Notes under the pieces: model-generated | Told to the model about the DNA's origin: nothing | The model's database searches: none | What the model saw: the letters and a program-made list of their open reading frames with translations, nothing else | Position numbers and translations under genes: made by a program | Shown: in pieces, positions 1-64,000 of the stretch | Layout: the number at the start of each line of letters is the position of its first letter | Position numbering within the stretch: the stretch's first letter is position 1 | Assembly (NCBI GenBank): GCA_040388375.1 | Contig: JAZKBU010000003.1 | Location: forward strand, 372,001-436,000 | DNA from: Bacteroidota bacterium | GTDB taxonomy: Bacteria > Bacteroidota > Bacteroidia > UKL13-3 | DNA length: 64,000 nt | Direction: 5' to 3'

Positions 1-2644
1 CTTGTATAAACTTCCATCTGGCGTTTACACCAATGCGTGTGTGGTTTACATTATCCATTATTTTATCGTTGCGCAGTGCGCCTATGCTGTAAATAAACTC
101 AGGCCCAACTATAAATTGTTTTACTTTGGCAATATATCTTAAGCCTAAAGGAATGTTTATGTTGTATAAACCATCGGTTCCTTTACTGGCAAAGTATTTT
201 ATTTCCCAACCCCATAAAATATTTAACGGTAGTTTGATAAGTGGTTTTAATTGAATGTTCCTGATATTGGTATAACCTGCACCCCAGTCAATACTATCCG
301 GATTATTGTAATAATATTCTAAATGGTTTTCGGCTAAGTTTTTTGCATCGCGTACAAAGGTTATAGATACACCTTGGCTTATACCTTTTATTTCGTAGCC
401 ATGGTTAAGCAAACTAATGTTGAAACGTTTTAAAATATTGTCATCAATATTTAAAGCAGTACCGTTAAATGAGCCGTTATATTTATTAGGTGTATAAGGT
501 ATATTGTTACTAATAGGTTTGTAAACCGTGTTACATTCGCTTCCGCTTGGTAAACCTCCTTTGCGTGCAGCGGCTTGTAGTAAAGGTAGCATCTCACCTT
601 TTTTAATAGCGGCTGCAGCTATCGGATCTTCTTTTTTCTTTTTATCATCTTCAGTTGCTACATCAGCACCTTCTTTGTCTTGTTGTAGTTTTAAAATTTT
701 AGCCTCAACCCTTCGGTTTAGTTGTCGGCCTTCGTCAGTTGCATTGTTGGCAATGGGTGTCTTTTCGCCATAACCAACTGCCATAATTCTGTTGCCGTTA
801 ATACCTTTATTGGTTAAATATGTTTTTACACTGTTTACCCTTTCCTGCGATAGAATCTGATTAGCTTCGTCTTTACCGATACTATCCGTATGGCCGCCTA
901 ACTCTATTACTATATCGCTATTGCTTAATATTTCATATAGCTTATCTAATTCCTTTTTAGAGTCATCGCGTAACGTTGCTTTACCCAAGTCGAAGAATAT
1001 ATTTTTTAGCTCAAAGGTTACACCAATTTGCGCGCGTTTAACCTGGAAGTCTTTTTGCAATTGCAGGTCTTCCGTGTTTTCCGTCATCCAGTCGTATTTG
1101 GCTTGGTAAAGCAAGTTTTCCATTTCCTCCACAGCAGCTTTGTATGCATGGGTTTGTTTTTCGTAGGCATCAAAAGTTTCTCTTATTTTTTCTGTGTTGG
1201 TTTGGTTAAGCACACCCAACTGGTAGTTTAAACTATCCATTTTAATTTTAAGGGCATCTAGTCTGCTGCGTTGTAAAGTTATTTTCTGCTGAAAAGTAAA
1301 ACGTTTACGGTACTTGTCAGGATTGGTTAAATCAATTACTTCGCTGTAGTATAAATAACCTTTCATATCAATAACGGCTAAGTATTTTTTATTCAATGGC
1401 AAGGCTGCTGAATAATACCCGGTACTATCGTTACTGGTAGCTTTGGTTACAACGGTATTGGTAGCCATATCAATAAATTTAATGTTTACCTGTGCGGCAC
1501 TGTCTTTTTCGTTGTAAACATTTCCGAAAAGTTTAAATAGTTGTTCCGGACGTAAACTAAAAGGCATTAGAAATTTGTATATATCCGCTTTTCCATAACC
1601 ATCGGGTGCATCGCTGCGTACTACATAAGCTAACTTACCCGAAGCAGGAATTGATAAATCCATATCACCATCCAAAGTATTGATGTATTTACCTAAATTA
1701 ACAGGTGTACTCCAGTTGGTCCAGGTATCATCAAGCCTGCGGCTTACAAAAATATCTTCTTCACCAAAGCCGGGTAAACCGTTTGATGAGAAATAAAGTG
1801 TTTTACCATCGGCAGCTAAAAACGGAAACTTTTCACTCTGGGTCGTATTCACGGTTGTTCCTAATGAAATGGGTTTTGCCCAACCATTTTCAGTTAGTGT
1901 GGTCATAAACATTTCACTGCCTCTACCGGTTACATCTGTACAATAAATAAGTGTTTTTCCATCAGGCCCAACACAGGCTAACGACTCCCATATTTTGGTA
2001 TTAATACTACCTCCAATATTACAAGGTGTACTCCAGCCTGATTCTGTTTTTACACTATAAAATAAATCACCACCACCAAAACTACCGGGATAGTTACCAA
2101 ATAGTATAGCTACTTTTTCATCAGGCGAAATAGATAATAAGCCTTCGTTGCTTTTGGTATTGAACTGGTAAACCTGTTCAGGCGCTTTCCAAATGCCTTT
2201 ATCGTCCAGCTTACTTACAAAAACATCTTCTTTACCACTTGCTCCCGGCCTGTTATCCGAAATGAAGTAAAGTGTTTTTCCATCTTGTAAAATACGAGGT
2301 AAAAAATCTTCATCGCTGCTATTAATAGTAGCACCTAAGTTTTCTACTTTTACCATTTCATCTTTGCGTTCCAATAAGCCAATCAACTTATCAGCCTCTG
2401 CTTTATCAGCACCGCTGTATTTTTCTTTGTATAGTTTTAAAGCTTGTATGGCTTCATCAAATTTTTGCTGAGCAAAATAACTTTTAGCTAAGTTTAAATA
2501 TAACGATGGATTGGTTTGCACTTCCCGCTCATAAGCGAATTGAGCACGTGCATAATCCTTGTCTTTAAAGTACTTTTCGCCATTTTGTGCAAAAAGATTT
2601 ACCGTTGCTAAGGCAATCAATAATGTGAGTATTGTTTTTTTCAT
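1..2644 (-). CDS. OmpA-family protein with TPR, PD40 repeats and a C-terminal extension (runs off the window)
   Basis: Reading leftward from an ATG at 2644, the frame stays open to base 1, so the 3' end lies outside the window; at least 881 residues are visible. A signal peptide (MKKTILTLLIALATVNLFAQ) is followed by a TPR-like stretch (about 20-95), several WD40-like PD40 strands such as TLYFISDNRPG and TLYFSSNGLPGFG (about 105-370), a carboxypeptidase-regulatory-like fold (about 380-450), a charged helical segment, and an OmpA peptidoglycan-binding domain (about 540-650) with IFFDLGKATL and GGHTDS. Family members anchor the outer membrane to peptidoglycan. Unusually, more than 200 residues follow the OmpA domain, ending in aromatic-rich beta-strand-like sequence. 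The domain calls are confident; the role of the tail is unknown. Confidence 0.9.
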   Translation of the reverse strand, partial: MKKTILTLLIALATVNLFAQNGEKYFKDKDYARAQFAYEREVQTNPSLYLNLAKSYFAQQKFDEAIQALKLYKEKYSGADKAEADKLIGLLERKDEMVKVENLGATINSSDEDFLPRILQDGKTLYFISDNRPGASGKEDVFVSKLDDKGIWKAPEQVYQFNTKSNEGLLSISPDEKVAILFGNYPGSFGGGDLFYSVKTESGWSTPCNIGGSINTKIWESLACVGPDGKTLIYCTDVTGRGSEMFMTTLTENGWAKPISLGTTVNTTQSEKFPFLAADGKTLYFSSNGLPGFGEEDIFVSRRLDDTWTNWSTPVNLGKYINTLDGDMDLSIPASGKLAYVVRSDAPDGYGKADIYKFLMPFSLRPEQLFKLFGNVYNEKDSAAQVNIKFIDMATNTVVTKATSNDSTGYYSAALPLNKKYLAVIDMKGYLYYSEVIDLTNPDKYRKRFTFQQKITLQRSRLDALKIKMDSLNYQLGVLNQTNTEKIRETFDAYEKQTHAYKAAVEEMENLLYQAKYDWMTENTEDLQLQKDFQVKRAQIGVTFELKNIFFDLGKATLRDDSKKELDKLYEILSNSDIVIELGGHTDSIGKDEANQILSQERVNSVKTYLTNKGINGNRIMAVGYGEKTPIANNATDEGRQLNRRVEAKILKLQQDKEGADVATEDDKKKKEDPIAAAAIKKGEMLPLLQAAARKGGLPSGSECNTVYKPISNNIPYTPNKYNGSFNGTALNIDDNILKRFNISLLNHGYEIKGISQGVSITFVRDAKNLAENHLEYYYNNPDSIDWGAGYTNIRNIQLKPLIKLPLNILWGWEIKYFASKGTDGLYNINIPLGLRYIAKVKQFIVGPEFIYSIGALRNDKIMDNVNHTRIGVNARWKFIQ

Positions 2645-2665
2645 AGACAGTTTGTTTTAGGTAGA

Positions 2666-2715
2666 CAAACATATTCTATGCTTTAATTGAATACTATACG
2701 CAGTACTACGTATTT
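2666..2715 (-). promoter_or_regulatory. Candidate regulated promoter of the OmpA-family gene
   Basis: On the minus strand a -7 element TATGTTTG (complement of 2666-2673) lies about 22 bases before the ATG. Further upstream is an imperfect copy of the recurring palindrome (AAATACGTAGTA, complement of 2704-2715). No TTTG is found at the -33 spacing, as expected for an activator-dependent promoter. This is inference from the pattern. Confidence 0.45.
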
Positions 2716-2771
2716 TTCATATACCGTAAATCCCTTAGTTGAGGTATTGGCATAGTGAAATGATGTTAAAA

Positions 2772-2810
2772 CAGAAAAGCAAACACACCATAAGTATGTT
2801 TGCTTTTCTG
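2772..2810 (-). terminator. Hairpin terminator after the 327-aa T9SS protein
   Basis: CAGAAAAGCAAACA (2772-2785) pairs perfectly with TGTTTGCTTTTCTG (2797-2810) over 14 bp with an 11-base loop. On the minus strand it is followed by TTTTAA. It lies directly downstream of the stop codon at 2826. Confidence 0.7.
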
Positions 2811-2825
2811 CAGGCTTTGTATGTT

Positions 2826-3809
2826 TTATTCTATAACAAGTTTGTGACTATAAATAATCTGGCTGTTATCAATTAAGCTGTAAAAATAAACTCCTGTTAA
2901 CAGGTTATTGCGCTCAATTTTCACTTCGTTATTTATCACGTTCAATGTTTTAATAGACTGACCTAATATATTAAAAATAACAAGCTGTCCATTGTTAATA
3001 GTATTGGTACCTGTAATTTTTAAAGTGGTATAATCATGGAATGGATTGGGAAATAACTGAATAGCGTAGTCATTGTTTTGTATGGTATTAATACCTGTCG
3101 ATGCAACATTGTTGTACACGACCTGTATGCCACCATTGGTTCCATAATTCATTAATTGAGCTCCGGTAGCTGTAGAATACCAGGTATAAGAAACAGTAGT
3201 AGGGCCAAGTGAGTTGGTTCTTTCTTTTTTTATACGGGCTACATTCGTAAAGGTGCCGTTGGGTAAAATTAATGTACCATAACTATCGTAAGTTAAAGTA
3301 ACTGTTCCTGTCTGGCTGCTGCTTACACTGCCATTTGCTTTGTAGCTTGTTTTGCTGTAAGTGTTTGCATAAGTGTTGTTATAACTGAAAGGAAGCTTTA
3401 AATCAATTTGAGGGTCATCGTAAATATCATAATCTTTACCGGCAGTATGTTCGCCCCATAGTACAAGGCTATCTGCTGTTAAGCTATAATAATGATGTCC
3501 GAATACAGCAGTAAGAGCTGGATCAGTAAAATACCAGTTAGCTTTTGGGTAATCGCTTGCATAAGCTGTTCCCGTTGGGGAGCTGACTGTGTAGTTAATA
3601 ATGGGTGTGCCTGCTTCCTGTTGTAAATTGGCACAGTTCCAAGTTACTGCTGCGCCACTGGTATTAACAGGTACGGTAGCAGCCGTACTTGCCGATGCTA
3701 TCATTAAAGGTGCGGTGTAACCAATAGCACTTGTGCTGGTAATGGTTGTTTGTGCATGTAATGTTATAAATGTAACCATAGCACAAAAAAGAGTAACATG
3801 TTTTTTCAT
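2826..3809 (-). CDS. Secreted protein of unknown function with T9SS sorting domain
   Basis: 327 residues. The N-terminus (MKKHVTLFCAMVTFITLHAQ) is a Sec signal peptide. The last ~80 residues form a type A T9SS sorting domain: LFPNPFHDYTTLKI, then a GVYFYSL turn and the terminal HKLVIE. The middle is a Thr/Ser/Asn-rich beta-type region that I do not recognise as an enzyme. It should be exported by Sec and then secreted or surface-anchored by T9SS. It is a single-gene unit between two hairpin terminators, and its upstream region carries the AAATACG(T/C)ATTT palindrome. Confidence is high for secretion and low for function. Confidence 0.85.
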   Translation of the reverse strand: MKKHVTLFCAMVTFITLHAQTTITSTSAIGYTAPLMIASASTAATVPVNTSGAAVTWNCANLQQEAGTPIINYTVSSPTGTAYASDYPKANWYFTDPALTAVFGHHYYSLTADSLVLWGEHTAGKDYDIYDDPQIDLKLPFSYNNTYANTYSKTSYKANGSVSSSQTGTVTLTYDSYGTLILPNGTFTNVARIKKERTNSLGPTTVSYTWYSTATGAQLMNYGTNGGIQVVYNNVASTGINTIQNNDYAIQLFPNPFHDYTTLKITGTNTINNGQLVIFNILGQSIKTLNVINNEVKIERNNLLTGVYFYSLIDNSQIIYSHKLVIE

Positions 3810-3831
3810 AATTATAAGTGTTTTGTATGTA

Positions 3832-3880
3832 CAAAATTATACGGGCTTACTTTTTTGTTATCGCATGAAATGCGTATTTT
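3832..3880 (-). promoter_or_regulatory. Candidate activator-dependent promoter with AAATACGCATTT palindrome
   Basis: On the minus strand the palindrome (complement of 3868-3879) is followed by CATGCGATAA, and 23 bases after CATGC comes a good -7 element TAATTTTG (complement of 3832-3839). The expected -33 TTTG is replaced by GATA, so the palindrome block sits where an activator would contact polymerase. The same block precedes the genes starting at 5541 and 8340. Confidence 0.5.
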
Positions 3881-3916
3881 AAAAAAGCCGCTTACTGAAA
3901 AATAAACGGCTTTTTT
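3881..3916. terminator. Bidirectional hairpin terminator
   Basis: AAAAAAGCCG (3881-3890) pairs with CGGCTTTTTT (3907-3916) around a 16-base loop. It lies 14 bases after the stop of the ELWxxDGT-repeat gene on the minus strand and gives a T-run in either direction. Confidence 0.7.
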
Positions 3917-3930
3917 ATACCTGTATTTAA

Positions 3931-5541
3931 TTAGTTTTTGATTGTTTTTTGTGTAGTAATTCCTTGCGCTGTATATACTCTGGTAAAATAAACACCATTG
4001 GTAAGAGTGCTTATATCAATAGTTGTTTCCGCTGTTGATAATACCAATGAACCTGTTACGTTGTAAAGCTCAGTTTTATCAATAGCTATAAGGCTTGTTA
4101 TCGTTAATTGGCTGTGGGCCGGATTAGGGTATACACTAATATTATTATTGTTATAAGTAGCTTTTACTTCTTTTACCTGTGTACCTCCGTTACCATTGTC
4201 AGTATATTTCCAAAGCTCATTACCATGTTTAGCATCATCAGCTACAAAATAAATAGTATTACCAACTACAAAGGGTAATTGATTAAATGTACTTGAAATG
4301 CTTTCAGCAAATGGAGTACTGTCAATATCCGCTAACATATAAGTACCTGCTTTACTTCCATCCGTTATAAAAGGTTCAAATCCCAATATTTGATTTGATC
4401 TGTCACGGCCTTTTACAAATAATTTATTGTTTAAAGCAAACATGCCTCCTTCTTCTATATAAGAATCATTTTTATCAGTTACTATTTTAGTGCCTGCTGC
4501 AGTTAAATCACTTACCCAAACAAAGTCAGTATTGTAACCAGGGTAACGTGCCGCAAAATAAAACTGGTTGCCAACACTAATCAGCTTGCGTGGATTGCCC
4601 GAAGTAGCGCCCGGTGTTAGCTCAAAAAATAAATTGGTTCCGGCTTCTGTTCCATTACTTACCCATAATTCTCTTCCATAAGTATTGTCAACCGGATTAA
4701 AATATACTTTATCATTCACTATGGCAAAACTTGTGTAGCTTGATGAGCTGCCATCATCACAGCTGCTTGCAGTACCCGGTCTTATGTCTTTCAATAAATG
4801 AGTTCCTGCTGCTGTTCCATCGCTTACCCAAGGCTCGTAGCCATGTTCAGCATCGGTAGCAACATAATAAAAAGAATTGGCTCCAACGCTTAAAGCAAAG
4901 TTGTAAGTAGAGTTGGTGTGTTGCGCCATCAGTGTAGGAGCTGTTGAGTTTTCATCAAACGACCACAAGCCTTGTACACTATTATAAGTTCCCCAGAAAT
5001 AAATTTTATTTTTAAATGCAATGACTTTATTACTTAAGATGATGGGTAAAAGTAATGAAGTACCTGCTGCAGTTCCGTTGGTTTTAAAAATGCCATATCC
5101 ATTATAAATAAATGCAGTTTGGTTATTAAGTGCTATAAAATTAGGGCTGCTTCCATTAAAACCCGGATTTATTTCTTTAAGCAATACTGTACCCGCAGTG
5201 GTACCATCTGTAATCCATGGTTCGTGGTTGTTTCCGCCTGTTGGGTCTCCCGAAAAAAGTATTTTGTTTCCAAAGGTGGTTATATTAGTCATGTAACCCG
5301 TGTTTGGAAGTTTGTTTGTTCCGTTGCTAGTGCCATCGCTCTCATATAGAAAATTAGAATAAGTTGGATTTAAAGTATCGCGAACCGAAAAGTACAGCTT
5401 ATTGTTGTGTGTGGTAAAGTTAGTAGGGCTTGCTCCGTTTGTGCCTTCAAAAATATCTTTCACCATAGTGGGCTGAGCTAAAGAAAAAAGGCTGATGAAA
5501 CTAATCATCAGGGTTGTGTAAGCTTTTGTAAGTTTTTTCAT
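3931..5541 (-). CDS. Secreted ELWxxDGTxxGT-repeat protein with T9SS sorting domain
   Basis: 536 residues from the chosen ATG at 5541, which gives a clean signal peptide (MKKLTKAYTTLMISFISLFSLAQ); the frame extends upstream to 5583 but adds a non-signal-like stretch. The body consists of repeated ELWxSDGTxxGT-type units (EPWITDGTTAGT, EPWVSDGTAAGT, ELWVSNGTEAGT, EPFITDGSKAGT), a known Bacteroidota/Myxococcota surface repeat predicted to form a beta-propeller. The C-terminus is a T9SS type A sorting domain (ISVYPNPAHSQLTI to the end). The function is unknown; ligand binding or adhesion are possibilities. The upstream region carries a perfect AAATACGTATTT palindrome. Confidence 0.88.
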   Translation of the reverse strand: MKKLTKAYTTLMISFISLFSLAQPTMVKDIFEGTNGASPTNFTTHNNKLYFSVRDTLNPTYSNFLYESDGTSNGTNKLPNTGYMTNITTFGNKILFSGDPTGGNNHEPWITDGTTAGTVLLKEINPGFNGSSPNFIALNNQTAFIYNGYGIFKTNGTAAGTSLLLPIILSNKVIAFKNKIYFWGTYNSVQGLWSFDENSTAPTLMAQHTNSTYNFALSVGANSFYYVATDAEHGYEPWVSDGTAAGTHLLKDIRPGTASSCDDGSSSSYTSFAIVNDKVYFNPVDNTYGRELWVSNGTEAGTNLFFELTPGATSGNPRKLISVGNQFYFAARYPGYNTDFVWVSDLTAAGTKIVTDKNDSYIEEGGMFALNNKLFVKGRDRSNQILGFEPFITDGSKAGTYMLADIDSTPFAESISSTFNQLPFVVGNTIYFVADDAKHGNELWKYTDNGNGGTQVKEVKATYNNNNISVYPNPAHSQLTITSLIAIDKTELYNVTGSLVLSTAETTIDISTLTNGVYFTRVYTAQGITTQKTIKN

Positions 5542-5547
5542 AAGCAT

Positions 5548-5597
5548 CAAAGGTGGACTAATAAAAATGGGTTCATATAGCATGAAATACGTATTTT
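5548..5597 (-). promoter_or_regulatory. AAATACGTATTT palindrome and -7-like element
   Basis: The perfect 12-bp palindrome is at 5585-5596. On the minus strand it is followed by CATGC and, 24 bases later, by CACCTTTG (complement of 5548-5555), which resembles the TAnnTTTG -7 element. If this is the promoter, transcription would begin almost at the ATG at 5541. Confidence 0.45.
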
Positions 5598-5616
5598 GTT
5601 TGTTAGTGATACAAAC

Positions 5617-5650
5617 AAAAAGCCGGCTAATCCATGATGAATTGCCGGCT
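5617..5650 (-). terminator. Hairpin terminator of the PadR-HAAS operon
   Basis: AGCCGGC (5621-5627) pairs with GCCGGCT (5644-5650). On the minus strand the hairpin is followed by TTTTTGTTTG. It lies downstream of the stop at 5718. Confidence 0.6.
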
Positions 5651-5717
5651 GTTGCGGGTGTTTTTTATATGAAGATAATGCAGGTTGTAACCCATACCTG
5701 CAAGTAGTTATAAGCTT

Positions 5718-6332
5718 TTAAGCTTCGCTAAGCGACTGTTGGTATAAATGGTAAAAGAAAGTCGGGATGTATAAAAAGATAAGGAATAAAAACCCGATCA
5801 GCGTAATTAAATTAGCGTAAGGAAACGAAAGGGTTTTAAAAATAGAACCGATGGCAATTAAAATAGCAGCTGTATTACCTGATAAAAGCCTGACCATTCC
5901 CTGTAGATTTAATTGACTGATTTTTTTTGTGCTGCTAATTAATACCAGCAAGCAGGTAATAATTAAAAAGGCAAAACCTAAAATGCCAATTGCTGGGGTG
6001 CCGGCCCAGTGAAAAACACGGAATAATAATCCGCCAGAAATAAAGGTTGCGGCACAAAAGCCACATGCATAAACGATTTTTTTCATTGTAGTTTGTTTAT
6101 TAAAGTTTAACATAAAAAATAACTCTTCTTCTATTTCTACCAGCCCATTGGGGCTAATAGTGCTCCATGCTTTTTTGTAAGCAGTTTCAAAGTCCATACC
6201 TTTTTCCATTTCAGCTTCTATAATGCAGCAGTAATGGTCCAGTAAATCATTAAGCATTGATTCACTTCTTAAGCCTGATTGGCGTAAACGTTCTTCTACA
6301 CGTATTACATGTGTTTTGTTAAATAGCTCCAT
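5718..6332 (-). CDS. HAAS-domain-like integral membrane protein, PadR partner
   Basis: 204 residues. The first ~65 are a soluble helical region (ERLRQSGLRSESMLNDLLDH and onward) resembling the HAAS/DUF1700 sensor-like domain often encoded beside PadR regulators. Four hydrophobic helices follow (about 86-106, 113-133, 150-166, 172-196). The start overlaps the end of the padR gene by 14 bases, so the two are translationally coupled. In similar pairs PadR represses the operon and the membrane protein signals or responds to envelope conditions; here that role is inferred from context. Confidence 0.75.
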   Translation of the reverse strand: MELFNKTHVIRVEERLRQSGLRSESMLNDLLDHYCCIIEAEMEKGMDFETAYKKAWSTISPNGLVEIEEELFFMLNFNKQTTMKKIVYACGFCAATFISGGLLFRVFHWAGTPAIGILGFAFLIITCLLVLISSTKKISQLNLQGMVRLLSGNTAAILIAIGSIFKTLSFPYANLITLIGFLFLIFLYIPTFFYHLYQQSLSEA

Positions 6333-6675
6333 GTGCTAAAGTATTATCGGGGTTAATAATGCTATGTATAGTTTGCAAAAAGCTAAGCAGTTCCTGCGAT
6401 GCGCTTATTGATTCCTGCTTTCCTTTTTTAGTAAGTTTATAGTATTTGCGGGTACGACCACCTACCGCTAATTCTTCGCTGGTTACTAAACCATCCGCTT
6501 CCAGTTTGTGTAAAGCTGGGTATAAAGAGCCTTCTTTTATTAAAATTTTACCCGCACTGGTTTCTTTTATATGTTGGGTTATTTCGTAACCATACATTTT
6601 TTTATTTTCACTCAGTAGCTTTAAAATAATAGGACCCAGCGTTCCTTTTAACAGTTCTTTTTGTGTAAATGACAT
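6319..6675 (-). CDS. PadR-family transcriptional regulator
   Basis: 118 residues from the ATG at 6675; the frame extends further upstream, but the family starts near MSFTQKELLKGTLGPIILKL. A winged-helix domain is clear: YGYEITQHIKE, then KEGSLYPALHKLEADGLV, then GGRTRKYYKLTKKGK for the wing. These are hallmarks of the short PadR-s2 subfamily, which binds palindromic operators as a dimer through the C-terminal helix. The promoter at 6700-6730 overlaps two inverted repeats, consistent with autoregulation. It is followed by the overlapping membrane partner gene. Confidence 0.92.
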   Translation of the reverse strand: MSFTQKELLKGTLGPIILKLLSENKKMYGYEITQHIKETSAGKILIKEGSLYPALHKLEADGLVTSEELAVGGRTRKYYKLTKKGKQESISASQELLSFLQTIHSIINPDNTLAHGAI

Positions 6676-6682
6676 GATAAGT

Positions 6683-6730
6683 AGATTTGTAATACATCGC
6701 AAATCTATGTATTAGAATAATAAATGCAAA
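6683..6730 (-). promoter_or_regulatory. padR promoter with overlapping operator-like inverted repeats
   Basis: On the minus strand TTTG (complement of 6727-6730), a 19-base spacer and TAGATTTG (complement of 6700-6707) match the Bacteroidota -33/-7 consensus exactly. Two inverted repeats overlap the -7 box: AATACAT/ATGTATT (6691-6697, 6707-6713) and AGATTTG/CAAATCT (6683-6689, 6700-6706). Their position fits PadR autorepression. Confidence 0.6.
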
Positions 6731-6788
6731 TTTTATTTTTTTGTATTAATACGTATCCTTGTATAATCATTCAATGGTTCATACATAA

Positions 6789-7712
6789 ATGCCGGTATTA
6801 TTATTTCTTTTATTGTGTTTCTGCAATCAACTATGTGCTCAGGATTCGGAGCGTGGATTTATAACCAATAGCACTATTGGAAATCCGATGAGTTTGGAAG
6901 TGAATCAGTATTACTTGCCAGCTTACCGTTATATTAATGTTTACAGCCGACCCGATGTGCAATCAAAAGTATTTACGAAAACACAATCTTTTGCCGATTC
7001 ATTAAAAGTAGTAGAAGTATTAGCAGGGAAATATTCAAAATTCAAAAATGTATATGGCCAGTGGTGCAAAGTTACTTTCCCTTTAAAAGGTAAAAGATTT
7101 TTTGGTTATGTACCCAGTCAGTTTTTAGCACCTTTACAGATAAAACAGGGCACGAAAACTTATTTGGTGTTTATTGAAAAGTATCAAAAAGGAACATTTC
7201 TTTTTTCGCTTAAAGTATTAAATAAGTTTAACCTCGTTTCGGAGCACACGTTTAAAGCACCTGCTAATGAGCACTATTCACCTGTTGAAACAGATACTAT
7301 TGGAAAAGCCTTATCAGGGTATTTAGAACTAAGTTTATTCAATAATAAAGGGTTGGATAGTGTAGAACATATAATAAAAGTAAGTGGAGGAATAGATGCT
7401 TGTGGTTATTGGAACGGAACAAAAATATTATTGCTGAGAGATAATAGAGTAATAAAGGAATTAGAAGAAGGAAGTGTTGGTGATGCCGATATATACCATG
7501 AAGGTTATTCCTATTTATTCCCTGCAGATAGTTTAGGTGAAAAGAATATGTTTATTAAAGATATGTGGTATTCAGAAGCTGTGGACGATACCTTCACCAA
7601 TACCTGGGATGCCCGGGTTAAATACAAATGGTTAAATAATCATTTAATAAAAATAGATTCTGTTTATTCATCCAAACGAATCAATACCTATTTAGAAAGA
7701 AATGCGGAATAG
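6789..7712 (+). CDS. Secreted SH3-like protein of unknown function
   Basis: 307 residues with a hydrophobic signal peptide ending near LCAQ (residues 1-18). Residues ~40-115 look like a bacterial SH3 domain (VYSRPDVQSKVF, then VYGQWCKVTFPL and FFGYVPSQFLAPL), a fold that often binds cell-wall peptides. The C-terminal two thirds is a beta-rich region I do not recognise. The gene is divergent from padR and convergent with the LuxR regulator, from which it is separated by one base. A -7-like TATCCTTG lies at 6754-6761. The envelope location is well supported; the function is not. Confidence 0.75.
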   Translation: MPVLLFLLLCFCNQLCAQDSERGFITNSTIGNPMSLEVNQYYLPAYRYINVYSRPDVQSKVFTKTQSFADSLKVVEVLAGKYSKFKNVYGQWCKVTFPLKGKRFFGYVPSQFLAPLQIKQGTKTYLVFIEKYQKGTFLFSLKVLNKFNLVSEHTFKAPANEHYSPVETDTIGKALSGYLELSLFNNKGLDSVEHIIKVSGGIDACGYWNGTKILLLRDNRVIKELEEGSVGDADIYHEGYSYLFPADSLGEKNMFIKDMWYSEAVDDTFTNTWDARVKYKWLNNHLIKIDSVYSSKRINTYLERNAE

Positions 7713-7713
7713 C

Positions 7714-8340
7714 TTAAGATTTAAAAACTTTATTGATAGCTTCAATTTTTGAGTTTACCTGTAGTTTTATATAAATGTTTCTTATATGTGTACGTACCGT
7801 ATCCTGGCTTATAAATAACTTATCGGCAATTTCTTTATAGCGGTATCCTTTCGATAAAAGCTCCAGTAATTCCAGTTCACGTTTGGTTAGTTCTTCGGCC
7901 GCTTTGTTTGGTTTTGGTTTATTAAAAGAGGCTACTACTTTTCGGGCTATTTGTGCATTCATGGGTGAACCTCCACTGCTCACATCCTTGATGGCTTCAA
8001 CCAATTGCAATGGAGGTGTTTTTTTGAGCATATAACCGGTAGCACCAGCTTCTAACGAGCGAAATATTTTCTCATCATCTTCGTACACCGTTAACATCAT
8101 GTATTGGGTAACATCACAGGTTTCCTTCAAGAATTTAATGCATTCAATACCATTTATACCAGGCAAATCAATATCCATTAACACCACATCAGGACAATTT
8201 AACGGAAGTATTTTAATAGCTTCTTCGGCCGATGAAAAAGTCTGGCGACATTCCAAATCATCCGTGCCATTTACTATCATCATTAATCCTGTTCTGATAT
8301 CGTGGTTATCTTCCACTATTGCAATTTGAATTTTTGACAT
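7714..8340 (-). CDS. NarL/LuxR-type response regulator
   Basis: 208 residues. The receiver domain has the acidic pair E10-D11, the phospho-acceptor D56 (LMDIDLPG) and the conserved Lys in GYMLKKTP. The C-terminal LuxR helix-turn-helix is clear (LTKRELELLELLSKGYRYKE, then FISQDTVRTHIRNI). It lies 71 bases downstream of the propeller sensor kinase on the same strand, so the two form a two-component system. A copy of the AAATACGTATTT palindrome lies 50-61 bases before its ATG. This suggests autoregulation and makes it the best candidate for the protein that binds the other copies. Confidence 0.93.
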   Translation of the reverse strand: MSKIQIAIVEDNHDIRTGLMMIVNGTDDLECRQTFSSAEEAIKILPLNCPDVVLMDIDLPGINGIECIKFLKETCDVTQYMMLTVYEDDEKIFRSLEAGATGYMLKKTPPLQLVEAIKDVSSGGSPMNAQIARKVVASFNKPKPNKAAEELTKRELELLELLSKGYRYKEIADKLFISQDTVRTHIRNIYIKLQVNSKIEAINKVFKS

Positions 8341-8379
8341 AATTTATTTTGTAAATGAACAACTAAATTTTCAATTTGG

Positions 8380-8402
8380 TTATCGCATCAAATACGTATT
8401 TG
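8380..8402 (-). promoter_or_regulatory. AAATACGTATTT operator-like palindrome upstream of the response regulator
   Basis: The perfect palindrome is at 8390-8401 and continues on the minus strand as GATGCGATAA. This block is shared with the upstream region at 3858-3880. It lies between the kinase stop and the regulator start, so it may form an internal promoter in the two-component operon. Confidence 0.5.
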
Positions 8403-8411
8403 TACGTACAT

Positions 8412-11400
8412 TTATATTAACCATATAATAGTGCTTTGTGTTCCATTTTGTGGTGTGGAGGTAATGTGGTAAGAACCTTTGGCGGCTTCCATTCTTTTAC
8501 GCATATTGATTAAGCCATTGCCAAATTTTCGCGTATCGTTTATGTTAAAGCCTACACCATCATCAGTAATAACAATAGATGCTATTTTTGTTTGGCATGT
8601 AAAAGTAATGGTTACTTTGTGTGCATGTGCATGTTTTAAGCTGTTGTTTAAAGTTTCCTTTATCACCAAAAAAATATTCCTGCGCAGTTGCTGACTCATT
8701 ATAATGTCATCAGCTACATCTTCAAAATTAATTTCACAGGCTACGCTTGTATCTTCAAAAAAGTCTACTGCGTATTCTCTTACATAAGCCAGCATGTTTT
8801 CGAGCGTATCGTTGTTCATGTTCATGGTCCAAACAATTTGTCCCATATTGTCAACCAGCTCACCTGCAGCAAACGATATTTTCTCCACTTGTTTGGTCAA
8901 CTCATCATCTTGCTTTACCCGCGATTTAAGTAATTCAGTCATGATAGCAATTTTTGATAAGCCACTCCCTAAATCATCATGCATGTCTTTTGAAATACGC
9001 GTGCGTTCCTGATTAACCGCTTGTTGCTTTTCCAGCTCCTGTAATTGCTGTTTTAACTTCCGGGTTGATAAATACCGGATAGTAGCAATAAATAAGCTGA
9101 TTAAGACAAATGCAAACAAGCCGATAGCCCACCATGTTTGCCACCAGGGAGCAAGAATAACAATGTCCAGTAAAACTATTTCGTTACTCCATTTTTCATC
9201 GTTGTTACAAGCCCTTACTTTAAATACATAGCTACCCGATTTTAAAGAAGGGTAACGTGCAAAATGTTCTTTACCCGCCTGCACCCAACCCTTGTCAACG
9301 CCTTCTAGTTTATACTGGTATTTGTTCTTTTCCGGATTGGTAAATTCAAGAGCTGAAAACTCAAACGACAGGGTGTTTTGTGAGTGCGTTAAGCTAATAT
9401 TTTTAACATGGCCATAATTGAAATTATTATAATCCATGTCGTTTACCTTTAAGTTGGTCAATACCACGTTAGGCACAAATGGATTTGTTTTTATCTGGTC
9501 AGGAAAGAAGCTGTTGAAACCATTGATACCGCCAAAAAATATTTCACCATCATTACTTTTATAATAAGCCCCGGTATTAAACTCGTTCGACTGCAAACCA
9601 TCATCCTTGTCGTAACTGATTACCTTTTCACTTTGAGTGTGGTAACACATAATACCAAAGTTACTGCTCAACCATAATTCGTCATTATTGCCAGGTACTA
9701 CAGCATATAAATAATTGTTCGATAGGCCATTATTGGTAGTAATAACCCGGTACTGTTTCGTATGTAAATTATATTTAATTAATCCCTTTTCACTGGCTAG
9801 CCAAAGTGTTTTTTTGTTTTTGTCCTCGTACATACAACGTACATTAAAGCCTTCCAGTATTTGTTCCTGCAGCTCCAGTTTATTATTTACCAGCTTAAAT
9901 TTATATACAAAACCATCATCTATTTCCGATGTATAAATAGCAGAATCGCTGGTTTGATAAATAGATATCAGATAAGGAGTACCAATGGCTTCAAACTTTT
10001 TAAAATAGGGGCTGCCATTGGTTTTTAATAAACTTTCAAAAAGTCCTTCTTTACTGGCAACAATTACTTTGTTGTTTGGGCAAACAATTAATTTACTGAT
10101 TAAGTTAATACCATTAAAATAATACAGTTTATCAGCAATGGGAATGTGCTGTATATTATAATTTTTATCGTGTATGGTGTAAACACCCGCACCACTTCCT
10201 ACATATATTTTATGGTTATCAGCGCCCACAAAACAGCCCACTAAGTTTGCCCCGGTTTTGTTTTGCTTAATCACTTTCAGCAAGCCCGTTTTGCGGTCAA
10301 TAATTTGTATGCCATCCTCATGCGTACCTATCCAGAGTTTATCACTGGAGTCAACATAAAAAGCTTTTATAAAATTAGGAAGCAAGCCTGTACTTGATTC
10401 ATTAATTGGTTTGTAAGTTCTGAATTTAGGAGGCAATAAATTGGCTTTACACAATCCAAATCCATCACAGCCAAGCCATAAGTTTTGTGAAGCATCAATG
10501 TATAAAGCAGTAATAATATTGGTACTTATGCCATCTTTGTCTAGTTTGTTTGCACGGTAATTATAAATATGTCCGTTGGTATCAATTACAAACAAGCCGT
10601 TTTGTAAATTACCTACCCATATACGTCCCTGCTTGTCCTTAGCTAGTTGGTGGTATAAATCAAGCTTGGGCGAATGCAGTAAAATTTTATACGAGTTGGT
10701 TATGTAATTAAATTGAAATACGTTTTTATAATTGGCAACCAATAAAGTGTTTTTAGCTGTTGTTATAAAATCACCCGTTGCTTCAATACCATCCAGTTTG
10801 TATTCAGGTATTAAATAATTATACATTTGATAAGTTTGCATATTGAAGCGGCCAATACCAAACCGTAATGAGTACCAAATATTGTTTTCGTCATCAACAG
10901 CTACTTGTCTGAAATGCGATTTTTTCTCACCCATTGACCGATCTAATATTTTGTAAGTATCCATTTTCTTTGAGTTGATATTGTATTTGAAAATGGAGTT
11001 GTGGCAGTTAGAAAACCAAAGCTCATTGTTTTTACTAATGCTGATTACTTCCAATAAAGTGGTAAATTGTGTGGTATCGTTATTGGGGAAAATACGTTTT
11101 AGCGTGTTGCTTTTTACATCGTACATAACCAATCCCGATCGGTTACTGAACCAAATATTGTTACTAGTATCCTCTTTGGCGTGCAGACCATAAAAGTTAC
11201 CATTTCCCGTCATTCTGGGGTTGTAGTCAAATTTATATGTTTTTATCTGGTTGCCATCATATCGGTTTAGCCCATCACCCGTACCAAACCACATAAAGCC
11301 TTTAGAGTCCTGAAAAATAGTATATACCGAACTTTGAGAAAGGCCATTGTCAATGCCCAGCTTTTTAAATGTTACCTGTTGCCCTGGTAACAGTAGGTTA

Positions 11401-11444
11401 AACCCGATTAATATAAGTAGTAAAGTGAACTTTTTAAATAACAT
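8412..11444 (-). CDS. Two-component sensor kinase with Reg_prop propeller and Y_Y_Y domain
   Basis: 1010 residues. A signal peptide or anchor is followed by a long seven-bladed propeller of Reg_prop repeats (GLSQSSVYTIFQDSKGFMWF, and later NLWLGCDGFGLCKAN, LWIGTHEDGI and others; about 25-660). A Y_Y_Y beta-sandwich (about 680-760) and one transmembrane helix (WWAIGLFAFVLISLFIATI) come next. The kinase core is of the HisKA_3 type (ERTRISKDMHDDLGSGLSKI, His822), with a C-terminal HATPase (NSLKHAHA N-box, DDGVGF, GNGLINMRKR). Periplasmic sensing leads to phosphotransfer to a NarL-type regulator, here the adjacent gene. Unlike hybrid SusR-type systems it carries no receiver or AraC domain. The ligand is unknown. 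Confidence 0.93.
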   Translation of the reverse strand: MLFKKFTLLLILIGFNLLLPGQQVTFKKLGIDNGLSQSSVYTIFQDSKGFMWFGTGDGLNRYDGNQIKTYKFDYNPRMTGNGNFYGLHAKEDTSNNIWFSNRSGLVMYDVKSNTLKRIFPNNDTTQFTTLLEVISISKNNELWFSNCHNSIFKYNINSKKMDTYKILDRSMGEKKSHFRQVAVDDENNIWYSLRFGIGRFNMQTYQMYNYLIPEYKLDGIEATGDFITTAKNTLLVANYKNVFQFNYITNSYKILLHSPKLDLYHQLAKDKQGRIWVGNLQNGLFVIDTNGHIYNYRANKLDKDGISTNIITALYIDASQNLWLGCDGFGLCKANLLPPKFRTYKPINESSTGLLPNFIKAFYVDSSDKLWIGTHEDGIQIIDRKTGLLKVIKQNKTGANLVGCFVGADNHKIYVGSGAGVYTIHDKNYNIQHIPIADKLYYFNGINLISKLIVCPNNKVIVASKEGLFESLLKTNGSPYFKKFEAIGTPYLISIYQTSDSAIYTSEIDDGFVYKFKLVNNKLELQEQILEGFNVRCMYEDKNKKTLWLASEKGLIKYNLHTKQYRVITTNNGLSNNYLYAVVPGNNDELWLSSNFGIMCYHTQSEKVISYDKDDGLQSNEFNTGAYYKSNDGEIFFGGINGFNSFFPDQIKTNPFVPNVVLTNLKVNDMDYNNFNYGHVKNISLTHSQNTLSFEFSALEFTNPEKNKYQYKLEGVDKGWVQAGKEHFARYPSLKSGSYVFKVRACNNDEKWSNEIVLLDIVILAPWWQTWWAIGLFAFVLISLFIATIRYLSTRKLKQQLQELEKQQAVNQERTRISKDMHDDLGSGLSKIAIMTELLKSRVKQDDELTKQVEKISFAAGELVDNMGQIVWTMNMNNDTLENMLAYVREYAVDFFEDTSVACEINFEDVADDIIMSQQLRRNIFLVIKETLNNSLKHAHAHKVTITFTCQTKIASIVITDDGVGFNINDTRKFGNGLINMRKRMEAAKGSYHITSTPQNGTQSTIIWLI

Positions 11445-11737
11445 GTATAGTCAGGTTAAATAAATGTTTCAATATAATTAATAGCCTTGCTACCAATTTG
11501 ACCAATTAAATAATTAACAGGATTCAACTATAAAACAAAATATTGACTGATGCTAATTAAATTGTTTTAAAGCAGTTTTGCGGAAGAGTTAATAGATAAA
11601 CAACCAATACAAATTGCGGGTTTAAATTTTTGTGTTTCAATTACAAATTGATTTTAAAATACCATGTAAAGCCCGATAAAAATGTGCATTTTTGCAAAAA
11701 ATGAAACATTTACCCAAATGGGTAGTTTTAATAAGCA
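11445..11737. other. Divergent intergenic region between sensor kinase and uvrA
   Basis: 293 A+T-rich bases holding the divergent promoters. On the plus strand CATTTTTG at 11687-11694 resembles a -7 element, without a clear -33 partner. I see no hairpin or SOS-type box in it. Confidence 0.4.
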
Positions 11738-11745
11738 ATGAGTAG
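11701..11745 (+). CDS. Possible 14-codon upstream ORF overlapping the uvrA start
   Basis: ATG at 11701 opens a 14-codon frame (MKHLPKWVVLISNE) whose TAG at 11743-11745 lies just past the uvrA ATG at 11738, an 8-base overlap in another frame. The -7-like CATTTTTG ends 7 bases before this ATG, so the mRNA could start at it. It may couple translation into uvrA or be chance. Confidence 0.25.
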   Translation: MKHLPKWVVLISNE

Positions 11746-14614
11746 CACAAAAGGGAACGTAAAAACACCGGAAATAAACGCAATGTTAGAAGATGAGTTT
11801 ATTGAGGTTTTAGGAGCAAGAGAACATAATTTAAAGAATATAGATGTAAGTATACCGCGTAACAAATTAGTTACTATTACCGGCTTAAGCGGAAGCGGAA
11901 AATCGTCATTGGCATTTGATACCATTTTTGCTGAAGGACAACGCAGGTACATGGAAAGTTTTTCAGCCTATGCACGCCAGTTTATAGGCAATATGGAAAG
12001 ACCCGATGTAGATAAGATAAACGGGCTTTCACCGGTTATTGCCATTGAGCAAAAAACAGTAAATAAGAACCCGCGCTCAACCGTTGGAACCATTACCGAA
12101 ATTTACGATTTCTTGCGTTTGCTTTATGCGCGGGCAGCCGATGCTTATAGTTATGTGTCGGGCGAAAAAATGGTGAAGATGACCGAGGAGCAGATTATAA
12201 GTGGCATTATTACCCAGTTTGAAAATAAAAAAATAAGCATATTAGCACCATTGGTAAAAGGCCGTAAAGGACATTACCGTGAGCTGTTTGAACAAATACG
12301 CAAGCAAGGATATACTAAAGTAAGGTTAGATGGAGCAGTGGTTGACTTAACACCCAAAATGCAGGCCGACCGTTATAAAATTCACGATATTGAAGTTTTA
12401 ATAGATAGAATAGAACCTAAAAAAGATGCCCGTTTCCGGATAGCCGAAAGTGTAAAGAGCGCTTTGAAAATAGGCAAAGGAACTTTGGTATTGTTAGATA
12501 CAGAAAGTAACAAATCATTCCATTTCAGTAAGTTTTTAATGGATCCCAAAAGCGGTATTAGTTATGATGAGCCGCAACCCAATACTTTTTCGTTTAACTC
12601 ACCGTACGGAGCTTGTCCTACCTGCGATGGTTTAGGTGTAAAAAGTATTATTGATGAAAATGCCATTATACCCGATAGAAAATTAAGCATTAACAAAGGG
12701 GCTTTAGTTCCTTTGGGTGAGGTACGCGAAAACTGGACATTTCTACAATTACGAGAAATAGCAAAAAAATATAAGTTCAGTTTTGCCGACCCGGTTGAAA
12801 AATGGTCAGAGCAAGCATTACAAGTAGTACTTTACGGAAGTGATGATGCCTTGGTTATCCCTTACCAGTACAACAGCGGTTATACCCAAAATTATACTTC
12901 GCATTGGGATGGTTTAGTACCCATTATTACTAAAAACTTTTTAGAAAAAAGCAACGATGCCATATTTAAATGGGCTGAAGAGTTTATGCAAATATTACCT
13001 TGCCCTGATTGCCATGGAGCACGTTTAAAACAAGAAGCGCTACATTATAAAATTGGTGATAAAAGCATAGCCGATTTAGCACAAATGGAAATAACCGCTT
13101 TGGCTAAATGGTTTAACGAAGTAGAACAACATTTAGACAGCAAACAAAGTATTATAGCCAGCGAAGTAATAAAAGAAATACGCAGCCGCATACAGTTTTT
13201 AGTGGGTGTTGGTATTGATTACCTTACTTTAAACTCACCATCAAAAACCTTGAGTGGGGGCGAAGCACAACGCATCAGGCTGGCTACCCAAATTGGTTCG
13301 CAACTGGTAGGTGTATTGTATATTTTAGATGAGCCAAGCATAGGTTTACACCAACGCGATAACAACCGTTTAATAGACTCCTTAAAATCGTTACGCGATG
13401 TAGGCAACAGTGTAATAGTAGTGGAGCACGATAAAGATATGATGGCTGAAAGCGATTATATTTTAGACATTGGCTATGGTGCAGGCATACATGGCGGGCA
13501 CATAGCTGCGCAAGGTACCTGGGATGAAATATTACAATCAAACTCAGTAACGGCACAGTATTTAAATGGCACTAAAAGCATTGAAGTACCTAAGCAACGC
13601 AGAAAAGGAAACGGCAAAAAATTAGTACTAAAAGGAGCTACCGGCAATAACTTGAAAAACATTTCAGTTGAGTTTCCTTTGGGTAAATTAATTTGCGTAA
13701 CAGGTGTAAGCGGAAGCGGCAAATCAACCTTGATTAACGAAACGCTGTATCCTATTTTACGCCAGCATTTTTATAACTCACATCAAAAACCATTGCCTTA
13801 TAAAAAGTTTGATGGCCTTGAGCATATAGACAAAGTAATAGAAATAGATCAGTCGCCAATTGGGCGTACACCGCGCAGTAACCCTGCTACCTACGTAGAA
13901 GTATTTTCAAACATCAGGGATTTATTTGCAGCCATGCCCGAATCAAAAATACGTGGTTATAAACCCGGACGTTTTTCATTCAATGTAAAAGGCGGCCGTT
14001 GCGAAACTTGTCAGGGAGCAGGTATGCGTACCATTGAAATGAATTTTTTACCCGATGTATATGTTAAGTGCGAAACCTGCAATGGCAAACGTTATAACAG
14101 GGAAACATTGGAGGTGCGTTTCAAAGGCAAGTCCATTAACGATATTTTAGATATGTCCATTGAAGATGCCGTAAAGTTTTTTGAAAACACACCACAAATA
14201 CTTCGTAAAATAGAAGCTTTGAACGATGTAGGTTTAGGTTATATAACGCTTGGACAACAAAGCACCACCTTAAGCGGAGGAGAGGCACAACGCGTAAAAC
14301 TGGCGACCGAATTAAGCAAACGCGATACAGGTAATACCTTTTATATATTGGATGAACCAAGTACTGGTTTACATTTTGAAGACGTAAAAGTACTGCTAGA
14401 TGTAATTAATAAATTGGTAGAAAAAGGCAATACCGTTTTGGTAATTGAGCATAATTTAGACATTATAAAAGTAGCTGACCATATTATAGATATTGGCCCG
14501 GAAGGCGGTAAATACGGAGGCGAAGTATTATGCGAAGGCACACCTGAACAAGTTTGTAAAGAACCACGCAGCCATACGGCCCCGTTTCTAAAAGCAGAGT
14601 TGGGTTTAAAGTAA
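11738..14614 (+). CDS. uvrA: UvrA, excinuclease ABC subunit A
   Basis: 958 residues, normal for UvrA. It recognises DNA damage in nucleotide excision repair as a dimeric ATPase that loads UvrB. Two ABC ATPase modules are visible: Walker A GLSGSGKSS near the N-terminus and GVSGSGKST in the second half, each with a signature (TLSGGEAQRIRLA, TLSGGEAQRVKLA) and Walker B (LYILDEPSIGL, FYILDEPSTGL). The C-terminal zinc finger is intact (GGRCETCQGAG and VKCETCNGK). In the first zinc module only the second Cys pair (ACPTCDGLG) remains; the position of the first CxxC reads DPKS. The start at 11738 is supported by the early REHNLKNIDVSIPR motif. It is convergent with 14619-15065. Confidence 0.97.
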   Translation: MSSTKGNVKTPEINAMLEDEFIEVLGAREHNLKNIDVSIPRNKLVTITGLSGSGKSSLAFDTIFAEGQRRYMESFSAYARQFIGNMERPDVDKINGLSPVIAIEQKTVNKNPRSTVGTITEIYDFLRLLYARAADAYSYVSGEKMVKMTEEQIISGIITQFENKKISILAPLVKGRKGHYRELFEQIRKQGYTKVRLDGAVVDLTPKMQADRYKIHDIEVLIDRIEPKKDARFRIAESVKSALKIGKGTLVLLDTESNKSFHFSKFLMDPKSGISYDEPQPNTFSFNSPYGACPTCDGLGVKSIIDENAIIPDRKLSINKGALVPLGEVRENWTFLQLREIAKKYKFSFADPVEKWSEQALQVVLYGSDDALVIPYQYNSGYTQNYTSHWDGLVPIITKNFLEKSNDAIFKWAEEFMQILPCPDCHGARLKQEALHYKIGDKSIADLAQMEITALAKWFNEVEQHLDSKQSIIASEVIKEIRSRIQFLVGVGIDYLTLNSPSKTLSGGEAQRIRLATQIGSQLVGVLYILDEPSIGLHQRDNNRLIDSLKSLRDVGNSVIVVEHDKDMMAESDYILDIGYGAGIHGGHIAAQGTWDEILQSNSVTAQYLNGTKSIEVPKQRRKGNGKKLVLKGATGNNLKNISVEFPLGKLICVTGVSGSGKSTLINETLYPILRQHFYNSHQKPLPYKKFDGLEHIDKVIEIDQSPIGRTPRSNPATYVEVFSNIRDLFAAMPESKIRGYKPGRFSFNVKGGRCETCQGAGMRTIEMNFLPDVYVKCETCNGKRYNRETLEVRFKGKSINDILDMSIEDAVKFFENTPQILRKIEALNDVGLGYITLGQQSTTLSGGEAQRVKLATELSKRDTGNTFYILDEPSTGLHFEDVKVLLDVINKLVEKGNTVLVIEHNLDIIKVADHIIDIGPEGGKYGGEVLCEGTPEQVCKEPRSHTAPFLKAELGLK

Positions 14615-14618
14615 TAGG

Positions 14619-15065
14619 TTAATAAGGCATACGCATAATTTGTCTGCTATTAAAATTATCATGTGTGGGGTTGTCCGTTGATATTAATTTTGGTCTTCCT
14701 ATTATGTCAAAATCTATATAGATAACTTTTGGTGAGAGCAAAATTCTATTGAAACTAACGATATTTTTTTTAGTGATTTGAACACATTGATAAGTCTGTT
14801 TTGTATATCCTGGAAAAGATACACTAATACTATAGACTCCTGGTAGAATACTATCAAACAAAAATTCTCCATCTTGGTTGGAGTATTTCTGTTTTTTAAA
14901 AGTGTCTCGCTCAATTATTATAAGTGCAAATTCAATTGGCTTTTTTGTTTTGGCATCAATGATTTTGGATGCTATTTGAATAGATATAATGCTGTCGTTT
15001 TGAGAATGCAAAATGATAGTTATAAATAACAAAACAGTAGTTAATAGGTATTTGTAATAGTTCAT
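14619..15065 (-). CDS. Small carboxypeptidase-regulatory-like secreted protein, third of a tandem set
   Basis: 148 residues with a signal peptide (MNYYKYLLTTVLLFITIILHSQ). Residues ~30-105 form a carboxypeptidase-regulatory-like beta-sandwich (IIDAKTKKPIEFALIIIE, NQDGEFLFDSILPGVYSISV). This domain usually fronts TonB-dependent receptors. The C-terminus, NFNSRQIMRMPY, resembles the opening of a receptor plug domain, then stops. Its ATG overlaps the stop of the upstream paralog by one base, so the two are coupled. The function is unknown; it could be a degenerate or free-standing version of the receptor N-domain. Confidence 0.7.
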   Translation of the reverse strand: MNYYKYLLTTVLLFITIILHSQNDSIISIQIASKIIDAKTKKPIEFALIIIERDTFKKQKYSNQDGEFLFDSILPGVYSISVSFPGYTKQTYQCVQITKKNIVSFNRILLSPKVIYIDFDIIGRPKLISTDNPTHDNFNSRQIMRMPY

Positions 15066-15571
15066 TACTGCTTGCCAATTATTATTTCATTACTATTTCC
15101 AAAGTTTATAGTATTGCTATAGCGGTAGTCAACTATTATTGAATAAGCGGCCAATGCTTCAATTTGTTGGTTAGGTGCTTTTTGTATTGGGGGGTAGTTT
15201 ATAACTTTACCTTTTGAATAAGATTGAACAACACAATAATAAGGTAACTTGGGTAAGTTAAGATGGATTTCAGTACCTTCATGGTCAATAATAACATGAG
15301 AGAATGTTTTCGCTCCATCATTTGAACTTATAATAACATGATAATACCCGGAGTCTATATTCTCTAAATAGAAATACCCGTTTGAATCTATATTGGTTTG
15401 AAACAATTTATTGTTACCATAAACAGTAACGTAAATAGAAGTAGGGTCTACACTTTTTCTATGGTAATTAACATAACCTTTTACACTATATCTAGGTATG
15501 GTATGATTTTGTGCTATTGCTAAACTACTTATAAAGATAAATAGTAAGCCAATGATATATTTAGTTTTCAT
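15065..15571 (-). CDS. Small carboxypeptidase-regulatory-like secreted protein, second of a tandem set
   Basis: 168 residues. The signal peptide (MKTKYIIGLLFIFISSLAIAQ) is nearly the same as that of the next paralog (MKTKYTIGLFFLLL). A beta-sandwich with NIDSNGYFYLENIDSGYYHV matches the carboxypeptidase-regulatory fold. The tail ends NEIIIGKQ, shared with the ERIIGKQ end of the first paralog. It lies 3 bases downstream of that gene and overlaps the following gene by one base, so all three form an operon. No catalytic motif is seen. Confidence 0.68.
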   Translation of the reverse strand: MKTKYIIGLLFIFISSLAIAQNHTIPRYSVKGYVNYHRKSVDPTSIYVTVYGNNKLFQTNIDSNGYFYLENIDSGYYHVIISSNDGAKTFSHVIIDHEGTEIHLNLPKLPYYCVVQSYSKGKVINYPPIQKAPNQQIEALAAYSIIVDYRYSNTINFGNSNEIIIGKQ

Positions 15572-15574
15572 AAT

Positions 15575-16120
15575 TTAATATAGTTGCTGTTTACCAATTA
15601 TTCTCTCTTCATTTATACCGGCAAGTCTAACTCCATCAAAATAGTTTACAGTTTTTTCCTGTGTAAGCTTTTTGATACTTGGACATTCACTGGTTTTAAT
15701 ATTTACGCTTAAAGTACTTGTTGCAATTGGATAAAAGTTTTTTAACAAATTTTGTTCTAAAGAATAGGAGATGCAAAATGCTCTAATGTCTGATTTTAAA
15801 TCGATTAAAAAGTTCTTTGCAATAAATTGATTAAATACAATAAAGTGGAGGTCAATACTTTTGTTTTCATATTTAGCAATTAAATTATATGAACCGTTTT
15901 CAATTGCGGGAAGGAGAAAATTGCCATTTGAATCTGTTTTTGTTTGATAAACTTTTGAGTTGCCTGTTATAGTAACTGTAACATCTGCAATACCAACAAC
16001 AGCCCCCAAACAATAATAACTACTAATTATTGTCCCCGAAACCGGATAGGTTTTATTTTGCGCTTGTAATACGGTCGCTAATAGTAAAAAAAATAATCCG
16101 ATTGTATATTTAGTTTTCAT
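15575..16120 (-). CDS. Small carboxypeptidase-regulatory-like secreted protein, first of a tandem set
   Basis: 181 residues with a signal peptide (MKTKYTIGLFFLLLATVLQAQ). The N-terminal half reads as a carboxypeptidase-regulatory domain (YPVSGTIISSYY, then KTDSNGNFLLPAIENGSYNL). The C-terminal half is unfamiliar, with Cys residues at SECPSIKK, and ends INEERIIGKQQLY. As the promoter-proximal gene of the three-gene operon it probably sets the expression of all three. The proteins look like N-terminal extensions of TonB receptors without the receptor. Confidence 0.68.
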   Translation of the reverse strand: MKTKYTIGLFFLLLATVLQAQNKTYPVSGTIISSYYCLGAVVGIADVTVTITGNSKVYQTKTDSNGNFLLPAIENGSYNLIAKYENKSIDLHFIVFNQFIAKNFLIDLKSDIRAFCISYSLEQNLLKNFYPIATSTLSVNIKTSECPSIKKLTQEKTVNYFDGVRLAGINEERIIGKQQLY

Positions 16121-16202
16121 AACAATAAAATTTAAATGGTTGGAAATAGCGCGCTCTATTTATTAGTCAACGGCATTTAAAATAAAGTTGTATGAAAAGA
16201 TT

Positions 16203-16249
16203 TTAAATAAAAATCACCACTACCAAATTATGATTGATAGTGGTGATTA
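16203..16249 (-). terminator. Hairpin terminator after the VOC-DoxX operon
   Basis: AATCACCACTA (16212-16222) pairs with TAGTGGTGATT (16238-16248). On the minus strand the stem is followed by TTTATTTAAAA. It lies 21 bases beyond the DoxX stop. Confidence 0.7.
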
Positions 16250-16269
16250 AATAAGATATTGCTTATAAC

Positions 16270-16641
16270 TTATACTGTGGCTTTGTTTAGCTTGTTGTAA
16301 TAAATATACGAAACAATTAAAATACCTAATATTGCCAATGGAAACAGTGCCATACCGCTAAATCCATCAACCGCACAATGGCTTATAAAAGCAAAAGTAA
16401 AGCTGAATGCAAATCCTGCATAGGCCAACTCTTTTAATTTGCGGGGAACTTGAGGAATAATTAATAATAGCGTACCTATTACTTTAAAAACAACCAACGT
16501 GTTTCCAAAATATTCAGGATAACCCAAATGGCTGATGCCTTGTTTGGCTAATTCAGTTTGCGAGGTAAGCGCAGGCATTACACCCTCAAATAAGAAGATG
16601 AAAATGGTAGTTGCCCAGTAAATAATTTTATCTTTTTTCAT
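16270..16641 (-). CDS. DoxX-family membrane protein
   Basis: 123 residues with four predicted membrane helices (YWATTIFIFLFEGVMPAL, TLVVFKVIGTLLLIIPQVP, ELAYAGFAFSFTFAFIS, LFPLAILGILIVSYIYY) and the DoxX-type GISHLGYPEYFGN and KVIGTLLLI motifs. DoxX-like proteins are small inner-membrane proteins of mostly unknown function, some linked to oxidative or thiol stress. It lies 15 bases after the VOC gene on the same strand, a likely two-gene operon closed by the hairpin at 16203-16249. Confidence 0.82.
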   Translation of the reverse strand: MKKDKIIYWATTIFIFLFEGVMPALTSQTELAKQGISHLGYPEYFGNTLVVFKVIGTLLLIIPQVPRKLKELAYAGFAFSFTFAFISHCAVDGFSGMALFPLAILGILIVSYIYYNKLNKATV

Positions 16642-16656
16642 ATGGTTATGTTGGTT

Positions 16657-17067
16657 TTAATTGCTTGGAAATTTGCTGATGTCCATATAGGCTACTTCCC
16701 ATTGGTGCCCGTCAATGTCAGCAAAACTGTGTTGATACATCCAGCCGTGGTCTTGTGCATCCATATAAGTGCTGCCACCTGCTGCCACTGCTTTTTTTAC
16801 TAAGTTTTGTACAGCTTCTTTGCTTTCAGCATCAATACATATTAATACTTCAGTGGTTTTAGTAGCATCGCTGATGGTTTTTTTAGTAAACGTACTGAAA
16901 AAATCATGGGTAATAAGCATAGCATAAATACTGTTTTCTACTATAACCATACAGGCACCTTTTTCGTCAGTAAACTGAGGATTAAAAGTAAAGCCTAGCT
17001 GAGTAAAAAAGTCGATAGAAGCCTGTAAGTTTTTTACGGGTAAGTTTATGAAAATTTTTGTTGCCAT
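16657..17067 (-). CDS. VOC-family (glyoxalase/bleomycin-resistance-like) protein
   Basis: 136 residues, the usual size for a single VOC protein made of two paired beta-alpha-beta-beta-beta units. Clear family features are INLPVKNLQASIDFFTQLGF at the start, a central MLITHDFF strand and the end DIDGHQWEVAYMD, where the His/Glu of the metal site are expected. Substrates in this family range from glyoxal adducts to antibiotics and cannot be called here. It heads a small operon with doxX. Confidence 0.85.
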   Translation of the reverse strand: MATKIFINLPVKNLQASIDFFTQLGFTFNPQFTDEKGACMVIVENSIYAMLITHDFFSTFTKKTISDATKTTEVLICIDAESKEAVQNLVKKAVAAGGSTYMDAQDHGWMYQHSFADIDGHQWEVAYMDISKFPSN

Positions 17068-17179
17068 AGTTTTGTTTTAATTTGGTTAAACAAACATAGG
17101 GTTAAAAATAAATACCAACAATGTGTAAATACGACAATCGTATAGGCTGATTACGACAAGCTAATACAAGCCATTAATA

Positions 17180-17746
17180 TTATTGCTCAATGTCTATTTG
17201 GTATTTGTTAAGCAGGCCTGCAATACCTGCAACAGAGAACTTTGCTTTTTTTATCTTGTTCAGCTCCGGGTCAAAAGAGTAGTTAAAGGCCGTTCTGAAA
17301 TCGGTTTTTTCCAATACACTGTTTTCAAAAATAGCCCCACCCAAATCACAATTTTTAAATACAGATAAACTTAAATCGCAGTCGGTAAAATCAACCTCTC
17401 TAACACTGCAATTATTAAATAGAGTTTTCTTTAAACCTAGTTTGAAAAAGGATGATAAGTTGAGTAAACAGTTTTCAAACGATACGGCAAATAAAAAAGG
17501 ATGACAGTTTTCAAAACGCAAACCTAACAGTTTACAGTCTTTAAATTTTACCTCCCTGATAGCTGTTTTATTTAATTTAGCTAAGCTTAGATTACAACTG
17601 CTGAAGCTACATTCTATAAATAACATTTGTGTTAAATCTGATTCCGAAAAATCACAATTAATAAATGTACAATGCTCGTATTCGCCTTTAGGAAGAGGAT
17701 TTAAAGTATAGTTTTCGTTTTCAAAAAGAGTGTCTTCAGTATACAT
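17180..17746 (-). CDS. Qnr-like pentapeptide-repeat protein
   Basis: 188 residues built almost entirely of A(D/N)LxX-type pentapeptides (CTFINCDFSESDLTQMLFIE, CSFSSCNLSLAKLNKT, DFTDCDLSLSVFKNCDLGGA), forming a right-handed quadrilateral beta-helix with a Phe/Leu core. The Cys-rich repeats and the C-terminal NYSFDPELNKIKKAKFS segment followed by GLLNKYQIDIE resemble the Qnr/McbG group that mimics DNA and shields gyrase. No signal peptide, so cytoplasmic. It is a monocistronic gene 33 bases upstream of the large PD40 gene start-to-end interval. Quinolone protection is only a family-based possibility. Confidence 0.8.
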   Translation of the reverse strand: MYTEDTLFENENYTLNPLPKGEYEHCTFINCDFSESDLTQMLFIECSFSSCNLSLAKLNKTAIREVKFKDCKLLGLRFENCHPFLFAVSFENCLLNLSSFFKLGLKKTLFNNCSVREVDFTDCDLSLSVFKNCDLGGAIFENSVLEKTDFRTAFNYSFDPELNKIKKAKFSVAGIAGLLNKYQIDIEQ

Positions 17747-17791
17747 TTTATAGGTTTATGTTTTGAAACAAACAGTAAGCGTTCATGTAGT

Positions 17792-20700
17792 TTAAAAATC
17801 TAAACCAAGCGCAAAATAATAAATCGGTTTGGATGCTACTTCCGCATCCTGAATACCCCAAGCCGTATCAAAACGAATAAAGTAACCCAATAGTTTAGTA
17901 CGTAAGCCACCACCAAACCCTGCTACCAATGGGTCGCGTACATTGGTTACTCGCGCTATAACAGGTGTTATATTAATGGTTTTCTGGTTAAAAGTATTGT
18001 CATCGCTATAGGGGTTTGAGCCAATCCATGCCGTTCCAACATCAAAGAAAGGCACTATTTGAAAGTTGTTTAAAAACTCGCTGCGCAGCGGACGGTTAAA
18101 GGCATATTGAAAAATAGGAACACGTATTTCTGTATTAATTAAAGCAAAGCTGTTTCCATTTCTGATGTTTTGCTCAAATCCTCTTAAGTTGGCTGCCAAT
18201 GCCTGAAACACATAATTCTCGCTTGACGAAGTACTGAATTCATTATTGAATTTAGGCGAAATCCAGTTTTCAACCCCACCTAAATAGTAAACAATTTTAC
18301 CGGGTCCAAATGATGTGTTGGCTGTAAAGCGCGTACACCAAATAATCTGGCGGTGTATTTTTTCATAATGTCTTGCGTCAAAACCAAGGGCATTTAATTG
18401 TAAGTCCCAATTGTCTACACTGGCATAACGTTCGTAAAATATTTTTAAACGTGTACCGTTCCAAAGATTTAATCCTTTAGGTGTAGTATTGTCGTACACA
18501 TATTCCAGCTTACCACCCACCCAGTTAGTAACCCTGTCAGGTACTTCTAACGTTGCAGTGTTCGAACCTCTTAATATATCCCTGTCCTGACGGTAGAAAA
18601 AGTTTAACCTTAAACTGCTTGCCTGGTTAATCGGATATTTTAAAATATAACGGGCTTCATGGCTAAAGCTTTTAACAGCCGAATTGTTTTCAGCAGAACC
18701 ACCGCTTCTGCTTTGGCGATAAAAAACAAACTTATGGTCCAAACGTTTTTTTAACGTTTCAAACGAAGCAAAATAATCAAAACCACTTCCATCAAAACTT
18801 ACACGTACGCCACCTGTAAAACGGTAGTCTTCCATTAAGTCAATCATACCCAATTTAAACATACCATTTAAACCCGGGTTAAATAATTGAGCAGCCGCAG
18901 GGCTTATAGGTTGGTAATAACTATTAATAATAGAGTTGTCAATCTGCGTTACCACCTCATCAGCAAAATAGGTAACATTATAAAACTTAGGTGAGCTTAT
19001 TTTTAAACCTTGCTTTTGTGTTTCTGTGGCTAAATTTACTTTTGGAACTACAATGTAAGCAGGGCGTTTATAATCTTCGGCAGTAAACTCACTTAAAAAG
19101 AAAAACAAGTTAGTATCCTGCGCTATTCTTTCTTCAGTAGGTAGTTCCGTTGTTGGTTTAATATTGGCAAACGAATCAGTATTGTTAATGCTTTCGGCAA
19201 AGCTTCTGAAAATGTGTAAGCCACTCACATATTGTTTATTGGTTACACCACTTTTTAACCGGAACATATTCGGGTAACTTTCAATGTTTTTTAGTTCCTC
19301 AATGTTTTTCTCCAGCGGACTTAACTTTACATAGTATTTGTTTTCAAATAACATTAAATCGTAAACCTGTCTGGCTTGCGCTGAAACATCGTGCGATATA
19401 ATACCCCTTTGGAAATTGGTAAGCGGGTAAGTATAAACCAAATCCTTATTGTGTACAATCGTATCTATTTTTTCAACGGTCGAGTCCAATACAATCGTTT
19501 TACCAAAATAGTCGAAAGAAGAGCCACTCCATTTAGGCGTATCTACATAACGCAAAGTATCGTTAGGCTTTTCGGTATAATCTAAATATTTAATGTTTAT
19601 TTCAGTAAAGTCATACTCTTCCTCTAAACGTGTTGCATACCTGTTTTTAGTACCGTTATAATCACTTATATAAGCATAGTAAGTTCTGTTATATTCAATA
19701 GGATTGGTTTCGTTTATATAAGGTGTTTTGGTTAACCTTTTTAACATACGCGTTTTAGGTGTTTCCTCAATATCGTATAAGTAAACATCATAATTGTTAT
19801 CTACACTTAATTTTGGGTTAACACCCATTGCCAATGAATCAGTAGGGCGGTTGGAGCTAAAAACAATACGACTAGAACCATTGGTATAGCGTGGTTGTGC
19901 ATCGTCATAAATATCATTGGTCAGTTGTTTTTCCCTTCTGCTTGGAATATCAAAAGTATATAAATCCGATTGGCCTTTTCTAATGGCACTTACTACAATT
20001 GTTCTTCCGTTATCGCTATAATCAAAACCGGTTATTTTATCAAACTTGGTAAACTCAACTATCTCCTTTTGTTTGGTAACAAGGTCAAGTGTTTTAATTA
20101 ATAGCTTACCTTTTTTCTCGTATACCATGGCTAGTTTATCGCCACCTTGTTGCCAAGCTATAATGGGGAAACTATGATCCAGTTCCAATTGATAGTATTT
20201 TAAACCACCTTTCAATAATTTTTTAAGTTTATTGTTTTTAGTATTTAACAACCATACTTTGTATTTACCATTTTTATTGGTAGTAAAACTTACATAATCA
20301 CCTTTGCTGGAAGCTTTCAGTTGAGGCTCTAAATATTGGGCAACCCTACGTTTAATTTTTAAGTTAACCAAAGGCATACTGCGTCCAATATCCTCCTTTA
20401 TATATAGTTTTTGGTAATACTCAAACCAATCCTTTTGAATTTGTTTAAACGAACGGTTATTACAAACATAGCTTAGCGCGTATTCGTAATTTCGGGTTAC
20501 CCTAACCGCATACACCACTTCCTTTATTACATCATCAGGACGTTCACTTGTTTCAATAATATACTTCCATATACTGTGGCCTGCAAATACAGCATCCTTT
20601 TGATTAAGACGATTAAATTTTTTAAATTTCTTAGTCAGCACCCCATCCTTCATGCGGTTATCCATATCAGCATCCCATTCCTTAGAAAGGTAAGAAGTAA

Positions 20701-21223
20701 GGCCACGTAAAAACCACTCCGGTAAGTTTAACAAAGCAGCATTTTGCAAACGCTCCTGTAAAGTACCGCCATACACAATTTCGTTTAACAAAACCAAAGC
20801 AATGCCTTCATTAATCTGGCGCGCCAAATCAGCATGGTCACCATTAAAATAAATATAAATTTTATTATTGTTTACCTGCGTGTAACCACCGGTGTTCTGA
20901 GCCAAGTCCTCCAATCCAAAATTGCTTTGTTTCAAATCAGATAAAGTATTGAAACAAATAATCTCAACCCTACCACTTAATGGATGCTCCAATCGGTTCT
21001 CCAGTTCCTGAATATGCTCGTTAATATATTTGATGCTAAAAGTAGCTAATTCCCTTCCACCGCTGTAATAGTAAGCATCAAAGTTTTCAGACCGCAGGTA
21101 GTTCCAGTCAAAGTTGCCATACTGCACCCTGTTTTGACCAAAAGTAGTGTTAATACCCTGGCTGTAGGATATTTTGCTTATAACACTCAATAATATAAAT
21201 ATATAAATTCTGAAACTGTGCAT
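17792..21223 (-). CDS. Large envelope protein: peptidase-MA-like N-domain, PD40 repeats, C-terminal Omp85-like barrel
   Basis: 1143 residues from the ATG at 21223, which begins a signal peptide (MHSFRIYIFILLSVISKISYSQ); the frame extends 11 codons further upstream. Residues ~30-270 resemble a gluzincin/peptidase-MA fold (LPEWFLRGLTSYLSKEW), but I see no HExxH, the corresponding region reading RQINEGIALV, so it is probably non-catalytic. PD40/TolB-like strands follow (FDYSDNGRTIVVSA, RIVFSSNRPTDS; about 300-520). The last ~300 residues look like an outer-membrane beta-barrel of the BamA/TamA kind (LRGFEQNIRNGNSFALINTE, VAGFGGGLRTKLLGYFIRFD). It is probably an outer-membrane protein of unknown role. 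It is divergent from the NtrC-type gene. Confidence 0.78.
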   Translation of the reverse strand: MHSFRIYIFILLSVISKISYSQGINTTFGQNRVQYGNFDWNYLRSENFDAYYYSGGRELATFSIKYINEHIQELENRLEHPLSGRVEIICFNTLSDLKQSNFGLEDLAQNTGGYTQVNNNKIYIYFNGDHADLARQINEGIALVLLNEIVYGGTLQERLQNAALLNLPEWFLRGLTSYLSKEWDADMDNRMKDGVLTKKFKKFNRLNQKDAVFAGHSIWKYIIETSERPDDVIKEVVYAVRVTRNYEYALSYVCNNRSFKQIQKDWFEYYQKLYIKEDIGRSMPLVNLKIKRRVAQYLEPQLKASSKGDYVSFTTNKNGKYKVWLLNTKNNKLKKLLKGGLKYYQLELDHSFPIIAWQQGGDKLAMVYEKKGKLLIKTLDLVTKQKEIVEFTKFDKITGFDYSDNGRTIVVSAIRKGQSDLYTFDIPSRREKQLTNDIYDDAQPRYTNGSSRIVFSSNRPTDSLAMGVNPKLSVDNNYDVYLYDIEETPKTRMLKRLTKTPYINETNPIEYNRTYYAYISDYNGTKNRYATRLEEEYDFTEINIKYLDYTEKPNDTLRYVDTPKWSGSSFDYFGKTIVLDSTVEKIDTIVHNKDLVYTYPLTNFQRGIISHDVSAQARQVYDLMLFENKYYVKLSPLEKNIEELKNIESYPNMFRLKSGVTNKQYVSGLHIFRSFAESINNTDSFANIKPTTELPTEERIAQDTNLFFFLSEFTAEDYKRPAYIVVPKVNLATETQKQGLKISSPKFYNVTYFADEVVTQIDNSIINSYYQPISPAAAQLFNPGLNGMFKLGMIDLMEDYRFTGGVRVSFDGSGFDYFASFETLKKRLDHKFVFYRQSRSGGSAENNSAVKSFSHEARYILKYPINQASSLRLNFFYRQDRDILRGSNTATLEVPDRVTNWVGGKLEYVYDNTTPKGLNLWNGTRLKIFYERYASVDNWDLQLNALGFDARHYEKIHRQIIWCTRFTANTSFGPGKIVYYLGGVENWISPKFNNEFSTSSSENYVFQALAANLRGFEQNIRNGNSFALINTEIRVPIFQYAFNRPLRSEFLNNFQIVPFFDVGTAWIGSNPYSDDNTFNQKTINITPVIARVTNVRDPLVAGFGGGLRTKLLGYFIRFDTAWGIQDAEVASKPIYYFALGLDF

Positions 21224-21451
21224 GTATGAATTTTGGCCGACCAAAAATAATCCCATTTTTATTAATACAAAGTAATTTTAATGAAAACTTTTGGGCTGCC
21301 AATCCATTTGTTTGGGTTGAAAATGAATAGTATTTAGACAAATAATTAAGGATAAAAGTTTGCTGTAAGGTCAAAAAAATCAACCAAATATCAACACGCT
21401 TTTTACTGTCTAATAAAATGCTCACATTGCAGGCAAATAACGAAATACACG

Positions 21452-22819
21452 ATGAGTAAAATTTTAATTATTGATGATGAAAAGGCTATTCGCAATACGT
21501 TAAGAGAGATTTTAGAGTATGAAAGCTATCAGGTAGATGAGGCTGCAAATGGAGAAGAGGGCTTAGAAAAAATATTGAACGATGAGTATGCTGCCGTTTT
21601 ATGTGATATAAAAATGCCTAAAATGGATGGTATTGAAGTATTGAGTAAAGCCCATGAAATTGATGATGACTTACCGTTTATTATGATTTCGGGAAATGGT
21701 ACGATTGAAACAGCCGTAGAAGCCACTAAAAAAGGAGCCTACGATTTTATTTCAAAACCACCTGATTTAAACCGACTATTAATTACCCTTCGCAATGCTA
21801 TTGATAAAAAATCGCTAACGGTTGAAACAAAAGTATTACGTAGGAAAGTAACCAAAACCCGCGAAATAATAGGCGATAGTCCCGCTATTCAAAATATTAT
21901 GGGCACCATTGAAAAAGTGGCTCCTACTGATGCAAGGGTAATGATTACGGGCGAAAATGGAACTGGTAAAGAATTGGTGGCACGTTGGATACATGAAAAA
22001 AGTAACCGTGCTAAGAATCAATTGATAGAGGTTAACTGTGCGGCCATTCCTACTGAGCTAATCGAGTCAGAATTGTTTGGGCACGAAAAAGGGGCTTTTA
22101 CTTCGGCTATTAAACAACGCATTGGTAAGTTTGAACAAGCCAACGGAGGAACTTTATTTTTAGATGAAATAGGCGATATGAGTTTGGCTGCACAAGCCAA
22201 AGTTTTAAGAGCTTTGCAAGAAGGTAAAATTACCCGCGTAGGTGGCGATAAAGATATAGACGTAGATGTACGCGTAATAGCGGCTACCAATAAAAACCTG
22301 TTACAGGAAATTGAAAGAGGTAATTTTAGAATGGATTTGTACCACCGTTTAAGTGTTATATTAATTCATGTTCCTTCGTTAAATGACAGGAAAGAAGATA
22401 TACCAACACTGGCTGAAAAATTTATAAAAGAAGTATGTGAAGACAATGGTTTAACGCGTAAAATGTTTTTGCCACAAGCTTTAGATGAATTGAAAAAGCT
22501 GGATTACTATGGAAACATACGAGAATTAAGAAACGTAGTAGAACGATTGGTTATATTAGGTCAACAACGCATTAGTGTGGAAGATGTTCAGAAATTTGCA
22601 AGTCCCTTAAGCGCACGCGAAGAAGAAAAAAATATTTACGAGCGCTTTAGCACCCTGCAAGATTTTAAAGAATATGTAGAACGTATTTTTATTGAAGAAA
22701 AGCTGAAGAAAAATGGCTGGAATGTGGCTAAAACTGCGTTAGAGATAGATATACAAAGAAGCCATTTGTATAACAAAATAGAGAAGTACAATTTAAAACG
22801 TGGCGAACACCACGATTAA
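21452..22819 (+). CDS. Sigma-54-dependent response regulator (NtrC family)
   Basis: 455 residues. Receiver domain with D8-D9 and phospho-acceptor D52 (VLCDIKMPKMDG), an AAA+ domain (Walker A GENGTGKE, Walker B GGTLFLDEIGD, sensor region DVRVIAATNK), and a Fis-type helix-turn-helix (NGWNVAKTALEIDIQRSHLY). The loop that contacts sigma-54 reads GAFTSA rather than GAFTGA. It should activate sigma-54 promoters when phosphorylated, but no histidine kinase is adjacent, so it is an orphan here. It is followed by a strong hairpin terminator at 22839-22877. Confidence 0.93.
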   Translation: MSKILIIDDEKAIRNTLREILEYESYQVDEAANGEEGLEKILNDEYAAVLCDIKMPKMDGIEVLSKAHEIDDDLPFIMISGNGTIETAVEATKKGAYDFISKPPDLNRLLITLRNAIDKKSLTVETKVLRRKVTKTREIIGDSPAIQNIMGTIEKVAPTDARVMITGENGTGKELVARWIHEKSNRAKNQLIEVNCAAIPTELIESELFGHEKGAFTSAIKQRIGKFEQANGGTLFLDEIGDMSLAAQAKVLRALQEGKITRVGGDKDIDVDVRVIAATNKNLLQEIERGNFRMDLYHRLSVILIHVPSLNDRKEDIPTLAEKFIKEVCEDNGLTRKMFLPQALDELKKLDYYGNIRELRNVVERLVILGQQRISVEDVQKFASPLSAREEEKNIYERFSTLQDFKEYVERIFIEEKLKKNGWNVAKTALEIDIQRSHLYNKIEKYNLKRGEHHD

Positions 22820-22838
22820 TTAATGTAACGTGAACTAG

Positions 22839-22877
22839 AAAGAGGTTAGTGTTGTTTATATACTAACCTCTTTTTTA
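22839..22877 (+). terminator. Terminator of the NtrC-type gene
   Basis: AGAGGTTAGT (22841-22850) pairs perfectly with ACTAACCTCT (22862-22871) and is followed by TTTTTT. It begins 20 bases after the stop codon. Confidence 0.85.
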
Positions 22878-23200
22878 TTGGTAATACTCTATCATCTTTT
22901 TGATAAGGTGTCTTTACCTAAATTATTAGATGTTTATGTCGAATGGTTGCATCTTTGAATTCGAAAAACAAGTATTATTTTGTCCCAAAATGATTTTAAT
23001 TTATTATTTTGGGCTTCATTCCCTAAAGCGGAACAAATTAAGCATCTGCTATTCAGTGGTTTAATTTGATGGTTGGTTTTTTGTATTCTATAATTTGATT
23101 ATGGATAGATAATATAAATAAATAAGTACAAAGCCATTCAATTAATTAAAGAGATAAATGATTGAAACTGGATACTAGGATTAAGTAGTACACTTCTTTA

Positions 23201-23214
23201 TCCCAAAATTGGAA
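23201..23214 (+). promoter_or_regulatory. Conserved upstream box TCCCAAAATTGGAA, copy 1
   Basis: The same 14 bases occur at 27856-27869 before the third LruC gene. In both places the box starts exactly 102 bases upstream of the -7 element (23303 and 27958). The core CCAA-AA-TTGG is an inverted repeat, as for a dimeric regulator. Retention while the bases between diverged suggests function. Confidence 0.45.
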
Positions 23215-23278
23215 CTATGCGTTCCTTATTGGGGCTATTTTTGTTTTTTTGTTTTTTATTGGCATTGTAAATCAGCTA

Positions 23279-23310
23279 TTTGTTTGTTGGTTTGGTTTTT
23301 GTTATGTTTG
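23279..23310 (+). promoter_or_regulatory. Promoter of the first LruC gene
   Basis: TTTG (23279-23282), a 20-base spacer and TATGTTTG (23303-23310) match the Bacteroidota -33/-7 consensus. The start codon follows 18 bases after the -7 element. Confidence 0.65.
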
Positions 23311-23328
23311 CCATGAAAGCAAAAAACA

Positions 23329-25494
23329 ATGAAAAAAATCCAAACTGCGCTTATTTTAGTTGGTCTTTTAAGTCTAACTTCTTGTTTACCTAGTGTAGAA
23401 TCAGCCAAAGAGCAACCAAACAACAACAATGTAAGCAATATGAATGATTTAGTTGTTCCTATTGGCTTTACATGGCAAAACTCGCGCGATGTTAATTTTA
23501 ACATTGGTATTACCGATACCCGTTTCCAGGAAGCAGTACATGTAGTTTCAGTTTACGATGCTAATCCACTTGTCGGTGGAAATTTAATAGCCCGCGGTTC
23601 AGCTACTTTAAGCACACCTCTTGCGGCTCAATTAAATTTAGCCAATACTTTAAAATCAGTTTATATTGTAAAAACATCACCTGACAATTCAGAGTTATCG
23701 CAAGAAGTAGCTATTGAAGGTACTACTGTTAACGTACAATTAGGCTTTGTAGTAAAAACAGGTAAAGGTGTATTTGGAAAAACAGCAGGCCCTGATTGCA
23801 GCACAGGCTGTACTTCAACTATTACTACCAGCAATAGTAATTTAAATATAAACACAGGCGATGTAGTTTGTGTAACAGGAAACAATATCAGTATCAGTTT
23901 CAATGCCAATGGCGGAACTTTAAAAATATGTGGTAGCAATGTAACAGTAAACAACGCATCTTTAAATAACAGTTCAACACTTATTGTAACCAGCACTGCA
24001 TCGGTAAACTTTAGTCAATTAAACCAAAACGGAACGTCAACCTCATTCCAAAACTGGGGTACTGTTAGTATCGGTGGAACATTCTCACCGGGAGGTACCG
24101 TATTAAATAATGGAACCATTACTACTACTGGTGATTATAATTTAAACTCACAATCAACCCAAACCAATAACGGTACTATTAACGTAGGCCAATCAATGCA
24201 AGTAAATGGTAATTGCTCAATGACTAACAATAATTCAATTACCGTTAACAGCGACTTACAGGTAAATGGACAAGGTACATTTGTAAACAATTGCAAATTA
24301 TGGGCTAAGAACAATTACCAACAAAATGGTGCTATGCAAAACTATGGTTATATCAGAATTGATAACAGAAGTCAAATAAATGGTGGTTCAGTATTGTCAA
24401 TGTACAATGGCGCCATGTTCAAAACCAAGGATGTTGATTTGAATGGAACAGTAAAAGGTTATAGCAATACATCATTAGTAAAAGTAACCGGTGAAACAAG
24501 AATAAATGGTGGTGGTCAGGTAATCAACGCTATTCAATATTGCGATGCAAACGGAATTGAAACCAATAATGGAACAATAGGTAGCGGTGCTACTTTAGGA
24601 TGTACATTATATGTACCGATTACCAGTTGTAATACCGAAGGAAACGGAACAGCTCCGGCTCCGGTTGATACTGATGGCGATGGCGTAGCAAACATTAACG
24701 ATGCTTATCCTAACGATGCAACAAAAGCATACAACAATTATTACCCCTCAGCTACAGGTGTGGCTACAGTAGCATTCGAAGATTTATGGCCAAGTAAAGG
24801 TGATTACGATATGAACGATGTAGTAATGACATACAGATACAATATTGTAACAAATGCTTCAAACAACGTAGCACAAGTAATAGGTAACTTTACTTTACAA
24901 GCTACAGGTGGTTCATTTGAAAATGGTTTTGGTATTCAATTTCCAATTGACAGAGCAAAAGCAACAGGTTTAACAGGTGGTACTTTAGAAGCAGGACAAA
25001 CCAAAGCAGTAGTTACTTTGTTTAGCAGCTCACGTGCACAAATGGCTAATTGGAACACTAAACCGGGTTTACCGACTTCTGATTCGGTAAATTATAATTT
25101 TAGCTTTAATGTAACAGCAGGCCCATCATTGGCTACCTTTGGATTAAACGAATACAATCCGTTTATATGGAATAACTCAGCTAATTTTGGCCGCGGATAC
25201 GAAATTCATTTACCTGGTAAAGTGCCAACCAGTTTAGCTAATACAAATATATTTGGAACAAGCCAGGATAATTCAAACGTAACAGCTAACCGTTATTATG
25301 TTACTACGGGTAATGGTTTACCTTGGGCTATCAGCATACCAGTTAAGTTTGCTTACCCAATTGAGAAATCAGATATTAATACTGCTTATTTAAAATTTGC
25401 TACTTGGGTACAATCAAACGGAACTCAATACGCTGATTGGTATACAAACGGTACCGGATACAGAGATGCTTCAAAAGTGTACGTGCGTCCATAA
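23329..25494 (+). CDS. LruC-domain lipoprotein, paralog 1
   Basis: 721 residues. A lipobox (LTSC, Cys19) makes it a lipoprotein. A conserved N-domain (LVVPIGFTWQNSRDVNFNIG and on; about 35-145) is followed by a Cys-bearing turn (GPDCSTGC), an Asn/Thr/Gly-rich region of short repeated strands (NNGTITTTGDYNLNSQS, NNGTINVGQSMQVNG; about 160-430) likely to be a beta-solenoid, a thrombospondin type 3-like Asp motif (DTDGDGVANINDAYPND, near 446) and a C-terminal LruC domain (FEDLWPSKGDYDMNDVVMTY onward). LruC was first named in Leptospira outer-membrane lipoproteins; its role is unknown. It is the first of three tandem paralogs and has its own promoter. Confidence 0.88.
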   Translation: MKKIQTALILVGLLSLTSCLPSVESAKEQPNNNNVSNMNDLVVPIGFTWQNSRDVNFNIGITDTRFQEAVHVVSVYDANPLVGGNLIARGSATLSTPLAAQLNLANTLKSVYIVKTSPDNSELSQEVAIEGTTVNVQLGFVVKTGKGVFGKTAGPDCSTGCTSTITTSNSNLNINTGDVVCVTGNNISISFNANGGTLKICGSNVTVNNASLNNSSTLIVTSTASVNFSQLNQNGTSTSFQNWGTVSIGGTFSPGGTVLNNGTITTTGDYNLNSQSTQTNNGTINVGQSMQVNGNCSMTNNNSITVNSDLQVNGQGTFVNNCKLWAKNNYQQNGAMQNYGYIRIDNRSQINGGSVLSMYNGAMFKTKDVDLNGTVKGYSNTSLVKVTGETRINGGGQVINAIQYCDANGIETNNGTIGSGATLGCTLYVPITSCNTEGNGTAPAPVDTDGDGVANINDAYPNDATKAYNNYYPSATGVATVAFEDLWPSKGDYDMNDVVMTYRYNIVTNASNNVAQVIGNFTLQATGGSFENGFGIQFPIDRAKATGLTGGTLEAGQTKAVVTLFSSSRAQMANWNTKPGLPTSDSVNYNFSFNVTAGPSLATFGLNEYNPFIWNNSANFGRGYEIHLPGKVPTSLANTNIFGTSQDNSNVTANRYYVTTGNGLPWAISIPVKFAYPIEKSDINTAYLKFATWVQSNGTQYADWYTNGTGYRDASKVYVRP

Positions 25495-25565
25495 ACTTAT
25501 AGATAAAATTTCAGTTTAAAAAAAGCGCTTACTTGAACCGTAATCGCATTGCTAATAAAAAAACA
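25495..25565 (+). other. Hybrid junction between LruC paralogs 1 and 2
   Basis: 71 bases. The first part (AAAAAAAGCGCTTAC ... GTAATCGC) resembles the terminator stem found after paralog 2 (GGCGATTAC/GTAATCGCC) but with mismatches and no T-run. The second part (ATTGCTAATAAAAAAACAATG) is the same as the 5' leader just before paralog 3. No -33/-7 promoter is seen, so paralog 2 probably depends on read-through from paralog 1. Confidence 0.55.
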
Positions 25566-27737
25566 ATGAAAAAAATCCAAACTGCACTTATTTTAATTGG
25601 CTTACTTAGTTTAGCCTCTTGTGCCCGCAAAGTAGAATCTGGTGAACAACAGATCCCTACACCAAACAACAATGTAAGTAACATGAACGATTTAGTTGTT
25701 CCTGCAGGCTTTACATGGGAAAACTCACGCGATGTTAATTTTAACATTGGCATTACAGATACTCGTTTTCAAGAAGCTGTGCATGTAGTTTCAGTTTATG
25801 ATGCTAATCCGTTAGCTGGTGGAAATTTAATAGCTCGCGGTTCAGCTACTTTAAGTACTCCTTTTGCTGCTCAATTAAATTTAGCCAATACTTTAAAATC
25901 AGTTTATATTATCAAAACCTCACCTGATAACTCTGAGTTATCGCAGGAAGTAGCTATTGAAGGAACTACTGTAAATGTACAATTAGGTTTTGTTGTAAAA
26001 ACAGGTAAAGGTGCATTTGGAAAAACAGCAGGTCCTGATTGTAGCACTGGTTGTACTTCAACTATTACTACCAGCAATAGCAATTTAAACTTAAATACAG
26101 GTGATGTAGTTTGTGTAACAGGAAGCAACATTAGTATTAGTTTCAATGCCAATGGTGGAACTTTAAAAATATGTGGTAGCAATGTAACTGTAAACAATGC
26201 CAATCTAAATAATAGCTCTACACTTATTGTTACTAGCACAGCATCGGTGAGTTTTTCCAATTTAAATCAAAACGGTTCATTAACATCATTCCAAAATTGG
26301 GGTACTGTAACAATGGGTAGTTCATACTCACCGGGAGGTTCAGTTTTAAACAATGGAACAATTACTACCAATGGTGATTACAATTTAAATACACAATCAT
26401 CGCAAATTAACAACGGTATTATAAACGTTGGTCAATCAATGCAAGTAAACGGTAATACTACTTTTACCAATAATGGTTCAGTTACAACCACTCAAGATTT
26501 GCAAGTGAACGGTCAAGGTGTATTTATTAATAATTGCAAATTATGGGTAAAAAGAGATTTTAACCATAGTAATACCATGCAAAACTACTCATATATAAGA
26601 GTAGATAGAGAAACCAAGGTAAATGGTGGAGCTGAATTAAGTATGTATAATGGAGCTATGTTTAGAACCTTAGATATCGTTATTAATGGAAGAGTTAAAG
26701 GTTACAGCAATACTTCATTGGTAAAAGTAAATGGCGATACAAGAATAAACGGAGGTGGTGAAGTTATCAATGCTATTCAATATTGCGATGCAAACGGAAT
26801 TGAAACCAATAATGGAACAATAGGTAGCGGTGCTACTCAAGGATGTACATTATATGTACCAATTACCAGTTGTAATACAGAAGGAAATGGATCAGCTCCA
26901 GCTCCAACAGATACTGACGGTGACGGTGTGTCTGATGTAAATGATGCTTACCCTAACGATGCTACAAAAGCTTATAATAATTACTATCCTTCGGCTACTG
27001 GTGTGGCTACCGTTTCATTTGAAGATTTATGGCCAAGTAAAGGTGATTACGATATGAATGATATCGTTATGACATACAGATACAATATTGTAACAAACGC
27101 TGCAAACAATGTAGCACAAGTAATAGGTAACTATACATTACATGCAACAGGTGGTGCTTTACAAAACGGTTTTGGTGTACAATTTCCAATTGATAGAGCA
27201 AAAGCAACAGGTTTAACAGGAGGTACTTTAGAGGCAGGGCAAATCAAAGCCGTAGTTACTTTATTTAATAACTCACGTGCACAAATGGCTACTTTCAATA
27301 CAGTTCCGGGTGCATCTGCATCAGATACAGTTAACTATACAATGAGTTTCAATGTAACAGCAGGTCCTTCATTGGCTACCTTTGGCTTAAACGAATACAA
27401 TCCGTTTATCTGGAACAATACAGCAGGTTTTGGTCGTGGATACGAAATTCACTTACCGGGTAAAGTACCAACCAATTTAGCTAATGCAGCTTTATTTGGT
27501 ACTGCAGAAGATAATTCAAACGTAACAGCTAACCGTTATTATGTAAGTACAGGTAATGGATTACCTTGGGCTATCAGCATACCAGTTAAGTTTGCTTACC
27601 CAATTGAAAGATCAGACATTAACACTGCGTATTTAAAATTTGCTACTTGGGTACAATCAGGTGGAGCACAATACGCTGATTGGTATACCAATAGTACGGG
27701 ATACAGGGATGTATCCAAAGTATATATACGCCCGTAA
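25566..27737 (+). CDS. LruC-domain lipoprotein, paralog 2
   Basis: 723 residues from the ATG at 25566; the frame extends 11 codons upstream, but this start gives the lipoprotein signal MKKIQTALILIGLLSLASC shared by all three paralogs. The architecture is the same as paralog 1: N-domain, Asn-rich beta-repeat region with partly different repeats, DTDGDGVSDVNDAYPND calcium-type motif, and LruC domain. A 356-base stretch of the LruC region (27021-27376) is identical to paralog 3. It has no own promoter and is probably co-transcribed with paralog 1. A strong hairpin terminator follows. Confidence 0.88.
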   Translation: MKKIQTALILIGLLSLASCARKVESGEQQIPTPNNNVSNMNDLVVPAGFTWENSRDVNFNIGITDTRFQEAVHVVSVYDANPLAGGNLIARGSATLSTPFAAQLNLANTLKSVYIIKTSPDNSELSQEVAIEGTTVNVQLGFVVKTGKGAFGKTAGPDCSTGCTSTITTSNSNLNLNTGDVVCVTGSNISISFNANGGTLKICGSNVTVNNANLNNSSTLIVTSTASVSFSNLNQNGSLTSFQNWGTVTMGSSYSPGGSVLNNGTITTNGDYNLNTQSSQINNGIINVGQSMQVNGNTTFTNNGSVTTTQDLQVNGQGVFINNCKLWVKRDFNHSNTMQNYSYIRVDRETKVNGGAELSMYNGAMFRTLDIVINGRVKGYSNTSLVKVNGDTRINGGGEVINAIQYCDANGIETNNGTIGSGATQGCTLYVPITSCNTEGNGSAPAPTDTDGDGVSDVNDAYPNDATKAYNNYYPSATGVATVSFEDLWPSKGDYDMNDIVMTYRYNIVTNAANNVAQVIGNYTLHATGGALQNGFGVQFPIDRAKATGLTGGTLEAGQIKAVVTLFNNSRAQMATFNTVPGASASDTVNYTMSFNVTAGPSLATFGLNEYNPFIWNNTAGFGRGYEIHLPGKVPTNLANAALFGTAEDNSNVTANRYYVSTGNGLPWAISIPVKFAYPIERSDINTAYLKFATWVQSGGAQYADWYTNSTGYRDVSKVYIRP
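27021..27376 (+). repeat. Gene-conversion tract, copy in paralog 2
   Basis: By eye these 356 bases match 29437-29792 without a difference, including all third codon positions, whereas both flanks differ at many synonymous sites (for example CATTTGAAG against CATTCGAAG just before it). This indicates a recent conversion or recombination between the two LruC genes. Confidence 0.75.
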
Positions 27738-27760
27738 AGGATAAACGAAATTTATTAGCT

Positions 27761-27800
27761 AAAAAGGCGATTACAGGAAACGGTAATCGCCTTTTTTATT
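27761..27800 (+). terminator. Terminator after LruC paralog 2
   Basis: AAAAAGGCGATTAC (27761-27774) pairs with GTAATCGCCTTTTT (27783-27796), a 14-bp stem with an 8-base loop and a long T-run. It lies 24 bases after the stop. Confidence 0.88.
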
Positions 27801-27855
27801 TTTTTACTATTTGAGTATAAACGCAAGTGTATAAAGGGTTGACCAATTGGAAGTG

Positions 27856-27965
27856 TCCCAAAATTGGAATAAAAGGTTTCGTTTTGAGGTTTTTTTGAAC
27901 AATGTTTATTTGTTTATATTTGATAATCAGCATGTTGTTTGTTGGTTGAGTTTTTGTTATATTCG
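27856..27965 (+). promoter_or_regulatory. Promoter region of LruC paralog 3 with upstream box copy 2
   Basis: TCCCAAAATTGGAA at 27856-27869 repeats the box at 23201. The -33/-7 elements are TTG (27935-27937), a 20-base spacer and TATATTCG (27958-27965). Alignment with the paralog 1 promoter over TTTGTTGGTT-TTTTTGTTAT is clear, so the two upstream regions are homologous. Confidence 0.5.
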
Positions 27966-27984
27966 TATTGCTAATAAAAAAACA

Positions 27985-30153
27985 ATGAAAAAAATTCAAA
28001 CCGTACTTATTTTAATTGGGTTACTAAGTTTAGCTTCTTGTACCCGCAAAGTAGAATCTGAACAACAGAACACTACGCCAAACAACAATGTCAGTAATAT
28101 GAATGATTTAGTTGTTCCTGCAGGCTTTACATGGGAAAACTCACGCGATGTTAATTTTAACATTGGTATTACAGATACCCGTTTTCAGGAAGCAGTGCAC
28201 GTAGTTTCAGTTTACGATGCTAACCCATTGGCTGGTGGAAATTTAATAGCCCGCGGTTCAGCTACTTTAAGTACTCCTTTTGCTTCTAAATTAAATTTAG
28301 CCAATACTTTAAAATCAGTTTATATTATTAAAACTTCACCTGATAACTCTGAGTTATCGCAAGAAGTTTCAATTGAAGGAACTACTGTAAATGTACAATT
28401 AGGCTTTGTAGTAAAAACCGGTAAAGGTGCATTTGGTAAAACTTCAAGTCCTGATTGCAGTAGCGGTTGTACTTCGACTATTACTACAAGCAATACCAAT
28501 TTGAATTTAAACAATGGTGATGTAGTTTGTGTAACAGGAAGCAATATTACTATTGGTTTCAATGCCAATGGCGGAACTTTAAAAATATGTGGTAGCAACG
28601 TAACAGTAACAAATGCTTCATTAAACAATAGCGCTTCCTTAATTGTTACCAGTACAGGTTCAGTAAACTTTTCAAATTTAAATACAAACAGCTCTTCAAC
28701 TTCAATTCAAAATTGGGGAACCATGAATTTTTCAAGTTCATTCTCTCCTGCAGGATCATGTGTAAATAATGGAACAATTACAACCAGTGGTGATTATAAT
28801 TTAAATACAACATCAACTCAAACCAATAATGGTACACTTAATGTTGGCCAATCAATGCAGGTAAACAGCTCTACTATATTTACTAATAACGGTACTGTTA
28901 TTACTGCTACAGATTTACAGGTAAACAGCCAGGCTACATTTATCAATAATTGCAAATTATGGGTGAAAAGAAACTTTAACCATAGCAAAACAATGCAAAA
29001 TTACAGCTACATCCGTGTAGATGCTGAAACAAAAGTTAACAGCGGTTCGGAGTTAGGTATGTACAATGGTGCCATGTTTAAAACTGCAAGCATTATTGTT
29101 GATGGAATAATAAAAGGTTATAGCAATACATCATTGGTAAAAGTAACCGGTAATACATTAATCAATGGTAGTGGTCAAATAATCAACGCTATTCAATATT
29201 GTGATGCAAACGGAATTGAAACCAATACAGGCACAATAGGTAGCGGTGCTACTTTAGGATGTTCATTATATGTACCAATTACAAGCTGTAATACTGAAGG
29301 AAACGGATCAGCTCCGGCTCCGGTTGATACTGATGGCGATGGCGTAGCAAACACTAACGATGCTTATCCTAACGATGCAACAAAAGCATACAATAATTAT
29401 TACCCGTCATCTACAGGCGTAGCCACCGTTTCATTCGAAGATTTATGGCCAAGTAAAGGTGATTACGATATGAATGATATCGTTATGACATACAGATACA
29501 ATATTGTAACAAACGCTGCAAACAATGTAGCACAAGTAATAGGTAACTATACATTACATGCAACAGGTGGTGCTTTACAAAACGGTTTTGGTGTACAATT
29601 TCCAATTGATAGAGCAAAAGCAACAGGTTTAACAGGAGGTACTTTAGAGGCAGGGCAAATCAAAGCCGTAGTTACTTTATTTAATAACTCACGTGCACAA
29701 ATGGCTACTTTCAATACAGTTCCGGGTGCATCTGCATCAGATACAGTTAACTATACAATGAGTTTCAATGTAACAGCAGGTCCTTCATTGGCAACATTCG
29801 GATTGAACGAATACAATCCATTTATATGGAACAATACAGCAGGTTTTGGCCGTGGCTACGAAATTCATTTACCGGGTAAAGTACCAACCAGTTTAGCTAA
29901 TACAGCTTTATTTGGTACTGCAGAAGATAATTCGAACGTAACGGCTAACCGTTATTATGTTACTACAGGTAATGGATTACCATGGGCTATAAGCATACCG
30001 GTTAAGTTTGCTTACCCAATTGAAAGATCAGACATTAACACTGCTTATTTAAAATTTGCTACTTGGGTACAATCAGGTGGAGCTCAATATGCAGATTGGT
30101 ACACCAATGGTACAGGATACAGAGACGTTTCGAAAATATACGTACGTCCATAA
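27985..30153 (+). CDS. LruC-domain lipoprotein, paralog 3
   Basis: 722 residues from the ATG at 27985; the open frame begins 46 codons earlier but that part is the promoter region. The lipobox is LASC. Domains are the same as in paralogs 1 and 2. The central beta-repeat region is the most diverged part between the three (NSSSTSIQNWGTMNFSSS here). The linker motif DTDGDGVANTNDAYPND and its DNA match paralog 1 almost exactly, while the following LruC region is identical to paralog 2. The gene is therefore a mosaic. It has its own promoter and terminator. Confidence 0.88.
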   Translation: MKKIQTVLILIGLLSLASCTRKVESEQQNTTPNNNVSNMNDLVVPAGFTWENSRDVNFNIGITDTRFQEAVHVVSVYDANPLAGGNLIARGSATLSTPFASKLNLANTLKSVYIIKTSPDNSELSQEVSIEGTTVNVQLGFVVKTGKGAFGKTSSPDCSSGCTSTITTSNTNLNLNNGDVVCVTGSNITIGFNANGGTLKICGSNVTVTNASLNNSASLIVTSTGSVNFSNLNTNSSSTSIQNWGTMNFSSSFSPAGSCVNNGTITTSGDYNLNTTSTQTNNGTLNVGQSMQVNSSTIFTNNGTVITATDLQVNSQATFINNCKLWVKRNFNHSKTMQNYSYIRVDAETKVNSGSELGMYNGAMFKTASIIVDGIIKGYSNTSLVKVTGNTLINGSGQIINAIQYCDANGIETNTGTIGSGATLGCSLYVPITSCNTEGNGSAPAPVDTDGDGVANTNDAYPNDATKAYNNYYPSSTGVATVSFEDLWPSKGDYDMNDIVMTYRYNIVTNAANNVAQVIGNYTLHATGGALQNGFGVQFPIDRAKATGLTGGTLEAGQIKAVVTLFNNSRAQMATFNTVPGASASDTVNYTMSFNVTAGPSLATFGLNEYNPFIWNNTAGFGRGYEIHLPGKVPTSLANTALFGTAEDNSNVTANRYYVTTGNGLPWAISIPVKFAYPIERSDINTAYLKFATWVQSGGAQYADWYTNGTGYRDVSKIYVRP
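29437..29792 (+). repeat. Gene-conversion tract, copy in paralog 3
   Basis: Partner of 27021-27376 at a constant offset of 2416 bases. Identity ends at TTCATTGGC, after which codons differ (GCAACATTCGGA here, GCTACCTTTGGC in paralog 2). Confidence 0.75.
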
Positions 30154-30183
30154 AAGATAATTTCATGTTTTAGGTTTTAGATT

Positions 30184-30219
30184 AAAAGCGGCTACCATAA
30201 AAAGGTAGTCGCTTTTTTT
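30184..30219 (+). terminator. Terminator after LruC paralog 3
   Basis: AAAAGCGGCTACC (30184-30196) pairs with GGTAGTCGCTTTT (30204-30216), with one G-T pair and a 7-base loop, followed by more T residues. Confidence 0.85.
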
Positions 30220-30264
30220 ATGCAATAAATAAGATGTTTATTTGCCAGCGTTATTAAATACATT

Positions 30265-31620
30265 TTGAAAACAGTACTTATTATAGACGATGAAGAGAAG
30301 CTAAGAACACTGCTAACCCGAATAATTAGCTTAGAGGGTTTTGAAGTATTGCAAGCAGAAGATTACAAAACGGCACAAAAAAAATTAGCTCAAACTGCTG
30401 TTGACGTGGTGCTATGCGATGTTAAATTACCCGATGCAAGTGGTATTGATATTGTAAAAAGTATAAAAGAAGTTTACCCTTTTATAGAAGTTATTCTGTT
30501 AACCGCTTACGGCAATATTCCCGATGGTGTGCAAGCTATAAAAAATGGCGCTTTCGATTATATTACCAAAGGCGATGACAATAACAAGATTATACCTTTG
30601 TTATATAAAGCCATGGAAAAAGTAGCCTTGGCCAAAAGGGTTTATCATTTAGAAAAGCAATTAGGTACTAAACAATCATTTGATACTATTATTGGTCAGT
30701 CAAAGCCTATTCAACAAGCCATTTATTTGGCTAAAAAAGTAAGTACAACGGAGGCTACTGTTTTATTAACAGGCGAAACAGGAACGGGTAAAGAAGTATT
30801 TGCACAAGCCATCCACCAAGAAAGCAATAGAAACAATAAAAACTTTGTAGCCATTAATTGTTCAGCCTTTAGCAAAGAACTTTTAGAAAGCGAATTGTTT
30901 GGACATAAAGCAGGAGCTTTTACGGGTGCATTAAAAGACAAGAAAGGTTTGTTTGAAGAAGCACATCAGGGAACTTTGTTTTTAGATGAAGTAGGCGAAA
31001 TGCCATTGGAACTCCAAGCCAAACTGTTGCGCGTATTGGAAAATGGAGAATTTATTAAAGTAGGCGATAGCAAAACAAGCAAAGTAAATGTACGATTAAT
31101 TGCTGCTACCAACCGCGATTTACAACAAGAGATAACGGCCAACCAGTTCAGGCAGGATTTGTTTTACAGGCTTTCTACTTTTACCATTCCGTTGCCTGCA
31201 TTGCGGGAGCGAGCAGCCGATATACAGGCATTGGCATTGCATTTTTGTGAAGTGTTTTCAGCCAAAACCAATCAGGCTGTTAAAGTATTAAACAATGCCT
31301 ATATAGCTGCATTGATTCAACATAATTGGCCTGGTAATATTAGAGAGCTGAAAAATGTAATTGAGCGCAGTGTGATATTAAGCGATAACAATGAATTGAA
31401 ATTAGAAAGTTTGCCTTTTGAAATATTAAATCAATTGGATGTAAATTGTAACGATATAAATGCAAAAGCATTGTCAGCATTTTCATTGGCCTCTGCTGAA
31501 AAAATACATATTCAAAAAATATTGAATTATACTAATAACAATAAAACCAAAACAGCGGAGTTGTTAGGTATAGCTTTAACTACCTTATACCGCAAGTTAG
31601 AGGAGTTTAAAATTGGGTAG
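30265..31620 (+). CDS. Sigma-54-dependent response regulator upstream of kdp
   Basis: 451 residues beginning at a TTG codon (30265-30267); no in-frame ATG lies nearby and the receiver starts at once (TVLIIDDEEKL). Phospho-acceptor D52 (VLCDVKLPDASG), an AAA+ domain with GETGTGKE, a canonical GAFTGA loop and GTLFLDEVGEMP, and a C-terminal Fis helix-turn-helix (NKTKTAELLGIALTTLYRKL). Its position just before the kdp genes, and the absence of a KdpE-type regulator, suggest that it controls potassium uptake together with the kinase at 39850-41586. This pairing is inference. A clear hairpin terminator follows. Confidence 0.92.
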   Translation: MKTVLIIDDEEKLRTLLTRIISLEGFEVLQAEDYKTAQKKLAQTAVDVVLCDVKLPDASGIDIVKSIKEVYPFIEVILLTAYGNIPDGVQAIKNGAFDYITKGDDNNKIIPLLYKAMEKVALAKRVYHLEKQLGTKQSFDTIIGQSKPIQQAIYLAKKVSTTEATVLLTGETGTGKEVFAQAIHQESNRNNKNFVAINCSAFSKELLESELFGHKAGAFTGALKDKKGLFEEAHQGTLFLDEVGEMPLELQAKLLRVLENGEFIKVGDSKTSKVNVRLIAATNRDLQQEITANQFRQDLFYRLSTFTIPLPALRERAADIQALALHFCEVFSAKTNQAVKVLNNAYIAALIQHNWPGNIRELKNVIERSVILSDNNELKLESLPFEILNQLDVNCNDINAKALSAFSLASAEKIHIQKILNYTNNNKTKTAELLGIALTTLYRKLEEFKIG

Positions 31621-31649
31621 ATAATCATTTACTATCAAAACAGTATGCC

Positions 31650-31677
31650 AACCCTATCAAAACGATAGGGTTTTTTT
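31650..31677 (+). terminator. Terminator of the kdp-linked NtrC-type gene
   Basis: AACCCTATC (31650-31658) pairs with GATAGGGTT (31664-31672) around AAAAC and ends in seven T residues. Confidence 0.85.
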
Positions 31678-31786
31678 ATGCCTTTTGGGCTTTCCTTTTT
31701 TATTTGATTGGATTATCAGTTAGTTATAGATTAAAAGGATTGCAGGAATACCATTTGATTATAGCATTAGCAAAATAGTATTTGCT

Positions 31787-32080
31787 ATGAAAACCCAAAA
31801 ATCAAAGAACCTTTATAAAGTAATGCAACGTTTCGCTGATATCACAGTAAACTTCATTTTAAACGGACAGTTAAACAGGGCTGCTAAATGCCTGCAAATT
31901 GCCGATAAGTTATTCCGTTCAGGAAACATCATTATAAAAAATGCCATTGCCAATGTATTTGTGTATTCACTTTCAAGGGTGTTAGATAAGCACGATGAAA
32001 TGAGCAATGAAGTGTTTGCTATTCTACCATTTTCGTTGAAACGCGAATACGATTTGCAAGTGAATAGCTGTGGGGTTTAA
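31787..32080 (+). CDS. Small conserved protein at the head of the kdp cluster (DUF7674-like)
   Basis: 97 residues, predicted all-helical and cytoplasmic, without signal or membrane helix. The sequence (LNRAAKCLQIADKLFRSGN, IKNAIANVFVYSLSRVLD) looks like a TPR-type helical repeat and, from memory, like small proteins encoded near kdp in other Bacteroidota. Its stop codon overlaps the next small ORF (TAATG), which in turn precedes kdpF, so it is very likely part of the kdp transcript. The role is unknown; a regulatory or assembly function is possible. Confidence 0.65.
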   Translation: MKTQKSKNLYKVMQRFADITVNFILNGQLNRAAKCLQIADKLFRSGNIIIKNAIANVFVYSLSRVLDKHDEMSNEVFAILPFSLKREYDLQVNSCGV

Positions 32081-32166
32081 TGATGGAAACAGTTTTTTTA
32101 ATAGGACTTGTACTGTTGTGCTTTGTTCTTTTTTATAAAGCCATTCATTGGTTTGATAACATTTAA
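32080..32166 (+). CDS. 28-residue membrane peptide in the kdp operon
   Basis: ATG at 32080 overlaps the preceding stop (TAATG); a second ATG follows at 32083. The product (MMETVFLIGLVLLCFVLFYK then AIHWFDNI) is one hydrophobic helix with a short polar tail. The coupling to the upstream gene and the position 11 bases before kdpF argue that it is translated. It resembles KdpF in size but lacks its usual ending. It could be a second small subunit or a decayed KdpF copy. Confidence 0.5.
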   Translation: MMETVFLIGLVLLCFVLFYKAIHWFDNI

Positions 32167-32177
32167 ATAATTAAAAA

Positions 32178-32255
32178 ATGATAGCATTATTCATCATATC
32201 GGTTGCCGTGTTTGGTTACATGTGTTACGTATTAATTAAAGCAGAAAAATTTTAA
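32178..32255 (+). CDS. kdpF: KdpF, small subunit of the potassium ATPase
   Basis: 25 residues: one membrane helix (IALFIISVAVFGYMCYVLIK) ending AEKF, matching the KdpF pattern of a hydrophobic helix, a central Tyr and a final (P/A)E(R/K)F. KdpF stabilises the KdpFABC complex in the inner membrane. It lies 3 bases before kdpA, the standard gene order. Recognised from length, motif and context. Confidence 0.85.
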   Translation: MIALFIISVAVFGYMCYVLIKAEKF

Positions 32256-32258
32256 CGT

Positions 32259-33947
32259 ATGAATACAGAAATAGTAGGTATAGTGGCCATGTTTTTTGTT
32301 ACCTTAATTTTAGCCATTCCATTAGGTAAATATATGGCTAAAGTATATCGAAATGAAGCCACTTTTTTAGATAAAATATTTGCTCCCATAGAAAAAGGCA
32401 TTTTTAAACTAAGTGGTATTGATGCGGCAAAAGAACAAACGTGGAAAGAGCAGTTAAAAGCATTGTTAGGTATTCATTTTCTTTGGTTTTTGTTAGGAAT
32501 GTTTATTTTTATGAATCAGGGATGGTTGCCACTAAATCCCGATCACAACCCTAACCAATCAGCTCACTTAGCTTTTAATACCACTATTTCATTTTTGGTC
32601 AATTGTAATTTGCAACATTATTCGGGAGAAACGGGAGTAAGTTATTTAGGGCAACTATATTTAATGTTTTTACAGTTTGTTACTGCTGCTATAGGTATGG
32701 CTGCTGCAATTACTGTTTTTTATGCATTGCGTAAAGGAACTTATAAAACCCTGGGTAATTTCTATAGTTTTTTTGTTAAGTCGTGCACCCGTATTTTATT
32801 ACCATTATCAACGGTATTGGCATTGTTGTTTTTATTAAATGGTATGCCAATGACTTTTGAAGGCAAACAAGTAATGACAACTTTGCAAGGTGACACCATT
32901 CAAGTAAGTACGGGACCTGTTGCCGCTTTTGTTCCAATTAAACATTTAGGCACCAATGGTGGCGGATTTTTTGGCGCCAATTCTGCGCATCCATTGGAAA
33001 ACACAAACTACTTTACCAATATGCTTGAAATGATAAGTCAAATGCTTATTCCATTTGCCATGGTATTTGCTTTAGGTTATTTCCTGCAGCGCAAAAAATT
33101 AGCATGGACCATTTTTGGTGTAATGACGATAGGTTTTTTAGCATTGGTAGTACCCACTGTTATTACCGAAAGTCAGGGAAATAATGTTATTACTAATATG
33201 GGTATTAGCAATAATGGAGGGGCAATGGAAGGTAAAGAAGTTCGTTTTGGGGCAGCTGCTTCTGCTTATTGGAGTATTGCTACTACTGTTATTTCTACAG
33301 GTTCAGTAAATGCTATGCATGATAGTTTTATGCCTATTTCAAGTATGAATCAATTATTGGCAATGATGACCAATTGTTTTTATGGAGGCTGCGGTGTAGG
33401 TATTTTAAATTATTTCATCTTTATCATTTTGGCCGTATTTATAAGTGGTTTAATGGTTGGCCGTACTCCTGAATTAATGGGTAAAAAAATTGAAGTCAGA
33501 GAAATGAAAATAGCCATGATTATAGCATTGTTACATCCGTTTTTAATATTGACAGGAACAGCTTTGGCAATAATTTTTCCTGAGTTTACAACCAGTACAC
33601 TCAATAATCCTGAGGCACATGGTTTTACAGAAATGCTTTATGAGTACACTTCATCGGCAGCTAATAATGGCAGCGGATTTGAAGGATTAGGAGACAATAC
33701 ACCTTGGTGGAATATAAGTACAGGTATTGTATTAATACTTGCTCGTTTTTTACCCATTATTGGTCCTGTAGCTATTGCCGGAATATTAGCTAACAAAAAA
33801 TATATACCGGAAAATGCAGGCACTTTAAAAACGGATACTGCTACATTCGGTATGATGGTATTAGCCATTATTGTTTTAGTGGCAGCATTATCGTTTTTCC
33901 CCGCATTAACATTGGGTCCAATAACTGAATATTTTTCAATTAAATAA
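32259..33947 (+). CDS. kdpA: KdpA, potassium-channel-like subunit of the K+ ATPase
   Basis: 562 residues, normal for KdpA. It carries the K+ selectivity filter in four pore loops: NTTISFLVNCNLQHYSG, GTNGGGFFGANSAHPLEN, NQLLAMMTNCFYGGCGVG and SSAANNGSGFEGL. Ten membrane helices are evident. It binds K+ and passes it to KdpB for ATP-driven import. Gene order is kdpF-kdpA, but kdpB is 516 bases away because an antisense gene with inverted repeats lies between. Confidence 0.97.
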   Translation: MNTEIVGIVAMFFVTLILAIPLGKYMAKVYRNEATFLDKIFAPIEKGIFKLSGIDAAKEQTWKEQLKALLGIHFLWFLLGMFIFMNQGWLPLNPDHNPNQSAHLAFNTTISFLVNCNLQHYSGETGVSYLGQLYLMFLQFVTAAIGMAAAITVFYALRKGTYKTLGNFYSFFVKSCTRILLPLSTVLALLFLLNGMPMTFEGKQVMTTLQGDTIQVSTGPVAAFVPIKHLGTNGGGFFGANSAHPLENTNYFTNMLEMISQMLIPFAMVFALGYFLQRKKLAWTIFGVMTIGFLALVVPTVITESQGNNVITNMGISNNGGAMEGKEVRFGAAASAYWSIATTVISTGSVNAMHDSFMPISSMNQLLAMMTNCFYGGCGVGILNYFIFIILAVFISGLMVGRTPELMGKKIEVREMKIAMIIALLHPFLILTGTALAIIFPEFTTSTLNNPEAHGFTEMLYEYTSSAANNGSGFEGLGDNTPWWNISTGIVLILARFLPIIGPVAIAGILANKKYIPENAGTLKTDTATFGMMVLAIIVLVAALSFFPALTLGPITEYFSIK

Positions 33948-33981
33948 AATGCTAATCGTGATAAGGGAGATGTTTTTCTTC

Positions 33982-34010
33982 GTGAAATGTGACTTGTAAG
34001 ATGTAAAACG
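33982..34010 (+). repeat. Left inverted repeat of the kdp insertion
   Basis: 29 bases starting GTGAAATGTGACTTG, matching the right arm at 24 of 29 positions. Confidence 0.65.
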
Positions 34011-34044
34011 CTCCTTATTTATATCCAACTTTTATAAAGGAAAC

Positions 34045-34404
34045 TCATGCTTCTTTTTCAAGACTTTTAATTAAACCATAAACTAGTTTACCAATCGTGT
34101 CAAATTTTAAAATAATTAATTCGGACTCATCTTTTTTGATAAATCCCAAATCTGTAGAAAGGAGAATTAGTGTATCTAATTCGGTTAAAGACCCTAGAGA
34201 AATATGTAAAAAGTGTATAAATTCCTTTTTACTTTTTCTAGCAGCTCCTTCAGCAATATTAACGGGGACAGAAACAGCAGCACGTCTGATTTGGGAAACT
34301 AATCCAAATTTTTCTTCAATAGGAAAGTTACTTGTTACCTCATATAATTCTTTAACAATTTCAAAGCTTTTTAGCCAAGCATTTAAATTCTTATGTGGTT
34401 TCAT
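34045..34404 (-). CDS. Four-helix-bundle protein (23S rRNA intervening-sequence/S23 family)
   Basis: 119 residues from the ATG at 34404; the frame extends upstream through the right inverted repeat, but the family starts at MKPHKNLNAW. Family marks are LNAWLKSFEIVKELYEVT, FPIEEKFGLVSQIRRAAVSV, PVNIAEGAARKSKKEFIHFL and a final long helix. These proteins form pentamers and are encoded in 23S rRNA intervening sequences and as isolated genes; a relative (Avd) serves diversity-generating retroelements, but no reverse transcriptase is seen here. It is antisense to the kdp genes, which is unusual. Confidence 0.9.
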   Translation of the reverse strand: MKPHKNLNAWLKSFEIVKELYEVTSNFPIEEKFGLVSQIRRAAVSVPVNIAEGAARKSKKEFIHFLHISLGSLTELDTLILLSTDLGFIKKDESELIILKFDTIGKLVYGLIKSLEKEA

Positions 34405-34431
34405 AATTGATAATTTCTTCAAATCTAAAAC

Positions 34432-34460
34432 CCTTTTACATTTTACAAACAACATTTCAC
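34432..34460 (-). repeat. Right inverted repeat of the kdp insertion
   Basis: Complement begins GTGAAATGTTGTTTGTAAA; partner of 33982-34010. Confidence 0.65.
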
Positions 34461-34463
34461 ATT

Positions 34464-36527
34464 ATGAAAAATAATTTATTTGATAAACCTCTAATGCGGA
34501 AGGCTTTACAACAAGCTTTTGTTAAATTGAATCCTGTTAGTATGTTTCGTAATCCAGTTATGTTTACGGTGCAAATTGGAACAGTAGTTATGTTTTTTGT
34601 ATGTGTTTGGATACTGTTTGGCGAAACTACCCAAGGCAGCTTTGCCTATAATTTAACGGTATTCATCGTTTTATTTCTTACACTTTTGTTTGCAAATTTT
34701 GCCGAAGCTATTGCCGAAGCACGTGGTAAAGCACAAGCCGATAGTTTAAGAAAAACCAGAGAAGAAACACTTGCAAAAGTTATTAAAGCAGAAATGTTAG
34801 ATGTGAAAAGTGAAATGTTAAGTTTATCACAAATACAGCCATCTCACATTTTACAACTTACATCATCACAATTAAAAAAAGGAGATGTGTTTGTATGTGA
34901 AGCGGGTGATACTATTCCTACAGATGGTGAAATTATAGAAGGTTTGGCTACCATAGACGAAAGTGCTATAACAGGTGAAAGTGCTCCCGTTATTCGCGAA
35001 TCGGGAGGCGATAAAAGCTCAGTTACAGGTGGTACCAAAGTATTATCTGATAAAATTAAAGTAGTTGTTACAACTGAAGCTGGAGAAAGTTTTTTAGATA
35101 AAATGATAGCTTTGGTAGAAGGGGCTAGTCGCCAAAAAACACCTAATGAAATTGCGCTCAATATTTTATTAGCAGGTTTTACGCTGGTATTTATTATAGT
35201 TACTGTTACATTAAAACCATTTGCTGATTATGCACATACACCTATTACTATTGCGGCTTTTATCTCCTTGTTCGTATGTTTAATTCCAACCACCATTGGC
35301 GGTTTACTATCAGCTATTGGTATTGCGGGTATGGATAGGGCTTTACGTGCAAACGTAATAACTAAAAGTGGTAAAGCGGTAGAAACAGCTGGTGATGTTG
35401 ATGTATTATTATTAGACAAAACAGGAACCATTACCATTGGTAATAGAAAGGCAACCCATTTTTATCCAACATTTGGCGTAGATGAAAAGCATTTTAAAAA
35501 GTGTGTAGTCCTTAGTTCCATGAGCGATGAAACACCTGAGGGGAAATCAATTATTGAACTGGCTAATATTGATCCTTTAAGTTACCAAATAGAAAATCCT
35601 AAGTTTATAAAGTTTACGGCAGAAACGCGTAGTTCCGGTATTGATTTTGGGCATACTAGAATTAGAAAAGGTGCATCAGATGCTATTAAACACTTGTGTG
35701 AAGAAGCAGGAAATTATTTTCCAAGTGATTCGGCTGAAAAAGTAAAATTGATTTCAAGCAATGGAGGAACACCATTGGTTTTGGCTGAAAACGAAGAGGT
35801 GTTGGGTGTAATAGAATTACAAGATATTATTAAGCCGGGTATTCAAGAACGTTTTGAACGCTTGAGAAAGATGGGTATTAAAACAGTTATGGTTACAGGC
35901 GATAATCCATTAACCGCAAAATTTATAGCTGAAAAAGCAGGAGTAGATGATTTTATAGCTGAAGCAAAACCAGAAGATAAAATGAACTACATCAAAAAAG
36001 AACAAGCGTCAGGAAGACTGGTAGCCATGATGGGAGATGGTACAAACGATGCCCCTGCTTTGGCTCAGGCAGATGTGGGAGTGGCTATGAATAGCGGGAC
36101 ACAAGCAGCTAAAGAGGCAGGCAATATGGTTGATCTTGATAATGATCCAACCAAATTGATTGAAATAGTGGAGATAGGAAAACAATTGTTAATGACAAGA
36201 GGTGCATTGACTACGTTTAGTATAGCTAATGATATAGCTAAATATTTTGCCATTATACCCGCCTTGTTTATCGTGGCTATACCTGCTTTGCGAGCATTAA
36301 ACATAATGAACCTACATAGCCCAGAAAGCGCTATCCTTTCAGCCGTTATATTCAATGCTGTTATTATTCCGGTGCTTATTCCATTGGCACTAAAAGGCAT
36401 TTCGTACAAACCCATTGGCGCAAGTGCTTTGTTACGCAGAAACCTTTTAATTTATGGTTTAGGCGGAGTGGTTATCCCATTTATGGGTATAAAACTTATT
36501 GATATTCTTGTTTCCGTATTTATTTAA
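34464..36527 (+). CDS. kdpB: KdpB, ATP-hydrolysing subunit of the K+ ATPase
   Basis: 687 residues from the ATG at 34464; the frame begins earlier inside the right inverted repeat, but [19 protein letters not shown] is the family start. P-type ATPase motifs are complete: phosphorylation site DKTGT (Asp318), actuator [16 protein letters not shown], nucleotide-binding KGASDAI and hinge [21 protein letters not shown]. It couples ATP hydrolysis to K+ uptake through KdpA. Between KAQADSL and LKKGD it has 13 residues more than the E. coli protein, and the DNA there (about 34790-34869) resembles the inverted repeats flanking the S23 gene. The reading frame is intact. Confidence 0.97.
34801..34869 (+). 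repeat. In-frame palindromic repeat insertion inside kdpB
   Basis: The segment holds GATGTGAAAAGTGAAATG and, after a spacer, TCACATTTTACAACTTAC, whose complement GTAAGTTGTAAAATGTGA resembles the S23-flanking repeat (TTGTAAAATGT core). It encodes [20 protein letters not shown], which replaces and lengthens a non-conserved loop of the actuator region. Confidence 0.45.
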
Positions 36528-36541
36528 AACACACATTTTTT

Positions 36542-37096
36542 ATGAAATCATATATTATTTCAAGCATTAAATTATCTCTTCTTTTAATCATTGTTTTCTC
36601 CGGTATTTATACTGTTTTTATCTGGGGTGTAGCACAATTAATGCCCAATAGTGGAAAGGGTGAAATGATTACACATCAACACAAAACTTTTTATGCCAGT
36701 ATCGGGCAATCGTTTACCAGTGATGCTTATTTTAATGGAAGACCATCAGCGGTGGCATACAATGCTGCAGGTTCAGGTGGTAGCAATAAAGGCCCTAATA
36801 ATGCCGAATACCTTTTACAAGTACAAGCACGAATAGATACTTTTTTAGTACATAATCCAAGTGTACATAAAGAAGAAATTCCTATTGATTTAATTACGGC
36901 AAGTGGAAGTGGTTTAGACCCTCATATATCTATTCAGGCAGCAAAAGTGCAGGTAAAACGCATTGCATTTATACGTAAAATAGATGAGGAGGTTTTGATT
37001 AATTTAATCAATCAGAATACCGAAAAACCATTTCTTGGATTATTCGGTCCAACTAAAATTAATGTGTTAAAATTGAATACAGCGCTTGATAAATAG
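36542..37096 (+). CDS. kdpC: KdpC, accessory subunit of the K+ ATPase
   Basis: 184 residues with one N-terminal membrane helix (LSLLLIIVFSGIYTVFIWGV) and the KdpC signatures QSFTSDAYFNGRPSA, ITASGSGLDPHIS and AAKVQVKRIA, and a C-terminal NVLKLNTAL. KdpC assists ATP binding by KdpB in the complex. It lies 14 bases after kdpB. A short non-coding leader of 91 bases separates it from the porin gene. Confidence 0.96.
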   Translation: MKSYIISSIKLSLLLIIVFSGIYTVFIWGVAQLMPNSGKGEMITHQHKTFYASIGQSFTSDAYFNGRPSAVAYNAAGSGGSNKGPNNAEYLLQVQARIDTFLVHNPSVHKEEIPIDLITASGSGLDPHISIQAAKVQVKRIAFIRKIDEEVLINLINQNTEKPFLGLFGPTKINVLKLNTALDK

Positions 37097-37187
37097 TATT
37101 AAAATGAACAAGAGTAAGTTTATAACGAAGCAAACGGTATATATCAAATCAATTATCTATTTCAACAATTAAACAAACAATTATAGA

Positions 37188-38561
37188 ATGAAAAAAGTGA
37201 CTAAAAAAATAGGCATACTATGCTTGATTGGATTGCAAGTAAGCAATTACCAAACAGTTCATGCACAACAAAAGGGCGAACCATTTGAAGGTATTGACCA
37301 AACATGGCAAAACGGAAACGACCGTAGAGATTCATCTGTTTTTAAAGACATGAAATATTTTACACCGAGTATATTTATTGATGCCAACTATACGTATTCG
37401 TTTAACAACCCTAATGACAATACGGTAGTGGGTTCTACTTCATTGGCTCGTAACAATGAAATACAATTATCGGCCATACACTTTGGTGGAGACTTTAATG
37501 TTAACAATGCCCGTGCCCGAATTATGACCCAATTTGGAACCCGTTCAACTGTGGTACCTCGTAATGATTATAGCCCATATCGTGGTCAGTATGATTTAGC
37601 CAATGTATACCGTTACTTAAGTGAAGCTTATGCAGGTTATCATATAAATAAATGGAACGGTATCAATATAGATGCGGGTTTGTTTATGAGTTATATTGGG
37701 TTAAACTCCTTTTATCAGGCAGAGAATTGGGAGTACCAAGCATCATTTACTTCTGATAATACACCATGGTTTTTCAATGGTTTGCGTATTCAAATATTCC
37801 CGAATAAAAACTGGAAAATTGAACCATGGCTTATCAATGGATGGCAAAGTTATGGTAAGTTTAACAGCATGCCAGGTTTAGGAGGAAGCATCACTTATTT
37901 ATCAAACAATAGCAACTTAAAAGTAGTTAGCAATAATTATTATGGAACCGATGCGGCCGGTATTGCTGATAGAAAAAGATTTCACTCAGATAATAGCGTA
38001 TTGGTAAGGTATTACAACAATCCCGCTAAGCGAGGAATCAATAAAATGGCTTTTTCATTGACAGGCGATATAGGTTTTGAAAATGGAGGTGGCGTAAATG
38101 GATTTACCGATGATGCAGTAAAAGGCCCTGCTCAGTATTTTGCCAGTGCCATGTTTTATAACCGTATGTGGTTTGGTCAAAACAAATTTGCATGGACTAT
38201 AGGCGGTGGTATTATGACTAATCCAGGCCGTTATTTAGTATTGTATCCTACAGGGCAGGCAAGTCCTTTGCCTAATCCAAATAATCCTACGCAAACAGCA
38301 GGAGCATTTCCTTTTAGTGCCAACCCGGGCGACAAATTTGAAGGTTGGGATTGCTCTACCAATATTGATTTTATGCCTACACAACATATTACTTTTCGTG
38401 CGGAGTTTGTATACCGCGAATCGAATGTGCCTTATTTTGCAGGTAAAGGAGGCGTAACTTCGCAAACGGGTTATACTACCACTCCACTTGATCCTAATTG
38501 GAGACCTGATTTAGTAAAATCGGAAAGCAGGATTATATTGGCTATGTTATTTAGATTGTAG
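37188..38561 (+). CDS. Outer-membrane porin linked to kdp
   Basis: 457 residues with a signal peptide ending near VHAQQ. The rest alternates aromatic and polar residues in beta-strand pattern (FIDANYTYSFNNPNDN, HFGGDFNVNNARARIMTQFG) and ends in a typical outer-membrane Phe/Leu C-terminus (LAMLFRL). It resembles the OmpL-like beta-barrel porin-2 group often found after kdpC in Bacteroidota. It may admit K+ across the outer membrane; this is inferred from location. A 36-bp perfect palindrome follows before the kdpD-like gene. Confidence 0.82.
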   Translation: MKKVTKKIGILCLIGLQVSNYQTVHAQQKGEPFEGIDQTWQNGNDRRDSSVFKDMKYFTPSIFIDANYTYSFNNPNDNTVVGSTSLARNNEIQLSAIHFGGDFNVNNARARIMTQFGTRSTVVPRNDYSPYRGQYDLANVYRYLSEAYAGYHINKWNGINIDAGLFMSYIGLNSFYQAENWEYQASFTSDNTPWFFNGLRIQIFPNKNWKIEPWLINGWQSYGKFNSMPGLGGSITYLSNNSNLKVVSNNYYGTDAAGIADRKRFHSDNSVLVRYYNNPAKRGINKMAFSLTGDIGFENGGGVNGFTDDAVKGPAQYFASAMFYNRMWFGQNKFAWTIGGGIMTNPGRYLVLYPTGQASPLPNPNNPTQTAGAFPFSANPGDKFEGWDCSTNIDFMPTQHITFRAEFVYRESNVPYFAGKGGVTSQTGYTTTPLDPNWRPDLVKSESRIILAMLFRL

Positions 38562-38583
38562 TAATACAATTTTTGAAAATCCC

Positions 38584-38619
38584 AACATAAGGAATGTTAT
38601 TAATAACATTCCTTATGTT
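38584..38619 (+). terminator. 36-bp perfect palindrome between porin and kdpD-like gene
   Basis: The first arm AACATAAGGAATGTTATT (38584-38601) is followed directly by its complement. Only a weak T-rich tract (TTATATTT) follows, so it may act as an attenuator or an mRNA 3'-end stabiliser between the transport and sensor genes. Confidence 0.5.
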
Positions 38620-38634
38620 TTATATTTAGTAACG

Positions 38635-39753
38635 ATGGAACAAACCCGAAAATCAGCACAAGAGTTTCTTGATTTAATTAAAAAATCGAGAAGAGGTAAA
38701 TTTAAAATTTACATTGGCATGAGTGCGGGCGTTGGTAAATCATATCGTATGTTACAGGAAGCGCATTCCTTGTTGCGCAATGGCATTGATGTGAAAATTG
38801 GTTTTATAGAAACACACCATAGAAAAGAAACAGAAGAATTACTGAAAGGCTTACCTATTATAAGTAGGAGAAAAATTTTTTATAAAGGGAAAGAGCTTGA
38901 TGAATTAGATGTACAAGCCGTTATTAATTTAAAACCCGAGGTAGTTATTGTTGATGAGTTAGCCCATACCAATATAGAAGGTAGTAAAAACGAAAAACGC
39001 TGGCAAGATGTATTGGAAATTTTGGAAGCAGGTATCAACGTTATTTCAGCCGTTAACATTCAACACATAGAAAGTTTAAATAGCGAAATAAAAAAAATAA
39101 CGGGCATAGAAGTAAAAGAACGAATACCTGATAGCGTATTGGCGCAAGCCGATGAGGTTGTAAATATTGACTTAACTGCCGATGAGTTGATAGAACGCTT
39201 AAAGGAAGGTAAAATATATCAGGCAGATAAAATAGCTACTGCGCTACAGAATTTTTTTAAAAGTGATCACATTTTGCAATTACGAGAGTTGGCTTTAAAA
39301 GAAGTAGCCTCGCAAGTTGAGCGTAAAGTAGAAATTGAAATAACCAATACCCTTAAGCACGATAAGTTAATGGCTTGCATAAGCAGCAATGAACAAACCG
39401 CTAAAAATGTAATTAGAAAGACAGCCCGATTGGCTAATTACTATAACAGCAAATGGTTTGTACTATATGTACAAACACCCTATGAACGGAGCGATAAAAT
39501 AACATTGGTTAAACAACGCCATTTAATCAATAATTTTAAATTAGCTACAGAGTTGGGTGCCGAAATTATTAAAGTGGAGAGTGCATCTATAGCTAAATCA
39601 ATAATAGAGCAGGCTGACAAATTGCAGATAAAAACAATTTGTATAGGCAAACCACATATTAACTTACTCAGGATTATTTTTGCTACTAGTCAGTTTAATA
39701 AGTTGTTAAAGAAATTGTCATCAACAGATATTGACCTTGTTATATTGAGTTAA
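38635..39753 (+). CDS. kdpD: KdpD sensor half (KdpD N-domain plus USP domain, no kinase)
   Basis: 372 residues. The N-domain has the KdpD Walker A (GMSAGVGKSYRMLQEA), IGFIETHHRKETEELLKGL, Walker B-like VVIVDELAHTN and SAVNIQHIESLN. A universal-stress-protein-like domain follows (about 245-372). The four membrane helices and histidine kinase domain of full KdpD are missing and the protein ends cleanly, so this is a split KdpD. In the family this part senses K+ or c-di-AMP. A separate kinase gene follows 96 bases downstream and probably supplies the catalytic half. Confidence 0.93.
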   Translation: MEQTRKSAQEFLDLIKKSRRGKFKIYIGMSAGVGKSYRMLQEAHSLLRNGIDVKIGFIETHHRKETEELLKGLPIISRRKIFYKGKELDELDVQAVINLKPEVVIVDELAHTNIEGSKNEKRWQDVLEILEAGINVISAVNIQHIESLNSEIKKITGIEVKERIPDSVLAQADEVVNIDLTADELIERLKEGKIYQADKIATALQNFFKSDHILQLRELALKEVASQVERKVEIEITNTLKHDKLMACISSNEQTAKNVIRKTARLANYYNSKWFVLYVQTPYERSDKITLVKQRHLINNFKLATELGAEIIKVESASIAKSIIEQADKLQIKTICIGKPHINLLRIIFATSQFNKLLKKLSSTDIDLVILS

Positions 39754-39781
39754 AAATTAACCGTAGTGAAAAAGAAAATAG

Positions 39782-39807
39782 TTGAATAAATAAATGACAT
39801 ACTTTTG
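39782..39807 (+). promoter_or_regulatory. Possible promoter of the kdp-linked kinase
   Basis: TACTTTTG (39800-39807) fits the -7 consensus. The nearest TTG (39782) is only 15 bases upstream, short for a -33 element. Confidence 0.35.
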
Positions 39808-39849
39808 CCAAATCATATTTAACGTAAACATTTAAATTCAAATAATATT

Positions 39850-41586
39850 TTGTTGACTACCGTGAAAATAAAAACAAAACTTACATTAGGCATAGGCCTG
39901 TTATTTGCCTTGATTATATTATTGGGAGGAGTAAGTGCATGGTATATTAACTTATTAAAAGGCGATACCGAAAATATTTTAGTTGATAATTACAATACGT
40001 TAGAATTTACCAGTGGTATGCTAGCTAGTTTAGAAGTCAACAACAATTCATTGATTGACTCTTTTGAGATTAACTTACAAAAACAGGAAGCCAATATTAC
40101 TGAAAAAGGAGAGCAAGAAAGTACACGAAGAGTAAGGCGTGTTTTTGAAATATATAAAATCAAACCAGATAGTCATAGTTTGAAAAATGTATTGCGTAAT
40201 CAGATTTATGAAGTGATAGATTTAAATATGAAAGCCATAGAAAGAAAAAATGTGTTGGCTAAAATAACAGCAGGCAATGCTACTTTTTGGATAGCTATGG
40301 TTAGTACTTTATGTTTTGTTATTGCCTTTACACTATTCGTTAATTTACCTGCATACATAGCCAATCCTATTAAAAAATTGTCTGATAGTATTAAACAAAT
40401 AGCTGCTAAAAATTACGATGAACGCATTCATTTTGATAACCACGGTGAGTTTAAAGAGTTGGCTCAATCATTTAATACCATGGCGCAAAAGTTACAAGAG
40501 TACAGTCAAAGCAATTTAGCCAAGTTAATGATGAGTAAAAAGCGCATTGAAACCCTCATTAATAATATGCACGACCCGGTGATTGGTTTAGATGAAAAAT
40601 GGGATGTAATTTTTGTGAACGAAGAAGCTATTAAAACAGTAGGTTTAAAAGAGCATGAATTTATTGGGCAAAATGCTTTTAAGTTAGCTGTGAATAATGA
40701 CTTAATTAGGTTGTTGATAAAAGATTTAACAGATAAGAATGCCGATAAAACAAAGCCCTTAAAAATTTATGCCAATAACAAGGAGAGTTATTTTGAAAAA
40801 GAAACGTTTCCAATTGCCATTATACCTACTGGTGAACAAATAGAGAAATTGATTGGGCATGTTATTATACTCCGCAATGTAACCGATTACAAAGAACTCG
40901 ATTTTGCAAAAACCAATTTTATAGCTACCGTTTCGCACGAGTTTAAAACACCCATTTCGGCTATAAAAATGAGCTTGCAGTTACTGGATAACGATAAAGT
41001 AGGCACATTGAATGAAGAACAAAAAAACTTATTACAAAGCATTAATGACGATACTAACAGGCTGTTAAAAATAACAGCGGAGTTGTTAAATATGACTCAG
41101 GTAGAAAGTGGTAATATTCAATTGACGATTAAACCAAGTGAGGCGCAAAGCATTTTGCACTATGCATTAGAATCCGTAAAAACACAAGCAGAACAAAAGC
41201 AAATAACATTGCTAGTAACAAAACTGGAACCATTGCCACCTATAATGGCTGATAGTGAAAAAACAGCATGGGTGTTAACCAACTTATTATCCAATGCTAT
41301 TCGTTACTCTCCGCAAAAGGGGAACGTAACGGTACAGGTAAAAACCAATGAAAGCCAAAACAAAGTTAATTTTATAATACAAGACAACGGACAAGGAATA
41401 GCATCGGAATACAAGGATAAAATTTTTGACAGATACTTTCGCGTACCTGGTACACAAACCGAAGGCACGGGTTTAGGCTTGGCCATTAGCAAAGAATTTG
41501 TAGAGGCGCAAGGTGGCACCATTCAGGTGCAAAGTGAATTAGGTAAAGGAAGTACTTTTACTGTAAGCTTAGCAAGTGTGGCTTAA
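39850..41586 (+). CDS. Membrane histidine kinase (HAMP-PAS-HisKA-HATPase) of the kdp locus
   Basis: 578 residues from a TTG start; a GTG four codons later is an alternative. Two membrane helices (about 12-33 and 147-170) flank a ~110-residue periplasmic or lumenal helical region. A HAMP linker (PAYIANPIKKLSDSIKQIA), a PAS domain (about 230-345), HisKA with FIATVSHEFKTPISAIKMSL (His363) and an HATPase (NLLSNAIRYSP, DNGQGI, GTGLGLAISKEFVEAQGG) follow. Placed directly after the kinase-less KdpD, it is the likely kinase partner, phosphorylating the NtrC-type regulator at 30265-31620. Confidence 0.92.
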   Translation: MLTTVKIKTKLTLGIGLLFALIILLGGVSAWYINLLKGDTENILVDNYNTLEFTSGMLASLEVNNNSLIDSFEINLQKQEANITEKGEQESTRRVRRVFEIYKIKPDSHSLKNVLRNQIYEVIDLNMKAIERKNVLAKITAGNATFWIAMVSTLCFVIAFTLFVNLPAYIANPIKKLSDSIKQIAAKNYDERIHFDNHGEFKELAQSFNTMAQKLQEYSQSNLAKLMMSKKRIETLINNMHDPVIGLDEKWDVIFVNEEAIKTVGLKEHEFIGQNAFKLAVNNDLIRLLIKDLTDKNADKTKPLKIYANNKESYFEKETFPIAIIPTGEQIEKLIGHVIILRNVTDYKELDFAKTNFIATVSHEFKTPISAIKMSLQLLDNDKVGTLNEEQKNLLQSINDDTNRLLKITAELLNMTQVESGNIQLTIKPSEAQSILHYALESVKTQAEQKQITLLVTKLEPLPPIMADSEKTAWVLTNLLSNAIRYSPQKGNVTVQVKTNESQNKVNFIIQDNGQGIASEYKDKIFDRYFRVPGTQTEGTGLGLAISKEFVEAQGGTIQVQSELGKGSTFTVSLASVA

Positions 41587-41591
41587 AAGCA

Positions 41592-42332
41592 TCAATGTGC
41601 TTTTACCTTTTTTACAAACGATAAACTCATGTTGCGCGAAGCTTGGTTATACAAGCGTTCTGGATGCCACTGAATAGCCGCTGCAAAAGGATGGTTATTG
41701 TCTTTCCATTCAATGGCTTCAATAATACCATCGTTGCCACGAGCCGTTACTTTAAACAAAGGCGAAATTTTATCTACCGCTTGGTGGTGCGAGCTATTTA
41801 CCATGATGCTGTCTAAATGCGTGGTGTTTTGCAACCACGATTTTTTATCAAACAAAACCCAATGCACTGAATCAATACCCGGTTGTGAGTGTTGCATAGT
41901 AGTTTTACCCGTTTTGGGAATATCGACAATTAAGCTGCCACCGGTTGCCACATTTAATATTTGTTGCCCACGGCAAATACCTAAAATAGGCTTTTTGTTT
42001 TTCAGTGCATGTTTTATTAGAATATACTCAATGCTATCGCGGTAATTATCTATTTTACCACAATCGCTTATTAATTCCTCTTGTTTATAAAGACCTGGAT
42101 TAATGTCTTCGCCACCACCTATAACAATGCCATTGCTCTTGGCTAAGTAGTATTGTTGTGAGTCGGGCGATAAAAAATAAAACTCTTTGGTTACAACCGA
42201 GCTATCACTTTGCAACAACCATTTTTTAATGTTTTCGCTTTTATCTTTTGAGATAAGAATAATCGTTTGCGCTACCGTTTGGTAATGGCTTATTAAAAAC
42301 AAAACCGAAAGGAAGAGTATCCATTTTTTCAT
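41592..42332 (-). CDS. Secreted class I glutamine amidotransferase-like hydrolase (peptidase C26)
   Basis: 246 residues. The first ~21 residues are a signal peptide (MKKWILFLSVLFLISHYQTV). The catalytic core is of the gamma-glutamyl hydrolase/PuuD kind: GIVIGGGEDINP, nucleophile Cys120 in GICRGQQILNVATGG, VNSSHHQAVDKI and the His-Glu pair in AAIQWHPERLY. PuuD enzymes cleave gamma-glutamyl amides; periplasmic export would be unusual for PuuD and suggests action on an extracellular gamma-glutamyl compound. It is convergent with the kinase gene. Confidence 0.88.
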   Translation of the reverse strand: MKKWILFLSVLFLISHYQTVAQTIILISKDKSENIKKWLLQSDSSVVTKEFYFLSPDSQQYYLAKSNGIVIGGGEDINPGLYKQEELISDCGKIDNYRDSIEYILIKHALKNKKPILGICRGQQILNVATGGSLIVDIPKTGKTTMQHSQPGIDSVHWVLFDKKSWLQNTTHLDSIMVNSSHHQAVDKISPLFKVTARGNDGIIEAIEWKDNNHPFAAAIQWHPERLYNQASRNMSLSFVKKVKAH

Positions 42333-42437
42333 GAGTCAATAGTATAAAAAATAAAGCTATAAATAGTGTAAGTGTAAAAATTGAGTATGCAAATGGGGCT
42401 ATGAACCTATTTAAAAACTTTCGCTTAACTTGCCCCT

Positions 42438-43853
42438 ATGAAAATAATAAGTACATTTATTTTAATACTTTTTTCTGTTGCCATTACGCGAGCGCAGGTA
42501 ATTATTACCATCAGTTCTGTTTCCAGTAATACGCCTGCAAACGATACCTTGTATCTGGCTGGTAATTTTAACAACTGGAATGCCAAAAGTAACCCACATG
42601 CTTTTACCAAAACCGGCAATACTTATACATTAACTATAGCCAACAGTGTTACCCCGGCAGAATACAAAATTACACGTGGCAGTTGGGCTACAGTGGAGGG
42701 TGATAAGAACGGAAATTTTATTCCAAACCGCACCATGAATATAAACACACCTAACAGTACACAAACAATTACTGTGGAAGGATGGGAAGATTTAAAAACA
42801 GGTGGGGGCAATAATTCAACCGCTGCTGCTAATGTTAAAATACTAAACAATGCATTTTGGATACCGCAGTTAAATACTGGCAGAAAAGTATGGATATACT
42901 TACCCAAGGATTACGAAACCAATACACAAAAAAAATACCCCGTTATGTATATGCACGATGGCCAAAATTGTTTTGATAAACTAACCGCGTTTGCAGGTGA
43001 GTGGGGGGTAGATGAAACCTTAAATGCCAAACAAACCAATGGCGATTACGGATGCATAGTAGTAGCTATTGACAATGGAGGAGCAAGCCGCTTAGATGAA
43101 TACTCGCCTTATGTAAACAAACAATACGGTGGGGGCAAAGGAAACCAGTATGTAGATTTTATAGTAAACACACTAAAGCCTTATATTGACTCCGCTTACC
43201 GTACCTTAAATGACCAACCCAATACCGCTATAGCAGGCAGCAGCATGGGTGGGCTCATCAGTATGTATGCCATGGTTAAATATCCAAATGTATTTGGTAA
43301 GGCAGGTGTTTTTTCGCCTGCTTTTTGGTTTAGCGATAGTTTGTATAGTTACATAGCCACACAAAGTAAAACCACCAACCAGAAAATATATTTTGTATGT
43401 GGTTTAACAGAAGGAAGCAATATGGCCAAGTGGCAGGGTAGTATGAGCAGCCTGTTGCAAAGCAAAGGATACCGCAATAATATAGAGTTAAAAAATGTAA
43501 TTAAAGCCAATGGCAGCCATTCCGAATCGTTTTGGAGTGCTGAGTTTGGTGCTTGTTACGATTGGTTGTTTGCCAACACTACCCAAGTTCAACAGGTGGA
43601 TGCTTTGGAAAATCAAATCAGCGTATATCCCAACCCATCGTTAAAAGAAGTAATGGTAAAAACTACTCAGGCCGATATTTTAAAAATAAGTATTTTTAAT
43701 GCAGAAGGAAAGGCCATTCAAAACATAACAAACCATAAAATAGATGCAAAGCATTATAAAATAAGCTACCACGACATCAATAGCGGAGTGTATTTTATGC
43801 AAATACAAACAAACAATGGTATTGTGGTAAAGAAGCTATCTTTAAATCAATAA
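42438..43853 (+). CDS. Secreted esterase with starch-binding-like N-domain and T9SS sorting domain
   Basis: 471 residues. After a signal peptide, residues ~20-115 form a CBM20/48-like beta-sandwich (NDTLYLAGNFNNWNAKSNPH). The catalytic domain is the esterase D/enterochelin-esterase alpha/beta hydrolase: YPVMYMHDGQNCFD, nucleophile Ser269 in GSSMGG, and a His in NGSHSESFW. The C-terminus is a T9SS type A sorting domain (ISVYPNPSLKEVMV onward). It should be secreted and act on esters such as siderophore or carbohydrate esters. A -7-like TAACTTG ends 6 bases before the ATG, so the mRNA may be leaderless. Confidence 0.88.
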   Translation: MKIISTFILILFSVAITRAQVIITISSVSSNTPANDTLYLAGNFNNWNAKSNPHAFTKTGNTYTLTIANSVTPAEYKITRGSWATVEGDKNGNFIPNRTMNINTPNSTQTITVEGWEDLKTGGGNNSTAAANVKILNNAFWIPQLNTGRKVWIYLPKDYETNTQKKYPVMYMHDGQNCFDKLTAFAGEWGVDETLNAKQTNGDYGCIVVAIDNGGASRLDEYSPYVNKQYGGGKGNQYVDFIVNTLKPYIDSAYRTLNDQPNTAIAGSSMGGLISMYAMVKYPNVFGKAGVFSPAFWFSDSLYSYIATQSKTTNQKIYFVCGLTEGSNMAKWQGSMSSLLQSKGYRNNIELKNVIKANGSHSESFWSAEFGACYDWLFANTTQVQQVDALENQISVYPNPSLKEVMVKTTQADILKISIFNAEGKAIQNITNHKIDAKHYKISYHDINSGVYFMQIQTNNGIVVKKLSLNQ

Positions 43854-43912
43854 TTATTCAATTAAATTTAATTAATTGCGCAGCACAAAAAGTTTAAAAT
43901 TTAAAAACTTGC

Positions 43913-45595
43913 ATGAAAGAACTTTTACGAAAAAAATCAGTTAGCCATATACTTAACGAAGCAAAAAAAGTAGAGGAGGGAAACCACCAGTTAACCCGCA
44001 CCCTTTCCTTACGCGACTTAACGGCCATGGGTATAGCTGCCATTATAGGTGCAGGTATATTTAGCACCATAGGCAATGCAAGCGCAAGTGGAGGTCCTGC
44101 TGTTATTTTACTATTTATTTTTACTGCCATAGCCTGTGGTTTTTCGGCTATGAGTTATGCCGAGTTTGCTTCTTCTATTCCTATAAGCGGTAGTGCTTAT
44201 ACTTATGCTTATGCAGCCTTTGGCGAAATAATAGCATGGATTATTGGTTGGGCTTTGATACTGGAATACGGCATAGGCAATATAGTTGTAGCCATTAGTT
44301 GGAGCGATTATTTTACCGGGCTTTTAGAGGGTTTGCATATACATATTCCTGAATACTTAACCATGGATTATGCTTCGGCCAAACAAGGCTTTATACATTA
44401 CCAGGATTTAGTATTGAAAAATGAAACCGTTACAAATATCGTAAAGGAACAGTTTTTAGCATGGAAAAATGCACCTGATATACTAGGCTTACGCATAGTT
44501 TTTGATTTGCCGGCAGTAGGTATAGTATTAGCCATTACCGCTTTAATTTATAGAGGTGTACACGAAACCAAAAAAGCCAGTAACATATTTGTAGGCATTA
44601 AGCTTTTCGTAATAGTACTTGTTATTATAGTAGGTGCTTTTTATGTAAATCCGGAAAACTGGACTCCGTTTATGCCCAATAAATTGGCAGGTGTATTGCA
44701 AGGCGTTTCATCCGTATTTTTTGCTTATATAGGTTTTGATGCTTTGGCTACCACAGCCGAAGAGTGTAAAGACCCTGAACGCGATTTACCTAAATCAATG
44801 ATAGCCTCACTCATTATATGTACCGTTTTATATATTCTTATTTCATTAACATTAACAGGTATGGTTAGCTACAAACAATTAGGTGTTGGCGATCCGTTGG
44901 CCTTTGTGTTTGAAAACTTAAATGTAACCTGGATGAGTGGTATAGTTGCAGTAAGTGCTGTAATAGCTATGGCTTCCGTATTATTGGTTTTTCAAAACGG
45001 ACAACCACGTATATGGATGAGCATGAGCCGTGATGGTTTATTGCCTAAAAAATTCAGTGCCATTCACCCCAAATACAAAACACCTTTTTTCTCTACTTTA
45101 ATTACAGGTGCTTTAGTAGCTATACCCGCTTTGTTTATGAACTTACGCGAGGTAACCGATTTAAGCAGCATTGGAACCTTGTTTGCTTTTGTATTGGTAA
45201 ATGCAGGCGTTATACAAATGCAATCGCACCACAATACCAGCCACAAAGGTTTTAAAGTACCTTATATCAGTGGGCGCATTATTATGCCTTTGGTGTATTT
45301 AATTAGCCTGTTTTTATTTATTGTGTTTGATGAAAATAAAATATTCCTGAACTTTGATTGGGCTGTAAATTTTCCTGCCTATAGCTTTTGGATATTGTTT
45401 ACTGTGGTAGCCATACTATCGTTTTTACACCGCTTTTCATTACTACCCGTATTGGGTATGATAACCAACTTTTATTTAATGACACAGCTAGGCAAAAGCA
45501 ATTGGATAGCTTTTGGTATTTGGTTAGTATTAGGGCTTATTATTTATTTTACTTACAGTAAGAAGAACAGTAAATTAAACACGCAGCAGTATTAA
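43913..45595 (+). CDS. APC-family amino acid permease
   Basis: 560 residues with 12-14 membrane helices. Typical marks are LSLRDLTAMGIAAIIGAGIF at the first helix, GPAVILLFIFTAIACGFSAM, ISGSAYTYAYAAFGEIIAWI and FFAYIGFDALATTAEECKDP. These match the cationic amino acid transporter (CAT/YfnA) branch. It probably imports amino acids by proton symport or exchange. The last 4 bases overlap the end of the convergent TPR gene. Confidence 0.92.
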   Translation: MKELLRKKSVSHILNEAKKVEEGNHQLTRTLSLRDLTAMGIAAIIGAGIFSTIGNASASGGPAVILLFIFTAIACGFSAMSYAEFASSIPISGSAYTYAYAAFGEIIAWIIGWALILEYGIGNIVVAISWSDYFTGLLEGLHIHIPEYLTMDYASAKQGFIHYQDLVLKNETVTNIVKEQFLAWKNAPDILGLRIVFDLPAVGIVLAITALIYRGVHETKKASNIFVGIKLFVIVLVIIVGAFYVNPENWTPFMPNKLAGVLQGVSSVFFAYIGFDALATTAEECKDPERDLPKSMIASLIICTVLYILISLTLTGMVSYKQLGVGDPLAFVFENLNVTWMSGIVAVSAVIAMASVLLVFQNGQPRIWMSMSRDGLLPKKFSAIHPKYKTPFFSTLITGALVAIPALFMNLREVTDLSSIGTLFAFVLVNAGVIQMQSHHNTSHKGFKVPYISGRIIMPLVYLISLFLFIVFDENKIFLNFDWAVNFPAYSFWILFTVVAILSFLHRFSLLPVLGMITNFYLMTQLGKSNWIAFGIWLVLGLIIYFTYSKKNSKLNTQQY

Positions 45596-46119
45596 TCAAG
45601 CTGGTTTAAAATCTCAGCCGCTTGTTTTTTGTAAGGGGTATTTTGTTTTACTTGCTCGTCAAGTAATTCACGGCCTTCGTTTATGCGCTCTGACTTTAAC
45701 ATAGCCAAAGCCAAATACCAACGCACTACCGTTTTTTCGTTAAAAGTAGTAAATGAATTAAGGGCTTCGTCAAAATGGCGAATAGCCAAACTACTGTAAC
45801 CTGTTTTTAAATAACAAATGCCCAAATACAAATTGTAGTACCCATCATCTTCTTCCAAAGGTTCAAACTTTTGAAAAGCATCTAAAGCCGAGTTGTAATT
45901 ACCAATGGTATAATATTTCATGGCAGTAATAGCCAAACTTAACGTGTCAGTAAACTTATCGGAACTGGTATAATAATTCGGGTAGGCTTTAAGTTGTTTG
46001 TCAACTATAGAGTCCACTTCACTCATGTTGGCTTTAGCCGAGTTTTCAAACAAAAAATACCCACCTACAGCACATGTTAATACCAGTAAAAAAATTAATA
46101 TGCCAAGTTGCTTTTTCAT
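45592..46119 (-). CDS. Membrane-anchored TPR protein
   Basis: 175 residues: one N-terminal helix (LGILIFLLVLTCAVGGYFLF) and three TPR-like helix pairs (AMKYYTIGNYNSALDAFQKF, YNLYLGICYLKTGYSSLAIR, VRWYLALAMLKSERINEGRE). Such proteins scaffold envelope complexes. The gene begins one base after the LolA-like gene ends, so they form an operon. Confidence 0.75.
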   Translation of the reverse strand: MKKQLGILIFLLVLTCAVGGYFLFENSAKANMSEVDSIVDKQLKAYPNYYTSSDKFTDTLSLAITAMKYYTIGNYNSALDAFQKFEPLEEDDGYYNLYLGICYLKTGYSSLAIRHFDEALNSFTTFNEKTVVRWYLALAMLKSERINEGRELLDEQVKQNTPYKKQAAEILNQLD

Positions 46120-46120
46120 C

Positions 46121-46765
46121 TTATCTCATGTCGTTCACTTCAATGTTCGGATATTTTTTTGTGTTGAAAGCAAAATAGCCATCATCAAACTTAATATTCG
46201 GAATTTGGTTGGTAATAGAGTAAGTATGAATACTGCCATTCTTGTCAAAAATAACCGACTTAATAATTTGCTGGTTGTTTTTTTCTACGTACAATTTTAT
46301 TTTAAAGTAGTTTTTCTTTTTATCCTTTGGTGTTAGTTCCAATACCGTTAACTCACGTCCACCCTCTTTTACCGTTTCCAATACCTTGCTGAAAAAACCT
46401 TTGCTGTACATGGTAAAAATATCATCCAGCTTTATAATACCCTCTTTGGGTTTATAGTGTTGTACGTTTACCTCGTTTATTTCTTTGCTGTAGGTCCATT
46501 GCGTTTTGTTATCGCATATAATGGTTTGACCCGCAAAATCAAGCCTGAACTTATTGCCTTTTATAACAATAGTTCCTTTTTGTTTTTCGTTTATTTTTTC
46601 CGCTTTGCTCTCTATGCTGTAAGTAAAGTCGGCTTTTATTGATTTAAACTTTTTATAGCGTTTGCTTATTTTATCAATTAAAGCATCCGCTTCTTTGCTT
46701 GTTTGTGCGCTTGCTATCTGTAAGCCAAATAAGCTAATTAAAATAAATATCCAATTTTTCACCAT
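46121..46765 (-). CDS. LolA-like outer-membrane lipoprotein carrier protein
   Basis: 214 residues from the ATG at 46765, giving a signal peptide (MVKNWIFILISLFGLQIASA). The rest matches the LolA/LolB-like half-barrel: YKKFKSIKADFTYSIESKAE, GTIVIKGNKFRLDFAGQTII, CDNKTQWTYSKEINEVNV and IKSVIFDKNGSIHTYSI. LolA carries lipoproteins across the periplasm. Bacteroidota have several LolA-like paralogs, so the exact cargo is uncertain. Confidence 0.85.
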   Translation of the reverse strand: MVKNWIFILISLFGLQIASAQTSKEADALIDKISKRYKKFKSIKADFTYSIESKAEKINEKQKGTIVIKGNKFRLDFAGQTIICDNKTQWTYSKEINEVNVQHYKPKEGIIKLDDIFTMYSKGFFSKVLETVKEGGRELTVLELTPKDKKKNYFKIKLYVEKNNQQIIKSVIFDKNGSIHTYSITNQIPNIKFDDGYFAFNTKKYPNIEVNDMR

Positions 46766-46804
46766 GCAATTATACTTTGTTTTTGGGTACATATACTTAT
46801 TAAA

Positions 46805-47056
46805 TTATGAACGTAAGTTTTTACGCAACTCAATTACTTTATTCACCAACATAATAATAAAAAGCCCCGGCCAAATGAGTGCCGTTTTATTGTCGTAGTT
46901 AACCAACAATAAGCATGAAATAATGCCAATATTAAATGCCGCTACCACCACAAAAATGAGTTGTATAAACATGTTTTGACTTTTTAAAAGAGAGAGAGCT
47001 GTAAAAATTAATAACATTGTTACAGAAAAAATTGCAGTTATGATAGCTATGTTCAT
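46805..47056 (-). CDS. Small membrane protein of unknown function
   Basis: 84 residues from the ATG at 47056 (an ATG 11 codons upstream at 47089 would overlap the M61 gene). Three hydrophobic helices (IAIITAIFSVTMLLIFTAL, LIFVVVAAFNIGIISCLLLV, LIWPGLFIIMLVNKVI) and a basic end. It is 40 bases upstream of the lolA-like gene on the same strand. Not recognised. Confidence 0.5.
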   Translation of the reverse strand: MNIAIITAIFSVTMLLIFTALSLLKSQNMFIQLIFVVVAAFNIGIISCLLLVNYDNKTALIWPGLFIIMLVNKVIELRKNLRS

Positions 47057-47070
47057 ATTTTGCAACAAAT

Positions 47071-48504
47071 ATGAAATACACTTTATCAATAAACAAGGCT
47101 TCTGAAAATTTTATTGTTTTAGAGGCCATTATTATAAGTAGTCAAACCCAAATTGAATTACAATTGCCGGCCTGGCGCCCCGGCCGATACGAATTAGGCA
47201 ATTTTGCCAAAAATATAAGGTGTTTCAGTGCTTACAGTGAAAACGGACAAGCTTTAAAAGTACGCAAAACCACCAAAGACTGCTGGACGGTTTACAATAT
47301 TCCGCAGAACAATGAAATTAAAATCAGTTATGAGTACTATGCCAATCAGTTAGATGCAGGTGCTTGTTTTATTAATCAGGAACAAGTGTACGTAAACCCT
47401 GTACATTGTTTTATGTACGAAGTAGGACAACAAAATAACAGTTTTGAAGTAAAGTTAAACGTACCACAAAATTATACCATAGCTTGCCAGTTGCCACAAA
47501 AAGGGCATACCCTGTTGGCGCAGAATTTTGATCACTTGGCCGATAGTCCGTTTATAGCCAGCCCAACATTACAACACCATCGGTTTGCATTAAACGCCAG
47601 CACAAACATTCATTTTTGGTTTCAGGGTAAGCACGAGTTAGACATAGCCCAACTGGAAGCCGATACTTTAAAATATACCTTGGTACAAACAGCCATATTT
47701 AACGAGTTACCTTGTGCAGATTACCATTTCCTGTATCAAATGTTACCCAACGGATTCCGACATGGGGTAGAGCATGCTGACTCCACCGTGATAGCTATGG
47801 GTAAAGGTGCTGATACTTTGTTAGCCGAGTTTTACAACGATTTATTAGCCATTAGCAGCCATGAGCTGTTTCACTTATGGAATATTAAACGCATACGCCC
47901 TGCCGCTATGTGGCCTTATGATTTTACCAAAGAAAACTACAGCGAATTAGGTTATGTATATGAAGGTGTTACTACCTATTATGGCGATTTAATGTTGTTG
48001 CGCAGTGGCGTTTGGACTTGGGAACAATACGCAGATGGCTGGAATGGAGATTTTTTAAGGCATATATACAACCCCGGCATATACAATTATTCCGTAGCCG
48101 AATCCAGTTTCGATACCTGGTTAGATGGATACGTGCCCGGCATACCTGCCCGCAAAACAAGCATTTATGTAGAAGGTATGCTGGCCGCCATGATAGCCGA
48201 CCTGACCATTATTAAAAACTCAGCCGGAAAATATAGTTTGGATAATGTGCTGCACGATCTGTACCACCAATACTATAAACAAAATAAAGGATACACCGAA
48301 GCCGACTATAAAGCACTGCTGGAGAAATACGGGCAAGAAAGTTTTGAACATTATTTCGAAAATATAATTTGGGGTAAAGGCAATATAGTTGCTGAATTAC
48401 AAAACATTTTGCCCCATTTTGGTTGTTATATAGATAATAATAAATTAACAAAAACAGAAGCTGCAGAAAATAATCCGCTTTTTAATTTTTTGTTAAACCG
48501 TTAG
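47071..48504 (+). CDS. M61-family peptidase lacking a PDZ domain
   Basis: 477 residues, shorter than the ~600 usual for M61 glycyl aminopeptidases. The N-terminal beta-domain (LQLPAWRPGRYELGNFAKNI) is typical, and the zinc motif HELFH (from His264) is followed by LWNIKRIRP and the distal VYEGVTTYYGD. The C-terminal PDZ domain of many relatives is absent. No signal peptide is seen, so it may be cytoplasmic. The -7-like TATTTTG ends 8 bases before the ATG, suggesting a leaderless message. Confidence 0.88.
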   Translation: MKYTLSINKASENFIVLEAIIISSQTQIELQLPAWRPGRYELGNFAKNIRCFSAYSENGQALKVRKTTKDCWTVYNIPQNNEIKISYEYYANQLDAGACFINQEQVYVNPVHCFMYEVGQQNNSFEVKLNVPQNYTIACQLPQKGHTLLAQNFDHLADSPFIASPTLQHHRFALNASTNIHFWFQGKHELDIAQLEADTLKYTLVQTAIFNELPCADYHFLYQMLPNGFRHGVEHADSTVIAMGKGADTLLAEFYNDLLAISSHELFHLWNIKRIRPAAMWPYDFTKENYSELGYVYEGVTTYYGDLMLLRSGVWTWEQYADGWNGDFLRHIYNPGIYNYSVAESSFDTWLDGYVPGIPARKTSIYVEGMLAAMIADLTIIKNSAGKYSLDNVLHDLYHQYYKQNKGYTEADYKALLEKYGQESFEHYFENIIWGKGNIVAELQNILPHFGCYIDNNKLTKTEAAENNPLFNFLLNR

Positions 48505-48517
48505 GTCTATATATTTG
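48489..48517 (+). promoter_or_regulatory. Possible promoter of the Crp/Fnr gene
   Basis: TTTG (48489-48492) and TATATTTG (48510-48517) with a 17-base spacer; the start codon is 26 bases further. Confidence 0.45.
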
Positions 48518-48543
48518 AACCTTAAAACCAATAGTTTTTTACT

Positions 48544-49254
48544 ATGCAAAAAGTAAAACTTGAATGTGAAATGTGCAATTCAAAGGCCATTTCATTTATG
48601 AAGTATTGTACGCCAGAAGAAACCTTAAAGGTGACTATGGCAAAATCGTGTGGTTATTATAAAAAAGGGCAATCCGTTTTTTATGAAGACAATGTTCCAT
48701 TAGGTATATACTGCATAACCAAAGGAATAGTAAAATTAACCCGCAGCAATAATTTTGGTAAGGAACAAATTTTACGTTTTGCAAAAGAGGGTGAATTTTT
48801 AGGTTACCGTGCTGTAATAGCTGAAGAGCCTTTAACCGCTACTGCCACATGTATTGAAGATGTAACAGCTTGTTTTATACCCCGCCAGGTTTTTTTAGAT
48901 TTACTGCAAAGCAACGCTGAAATAAACAAACAAATGTTTAAAGCACTTTGTCATGACATGGGCTTAAACAACGAAAAAGTACAAAGTCTGGCTCAAAAAA
49001 GTGTAAGAGAACGCGTAGCAGAAACCATTTTATATTTACACCAAACCTTTGCACAAAAATCAGTAGAAGAAGAACCCGTTATTCCTATCAGTTTACCCCG
49101 TGAAGATTTAGCCAATATAGTAGGTACCGCAACCGAAACTTTAATCCGCTTACTGTCGGAATTTAAAACCGATAAGTATATTGATTTTGAAGGCAAACGT
49201 ATAAAAATACTTAACAAAGAAGCATTGGAGCGCATTTCACACGCCACTGTTTAA
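48544..49254 (+). CDS. Crp/Fnr-family regulator with N-terminal cysteines
   Basis: 236 residues. A cyclic-nucleotide-binding-like beta-roll (GQSVFYEDNVPLGIYCITKG, FAKEGEFLGYRAVI), a long dimer helix and a Crp winged helix (LPREDLANIVGTATETLIRL). The N-terminus has Cys8, Cys11, Cys22 and Cys36, a CxxC arrangement like that of FNR proteins that hold an Fe-S cluster. It may therefore sense oxygen or redox state; this is inference. A perfect hairpin terminator follows. Confidence 0.92.
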   Translation: MQKVKLECEMCNSKAISFMKYCTPEETLKVTMAKSCGYYKKGQSVFYEDNVPLGIYCITKGIVKLTRSNNFGKEQILRFAKEGEFLGYRAVIAEEPLTATATCIEDVTACFIPRQVFLDLLQSNAEINKQMFKALCHDMGLNNEKVQSLAQKSVRERVAETILYLHQTFAQKSVEEEPVIPISLPREDLANIVGTATETLIRLLSEFKTDKYIDFEGKRIKILNKEALERISHATV

Positions 49255-49262
49255 ATAAAACG

Positions 49263-49291
49263 AAGCCCTGCCCACCCGCAGGGCTTTTTTT
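49263..49291 (+). terminator. Terminator of the Crp/Fnr gene
   Basis: AAGCCCTGC (49263-49271) pairs with GCAGGGCTT (49278-49286) around CCACCC, followed by TTTTT. Confidence 0.9.
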
Positions 49292-49758
49292 GTGCCTGTT
49301 CTGTTTCTTCGCTACAAGTCAGGCATGTCGAACGAAGTCGGGATAGTGAATTTATATAGTAAGTACTGTTTCTTTATTTTTTCTTAATTGGCGTATCAAA
49401 ACCCCTACACAATTCCCTTTTTTAATCTTTTTGACTAACACATAAACTTTTGTGTTTATTAACGTGTAAACCTGTAAATCATTTATTGGTAATTGTTTAT
49501 AGCTTTTTTATGCACCCTACATGCCTATGCCATGTTGTAGTGTAAATACTCTTTTTTAATAAATATATCCCTCTTTTTAATGTGAATTTAGGTCTGTAAA
49601 ATTAAGTTCATTTATTTTACACAACCTATAAAATGGCTTACATGCAGTGAACAAAATGCAATAGCCGAGAGCCAAAAGAAACAAAAATGAAACTCGTTTT
49701 TGTTAGAAGTAATGGTTATTGAAACCCCTATTTATTCACTTATAAATAAACTTTAAAA
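49292..49758 (+). other. Long upstream region of the T9SS alpha/beta hydrolase gene
   Basis: 467 bases without a gene. 49316-49343 (AAGTCAGGCATGTCGAACGA and on) looks like a worn copy of a dispersed repeat. 49537-49604 holds the promoter block shared with the region before 60591. The remainder is plain A+T-rich DNA. Confidence 0.45.
49537..49604 (+). promoter_or_regulatory. Shared hydrolase promoter block, copy 1
   Basis: GTAGTGTAAATACTC (49537) followed by TTTTTTA, a degenerate second unit 22 bases on (49559), then CTGTAAAATTAAGTT (49594). The same order and nearly the same spacing occur at 60341-60415. Confidence 0.5.
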
Positions 49759-52700
49759 ATGAAACAAAAATTACTCTCCAAATTAGCCATGCTAAGCGTT
49801 TTGGTATTGCTATCGCTACAGGTATTTGCACAAATACCACCGCCACCTCCTGTTTACAATCCGCTGCAAGATGTAAATGCACAACTACGCCATTTGTTTA
49901 CTCCACTTTTCAGACCCCCTTTACCGGTGCAAGAGTATTTGTACGATATGTCGGCACACGTAACCGATGATAAGTATTGGAATAAAATTTCGTACGACTC
50001 AAGCACCACCGATAATTGGTTCAGGTTGTATTGGGAACACTTTTATATGGCTTACGATACAACCGTATTACCACGCGATGAAGATGTATACGAAGCTGCA
50101 CAACAATACAGAGGCGACACGGTTCCTTTTGGTATTATGGATGTGTCCTATTACCAGTTGGTAAATAAAGCTTTGGAATCAAATCTTTATTTTGATTTTG
50201 ATACCATCATTGATGAAATAACGGATATTCCTAACAGGCCTATGGAGCCCTATTTTGTTAAAAATATATTTGCTTGTGCTCCATTATATGACCAAGCTAA
50301 GTATGCAAAAGTTACCTGGGTAATTGGCGGGGCACTTTTTACCGATATAGTCAATTCACCTTTTTATAATCCTGCCATGTATAATTTTGAAGTAGACTTT
50401 GGAGATGGTACCGGTTTTCATTTAATAGACCCTACTACCACTACCTATACTACTATAGATTATGGAGCTTTAGGTATTTCCGATGAAATTTATTTAAATG
50501 CACGTATCACACAAGACGGGCAGTTAAAAAAACACTCACGCAGTAAATTTTTGTTAGGTAAAGCGCGTCCGACAGTAAGACCTTACACCGAAATTATTTA
50601 TTACGATGATATGCCAGTAGTTGTTTACAGAGCCTGTAATTCTGACCCTAAAAACAGAAGAGTAGTTATTTATTTAGAAGGAATTGATATTTTAGATTTT
50701 ATACCTAAGCAAAATAAAACGGCAGAGGATATGTATTATAGCATGCTGCAGGTACCTAATATCAGTCAACTGGCTAATTTTGGTTACGATTTTTATATAG
50801 TTGATTGGTCAAATAGCCGGGTTGATATGCGAAGCAATGCTATGCGAGTCGTCAATATGATTGATCAACTCAAGAAAGATGTAGAAAACGATTATGAGTT
50901 TGTAATTATAGGGGAAAGTATGGGAGGCGTAATAGCACGCTATGCTTTAACCTTCATGGAGTCGGCAGGTTATATGGACCCTAAAAACTGGCCTGATGCC
51001 AATAGGCGAGAAAGGATGCACAATTGCAGGTTAATGATAACGATAGATGCCCCACACCAAGGAGCCAATATTCCTTTATCACTTCAACATATGTACGATG
51101 TAAGTGCTAAGGTGTTGGGTGGTGCTTTGTTTGGTATGCCTATGGCCACACGTCTTGTTACCAGGTATTTTAATTTGTTTATAGATGCCAGGGCAGCTCA
51201 ACAACTTTTAATATACCATATTGATACAAAAAACGGTTGGGGTTTGTATAAAAACTATACAGAGCATAAAGAAAGAACCAATTTTATGAGCGACTTAGCA
51301 ATGATGGGCAATTACCCTCAGTTTTGCAAGAAAATGGCTGTGTCAGATGGAGCTTTAGATGGTGAAATGCAAACCCGGTTTTATAGTTTTACTGATAGGG
51401 TGGCCAACGACCGGCTATTGGATTTCCACACCGAATTATTTGCTAAAATATTATGGTTTATTAAAGTACCTATTTTTGGAGCCGATTTAGAATTAAAAAC
51501 CAATCCGGCAGGTGCAGGACAAGTTTTTCAATTAAATGTAGGAGCTTGGGGTATCCGTTTAAAATTCTATTGGTTTGGTGTACGTTTAATAAGAGGCTAT
51601 AATACCCTTGTTAATATTAGCGAATTTGCCGATGTACAACCGTATTGTGTAAATGCGGGAGGTTATTTTGGAGATGGATTACAGGAAGTGGTTGGGAAAT
51701 CAACAAATGTTGGAACCAATTTTAATGTAAGTAGGTATTGGATATTGAATGTTGCCTCATTTAAGTCAGGTTCAGATGGTGCAGGTTGTTGGGGTAGTAA
51801 GGCCCATGTTGGTTTTGAAGGTTTTTCAAGTATTAATTATGATTTATCTATTTGTAGCGATGGGATGCATTTTGGGTTTGTACCCGTACAAAGTGCATTG
51901 GATTATGGCAAGTTAACAGCTGTACCACTCAATTACGATTTTGAAAAAGATTTACAGTCTACCCCGGCAATTATAAACAGCAATACCCCGTTTGATGTAA
52001 TAGTGGCAAATGGCAAAAAGGATGATACACATTTAGGAGTGCATAATTTAAACAGAAGCCATTTATATGTGAAATACGAAAGAGAAGATGTTTTTCTGGA
52101 ATGGCATTTTAGATACAGAGACTGTGGTTTTACAGGCAATGGAACTGGCATATTTGGACATTGGATAAACAGAGAAATTGGTGATGAAATAGTTTATTTC
52201 GATAATTATGATTGTTCAAGAAGTAGTATATACGAAGCAGAATATGAAACATATATTAATACATTCAGCAACCCTTGGTATAGGTATGCAAATGGTATGG
52301 GAGGTGGCATGCAACCGGGCTTTTATTCAAAAGCCAACGACTTTGCCATAAGAGATAATATAAATGCTGATTTTAGGTATGACGTTTGGGGCCATAACCC
52401 ACCGTGGAATATCAATTATGTTTTTAATCCTGCTTCGTATCAGGGATGGTCGCCATTTAACGGAAGCTGGACACAAAACCAAAGTAATTTTATATCATGT
52501 GGCAGGTGTATAGATTTTGGAAAAAAAGCAAAGGATGAAACTCAAAAAGCACTTGTAAATAAAAGATCAACCAGTTTTGCCAATGTATATCCTAATCCAA
52601 ACACTACAGGCGCTGTATATGTTGATTACAGCTTTAAGGAGAATTTACCTGTAAAAATTATGGTAACCGATGTATTAGGCAAACTGGTATATAGCAAAAC

Positions 52701-52836
52701 CTTTAGCAGTACAAACAATACACAACAAGTAAGTACAGCTATTAAACTGGATGAATACCAGTTTTCAAAAGGCTTATATATTATTAGCATAAGCAATGGC
52801 AACGAAAGTTTTGTAAACAAACTAATAGTTGAGTAA
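49759..52836 (+). CDS. Large secreted PGAP1-like alpha/beta hydrolase with T9SS sorting domain
   Basis: 1025 residues with a signal peptide ending near VFAQ. Residues ~300-720 contain a PGAP1/lipase-like hydrolase core: nucleophile Ser387 in IIGESMGGVIARYAL, TIDAPHQGANIPLS after it, and HFGFVPVQSALDYG as the likely His region. The N-terminal ~300 residues and the region around 800-930 are unfamiliar, with PGFYSKANDF among them. The C-terminus is a T9SS type A sorting domain (ANVYPNPNTTGAVYVDY to the end). It is probably an extracellular lipase or deacylase. Its promoter resembles that of the 489-aa hydrolase. Confidence 0.85.
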   Translation: MKQKLLSKLAMLSVLVLLSLQVFAQIPPPPPVYNPLQDVNAQLRHLFTPLFRPPLPVQEYLYDMSAHVTDDKYWNKISYDSSTTDNWFRLYWEHFYMAYDTTVLPRDEDVYEAAQQYRGDTVPFGIMDVSYYQLVNKALESNLYFDFDTIIDEITDIPNRPMEPYFVKNIFACAPLYDQAKYAKVTWVIGGALFTDIVNSPFYNPAMYNFEVDFGDGTGFHLIDPTTTTYTTIDYGALGISDEIYLNARITQDGQLKKHSRSKFLLGKARPTVRPYTEIIYYDDMPVVVYRACNSDPKNRRVVIYLEGIDILDFIPKQNKTAEDMYYSMLQVPNISQLANFGYDFYIVDWSNSRVDMRSNAMRVVNMIDQLKKDVENDYEFVIIGESMGGVIARYALTFMESAGYMDPKNWPDANRRERMHNCRLMITIDAPHQGANIPLSLQHMYDVSAKVLGGALFGMPMATRLVTRYFNLFIDARAAQQLLIYHIDTKNGWGLYKNYTEHKERTNFMSDLAMMGNYPQFCKKMAVSDGALDGEMQTRFYSFTDRVANDRLLDFHTELFAKILWFIKVPIFGADLELKTNPAGAGQVFQLNVGAWGIRLKFYWFGVRLIRGYNTLVNISEFADVQPYCVNAGGYFGDGLQEVVGKSTNVGTNFNVSRYWILNVASFKSGSDGAGCWGSKAHVGFEGFSSINYDLSICSDGMHFGFVPVQSALDYGKLTAVPLNYDFEKDLQSTPAIINSNTPFDVIVANGKKDDTHLGVHNLNRSHLYVKYEREDVFLEWHFRYRDCGFTGNGTGIFGHWINREIGDEIVYFDNYDCSRSSIYEAEYETYINTFSNPWYRYANGMGGGMQPGFYSKANDFAIRDNINADFRYDVWGHNPPWNINYVFNPASYQGWSPFNGSWTQNQSNFISCGRCIDFGKKAKDETQKALVNKRSTSFANVYPNPNTTGAVYVDYSFKENLPVKIMVTDVLGKLVYSKTFSSTNNTQQVSTAIKLDEYQFSKGLYIISISNGNESFVNKLIVE

Positions 52837-52850
52837 ACACCATTAATTTT

Positions 52851-52889
52851 AAAACGCCTGCAACAAAAACATTGTTGCAGGCGTTTTTT
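52851..52889 (+). terminator. Terminator after the T9SS hydrolase
   Basis: AAAACGCCTGCAACA (52851-52865) pairs with TGTTGCAGGCGTTTT (52873-52887), a perfect 15-bp stem with a T-run. Confidence 0.92.
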
Positions 52890-53006
52890 ATGCAATTAGT
52901 TTTTGCCTGTTAAATTTTACACAAACCCTGTTTGTAAACAAATAGAATAGTGCTTTTTTGCAGCCCTTTATTTTGCATAAAACATATACTAAAACTACCA
53001 TACACC

Positions 53007-53663
53007 ATGAGCGAAGACTTTTTTAAAACACTGGCCGAACAGTTGCGTAAGCCAACAGGCGATTTAGGTAAAACAGTAGGCGAAAAAATGAATGAAAGCA
53101 ATAAGCTCATGAATTTAGAAAGCATTGAGTGCCTTAATATACAAGCTAACCAACAGCTATTAGAAATAGGAATGGGTAATGGTTTTTTTGTGCAAGATAT
53201 ACTCACACAAAACCCAAGTGTAATTTATAATGGATGCGATTTTTCTGCTGCAATGGTAGAAGAAGCTATAACCATAAATCAGCATTTTATAACAAACGGG
53301 CAAGCAGCATTTGTAAAGGCTGAAGCTCATCAATTGCCTTATGCCGAAGCACAATTTGATACCGTTTTTACTGTTAATACCATTTACTTTTGGGATGATG
53401 TAGCAGCAGTATTAGCCACCATAAAAAGAGTGCTGAAACCGCAAGGACAGTTAGTACTTGCTTTAAGGCCCAAAGAAGTAATGGAACATTTTCCATTTAC
53501 ACCACATGGGTTTACATTATACACCCAGGCCGATTGCTTAGATTTACTAGCACAACACGGTTTTAAGATTGTAAACACTACTTTAAAACAAGAAGCCGAT
53601 TTGGTGTTTTTTGAAGAACCCGTAAAGAATGCTTACCTGATTATACAGGCCGTAAAACAATAA
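53007..53663 (+). CDS. Class I SAM-dependent methyltransferase
   Basis: 218 residues from the ATG at 53007 (the open frame begins 19 codons earlier without family character). Rossmann-fold motifs: LLEIGMGNGFFVQDIL (SAM motif I), YNGCDFSAAMVEEA (acidic end of strand 2), ADFDTVFTVNTIYFWDD-type motif IV region (AQFDTVFTVNTIYFWDD) and VLKPQGQLVLALRP. It is of the UbiE/Methyltransf_11 type, small-molecule substrate unknown. It is followed after 9 bases by the DUF1272 gene, so they are probably co-transcribed. Confidence 0.9.
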   Translation: MSEDFFKTLAEQLRKPTGDLGKTVGEKMNESNKLMNLESIECLNIQANQQLLEIGMGNGFFVQDILTQNPSVIYNGCDFSAAMVEEAITINQHFITNGQAAFVKAEAHQLPYAEAQFDTVFTVNTIYFWDDVAAVLATIKRVLKPQGQLVLALRPKEVMEHFPFTPHGFTLYTQADCLDLLAQHGFKIVNTTLKQEADLVFFEEPVKNAYLIIQAVKQ

Positions 53664-53672
53664 CAAAATAAT

Positions 53673-53978
53673 ATGTTACAACTAAGACCTATATGTGAAA
53701 ACTGCGGTAAAGATTTGCCTAACGACAGCCACGAAGCTATGATTTGTACTTTTGAATGTACTTTTTGTAAAGAGTGTGCAACAAACCTTTTTGAAAATGT
53801 ATGCCCTAATTGCGGAGGCGGTTTTGAAAAAAGACCTTCACGTCCAACCCAATGTGTTACGCCAGATTGCCTTAAAAACTTTCCGGCAGAAACCAATAAA
53901 AAGCTCAGGCCGGTAGATATGGAAAAGTTTCAGGCATTGAAAAACCATTACGTACAAGTTGACCCAAGAAAAAGGTAA
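53673..53978 (+). CDS. DUF1272 zinc-ribbon protein
   Basis: 101 residues. The N-terminal ~60 match DUF1272: LRPICENCGKDLP, then CTFECTFCKECA and NVCPNCGGGF, with eight Cys suited to bind two zinc ions. The C-terminal ~40 residues are polar and not recognised. Cytoplasmic; function unknown. Confidence 0.85.
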   Translation: MLQLRPICENCGKDLPNDSHEAMICTFECTFCKECATNLFENVCPNCGGGFEKRPSRPTQCVTPDCLKNFPAETNKKLRPVDMEKFQALKNHYVQVDPRKR

Positions 53979-54120
53979 GCAAAAAAATAACTGCTGAACT
54001 AAAATAAGCCCATTGTCGTTTAAAAAAGACCAAATTTTTAAAACGAAACCCCTATTATTGCCAAACACCAAAACAATACCGCATCTGAATAGTAACAATT
54101 ACGCTTATTTAAACCACTTA

Positions 54121-56610
54121 ATGCAAAAGTTAGTCTGTTTTTTAATTTTAGTTTTTGGTGTTCAGTTAGTTTCCAGTGCGCAAACACAAAATAATCCTGC
54201 AAGTGTTAGTGGCGTAGTGCGCGACAGTACAGGACAAATAATGGAAGGCGTTACCGTTAGCTCATCACAAGGTAAAGCCGTTGTAACCAATGGTGCTGGT
54301 TATTACAAAATAGAGGTAGATGCCAACGACCCCATTCAACTTAAATTCTCCTATGTAGGTAGTCAGGGCCAGATTTATTTTGTACCCGCTTTAAACCCCA
54401 AACAAAAGTACGACCTCAACGTGGTTTTAAATTTAGGTTTGGTACTGGGCGCAGTGCAAATCAGAGAAGAAAAAAACAGAGAGTTTGCCAGCACATTTAC
54501 TTTAGACCCTAAGCCATTAAGTGCCTTACCCAATATATCGGGTAATTTTGAGCAAATACTAAAAACATTGCCGGGTGTTTCATCAAACAACGAGTTAAGT
54601 GCGCAGTACAATGTACGAGGCGGAAACTTTGATGAAAACTTAGTGTATGTAAACGATATTGAAATATACCGCCCGTTTTTACCACGCAGCGGACAGCAGG
54701 AAGGTTTAAGTTTTATACATACCGAGTTGGTAAAAAACATAAAGTTTAGTGCAGGAGGTTTTGAAGCCAAGTATGGCGATAAAATGAGTTCCGTACTTGA
54801 TATTAAATACAAGGACCCAAAGAAATTTGCTTCCTCTATTAATGTTGGTTTATTAGGTGCACAAACACATGTAGAAGGAGCCACTAAAAACTTACGTTTT
54901 ACCTATTTATTAGGTGCCCGTTACTGGACCAATAAATACGTAGTTTCAACCTTAGATACCAAGGGCGATTACCAACCTTCATTTACCGATGTGCAAACCC
55001 TTTTAACCTATCATTTCAGGTCAAACTTAAGTTTAAGTGTATTAGGCAGCTATGCACAAAACAGATATTTTTTAGTGCCTAGCGACAGGCAAACAACCTT
55101 TGGTACCGTAAAACAAGCACTGCAGTTAAACGTATATTTTGGCGGAGCCGATTTAATGGAATACCGAACCGCTACAGGAGCTGCCAGTTTGGTATTTAAC
55201 CCTACACGTAAAACACAACTTAAGTTAATAGGCTCTGTTTTTTATAGCAACGAAAATGAGTTTTTTACCATAGAGGGAGCTTACAGGTTAAGTGAATTAG
55301 AAACAGACCAGGGTAGTGGTAATTTTGGACGTGCTAAAAACTTGTTAGGGGTGGGCTATTTTATAAACAATGCGCGCAATACCATAGAAGCCAAAGTAAT
55401 TAACATAGGCCACAGAGGTACCACCAATACCAAAAACAATAGCTTACAATGGGGAGCATTTGTACAAACCGAAAGCATTAACGATAAAATAAAAGAATGG
55501 AATTACCGCGATAGTGCAGGCTTTGCACAACCCACTCTGGTTGGTGACAGTGCCATTGTTTTACCCGATTATTTAAGAACCAGTTTGGCCTTAAACACAT
55601 TTAGGTTAAATGGCTATATACAAAATACCACCTTGTTACAAAAATCAACCAACATGACTTTAACCTATGGTATCAGAAGCAATTGGTGGAGTTATAACAA
55701 TGAGAATGTGGTGAGCCCGAGAGTACAGTTTGCCTTTGAACCCAACAGGCGTCACAACAAACAAATTTTAGACTCGAACAGCAATAGAAAATTACGCAAA
55801 AACTGGGTTATAAGAGCGGCTTACGGCTGGTACTACCAAACTCCATTTTACCGTGAGTTAAGAGGGTTTGATGGCGTGCTCAATAAAAACATTCAGGCAC
55901 AACGCTCTATACATTATGTACTGGGAGCCGATATGAATTTTAAAGCATGGAACAGACCATTTAAATTTGTGGTGGAGGGTTATTACAAAGATTTATCCAA
56001 CCTTATTCCATACGAAATAGACAATGTACGCATACGCTATTTTGCCGAAAATTCATCGCGTGGTTATGCCACAGGAATTGACTTTAGGGTAAACGGAGAG
56101 TTTGTACGAGGTACAGAAAGTTGGGCTAGTTTAAGTTTAATGAATACCCAGGAAATTATTAGCAATCAGGTTACCCCGCAAGGGCAAGCCGAAGCTGAAA
56201 GATATATACCGCGTTTAACCAATCAAATGTTTCAGTTTGCTATTTTGTTTCAGGATTATTTTCCTAATAATCCAAGCTATAAAGTTAATTTAATGTTGGT
56301 GTACGGTAGCGGTTTTCCTTTTGGTGTACCTGATAAAGACAGGTATAACGATATTAACGATATGCCTAGTTACCGCAGGGTTGATATAGGATTTACCAAG
56401 GATTTGATTTCCGAAGACAATAAAAACAAAAACAGTTTTTTAAAGCGTAAAATAAAATATGCTAACCTGGCTTTAGAAGTATTTAATATTTTAGGCGTGA
56501 ACAATACCATTAGCTATACCTGGTTGCAAGACGCTACCGCACAGACCTGGGCGGTACCAAATTATTTAACCTCGCGCAGGTTAAATGTAAAGCTGCAATT
56601 AAGGTTTTAA
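54121..56610 (+). CDS. TonB-dependent receptor with carboxypeptidase-regulatory N-domain
   Basis: 829 residues from the ATG at 54121; the frame can be read from a TTG at 54013, but only this ATG gives a signal peptide (MQKLVCFLILVFGVQLVSSA). A carboxypeptidase-regulatory domain (VSGVVRDSTGQIMEGVTV; about 25-100) precedes a plug (LPGVSSNNELSAQYNVRGGN and FDENLVYVNDIEIYRP) and a ~600-residue barrel. It is not of the SusC kind, has no SusD neighbour, and the ligand cannot be named. The barrel closes with VKLQLRF. Confidence 0.93.
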   Translation: MQKLVCFLILVFGVQLVSSAQTQNNPASVSGVVRDSTGQIMEGVTVSSSQGKAVVTNGAGYYKIEVDANDPIQLKFSYVGSQGQIYFVPALNPKQKYDLNVVLNLGLVLGAVQIREEKNREFASTFTLDPKPLSALPNISGNFEQILKTLPGVSSNNELSAQYNVRGGNFDENLVYVNDIEIYRPFLPRSGQQEGLSFIHTELVKNIKFSAGGFEAKYGDKMSSVLDIKYKDPKKFASSINVGLLGAQTHVEGATKNLRFTYLLGARYWTNKYVVSTLDTKGDYQPSFTDVQTLLTYHFRSNLSLSVLGSYAQNRYFLVPSDRQTTFGTVKQALQLNVYFGGADLMEYRTATGAASLVFNPTRKTQLKLIGSVFYSNENEFFTIEGAYRLSELETDQGSGNFGRAKNLLGVGYFINNARNTIEAKVINIGHRGTTNTKNNSLQWGAFVQTESINDKIKEWNYRDSAGFAQPTLVGDSAIVLPDYLRTSLALNTFRLNGYIQNTTLLQKSTNMTLTYGIRSNWWSYNNENVVSPRVQFAFEPNRRHNKQILDSNSNRKLRKNWVIRAAYGWYYQTPFYRELRGFDGVLNKNIQAQRSIHYVLGADMNFKAWNRPFKFVVEGYYKDLSNLIPYEIDNVRIRYFAENSSRGYATGIDFRVNGEFVRGTESWASLSLMNTQEIISNQVTPQGQAEAERYIPRLTNQMFQFAILFQDYFPNNPSYKVNLMLVYGSGFPFGVPDKDRYNDINDMPSYRRVDIGFTKDLISEDNKNKNSFLKRKIKYANLALEVFNILGVNNTISYTWLQDATAQTWAVPNYLTSRRLNVKLQLRF

Positions 56611-56700
56611 ATGGCGGTTATATATATTGCAATGTTCATTGTTGGTTATGATTAGACTTTCCGTTTAATCATTGACATTCACTACAAGCAAAACAGTCAT

Positions 56701-58029
56701 ATGAAAAAGTATACAATAGTAATTTGTTTAATACTTGGTGCTTTAAGCATTAACAGTAATGTAAACGCACAAACCAAACCCGATAAAGAATTACGTTTGA
56801 ATTTAAATGATGAAGGAACGCATTATATAAAAACAACACTTACCGCTCAGTTGTGGGGGCGTTATACCGATATGAACCCCGGAAGCACCATTGGAGGCTT
56901 TAACAATCCATCAAGCTTCGATATTGGAATCAGGCGCATGCGTCAGCAAATATTTGGTATGGTAACCGATAAAGTGTTTTTCTATTCACAACTAGGTATC
57001 AATAATTTTAACAATATAGCCGATAGAAAACCCGGTATATTTTTCCACGATGTATTGGCCGAATATTACGTTACACCCAAAGCATTACAAGTAGGTATGG
57101 GCTTAACAGCGTGGACAGGTTTTACCCGTTTTGCATCGCCTGCAGTAGCCAGTATTATGGGTTTCGATGCCCCTTTGTTTGAGCAAAATACCAACGATGC
57201 CAACGACCAGTTTTTACGTAAGTTAAGTATATATGCCAAAGGAAAAACAGGTAAATTAGATTATCGCTTTATAGTATCAGACCCATTATTGGCAAGCAAA
57301 GCAGCAAGCAGTGTAGTTAAAACCATTGGTGTTAATTCAGACTTCAGCTATAAGCCACCACATATGCAAACAAGTGCCTATGTAATGTATCAGTTTTTAG
57401 AAGAAGAAAGCAATTTAACACCCTACATGACCGGAACCTATTTAGGTAAAAAGCGCGTGTTTAATGTTGGTGCAGGTTTTCAATATCAAGCCAATGCCAT
57501 GTGGCGTTATGGCGATGCAGTGTTAAAAGATACCATACAGGAAGATATGCTAAACTACGCAATAGATGTCTATTACGATGCACCCATGGGCACAAAAGGA
57601 ATGGCTATTAGTGCGTATGTAACAGCTATGTATTTAGGTTATGGTAAAAACTATATCCGTAACCTGGGCGTTATGAATCCGGCTGATGGAGTAGCTGCCG
57701 GTACACCAACCATTAACGGGGCAGGCAATGCTTTTCCAATGATGGGAACAGGTACTATTATAGCAGGGCAAGTTGGCGTGTTATTACCACAAAACGTATT
57801 AGGTGAAAAAAATGGTCAGTTGCAGCCATACATTATGGTGCTGCATGGTAATTTTGACCGACTACAACAAAGCATGCTGCAATACGATGCAGGGCTAAAC
57901 TGGTACATCAATGGATACAGAAGTAAGTTGACCTTAAACTATCAGAATCGCCCCGTATTTAGCAGTACAGATTTAAAAGAAAGCGATAGAAAAAGCATGG
58001 TAGTATTGCAGTTTCAAATAGCGATATAG
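56701..58029 (+). CDS. Outer-membrane porin (phosphate-selective porin-like)
   Basis: 442 residues with a signal peptide (MKKYTIVICLILGALSINSN). Beta-strand pattern throughout, with TAQLWGRYTDMNPGS, FDIGIRRMRQQIFGMVTDKV and FFYSQLGINNFNN, features of the porin O/P group. It ends in an aliphatic/aromatic outer-membrane signal (VLQFQIAI). Substrate not predictable. A hairpin terminator follows. Confidence 0.78.
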   Translation: MKKYTIVICLILGALSINSNVNAQTKPDKELRLNLNDEGTHYIKTTLTAQLWGRYTDMNPGSTIGGFNNPSSFDIGIRRMRQQIFGMVTDKVFFYSQLGINNFNNIADRKPGIFFHDVLAEYYVTPKALQVGMGLTAWTGFTRFASPAVASIMGFDAPLFEQNTNDANDQFLRKLSIYAKGKTGKLDYRFIVSDPLLASKAASSVVKTIGVNSDFSYKPPHMQTSAYVMYQFLEEESNLTPYMTGTYLGKKRVFNVGAGFQYQANAMWRYGDAVLKDTIQEDMLNYAIDVYYDAPMGTKGMAISAYVTAMYLGYGKNYIRNLGVMNPADGVAAGTPTINGAGNAFPMMGTGTIIAGQVGVLLPQNVLGEKNGQLQPYIMVLHGNFDRLQQSMLQYDAGLNWYINGYRSKLTLNYQNRPVFSSTDLKESDRKSMVVLQFQIAI

Positions 58030-58060
58030 TACTTATTTTAAGTTAAATAGTTAATTGGAG

Positions 58061-58086
58061 AGGTCGTCTGAAGAGTCGGCCTTTTC
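58061..58086 (+). terminator. Terminator after the porin gene
   Basis: AGGTCGTCT (58061-58069) pairs with AGTCGGCCT (58074-58082) with one mismatch and a GAAG tetraloop, followed by TTTT. Confidence 0.65.
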
Positions 58087-58173
58087 GCTATAAGGAGTTT
58101 AAATGTTGTAATGATATAGCTCTATCATTGCAGTAATAGAAAATAAAAACACAAAACATATTTTAATCAGGCT

Positions 58174-58890
58174 ATGCAAAACAGTAAAAACCAAATGCCG
58201 TGCTCAGTTAATGGTAAAGTCTATTTGCCCCATGAACTTAAACCTAATTTTTCAGTTGCGAGCCCCATGGCTGCATTTATAAAAAAACAAGGGTACGAAT
58301 TAAACCCCGATGGATACATAAGCCATGAAGCATATAATGCCATGAAAAAGCTTCAGTTGCAGGAACTTTTAGCCAAAGAAAATGGGGAGCTCAATGCATT
58401 ACAAAAAGATGTTTTAGCCAGCTTTGATGACCAGGATTTAATGACTACCGATGTAGATGAAAACTTTGATACCAGCTTAACATTCGGGCAAAAAATTTCT
58501 GATAAGATTGCAGCGTTTGGTGGCAGTTGGAAATTCATTATTATATTCTTTGCTATTATACTTTTATGGATGTTTGTTAACGCCATTTTATTAAGTAAAC
58601 AAGCTTTCGATTCCTATCCTTTTATTTTATTAAACCTCGTTTTGTCGTGTTTGGCGGCTATTCAGGCTCCCATTATTATGATGAGCCAAAACAGGCAGGA
58701 AGAACGCGACAGGTTACGCTCAAAAAACGATTACAAAATAAATTTAAAAGCCGAATTAGAAATACGCATGCTCCATGAAAAAATTGATTTTATTTTAAAC
58801 CATCAAGGGCAACATTTGCATGAACTACAAAGACAACAATTAGAAATAATGGAAGAGTTTGCTAAACTCAATGAAAGAAGAGCCCAATGA
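58174..58890 (+). CDS. DUF1003 membrane protein
   Basis: 238 residues. A soluble N-terminal half is followed by two membrane helices (FIIIFFAIILLWMFVNAILL and YPFILLNLVLSCLAAIQAP) and the DUF1003 hallmark IMMSQNRQEERDRLRS with NDYKINLKAELEI. The function of the family is unknown. Its stop overlaps the next start (ATGA), so it is co-translated with the OprB-like porin. The pairing of a DUF1003 inner-membrane protein with a porin might point to an ion-handling role. Confidence 0.88.
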   Translation: MQNSKNQMPCSVNGKVYLPHELKPNFSVASPMAAFIKKQGYELNPDGYISHEAYNAMKKLQLQELLAKENGELNALQKDVLASFDDQDLMTTDVDENFDTSLTFGQKISDKIAAFGGSWKFIIIFFAIILLWMFVNAILLSKQAFDSYPFILLNLVLSCLAAIQAPIIMMSQNRQEERDRLRSKNDYKINLKAELEIRMLHEKIDFILNHQGQHLHELQRQQLEIMEEFAKLNERRAQ

Positions 58891-60218
58891 ATAACAACAT
58901 GAATAAAATATACATAGCAATATGCCTCATTGCTTCCTTCAACAAAGCAATGAGTCAAAACAATAATGACAGTATAAATAAGAAGTTAAGTTTTCATTTT
59001 CAGCAAACCACCGTTTACCAAATGCAGCCCGGTGTAAGTGGAAACTATTTTAGCGATTTTAGTTTAAGTCCCAAAGAAGAAGATGCTGTTTCATTAACCA
59101 CCACCTTGTTTTTAGGAGCCAAATTATGGAAAGGAGCCGAAGCCTATTTTAACCCCGAATTAGCCGGTGGTAGCGGTTTGAGTGCAGCACGTGGCGTAGC
59201 CGGTTTTACCAATGGCGAAACATTTAGAATTGGAAACCCTGCTCCGCAACCATACATAGCAAGAGCATTTGTTACCCAAAAAATTGCATTAGGCAATAGC
59301 AAAATCTGGCAAGACGATGGCATGAATAAATTAGCTTCCTACCAGCCCGAAAAATACATTTCCATTACCGCAGGAAAGTTCAGTTTAGCCGATTATTTTG
59401 ATAACAACCAATACTCACACGATCCACGCACACAGTTTTTAAATTGGTCGTTAATGAGTACCGGTGCATGGGATTATGCAGCCAATACCCGTGGATATAC
59501 AGTAGGTATAGTACTGCAATATGTAACACCCGTTTGGAGTGTAAGGTATGCATTGGCTATGGTGCCAGAGTATGCTAATGGACCTACTTTAGAAACAGAT
59601 TTGTTACAATACAACTCGCAAGTAGTAGAGGTAGAAAAAAAGGTAAAAGTAAGAAGCCAAAAAGGCACTTTAAAATTATTACTTTTCAATAATCAGGCCC
59701 ACATGGGTAATTATACCCAGGCAATAGCTCCAAGTACCACTATGCTCACACCCGATATTACAGCTACCAGAAATGGTGCAAGAAACAAATACGGTTTTAG
59801 CTTAAATTATGAGCAGGCATTAAACAATTACATGGGTTTATTTAGCAGAGTAAGTTGGAACGATGGATTAAATGAAACCTGGGCTTTTACCGAAATAGAC
59901 CAGAGCATAAGTGCAGGAATTTCCATTAACGGAAGTAAATGGAAACGCAATGAAGATGTGTTGGGGTTAGCCTTTGTAGCCAATGGTATTTCAACACAAC
60001 ACAAAGATTATTTAAAAGCGGGAGGCAAAGGATTTATGATAGGTGATGGTACGCTTAATTATGCACCCGAAATGATAGTAGAATTGTTTTACAATGCCTT
60101 GTTACACGAAGACCATTTTTGGTTAAGCCCCGATTACCAATTGGTAATAAACCCCGCTTATAACCAAGACCGCGGCCCCGCACATGTATTTGCCATCCGT
60201 TTCCATGCCGAGTTTTAA
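58887..60218 (+). CDS. Carbohydrate-selective porin (OprB family)
   Basis: 443 residues with a signal peptide ending near AMSQ. OprB-type features include FHFQQTTVYQMQPGVSGNYF, LWKGAEAYFNPELAGGSGLS, ARGVAGFTNGE and SITAGKFSLADYFDNNQYSH, with a C-terminal NPAYNQDRGPAHVFAIRFH segment. OprB porins admit sugars. It overlaps the DUF1003 gene by 4 bases. A palindrome of the 3'-end repeat family starts 3 bases after the stop. Confidence 0.88.
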   Translation: MNNNMNKIYIAICLIASFNKAMSQNNNDSINKKLSFHFQQTTVYQMQPGVSGNYFSDFSLSPKEEDAVSLTTTLFLGAKLWKGAEAYFNPELAGGSGLSAARGVAGFTNGETFRIGNPAPQPYIARAFVTQKIALGNSKIWQDDGMNKLASYQPEKYISITAGKFSLADYFDNNQYSHDPRTQFLNWSLMSTGAWDYAANTRGYTVGIVLQYVTPVWSVRYALAMVPEYANGPTLETDLLQYNSQVVEVEKKVKVRSQKGTLKLLLFNNQAHMGNYTQAIAPSTTMLTPDITATRNGARNKYGFSLNYEQALNNYMGLFSRVSWNDGLNETWAFTEIDQSISAGISINGSKWKRNEDVLGLAFVANGISTQHKDYLKAGGKGFMIGDGTLNYAPEMIVELFYNALLHEDHFWLSPDYQLVINPAYNQDRGPAHVFAIRFHAEF

Positions 60219-60221
60219 GTC

Positions 60222-60250
60222 GTAGAGACGTTGCATGCAACGTCTTTTTT
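60222..60250 (+). repeat. Palindromic 3'-end repeat, copy 1
   Basis: GTAG then AGACGTTGCATGCAACGTCT (perfect palindrome, 60226-60245) and TTTTT. It begins 3 bases after the OprB stop and could act as its terminator. Copies follow at 62070, 62751 and 62887. Confidence 0.8.
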
Positions 60251-60259
60251 GTTGCTGCC

Positions 60260-60283
60260 ATTGCAGGCGTCCTCGCCTGCAAT
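60260..60283. repeat. Palindromic repeat ATTGCAGGCG/CGCCTGCAAT
   Basis: Perfect 10-bp arms around TCCT, directly after the first 3'-end repeat. A second type of short palindrome, distinct in sequence. Confidence 0.7.
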
Positions 60284-60590
60284 ATTTTAAGACGTTACAT
60301 GTACACTATACATTACCATGGTTAAATAGACTTAATACACGTAGTATAAATACCCTTTTTTAGTAGTATAAATACTCTTTTTTTAGGAACAGTTCTTAAC
60401 TGTAAAATACAGTTATCTGTTTTATCTATTTTGTTGTCAGTGGTTTAAGCTTTTTTTCGCTTGCGAGTGTAGTTAAATCAATTTGTTTCCCCAAAAGCAA
60501 GTACTTGTTTCAATACACTTTTATAAATAGGTTTGAGTTAAACCTAATATAAAACAATTCCGCGCAGGCGGTATTAAAAACAGAAATACA
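60284..60590 (+). other. Upstream region of the 489-aa hydrolase gene
   Basis: 307 bases. It begins with a further fragment of the 3'-end repeat (GACGTTACATG, 60291), carries the shared promoter block at 60341-60415 and then A+T-rich DNA with no other feature that I recognise. Confidence 0.45.
60341..60415 (+). promoter_or_regulatory. Shared hydrolase promoter block, copy 2
   Basis: Two direct repeats 22 bases apart: GTAGTATAAATACCC (60341) and GTAGTATAAATACTC (60363), each followed by a T-run; each holds the inverted repeat AGTAT/ATAC(T/C). An inverted repeat TAACTGTA/TACAGTTA follows (60397-60404, 60408-60415). Matches the block at 49537-49604. Confidence 0.55.
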
Positions 60591-62060
60591 ATGGCAACAA
60601 CAATTCTATTTATTCATGGCTGGAGTGTAACCAATATAGACACTTATGGCGATTTACCATTAAGACTTCAGGCAGAAGCACAAAAAAACAATATAGATAT
60701 TAAAGTAGAAGAGATATTTCTTGGCCGTTATATCAGCTTTCATGACGAAGTTAGTTTGCAGGATATTTCACGCGCATTTGAATATGCCATTAATGAAAAA
60801 CTGAGTGTTAAGCAAGAACGATATGTATGTATTACCCACTCAACAGGAGCTCCTGTATTAAGAGACTGGTGGCAAAGATACAATACAGACCGTATTCCAC
60901 CCGTAAGTCATCTTATTATGCTTGCTCCCGCTAATTTTGGTTCAGCTTTAGCCATATTAGGAAAAGGCAAGTTAAGCCGTATAAAAGCTTGGTTTGATGA
61001 TGTAGAACCCGGACAAAAAGTATTAGATTGGTTGGAGCTGGGCAGCATGCAGGCATGGGAGCTTAATAAGAAATGGATTATGAGTGATGGTGCTCAAATA
61101 AGCAATAATGGCGTTTTCCCTTTTGTGGTAACAGGCCAATCAATAGATAGAAAGTTTTATGATAATTTGAACAGCTATACCGGTGAATTAGGATCAGATG
61201 GTGTGGTGCGTACATCAAGTACAAGCTTAAATTCAACCTACATAAAAGTAACACAAGACATAACCGTTGATGCAGCAAAAAAATATGCTTTGTCATCCGA
61301 ATTAAAAATACAAGAATACAAAGAATCGCCCTCAGCACCTTTACGAGTAGTTAAAGGTAAATCACATTCAGGTGATGAAATGGGTATTATGAAAAGCGTA
61401 AAAAAAGGCACAGATGATGTGAAGAGCGCTGAAACAGTAAATGCCATTTTTGATTGTATAAAAGTGAAGAACAATGATGATTACAATAAGCTCGTTGAAA
61501 AATTTAAAACAGAAACAGATGTAGTACAAAAAGACGAACTGATAGAAGAAGTAAAAGGTATTTTCAAAACAACACGTACGTTTATTCATAACCGTTATTC
61601 ACAGGTAATATTCAGAGTAACCGATTCAGAAGGACACCCCGTAACCGATTTTGATTTGCTTTTAACAGCAGGCAACAACAATCCAAATCATTTACCTGCA
61701 GGGTTTGCTGCCGACCGTCAGCGAAACAGTAATAACCCCGAAATGATTACCTATTATTTCAATTACGATGTATTGAAGAACGGTTCACAGGAAACAAATT
61801 TTAAAGATAAAATCACCAAGTTAGGATTACAAATTAACCCAAGGCCACTGGAAGGTTTTGTTCGTTTTGTGCCTTGCCAGATAACAGCCAATGATGAATT
61901 ACTCGATAAGGTATTTAAGCCTAATAGTACAACACTCATAGATATAGTACTGCATAGAGTGGTGAGCAATGAAGTGTTCCGTTTTGAAGCAACCAATCCG
62001 CAAAAAAATGCAATGGATTTCAGAAAAACCGATTGGAAAAACAAGAATATCATTAAATAG
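60591..62060 (+). CDS. Cytoplasmic-start alpha/beta hydrolase with C-terminal beta-rich domain
   Basis: 489 residues, no signal peptide. The hydrolase begins at once (TTILFIHGWSVTNIDTYGDL) and has the nucleophile Ser84 in CITHSTGAPVLRDWW, where the first Gly of GxSxG is replaced by Thr. MLAPANFGSALAILGKGKL is typical of PGAP1/lipase-like proteins. A linker rich in charged residues (about 260-335) leads to a beta-type C-domain (HNRYSQVIFRVTDSEGHPVT) of unknown role. The architecture recalls lipase effectors, but no secretion system genes are present here. It shares promoter features with the T9SS hydrolase at 49759. Confidence 0.78.
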   Translation: MATTILFIHGWSVTNIDTYGDLPLRLQAEAQKNNIDIKVEEIFLGRYISFHDEVSLQDISRAFEYAINEKLSVKQERYVCITHSTGAPVLRDWWQRYNTDRIPPVSHLIMLAPANFGSALAILGKGKLSRIKAWFDDVEPGQKVLDWLELGSMQAWELNKKWIMSDGAQISNNGVFPFVVTGQSIDRKFYDNLNSYTGELGSDGVVRTSSTSLNSTYIKVTQDITVDAAKKYALSSELKIQEYKESPSAPLRVVKGKSHSGDEMGIMKSVKKGTDDVKSAETVNAIFDCIKVKNNDDYNKLVEKFKTETDVVQKDELIEEVKGIFKTTRTFIHNRYSQVIFRVTDSEGHPVTDFDLLLTAGNNNPNHLPAGFAADRQRNSNNPEMITYYFNYDVLKNGSQETNFKDKITKLGLQINPRPLEGFVRFVPCQITANDELLDKVFKPNSTTLIDIVLHRVVSNEVFRFEATNPQKNAMDFRKTDWKNKNIIK

Positions 62061-62069
62061 AAATTACCC

Positions 62070-62097
62070 GTAGAGACGTTGCACGCAACGTCTTTAT
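62070..62097 (+). repeat. Palindromic 3'-end repeat, copy 2
   Basis: GTAG then AGACGTTGCACGCAACGTCT (62074-62093), followed by TTATATTTT. It lies 9 bases after the hydrolase stop. Confidence 0.75.
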
Positions 62098-62122
62098 ATT
62101 TTACATTGTTAAACTATTTGTC

Positions 62123-62148
62123 CGTGGTTGGCGTCCTTACCAACCACG
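62123..62148. repeat. Palindromic repeat CGTGGTTGG/CCAACCACG, copy 1
   Basis: Arms 62123-62131 and 62140-62148. The same unit, preceded by GTCC, recurs at 63837-63861. Confidence 0.7.
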
Positions 62149-62189
62149 TTTTATAGATATTATTTTTTATTTAACAAACCCAAAAGCCT

Positions 62190-62738
62190 ATGCCAGCCAT
62201 TTACGAAGCGTATGCCATTTACGCAGAATGTACCGGTTCCGACCTCGGAACCGAAGAGATGAAAGAGAATATGCCCAACCGCATCTTCAACAAAGTAGAA
62301 GCATTTTCAGGCAATGCAATCCATATTCCCAAAGAATTCAAGGGCGAACGGATTTGTTTGCAGCGTGGAGTATATCGCGTAAATGGCCTTTCATTCCTCA
62401 CCATGCTCAGTGCAGGTGTTCCACCCGTGCCACCCGTTCCCGTAAGTCCCCTTATCGATGTATATCCCGGCTATTGCATATTGTATGATGCCAATAATCC
62501 ACCAACACTCAATAACATGACAGGAGCTTTATGCGTAGGAACCATGGGCACAGCTTACGATGGTACACCCAGTATTTTCGATTGCGTGTTAGAAGTAAAA
62601 GATAAGCCACTCGAAATTTCACTCGGGCATCAATGCTCGTATAACAATCCGCAAGCACCGTACCCTAAAGTTTACCTGCGAATTGGTGGGTCCGACTATC
62701 ACGTTTGTGCACGTATAGCTATTTTTAAAATTGCGTAA
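62190..62738 (+). CDS. Unknown 182-residue protein
   Basis: 182 residues from the ATG at 62190, no signal peptide. It is acidic to neutral, Pro-rich in the middle (GVPPVPPVPVSPLIDVYPGY) and ends with strands (YPKVYLRIGGSDYHVCARIA). Cys residues occur at several sites. Its base composition is less A+T-rich than its neighbours, a possible sign of different origin. I do not recognise the family. It follows the 489-aa hydrolase on the same strand with 129 bases of repeats between, so it may be a functional partner. Confidence 0.65.
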   Translation: MPAIYEAYAIYAECTGSDLGTEEMKENMPNRIFNKVEAFSGNAIHIPKEFKGERICLQRGVYRVNGLSFLTMLSAGVPPVPPVPVSPLIDVYPGYCILYDANNPPTLNNMTGALCVGTMGTAYDGTPSIFDCVLEVKDKPLEISLGHQCSYNNPQAPYPKVYLRIGGSDYHVCARIAIFKIA

Positions 62739-62750
62739 CCGCAATTACCT

Positions 62751-62780
62751 GTAGAGACGTTGCATTGCAACGTCTTTTTT
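62751..62780 (+). repeat. Palindromic 3'-end repeat, copy 3
   Basis: GTAG then AGACGTTGCA-T-TGCAACGTCT (62755-62775) and TTTTT. It starts 12 bases after the stop of the 182-aa gene and probably works as its terminator. Confidence 0.78.
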
Positions 62781-62819
62781 GTTAAAATAGAAAGAATCTG
62801 TACTACTAATATTGTCCGC

Positions 62820-62837
62820 TCCCGATAGCTATCGGGA
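62820..62837. repeat. Palindrome TCCCGATAGCTATCGGGA
   Basis: Perfect 18-bp palindrome between convergent genes; a common dispersed motif in Bacteroidota as far as I recall. Confidence 0.6.
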
Positions 62838-62886
62838 AGTGTCTCCCGACCAACCGCTACTATTCAACCTATAAAAGTAATTATTT

Positions 62887-62914
62887 GTAGAGATGTTGCA
62901 TGCAACGCCTCTAC
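62887..62914 (-). repeat. Palindromic 3'-end repeat, copy 4 (both outer arms present)
   Basis: GTAGAG and CTCTAC outer arms surround ATGTTGCATGCAACGC. It lies 2 bases from the stop of the DHFR-like gene on the minus strand, showing the full 28-bp form of the family. Confidence 0.75.
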
Positions 62915-62916
62915 GG

Positions 62917-63474
62917 TTATTTTACCGTTTCATAGTAAAGTATTACCGGTCCCGAATCAAATGTTTTAGTATGTAAAAACTTAAGGCTAACACTGTCAGT
63001 TATGTTTTTAAATAATGGCAAGCCCTTACCTAAAATAACGGGCTGTATGCAAAGCTGGTATTCATCAACTAAGCCCAGTTCCGTTAAAGCCACTATTAAA
63101 CTCGGGCTGCCGGCACAAATGTTTTTACCAGCCTGTTGCTTAAGCGCTAAAATTTCCTCTTTAATAATTTCTCTTTTCAATGTTGAGTTTTTCCAGTCAA
63201 CCCGTTCAAGCGTGCGCGAAAAAACAAATTTATCAATATTGTCTATAAGCACCGCAAAGTCATCCGTAGCTTTGTTACCCGTAGGTTCCTTTACTATCGT
63301 TGGCCAATAACTTTCCATTAATTGATAAGTTTTCCTTCCGTATAAAAGAACATCAGCATTCCGGAGTAGCTCATTATAATGTTCATGTATCTCATCATCT
63401 ACAATCATTCCATCGGCATCGTGGTTGCAAAACCCGTCCAGAGTCATATTAATGGCTGCAATTATTTTTCTCAT
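62917..63474 (-). CDS. Dihydrofolate reductase-like (RibD C-domain) protein
   Basis: 185 residues matching the RibD-C/DHFR-like group: RKIIAAINMTLDGF at the start, LLYGRKTYQLMESYWP, KFVFSRTLERVDW, CAGSPSLIVALTELGLVDEY and GKGLPLFKNI. These proteins bind NADPH, but many are not true DHFRs and have unknown substrates. The start overlaps the upstream small membrane protein by 4 bases. Confidence 0.9.
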   Translation of the reverse strand: MRKIIAAINMTLDGFCNHDADGMIVDDEIHEHYNELLRNADVLLYGRKTYQLMESYWPTIVKEPTGNKATDDFAVLIDNIDKFVFSRTLERVDWKNSTLKREIIKEEILALKQQAGKNICAGSPSLIVALTELGLVDEYQLCIQPVILGKGLPLFKNITDSVSLKFLHTKTFDSGPVILYYETVK

Positions 63475-63740
63475 ATAGCTGGTTCATTTTTAAGTTCACC
63501 ATTTTCATTTTTTTTACAAATCCCGCAATACTCAGCTTCATTATATTCATTGCCACACCACTTACATCCGCGAGGGTTTCTTAACCCAAACGAAGAGATA
63601 ATAAAATAGCCGATTAAAGGAGTAGTTATTACACATATAAAAAGGGCCACAAAGAAATTGATTCTACGTTTTTTACTCTCTTGCCAACACATTAAAATAG
63701 CAAGGAGAAAAAACACAATTAATATTATAGTCAATAGCAT
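63471..63740 (-). CDS. Small membrane protein with Cys-rich tail
   Basis: 89 residues. Two membrane helices (about 1-20 and 28-50) and a zinc-ribbon-like tail with Cys59, Cys62, Cys72 and Cys75. Overlaps the DHFR-like start by 4 bases (ATGA), an operon. Not recognised. Confidence 0.6.
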   Translation of the reverse strand: MLLTIILIVFFLLAILMCWQESKKRRINFFVALFICVITTPLIGYFIISSFGLRNPRGCKWCGNEYNEAEYCGICKKNENGELKNEPAI

Positions 63741-63836
63741 AGTTTCTTGTTTTTGGTATTACGGATAATTGATAAGTTATACAATAATATGTAGTTTTTA
63801 CTTTTGTTACAATAGCTCGTAAATTGTCTTGTGTCC

Positions 63837-63861
63837 GTGGTTGGTGTCCCTCACCAACCAC
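63837..63861. repeat. Palindromic repeat GTGGTTGGTG/CACCAACCAC, copy 2
   Basis: Perfect 10-bp arms around TCCCT; same family as 62123-62148. Confidence 0.7.
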
Positions 63862-63882
63862 AAATAAACGCCTGTTATTAAT

Positions 63883-63940
63883 CTCAAACAAATGCTTCCT
63901 AACCTCAAACAAATTGCTTCAAGGGTCAAACAAATACTTT
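63883..63940. repeat. Three 21-base direct repeats
   Basis: Units start at 63883, 63904 and 63925, exactly 21 bases apart, with the core TCAAACAAAT(T)GCTTC. 21 bases is about two helical turns or seven codons. The rest of 63741-64000 shows no gene. Confidence 0.6.
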
Positions 63941-64000
63941 ATGGTGAATAAAACAAAGTGTACTAAAAAAGGTGCAAACAGAACATCTATTACCAATTAG

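Follow-up and report, generated by a model that had tools for sequence, protein, structure and literature searches.

An antisense S23 gene interrupts the kdp operon

In the window (the whole 64-kb stretch of Bacteroidota DNA that was analyzed), a small gene separates kdpA from kdpB, raising the question of what kind of element it belongs to and whether this element is confined to one operon. The initial annotation had described an S23-type gene lying antisense to its neighbours, with inverted-repeat ends, in a unit stopping 3 nt before the kdpB ATG (34464), and all three points were borne out (Table 1). The antisense ORF scored 122.9 bits against PF05635 (23S_rRNA_IVP; curated cut-off 33.8) and 117 against TIGR02436 (four helix bundle protein; cut-off 24), and is a member of this IVP (S23) family. 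Translation from the inner ATG (34404), the start that resembles those of the family, gives 119 aa (MKPHKNLNAW...); the ORF can be extended to an ATG at 34455, inside the right arm.

The kdpA-kdpB spacer measures 516 nt, including 34 nt of non-repeat sequence between the kdpA stop (33947) and the left arm. The inverted repeat was computed at 33982-34008 and 34434-34460 (27 nt, 85%) and could be extended by eye to 29 nt, 24 of which match. Each arm consists of four heptamers, and the left and right arms pair in predicted RNA. A degenerate pattern of the arm occurs twice in the window, at the two arms themselves (0 and 1 mismatches; shuffling expectation 0.05), and with few mismatches allowed no copy was found in the genome beyond these two.

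Table 1. Features of the kdp locus, in window coordinates
Feature	Position	Strand	Remarks
kdpA	32259..33947	+	upstream cistron; PF03814, E 3e-222
Left heptad arm, GTGAAAT-GTGACTT-GTAAGAT-GTAAAAC	33982..34010	+	period 7, lag-7 identity 0.70
IVP/S23 four-helix-bundle gene, 119 aa	34045..34404	-	PF05635, E 8e-36; TIGR02436, E 4e-34
Right heptad arm, minus-strand reading GTGAAAT-GTTGTTT-GTAAAAT-GTAAAAG	34432..34460	-	
kdpB	34464..36527	+	downstream cistron; PF00122 + PF00702
In-frame heptad-like hairpin within kdpB	34800..34864	+	arms 34800-34818 / 34846-34864
kdpC	36542..37096	+	PF02669, E 3e-63

A separate hairpin inside kdpB has GTGAAAT-type letters as in the neighbouring element and encodes most of an over-long linker, longer than in every KdpB relative compared; it has apparently landed in coding sequence.

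The kdp junction is usually empty in relatives

The kdp site had been expected to be empty as a rule, and nearly all other bacteria of the class that have kdp indeed show gene-less spacers of 8-177 nt. The expectation that relatives lack the gene thus held for most of them and failed for two species of another family, which carry an antisense IVP gene at the kdp site in the same orientation, 72-73% identical to that of the window. Their copies use the same heptamer family, and a congener of theirs is without the element. KdpA is 68% identical between the window's genome and these two species, so the association of element and operon is about as old as the divergence of kdpA, whether kept by descent or by whole-operon transfer. 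The sharing of site, orientation and heptad family across families of the class also speaks for a domesticated operon part, a reading to which we return below.

All S23 genes of the genome share the architecture

Four S23/IVP genes were found in the window's genome, and all four lie between operon genes with paired arms. Of the other three, one separates the two halves of metH, another korA from korB and the third nrdB from nrdA (the nrd names were assigned by reading); all are in sense orientation, each with a different arm sequence. Their proteins are 16-40% identical to that of the window, which indicates that this is not a recently amplified family. The GTGAAATGT...TGTAANATGT repeat had been proposed to flank other S23 genes as well, and none of the others in this genome carries that sequence; what they share with the window's copy is the arrangement of inverted heptad arrays. 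As a genome-wide marker, the repeat was rejected for want of further copies. The kdp copy is best described as a modest and, being antisense, atypical member of a wider class.

A heptad scan of about 462 kb of the genome returned strong two-arm inverted heptad pairs at IVP genes plus one solo hairpin, and with a looser criterion the number of pairs was near chance (28 vs 13). In the same genome, the sufB-sufC junction is taken up by a heptad hairpin of the AGACCAT type without a gene, located just after sufB (L247:19672-19749). At the nrdB-nrdA junction (L238:15155-15914), similar heptad hairpins of about 150 nt with common loops stand on both sides of the IVP gene, a layout that looks like the duplication of a solo hairpin to either side.

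Paired heptad arms characterize S23 elements across phyla

PF05635 genes were present in 39 of 40 relatives, with up to 12 per genome; to our knowledge, they are common small orphans without known function. We collected 175 distinct elements, taking the IVP loci of relatives together with those obtained by scanning genomes of many phyla (orthologous sites are included, and the elements are not independent). The best inverted match between an element's own flanks had a median score of 20, against 10.5 when flanks were paired across elements, and an arm-pair score of at least 14 was reached by 91% of elements and by 14% of the cross-element controls. Other small genes of the window's genome had a median arm-pair score of 11.5, with 24% at 14 or more. 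For the 29 elements outside Bacteroidota, the median was 21 and the corresponding fraction 97%.

Autocorrelation at lags 7, 14 and 21 appeared in both flanks within 120 nt of the gene, and no heptad periodicity was detected in the far 5' flank. Phasing of 189 arm windows yielded the consensus AGTNNNN (EM score 2.24, vs 1.64-1.71 in permuted controls). Each element therefore terminates in inverted arrays of a degenerate heptamer; the variable letters are specific to that element and common to both of its arms. The G-rich polarity of the 5' arm (132 of 149) was rejected as a sign of orientation, because an inverted repeat reads identically from either strand.

The arms are thus tandem units of period 7 that form terminal inverted repeats and, at the same time, the complementary ends of a closing stem. 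Predicted RNA folds of the kdp, kor and metH units were closed by the arms with z-scores of -2.8, -1.1 and -5.8, respectively, modest values that we counted against an RNA-level reading. The pairing is equally that of a DNA palindrome and is no proof that the arms act at the RNA level.

At three loci (L018, L016 and L115), the heptad arrays extend into the start of the downstream gene and are read as peptide repeats, e.g., NHQSPIT. Such N-termini are probably mis-called starts, or else real heptad-coded tails.

Elements occupy stop-start junctions in sense orientation

Among the 169 elements with ORFs on both sides, 143 lie in sense between two co-directional genes, and seven are antisense like the window's copy; the co-directional base rate for genes of the window's genome is 0.47-0.53 by simple ORF calling. 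The upstream stop codon marks the beginning of the 5' arm (median -1.5 nt, 78% within 20 nt), and on the other side a median gap of 10 nt separates the end of the 3' arm from the first ATG in the following ORF. Named from reading the flanking proteins, the host junctions include sufB-sufC, hisH-hisA, serC-serA, fadJ-fadA, fadA-acyl-CoA dehydrogenase, paaA-paaB, korA-korB, metH and sugar-pathway genes. No function common to the host operons emerged from comparison of the proteins flanking the elements. The same arrangement can be seen in published tables for Flavobacterium columnare, between guanylate kinase and nicotinic acid mononucleotide adenylyltransferase (PMC5524665).

Junctions are found empty, full, solo and swapped

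Within one genus, the korA-korB spacer is 454-469 nt in the four genomes that have the element and -1 to 6 nt in four others; in another family, the same junction holds a gene-less heptad hairpin. No target-site duplication could be made out at korA-korB, where the empty sites are 6 nt or overlapping, which may weigh against movement as a DNA element. In two congeners (L214 in G009 and L216 in G003), other small genes, which look like an antitoxin/PIN-type pair by reading, replace the IVP element at korA-korB or stand beside its remains, and one of the two loci retains a heptad arm.

At sufB-sufC, some genomes have a full element, of one of several heptamer types, others a solo hairpin of 91-118 nt belonging to one of two types, and others a bare spacer of 2-32 nt. 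The order sufB-IVP-sufC recurs in several families, as a domesticated part of the operon might. A simple rule, by which the heptamer of a solo hairpin would be that of the full element in its own genome, fits the sufB-sufC junction in G001, G002, G004 and G009. It was nevertheless rejected, as it fails in G000 and in genome-wide counts: G006 has an AGACCAT element and, by the strict pattern, no AGACCAT solo hairpin, and G001 shows the reverse. Solo hairpins at different sites share only the heptamer.

At metH, two IVP lineages were distinguished, one in G000, G001 and G004 (82-87% identical) and another in G006, G009 and G011 (72-83%); they are 29-39% identical to each other, and each set has its own heptamer. 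In four congeners, G007, G005, G003 and G008 (L261, L262, L266 and L267), the junction instead contains an insert with CCACAGAGAACACAAAG / CTCTGTGGTTAA-type repeats. The insert ORF of L261 is a GxxExxY gene (TIGR04256, E 1e-39) and that of L266 reads alike, making this a second kind of gene-plus-repeat cassette at operon junctions. The presence of unrelated IVP lineages and of the GxxExxY insert implies that metH is a repeated landing place.

Gene and arms are inherited together

IVPs less than 40% identical never shared a heptamer at related flanks (0%), and those 60-70% identical did so in 29% of cases at unrelated flanks, against a background below 1%. Arm similarity thus tracks IVP identity and not the site (Mantel r 0.087, permutation sd 0.030), which shows that each gene is passed on as a unit with its arms. 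This linkage alone is not proof of recognition, because linked sequences share descent. The median dN/dS of the IVP was 0.12 (57 pairs), which indicates that the protein works; this conservation is unlike that of cargo and is in line with domestication.

On the IVP tree, site labels cluster (21 changes vs 53 in shuffles), as long residence at given junctions would predict, and branches with strong support require a minimum of two origins at metH and of four at each of the fad junctions, both results coming from few columns with many open forks. Between unrelated sites, the IVP genes of the 175 elements reached at most 76% DNA identity; no two copies were near-identical, and recent transposition between sites was rejected on this ground. 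Movement must then be rare, old or indirect.

Which explanation fits the elements best?

The initial annotation had ventured that a class of S23-carrying small elements might live in mRNAs. Sequence comparison supports such a class and extends it, with arms in 175 elements, the predominant sense orientation, and junctions in empty, full and solo states. The S23 cassette class is real and widespread, and apparently undescribed. We consider it probable that its members are small hitch-hiking elements, made up of an IVP/S23 gene and inverted arrays of an element-specific heptamer, which reside between cistrons as mRNA-borne relatives of the rRNA intervening sequences. More tentatively, and with a good deal of doubt, these may be pan-bacterial intervening sequences of mRNA in which each IVP recognizes its own heptamer by a coevolving code, the elements excising and/or spreading, with solo hairpins mobilized in trans, into stop-start junctions.

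Another explanation is that the units are mobile at the DNA level, as MITE-like heptad palindromes that a Y1 transposase (RAYT/IS200-type) acting in trans, or some other host enzyme, would move, with the IVP as cargo or accessory; their intercistronic position would then reflect selection against all other insertions. Gene-less solo hairpins in the genus, with reversed-pattern controls at zero, are what such movement would leave, and copy numbers of Y1_Tnp and IVP correlate across the 40 genomes with a Spearman coefficient of 0.60 (0.50 outside the genus), although IVP number also correlates with genome size (0.42). Y1_Tnp is not needed for an IVP to be present: G032 has 12 IVP genes and no Y1_Tnp, with G012 and G037 likewise having IVPs without it. 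A heptad-flanked RAYT was looked for and rejected in the single case inspected, a Y1_Tnp gene with no heptad arms around it. Together with the korA-korB sites and the conservation of the IVP, these points make the DNA-level explanation rather unlikely.

Alternatively, the IVP and hairpin may be a domesticated part of the operon, tuning the expression or stability of the flanking cistrons and kept for long at given junctions. The clustering by site, the recurrence at sufB-sufC, the purifying selection and the shared kdp copy noted above all fit. Against this, close relatives are without the element at korA-korB and sufB-sufC, with no obvious replacement at some of these sites, unrelated IVP lineages, and even a GxxExxY insert, take one another's place at the junctions, and the host operons do not share a function; we regard it as unlikely.

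Finally, an arrangement like that of diversity-generating retroelements (DGRs), with the IVP as Avd-like partner of a reverse transcriptase copying the heptad arms, is highly improbable. In its favour, the window's IVP is weakly similar to bAvd, scoring 30 bits where the cut-off is 40, and to DivGenRetAVD, with 31 bits for a cut-off of 80, and PF05635 proteins have been noted in DGR settings (PMC10053308). Against it, a search of the window's genome turned up no RVT_1 gene; the association with reverse transcriptase was rejected there, and for this genome the reading is largely refuted. RVT_1 occurs in only 14 of the 40 genomes, and IVP and reverse transcriptase numbers are uncorrelated (rho -0.04).

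A possible mode of action

Returning to the hitch-hiking element, we infer excision, mobility and heptad recognition as follows. The element would be transcribed with its host operon, which could account for its sense orientation and its tolerance between cistrons. The arms may fold into a long stem, cuttable by RNase III by analogy with rRNA intervening sequences, and cutting would split the operon mRNA into separately translatable pieces. Excision or cleavage between cistrons might be tolerated because each cistron can be translated alone. The IVP would act on its own heptad arms and may be needed for the upkeep or spread of the element. Relatives with solved structures (2rld and 2gsc) have five chains each and form pentamers of four-helix bundles; the net charge of the IVP is near neutral (median +1), not obviously that of a nucleic-acid-binding protein. 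The private heptamer could be kept alike in the two arms by template switching inside the palindrome or by selection for pairing.

PF05635 genes come with their cognate heptad arms, as single units placed in operon junctions, and this gives them a testable function. If the stems are cut in vivo, a hidden mRNA-splitting device is present in many core operons (suf, his, ser, fad, kor, nrd, kdp and metH).

Comparison with known systems

The closest parallel is the rRNA intervening sequence (IVS) with an S23/IVP ORF, as in Leptospira and Coxiella, which has the same protein family, a unit of 400-500 nt and complementary ends enclosing the ORF. In Coxiella, the ends form a 28-bp stem, RNase III excises the S23-bearing IVS, and S23p was reported as decaying (PMC4990558); IVP ORFs are also known from 16S and 23S insertions in CPR bacteria (PMC11270868). 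The elements described here differ in that their host is an operon mRNA between cistrons (here kdpA-kdpB) and not an rRNA gene, in their element-specific heptad arrays as arms, in their solo hairpins, and in the purifying selection on the IVP.

The arms themselves resemble two kinds of heptamer repeat in their period of 7, their intergenic position and their frequent location right before a start codon. One is STRR, the heptamer tandem repeats of cyanobacteria. The other is TAACTGA, found in Beggiatoaceae, Cyanobacteria and some Bacteroidetes, whose reverse complement is a rotation of AGTTATC and fits AGTNNNN (PMC4679880). Judged by sequence, the published TAACTGA repeats may belong to the same class as the heptad arms. 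Unlike the arms, TAACTGA and STRR repeats have been described as direct repeats without an associated gene; the TAACTGA report (PMC4679880) does not describe inverted pairs flanking S23 genes, and the terms S23, intervening and four-helix each have 0 occurrences in it.

Like MITEs and REP-RAYT systems, the elements are short palindromes dispersed in intergenic DNA in full and gene-less versions, but the unit contains no transposase, no target duplication was seen, and the arms are not conserved between elements. With the Avd of DGRs, the IVP has distant sequence similarity and, according to the literature, the four-helix-bundle pentamer in common; it falls below the Avd cut-off, and reverse transcriptase is lacking in the window's genome.

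Published accounts place S23 genes in rRNA (PMC4990558, PMC11270868) or in a DGR context (PMC10053308) and treat heptamer repeats separately (PMC4679880). In the open-access literature, we found no report joining S23 genes with heptamers or describing the intercistronic class; most subscription papers lie outside this scope, and a prior description is possible. The class links the intervening sequences of rRNA with heptamer repeats so far unexplained and with the Avd-like four-helix bundles.
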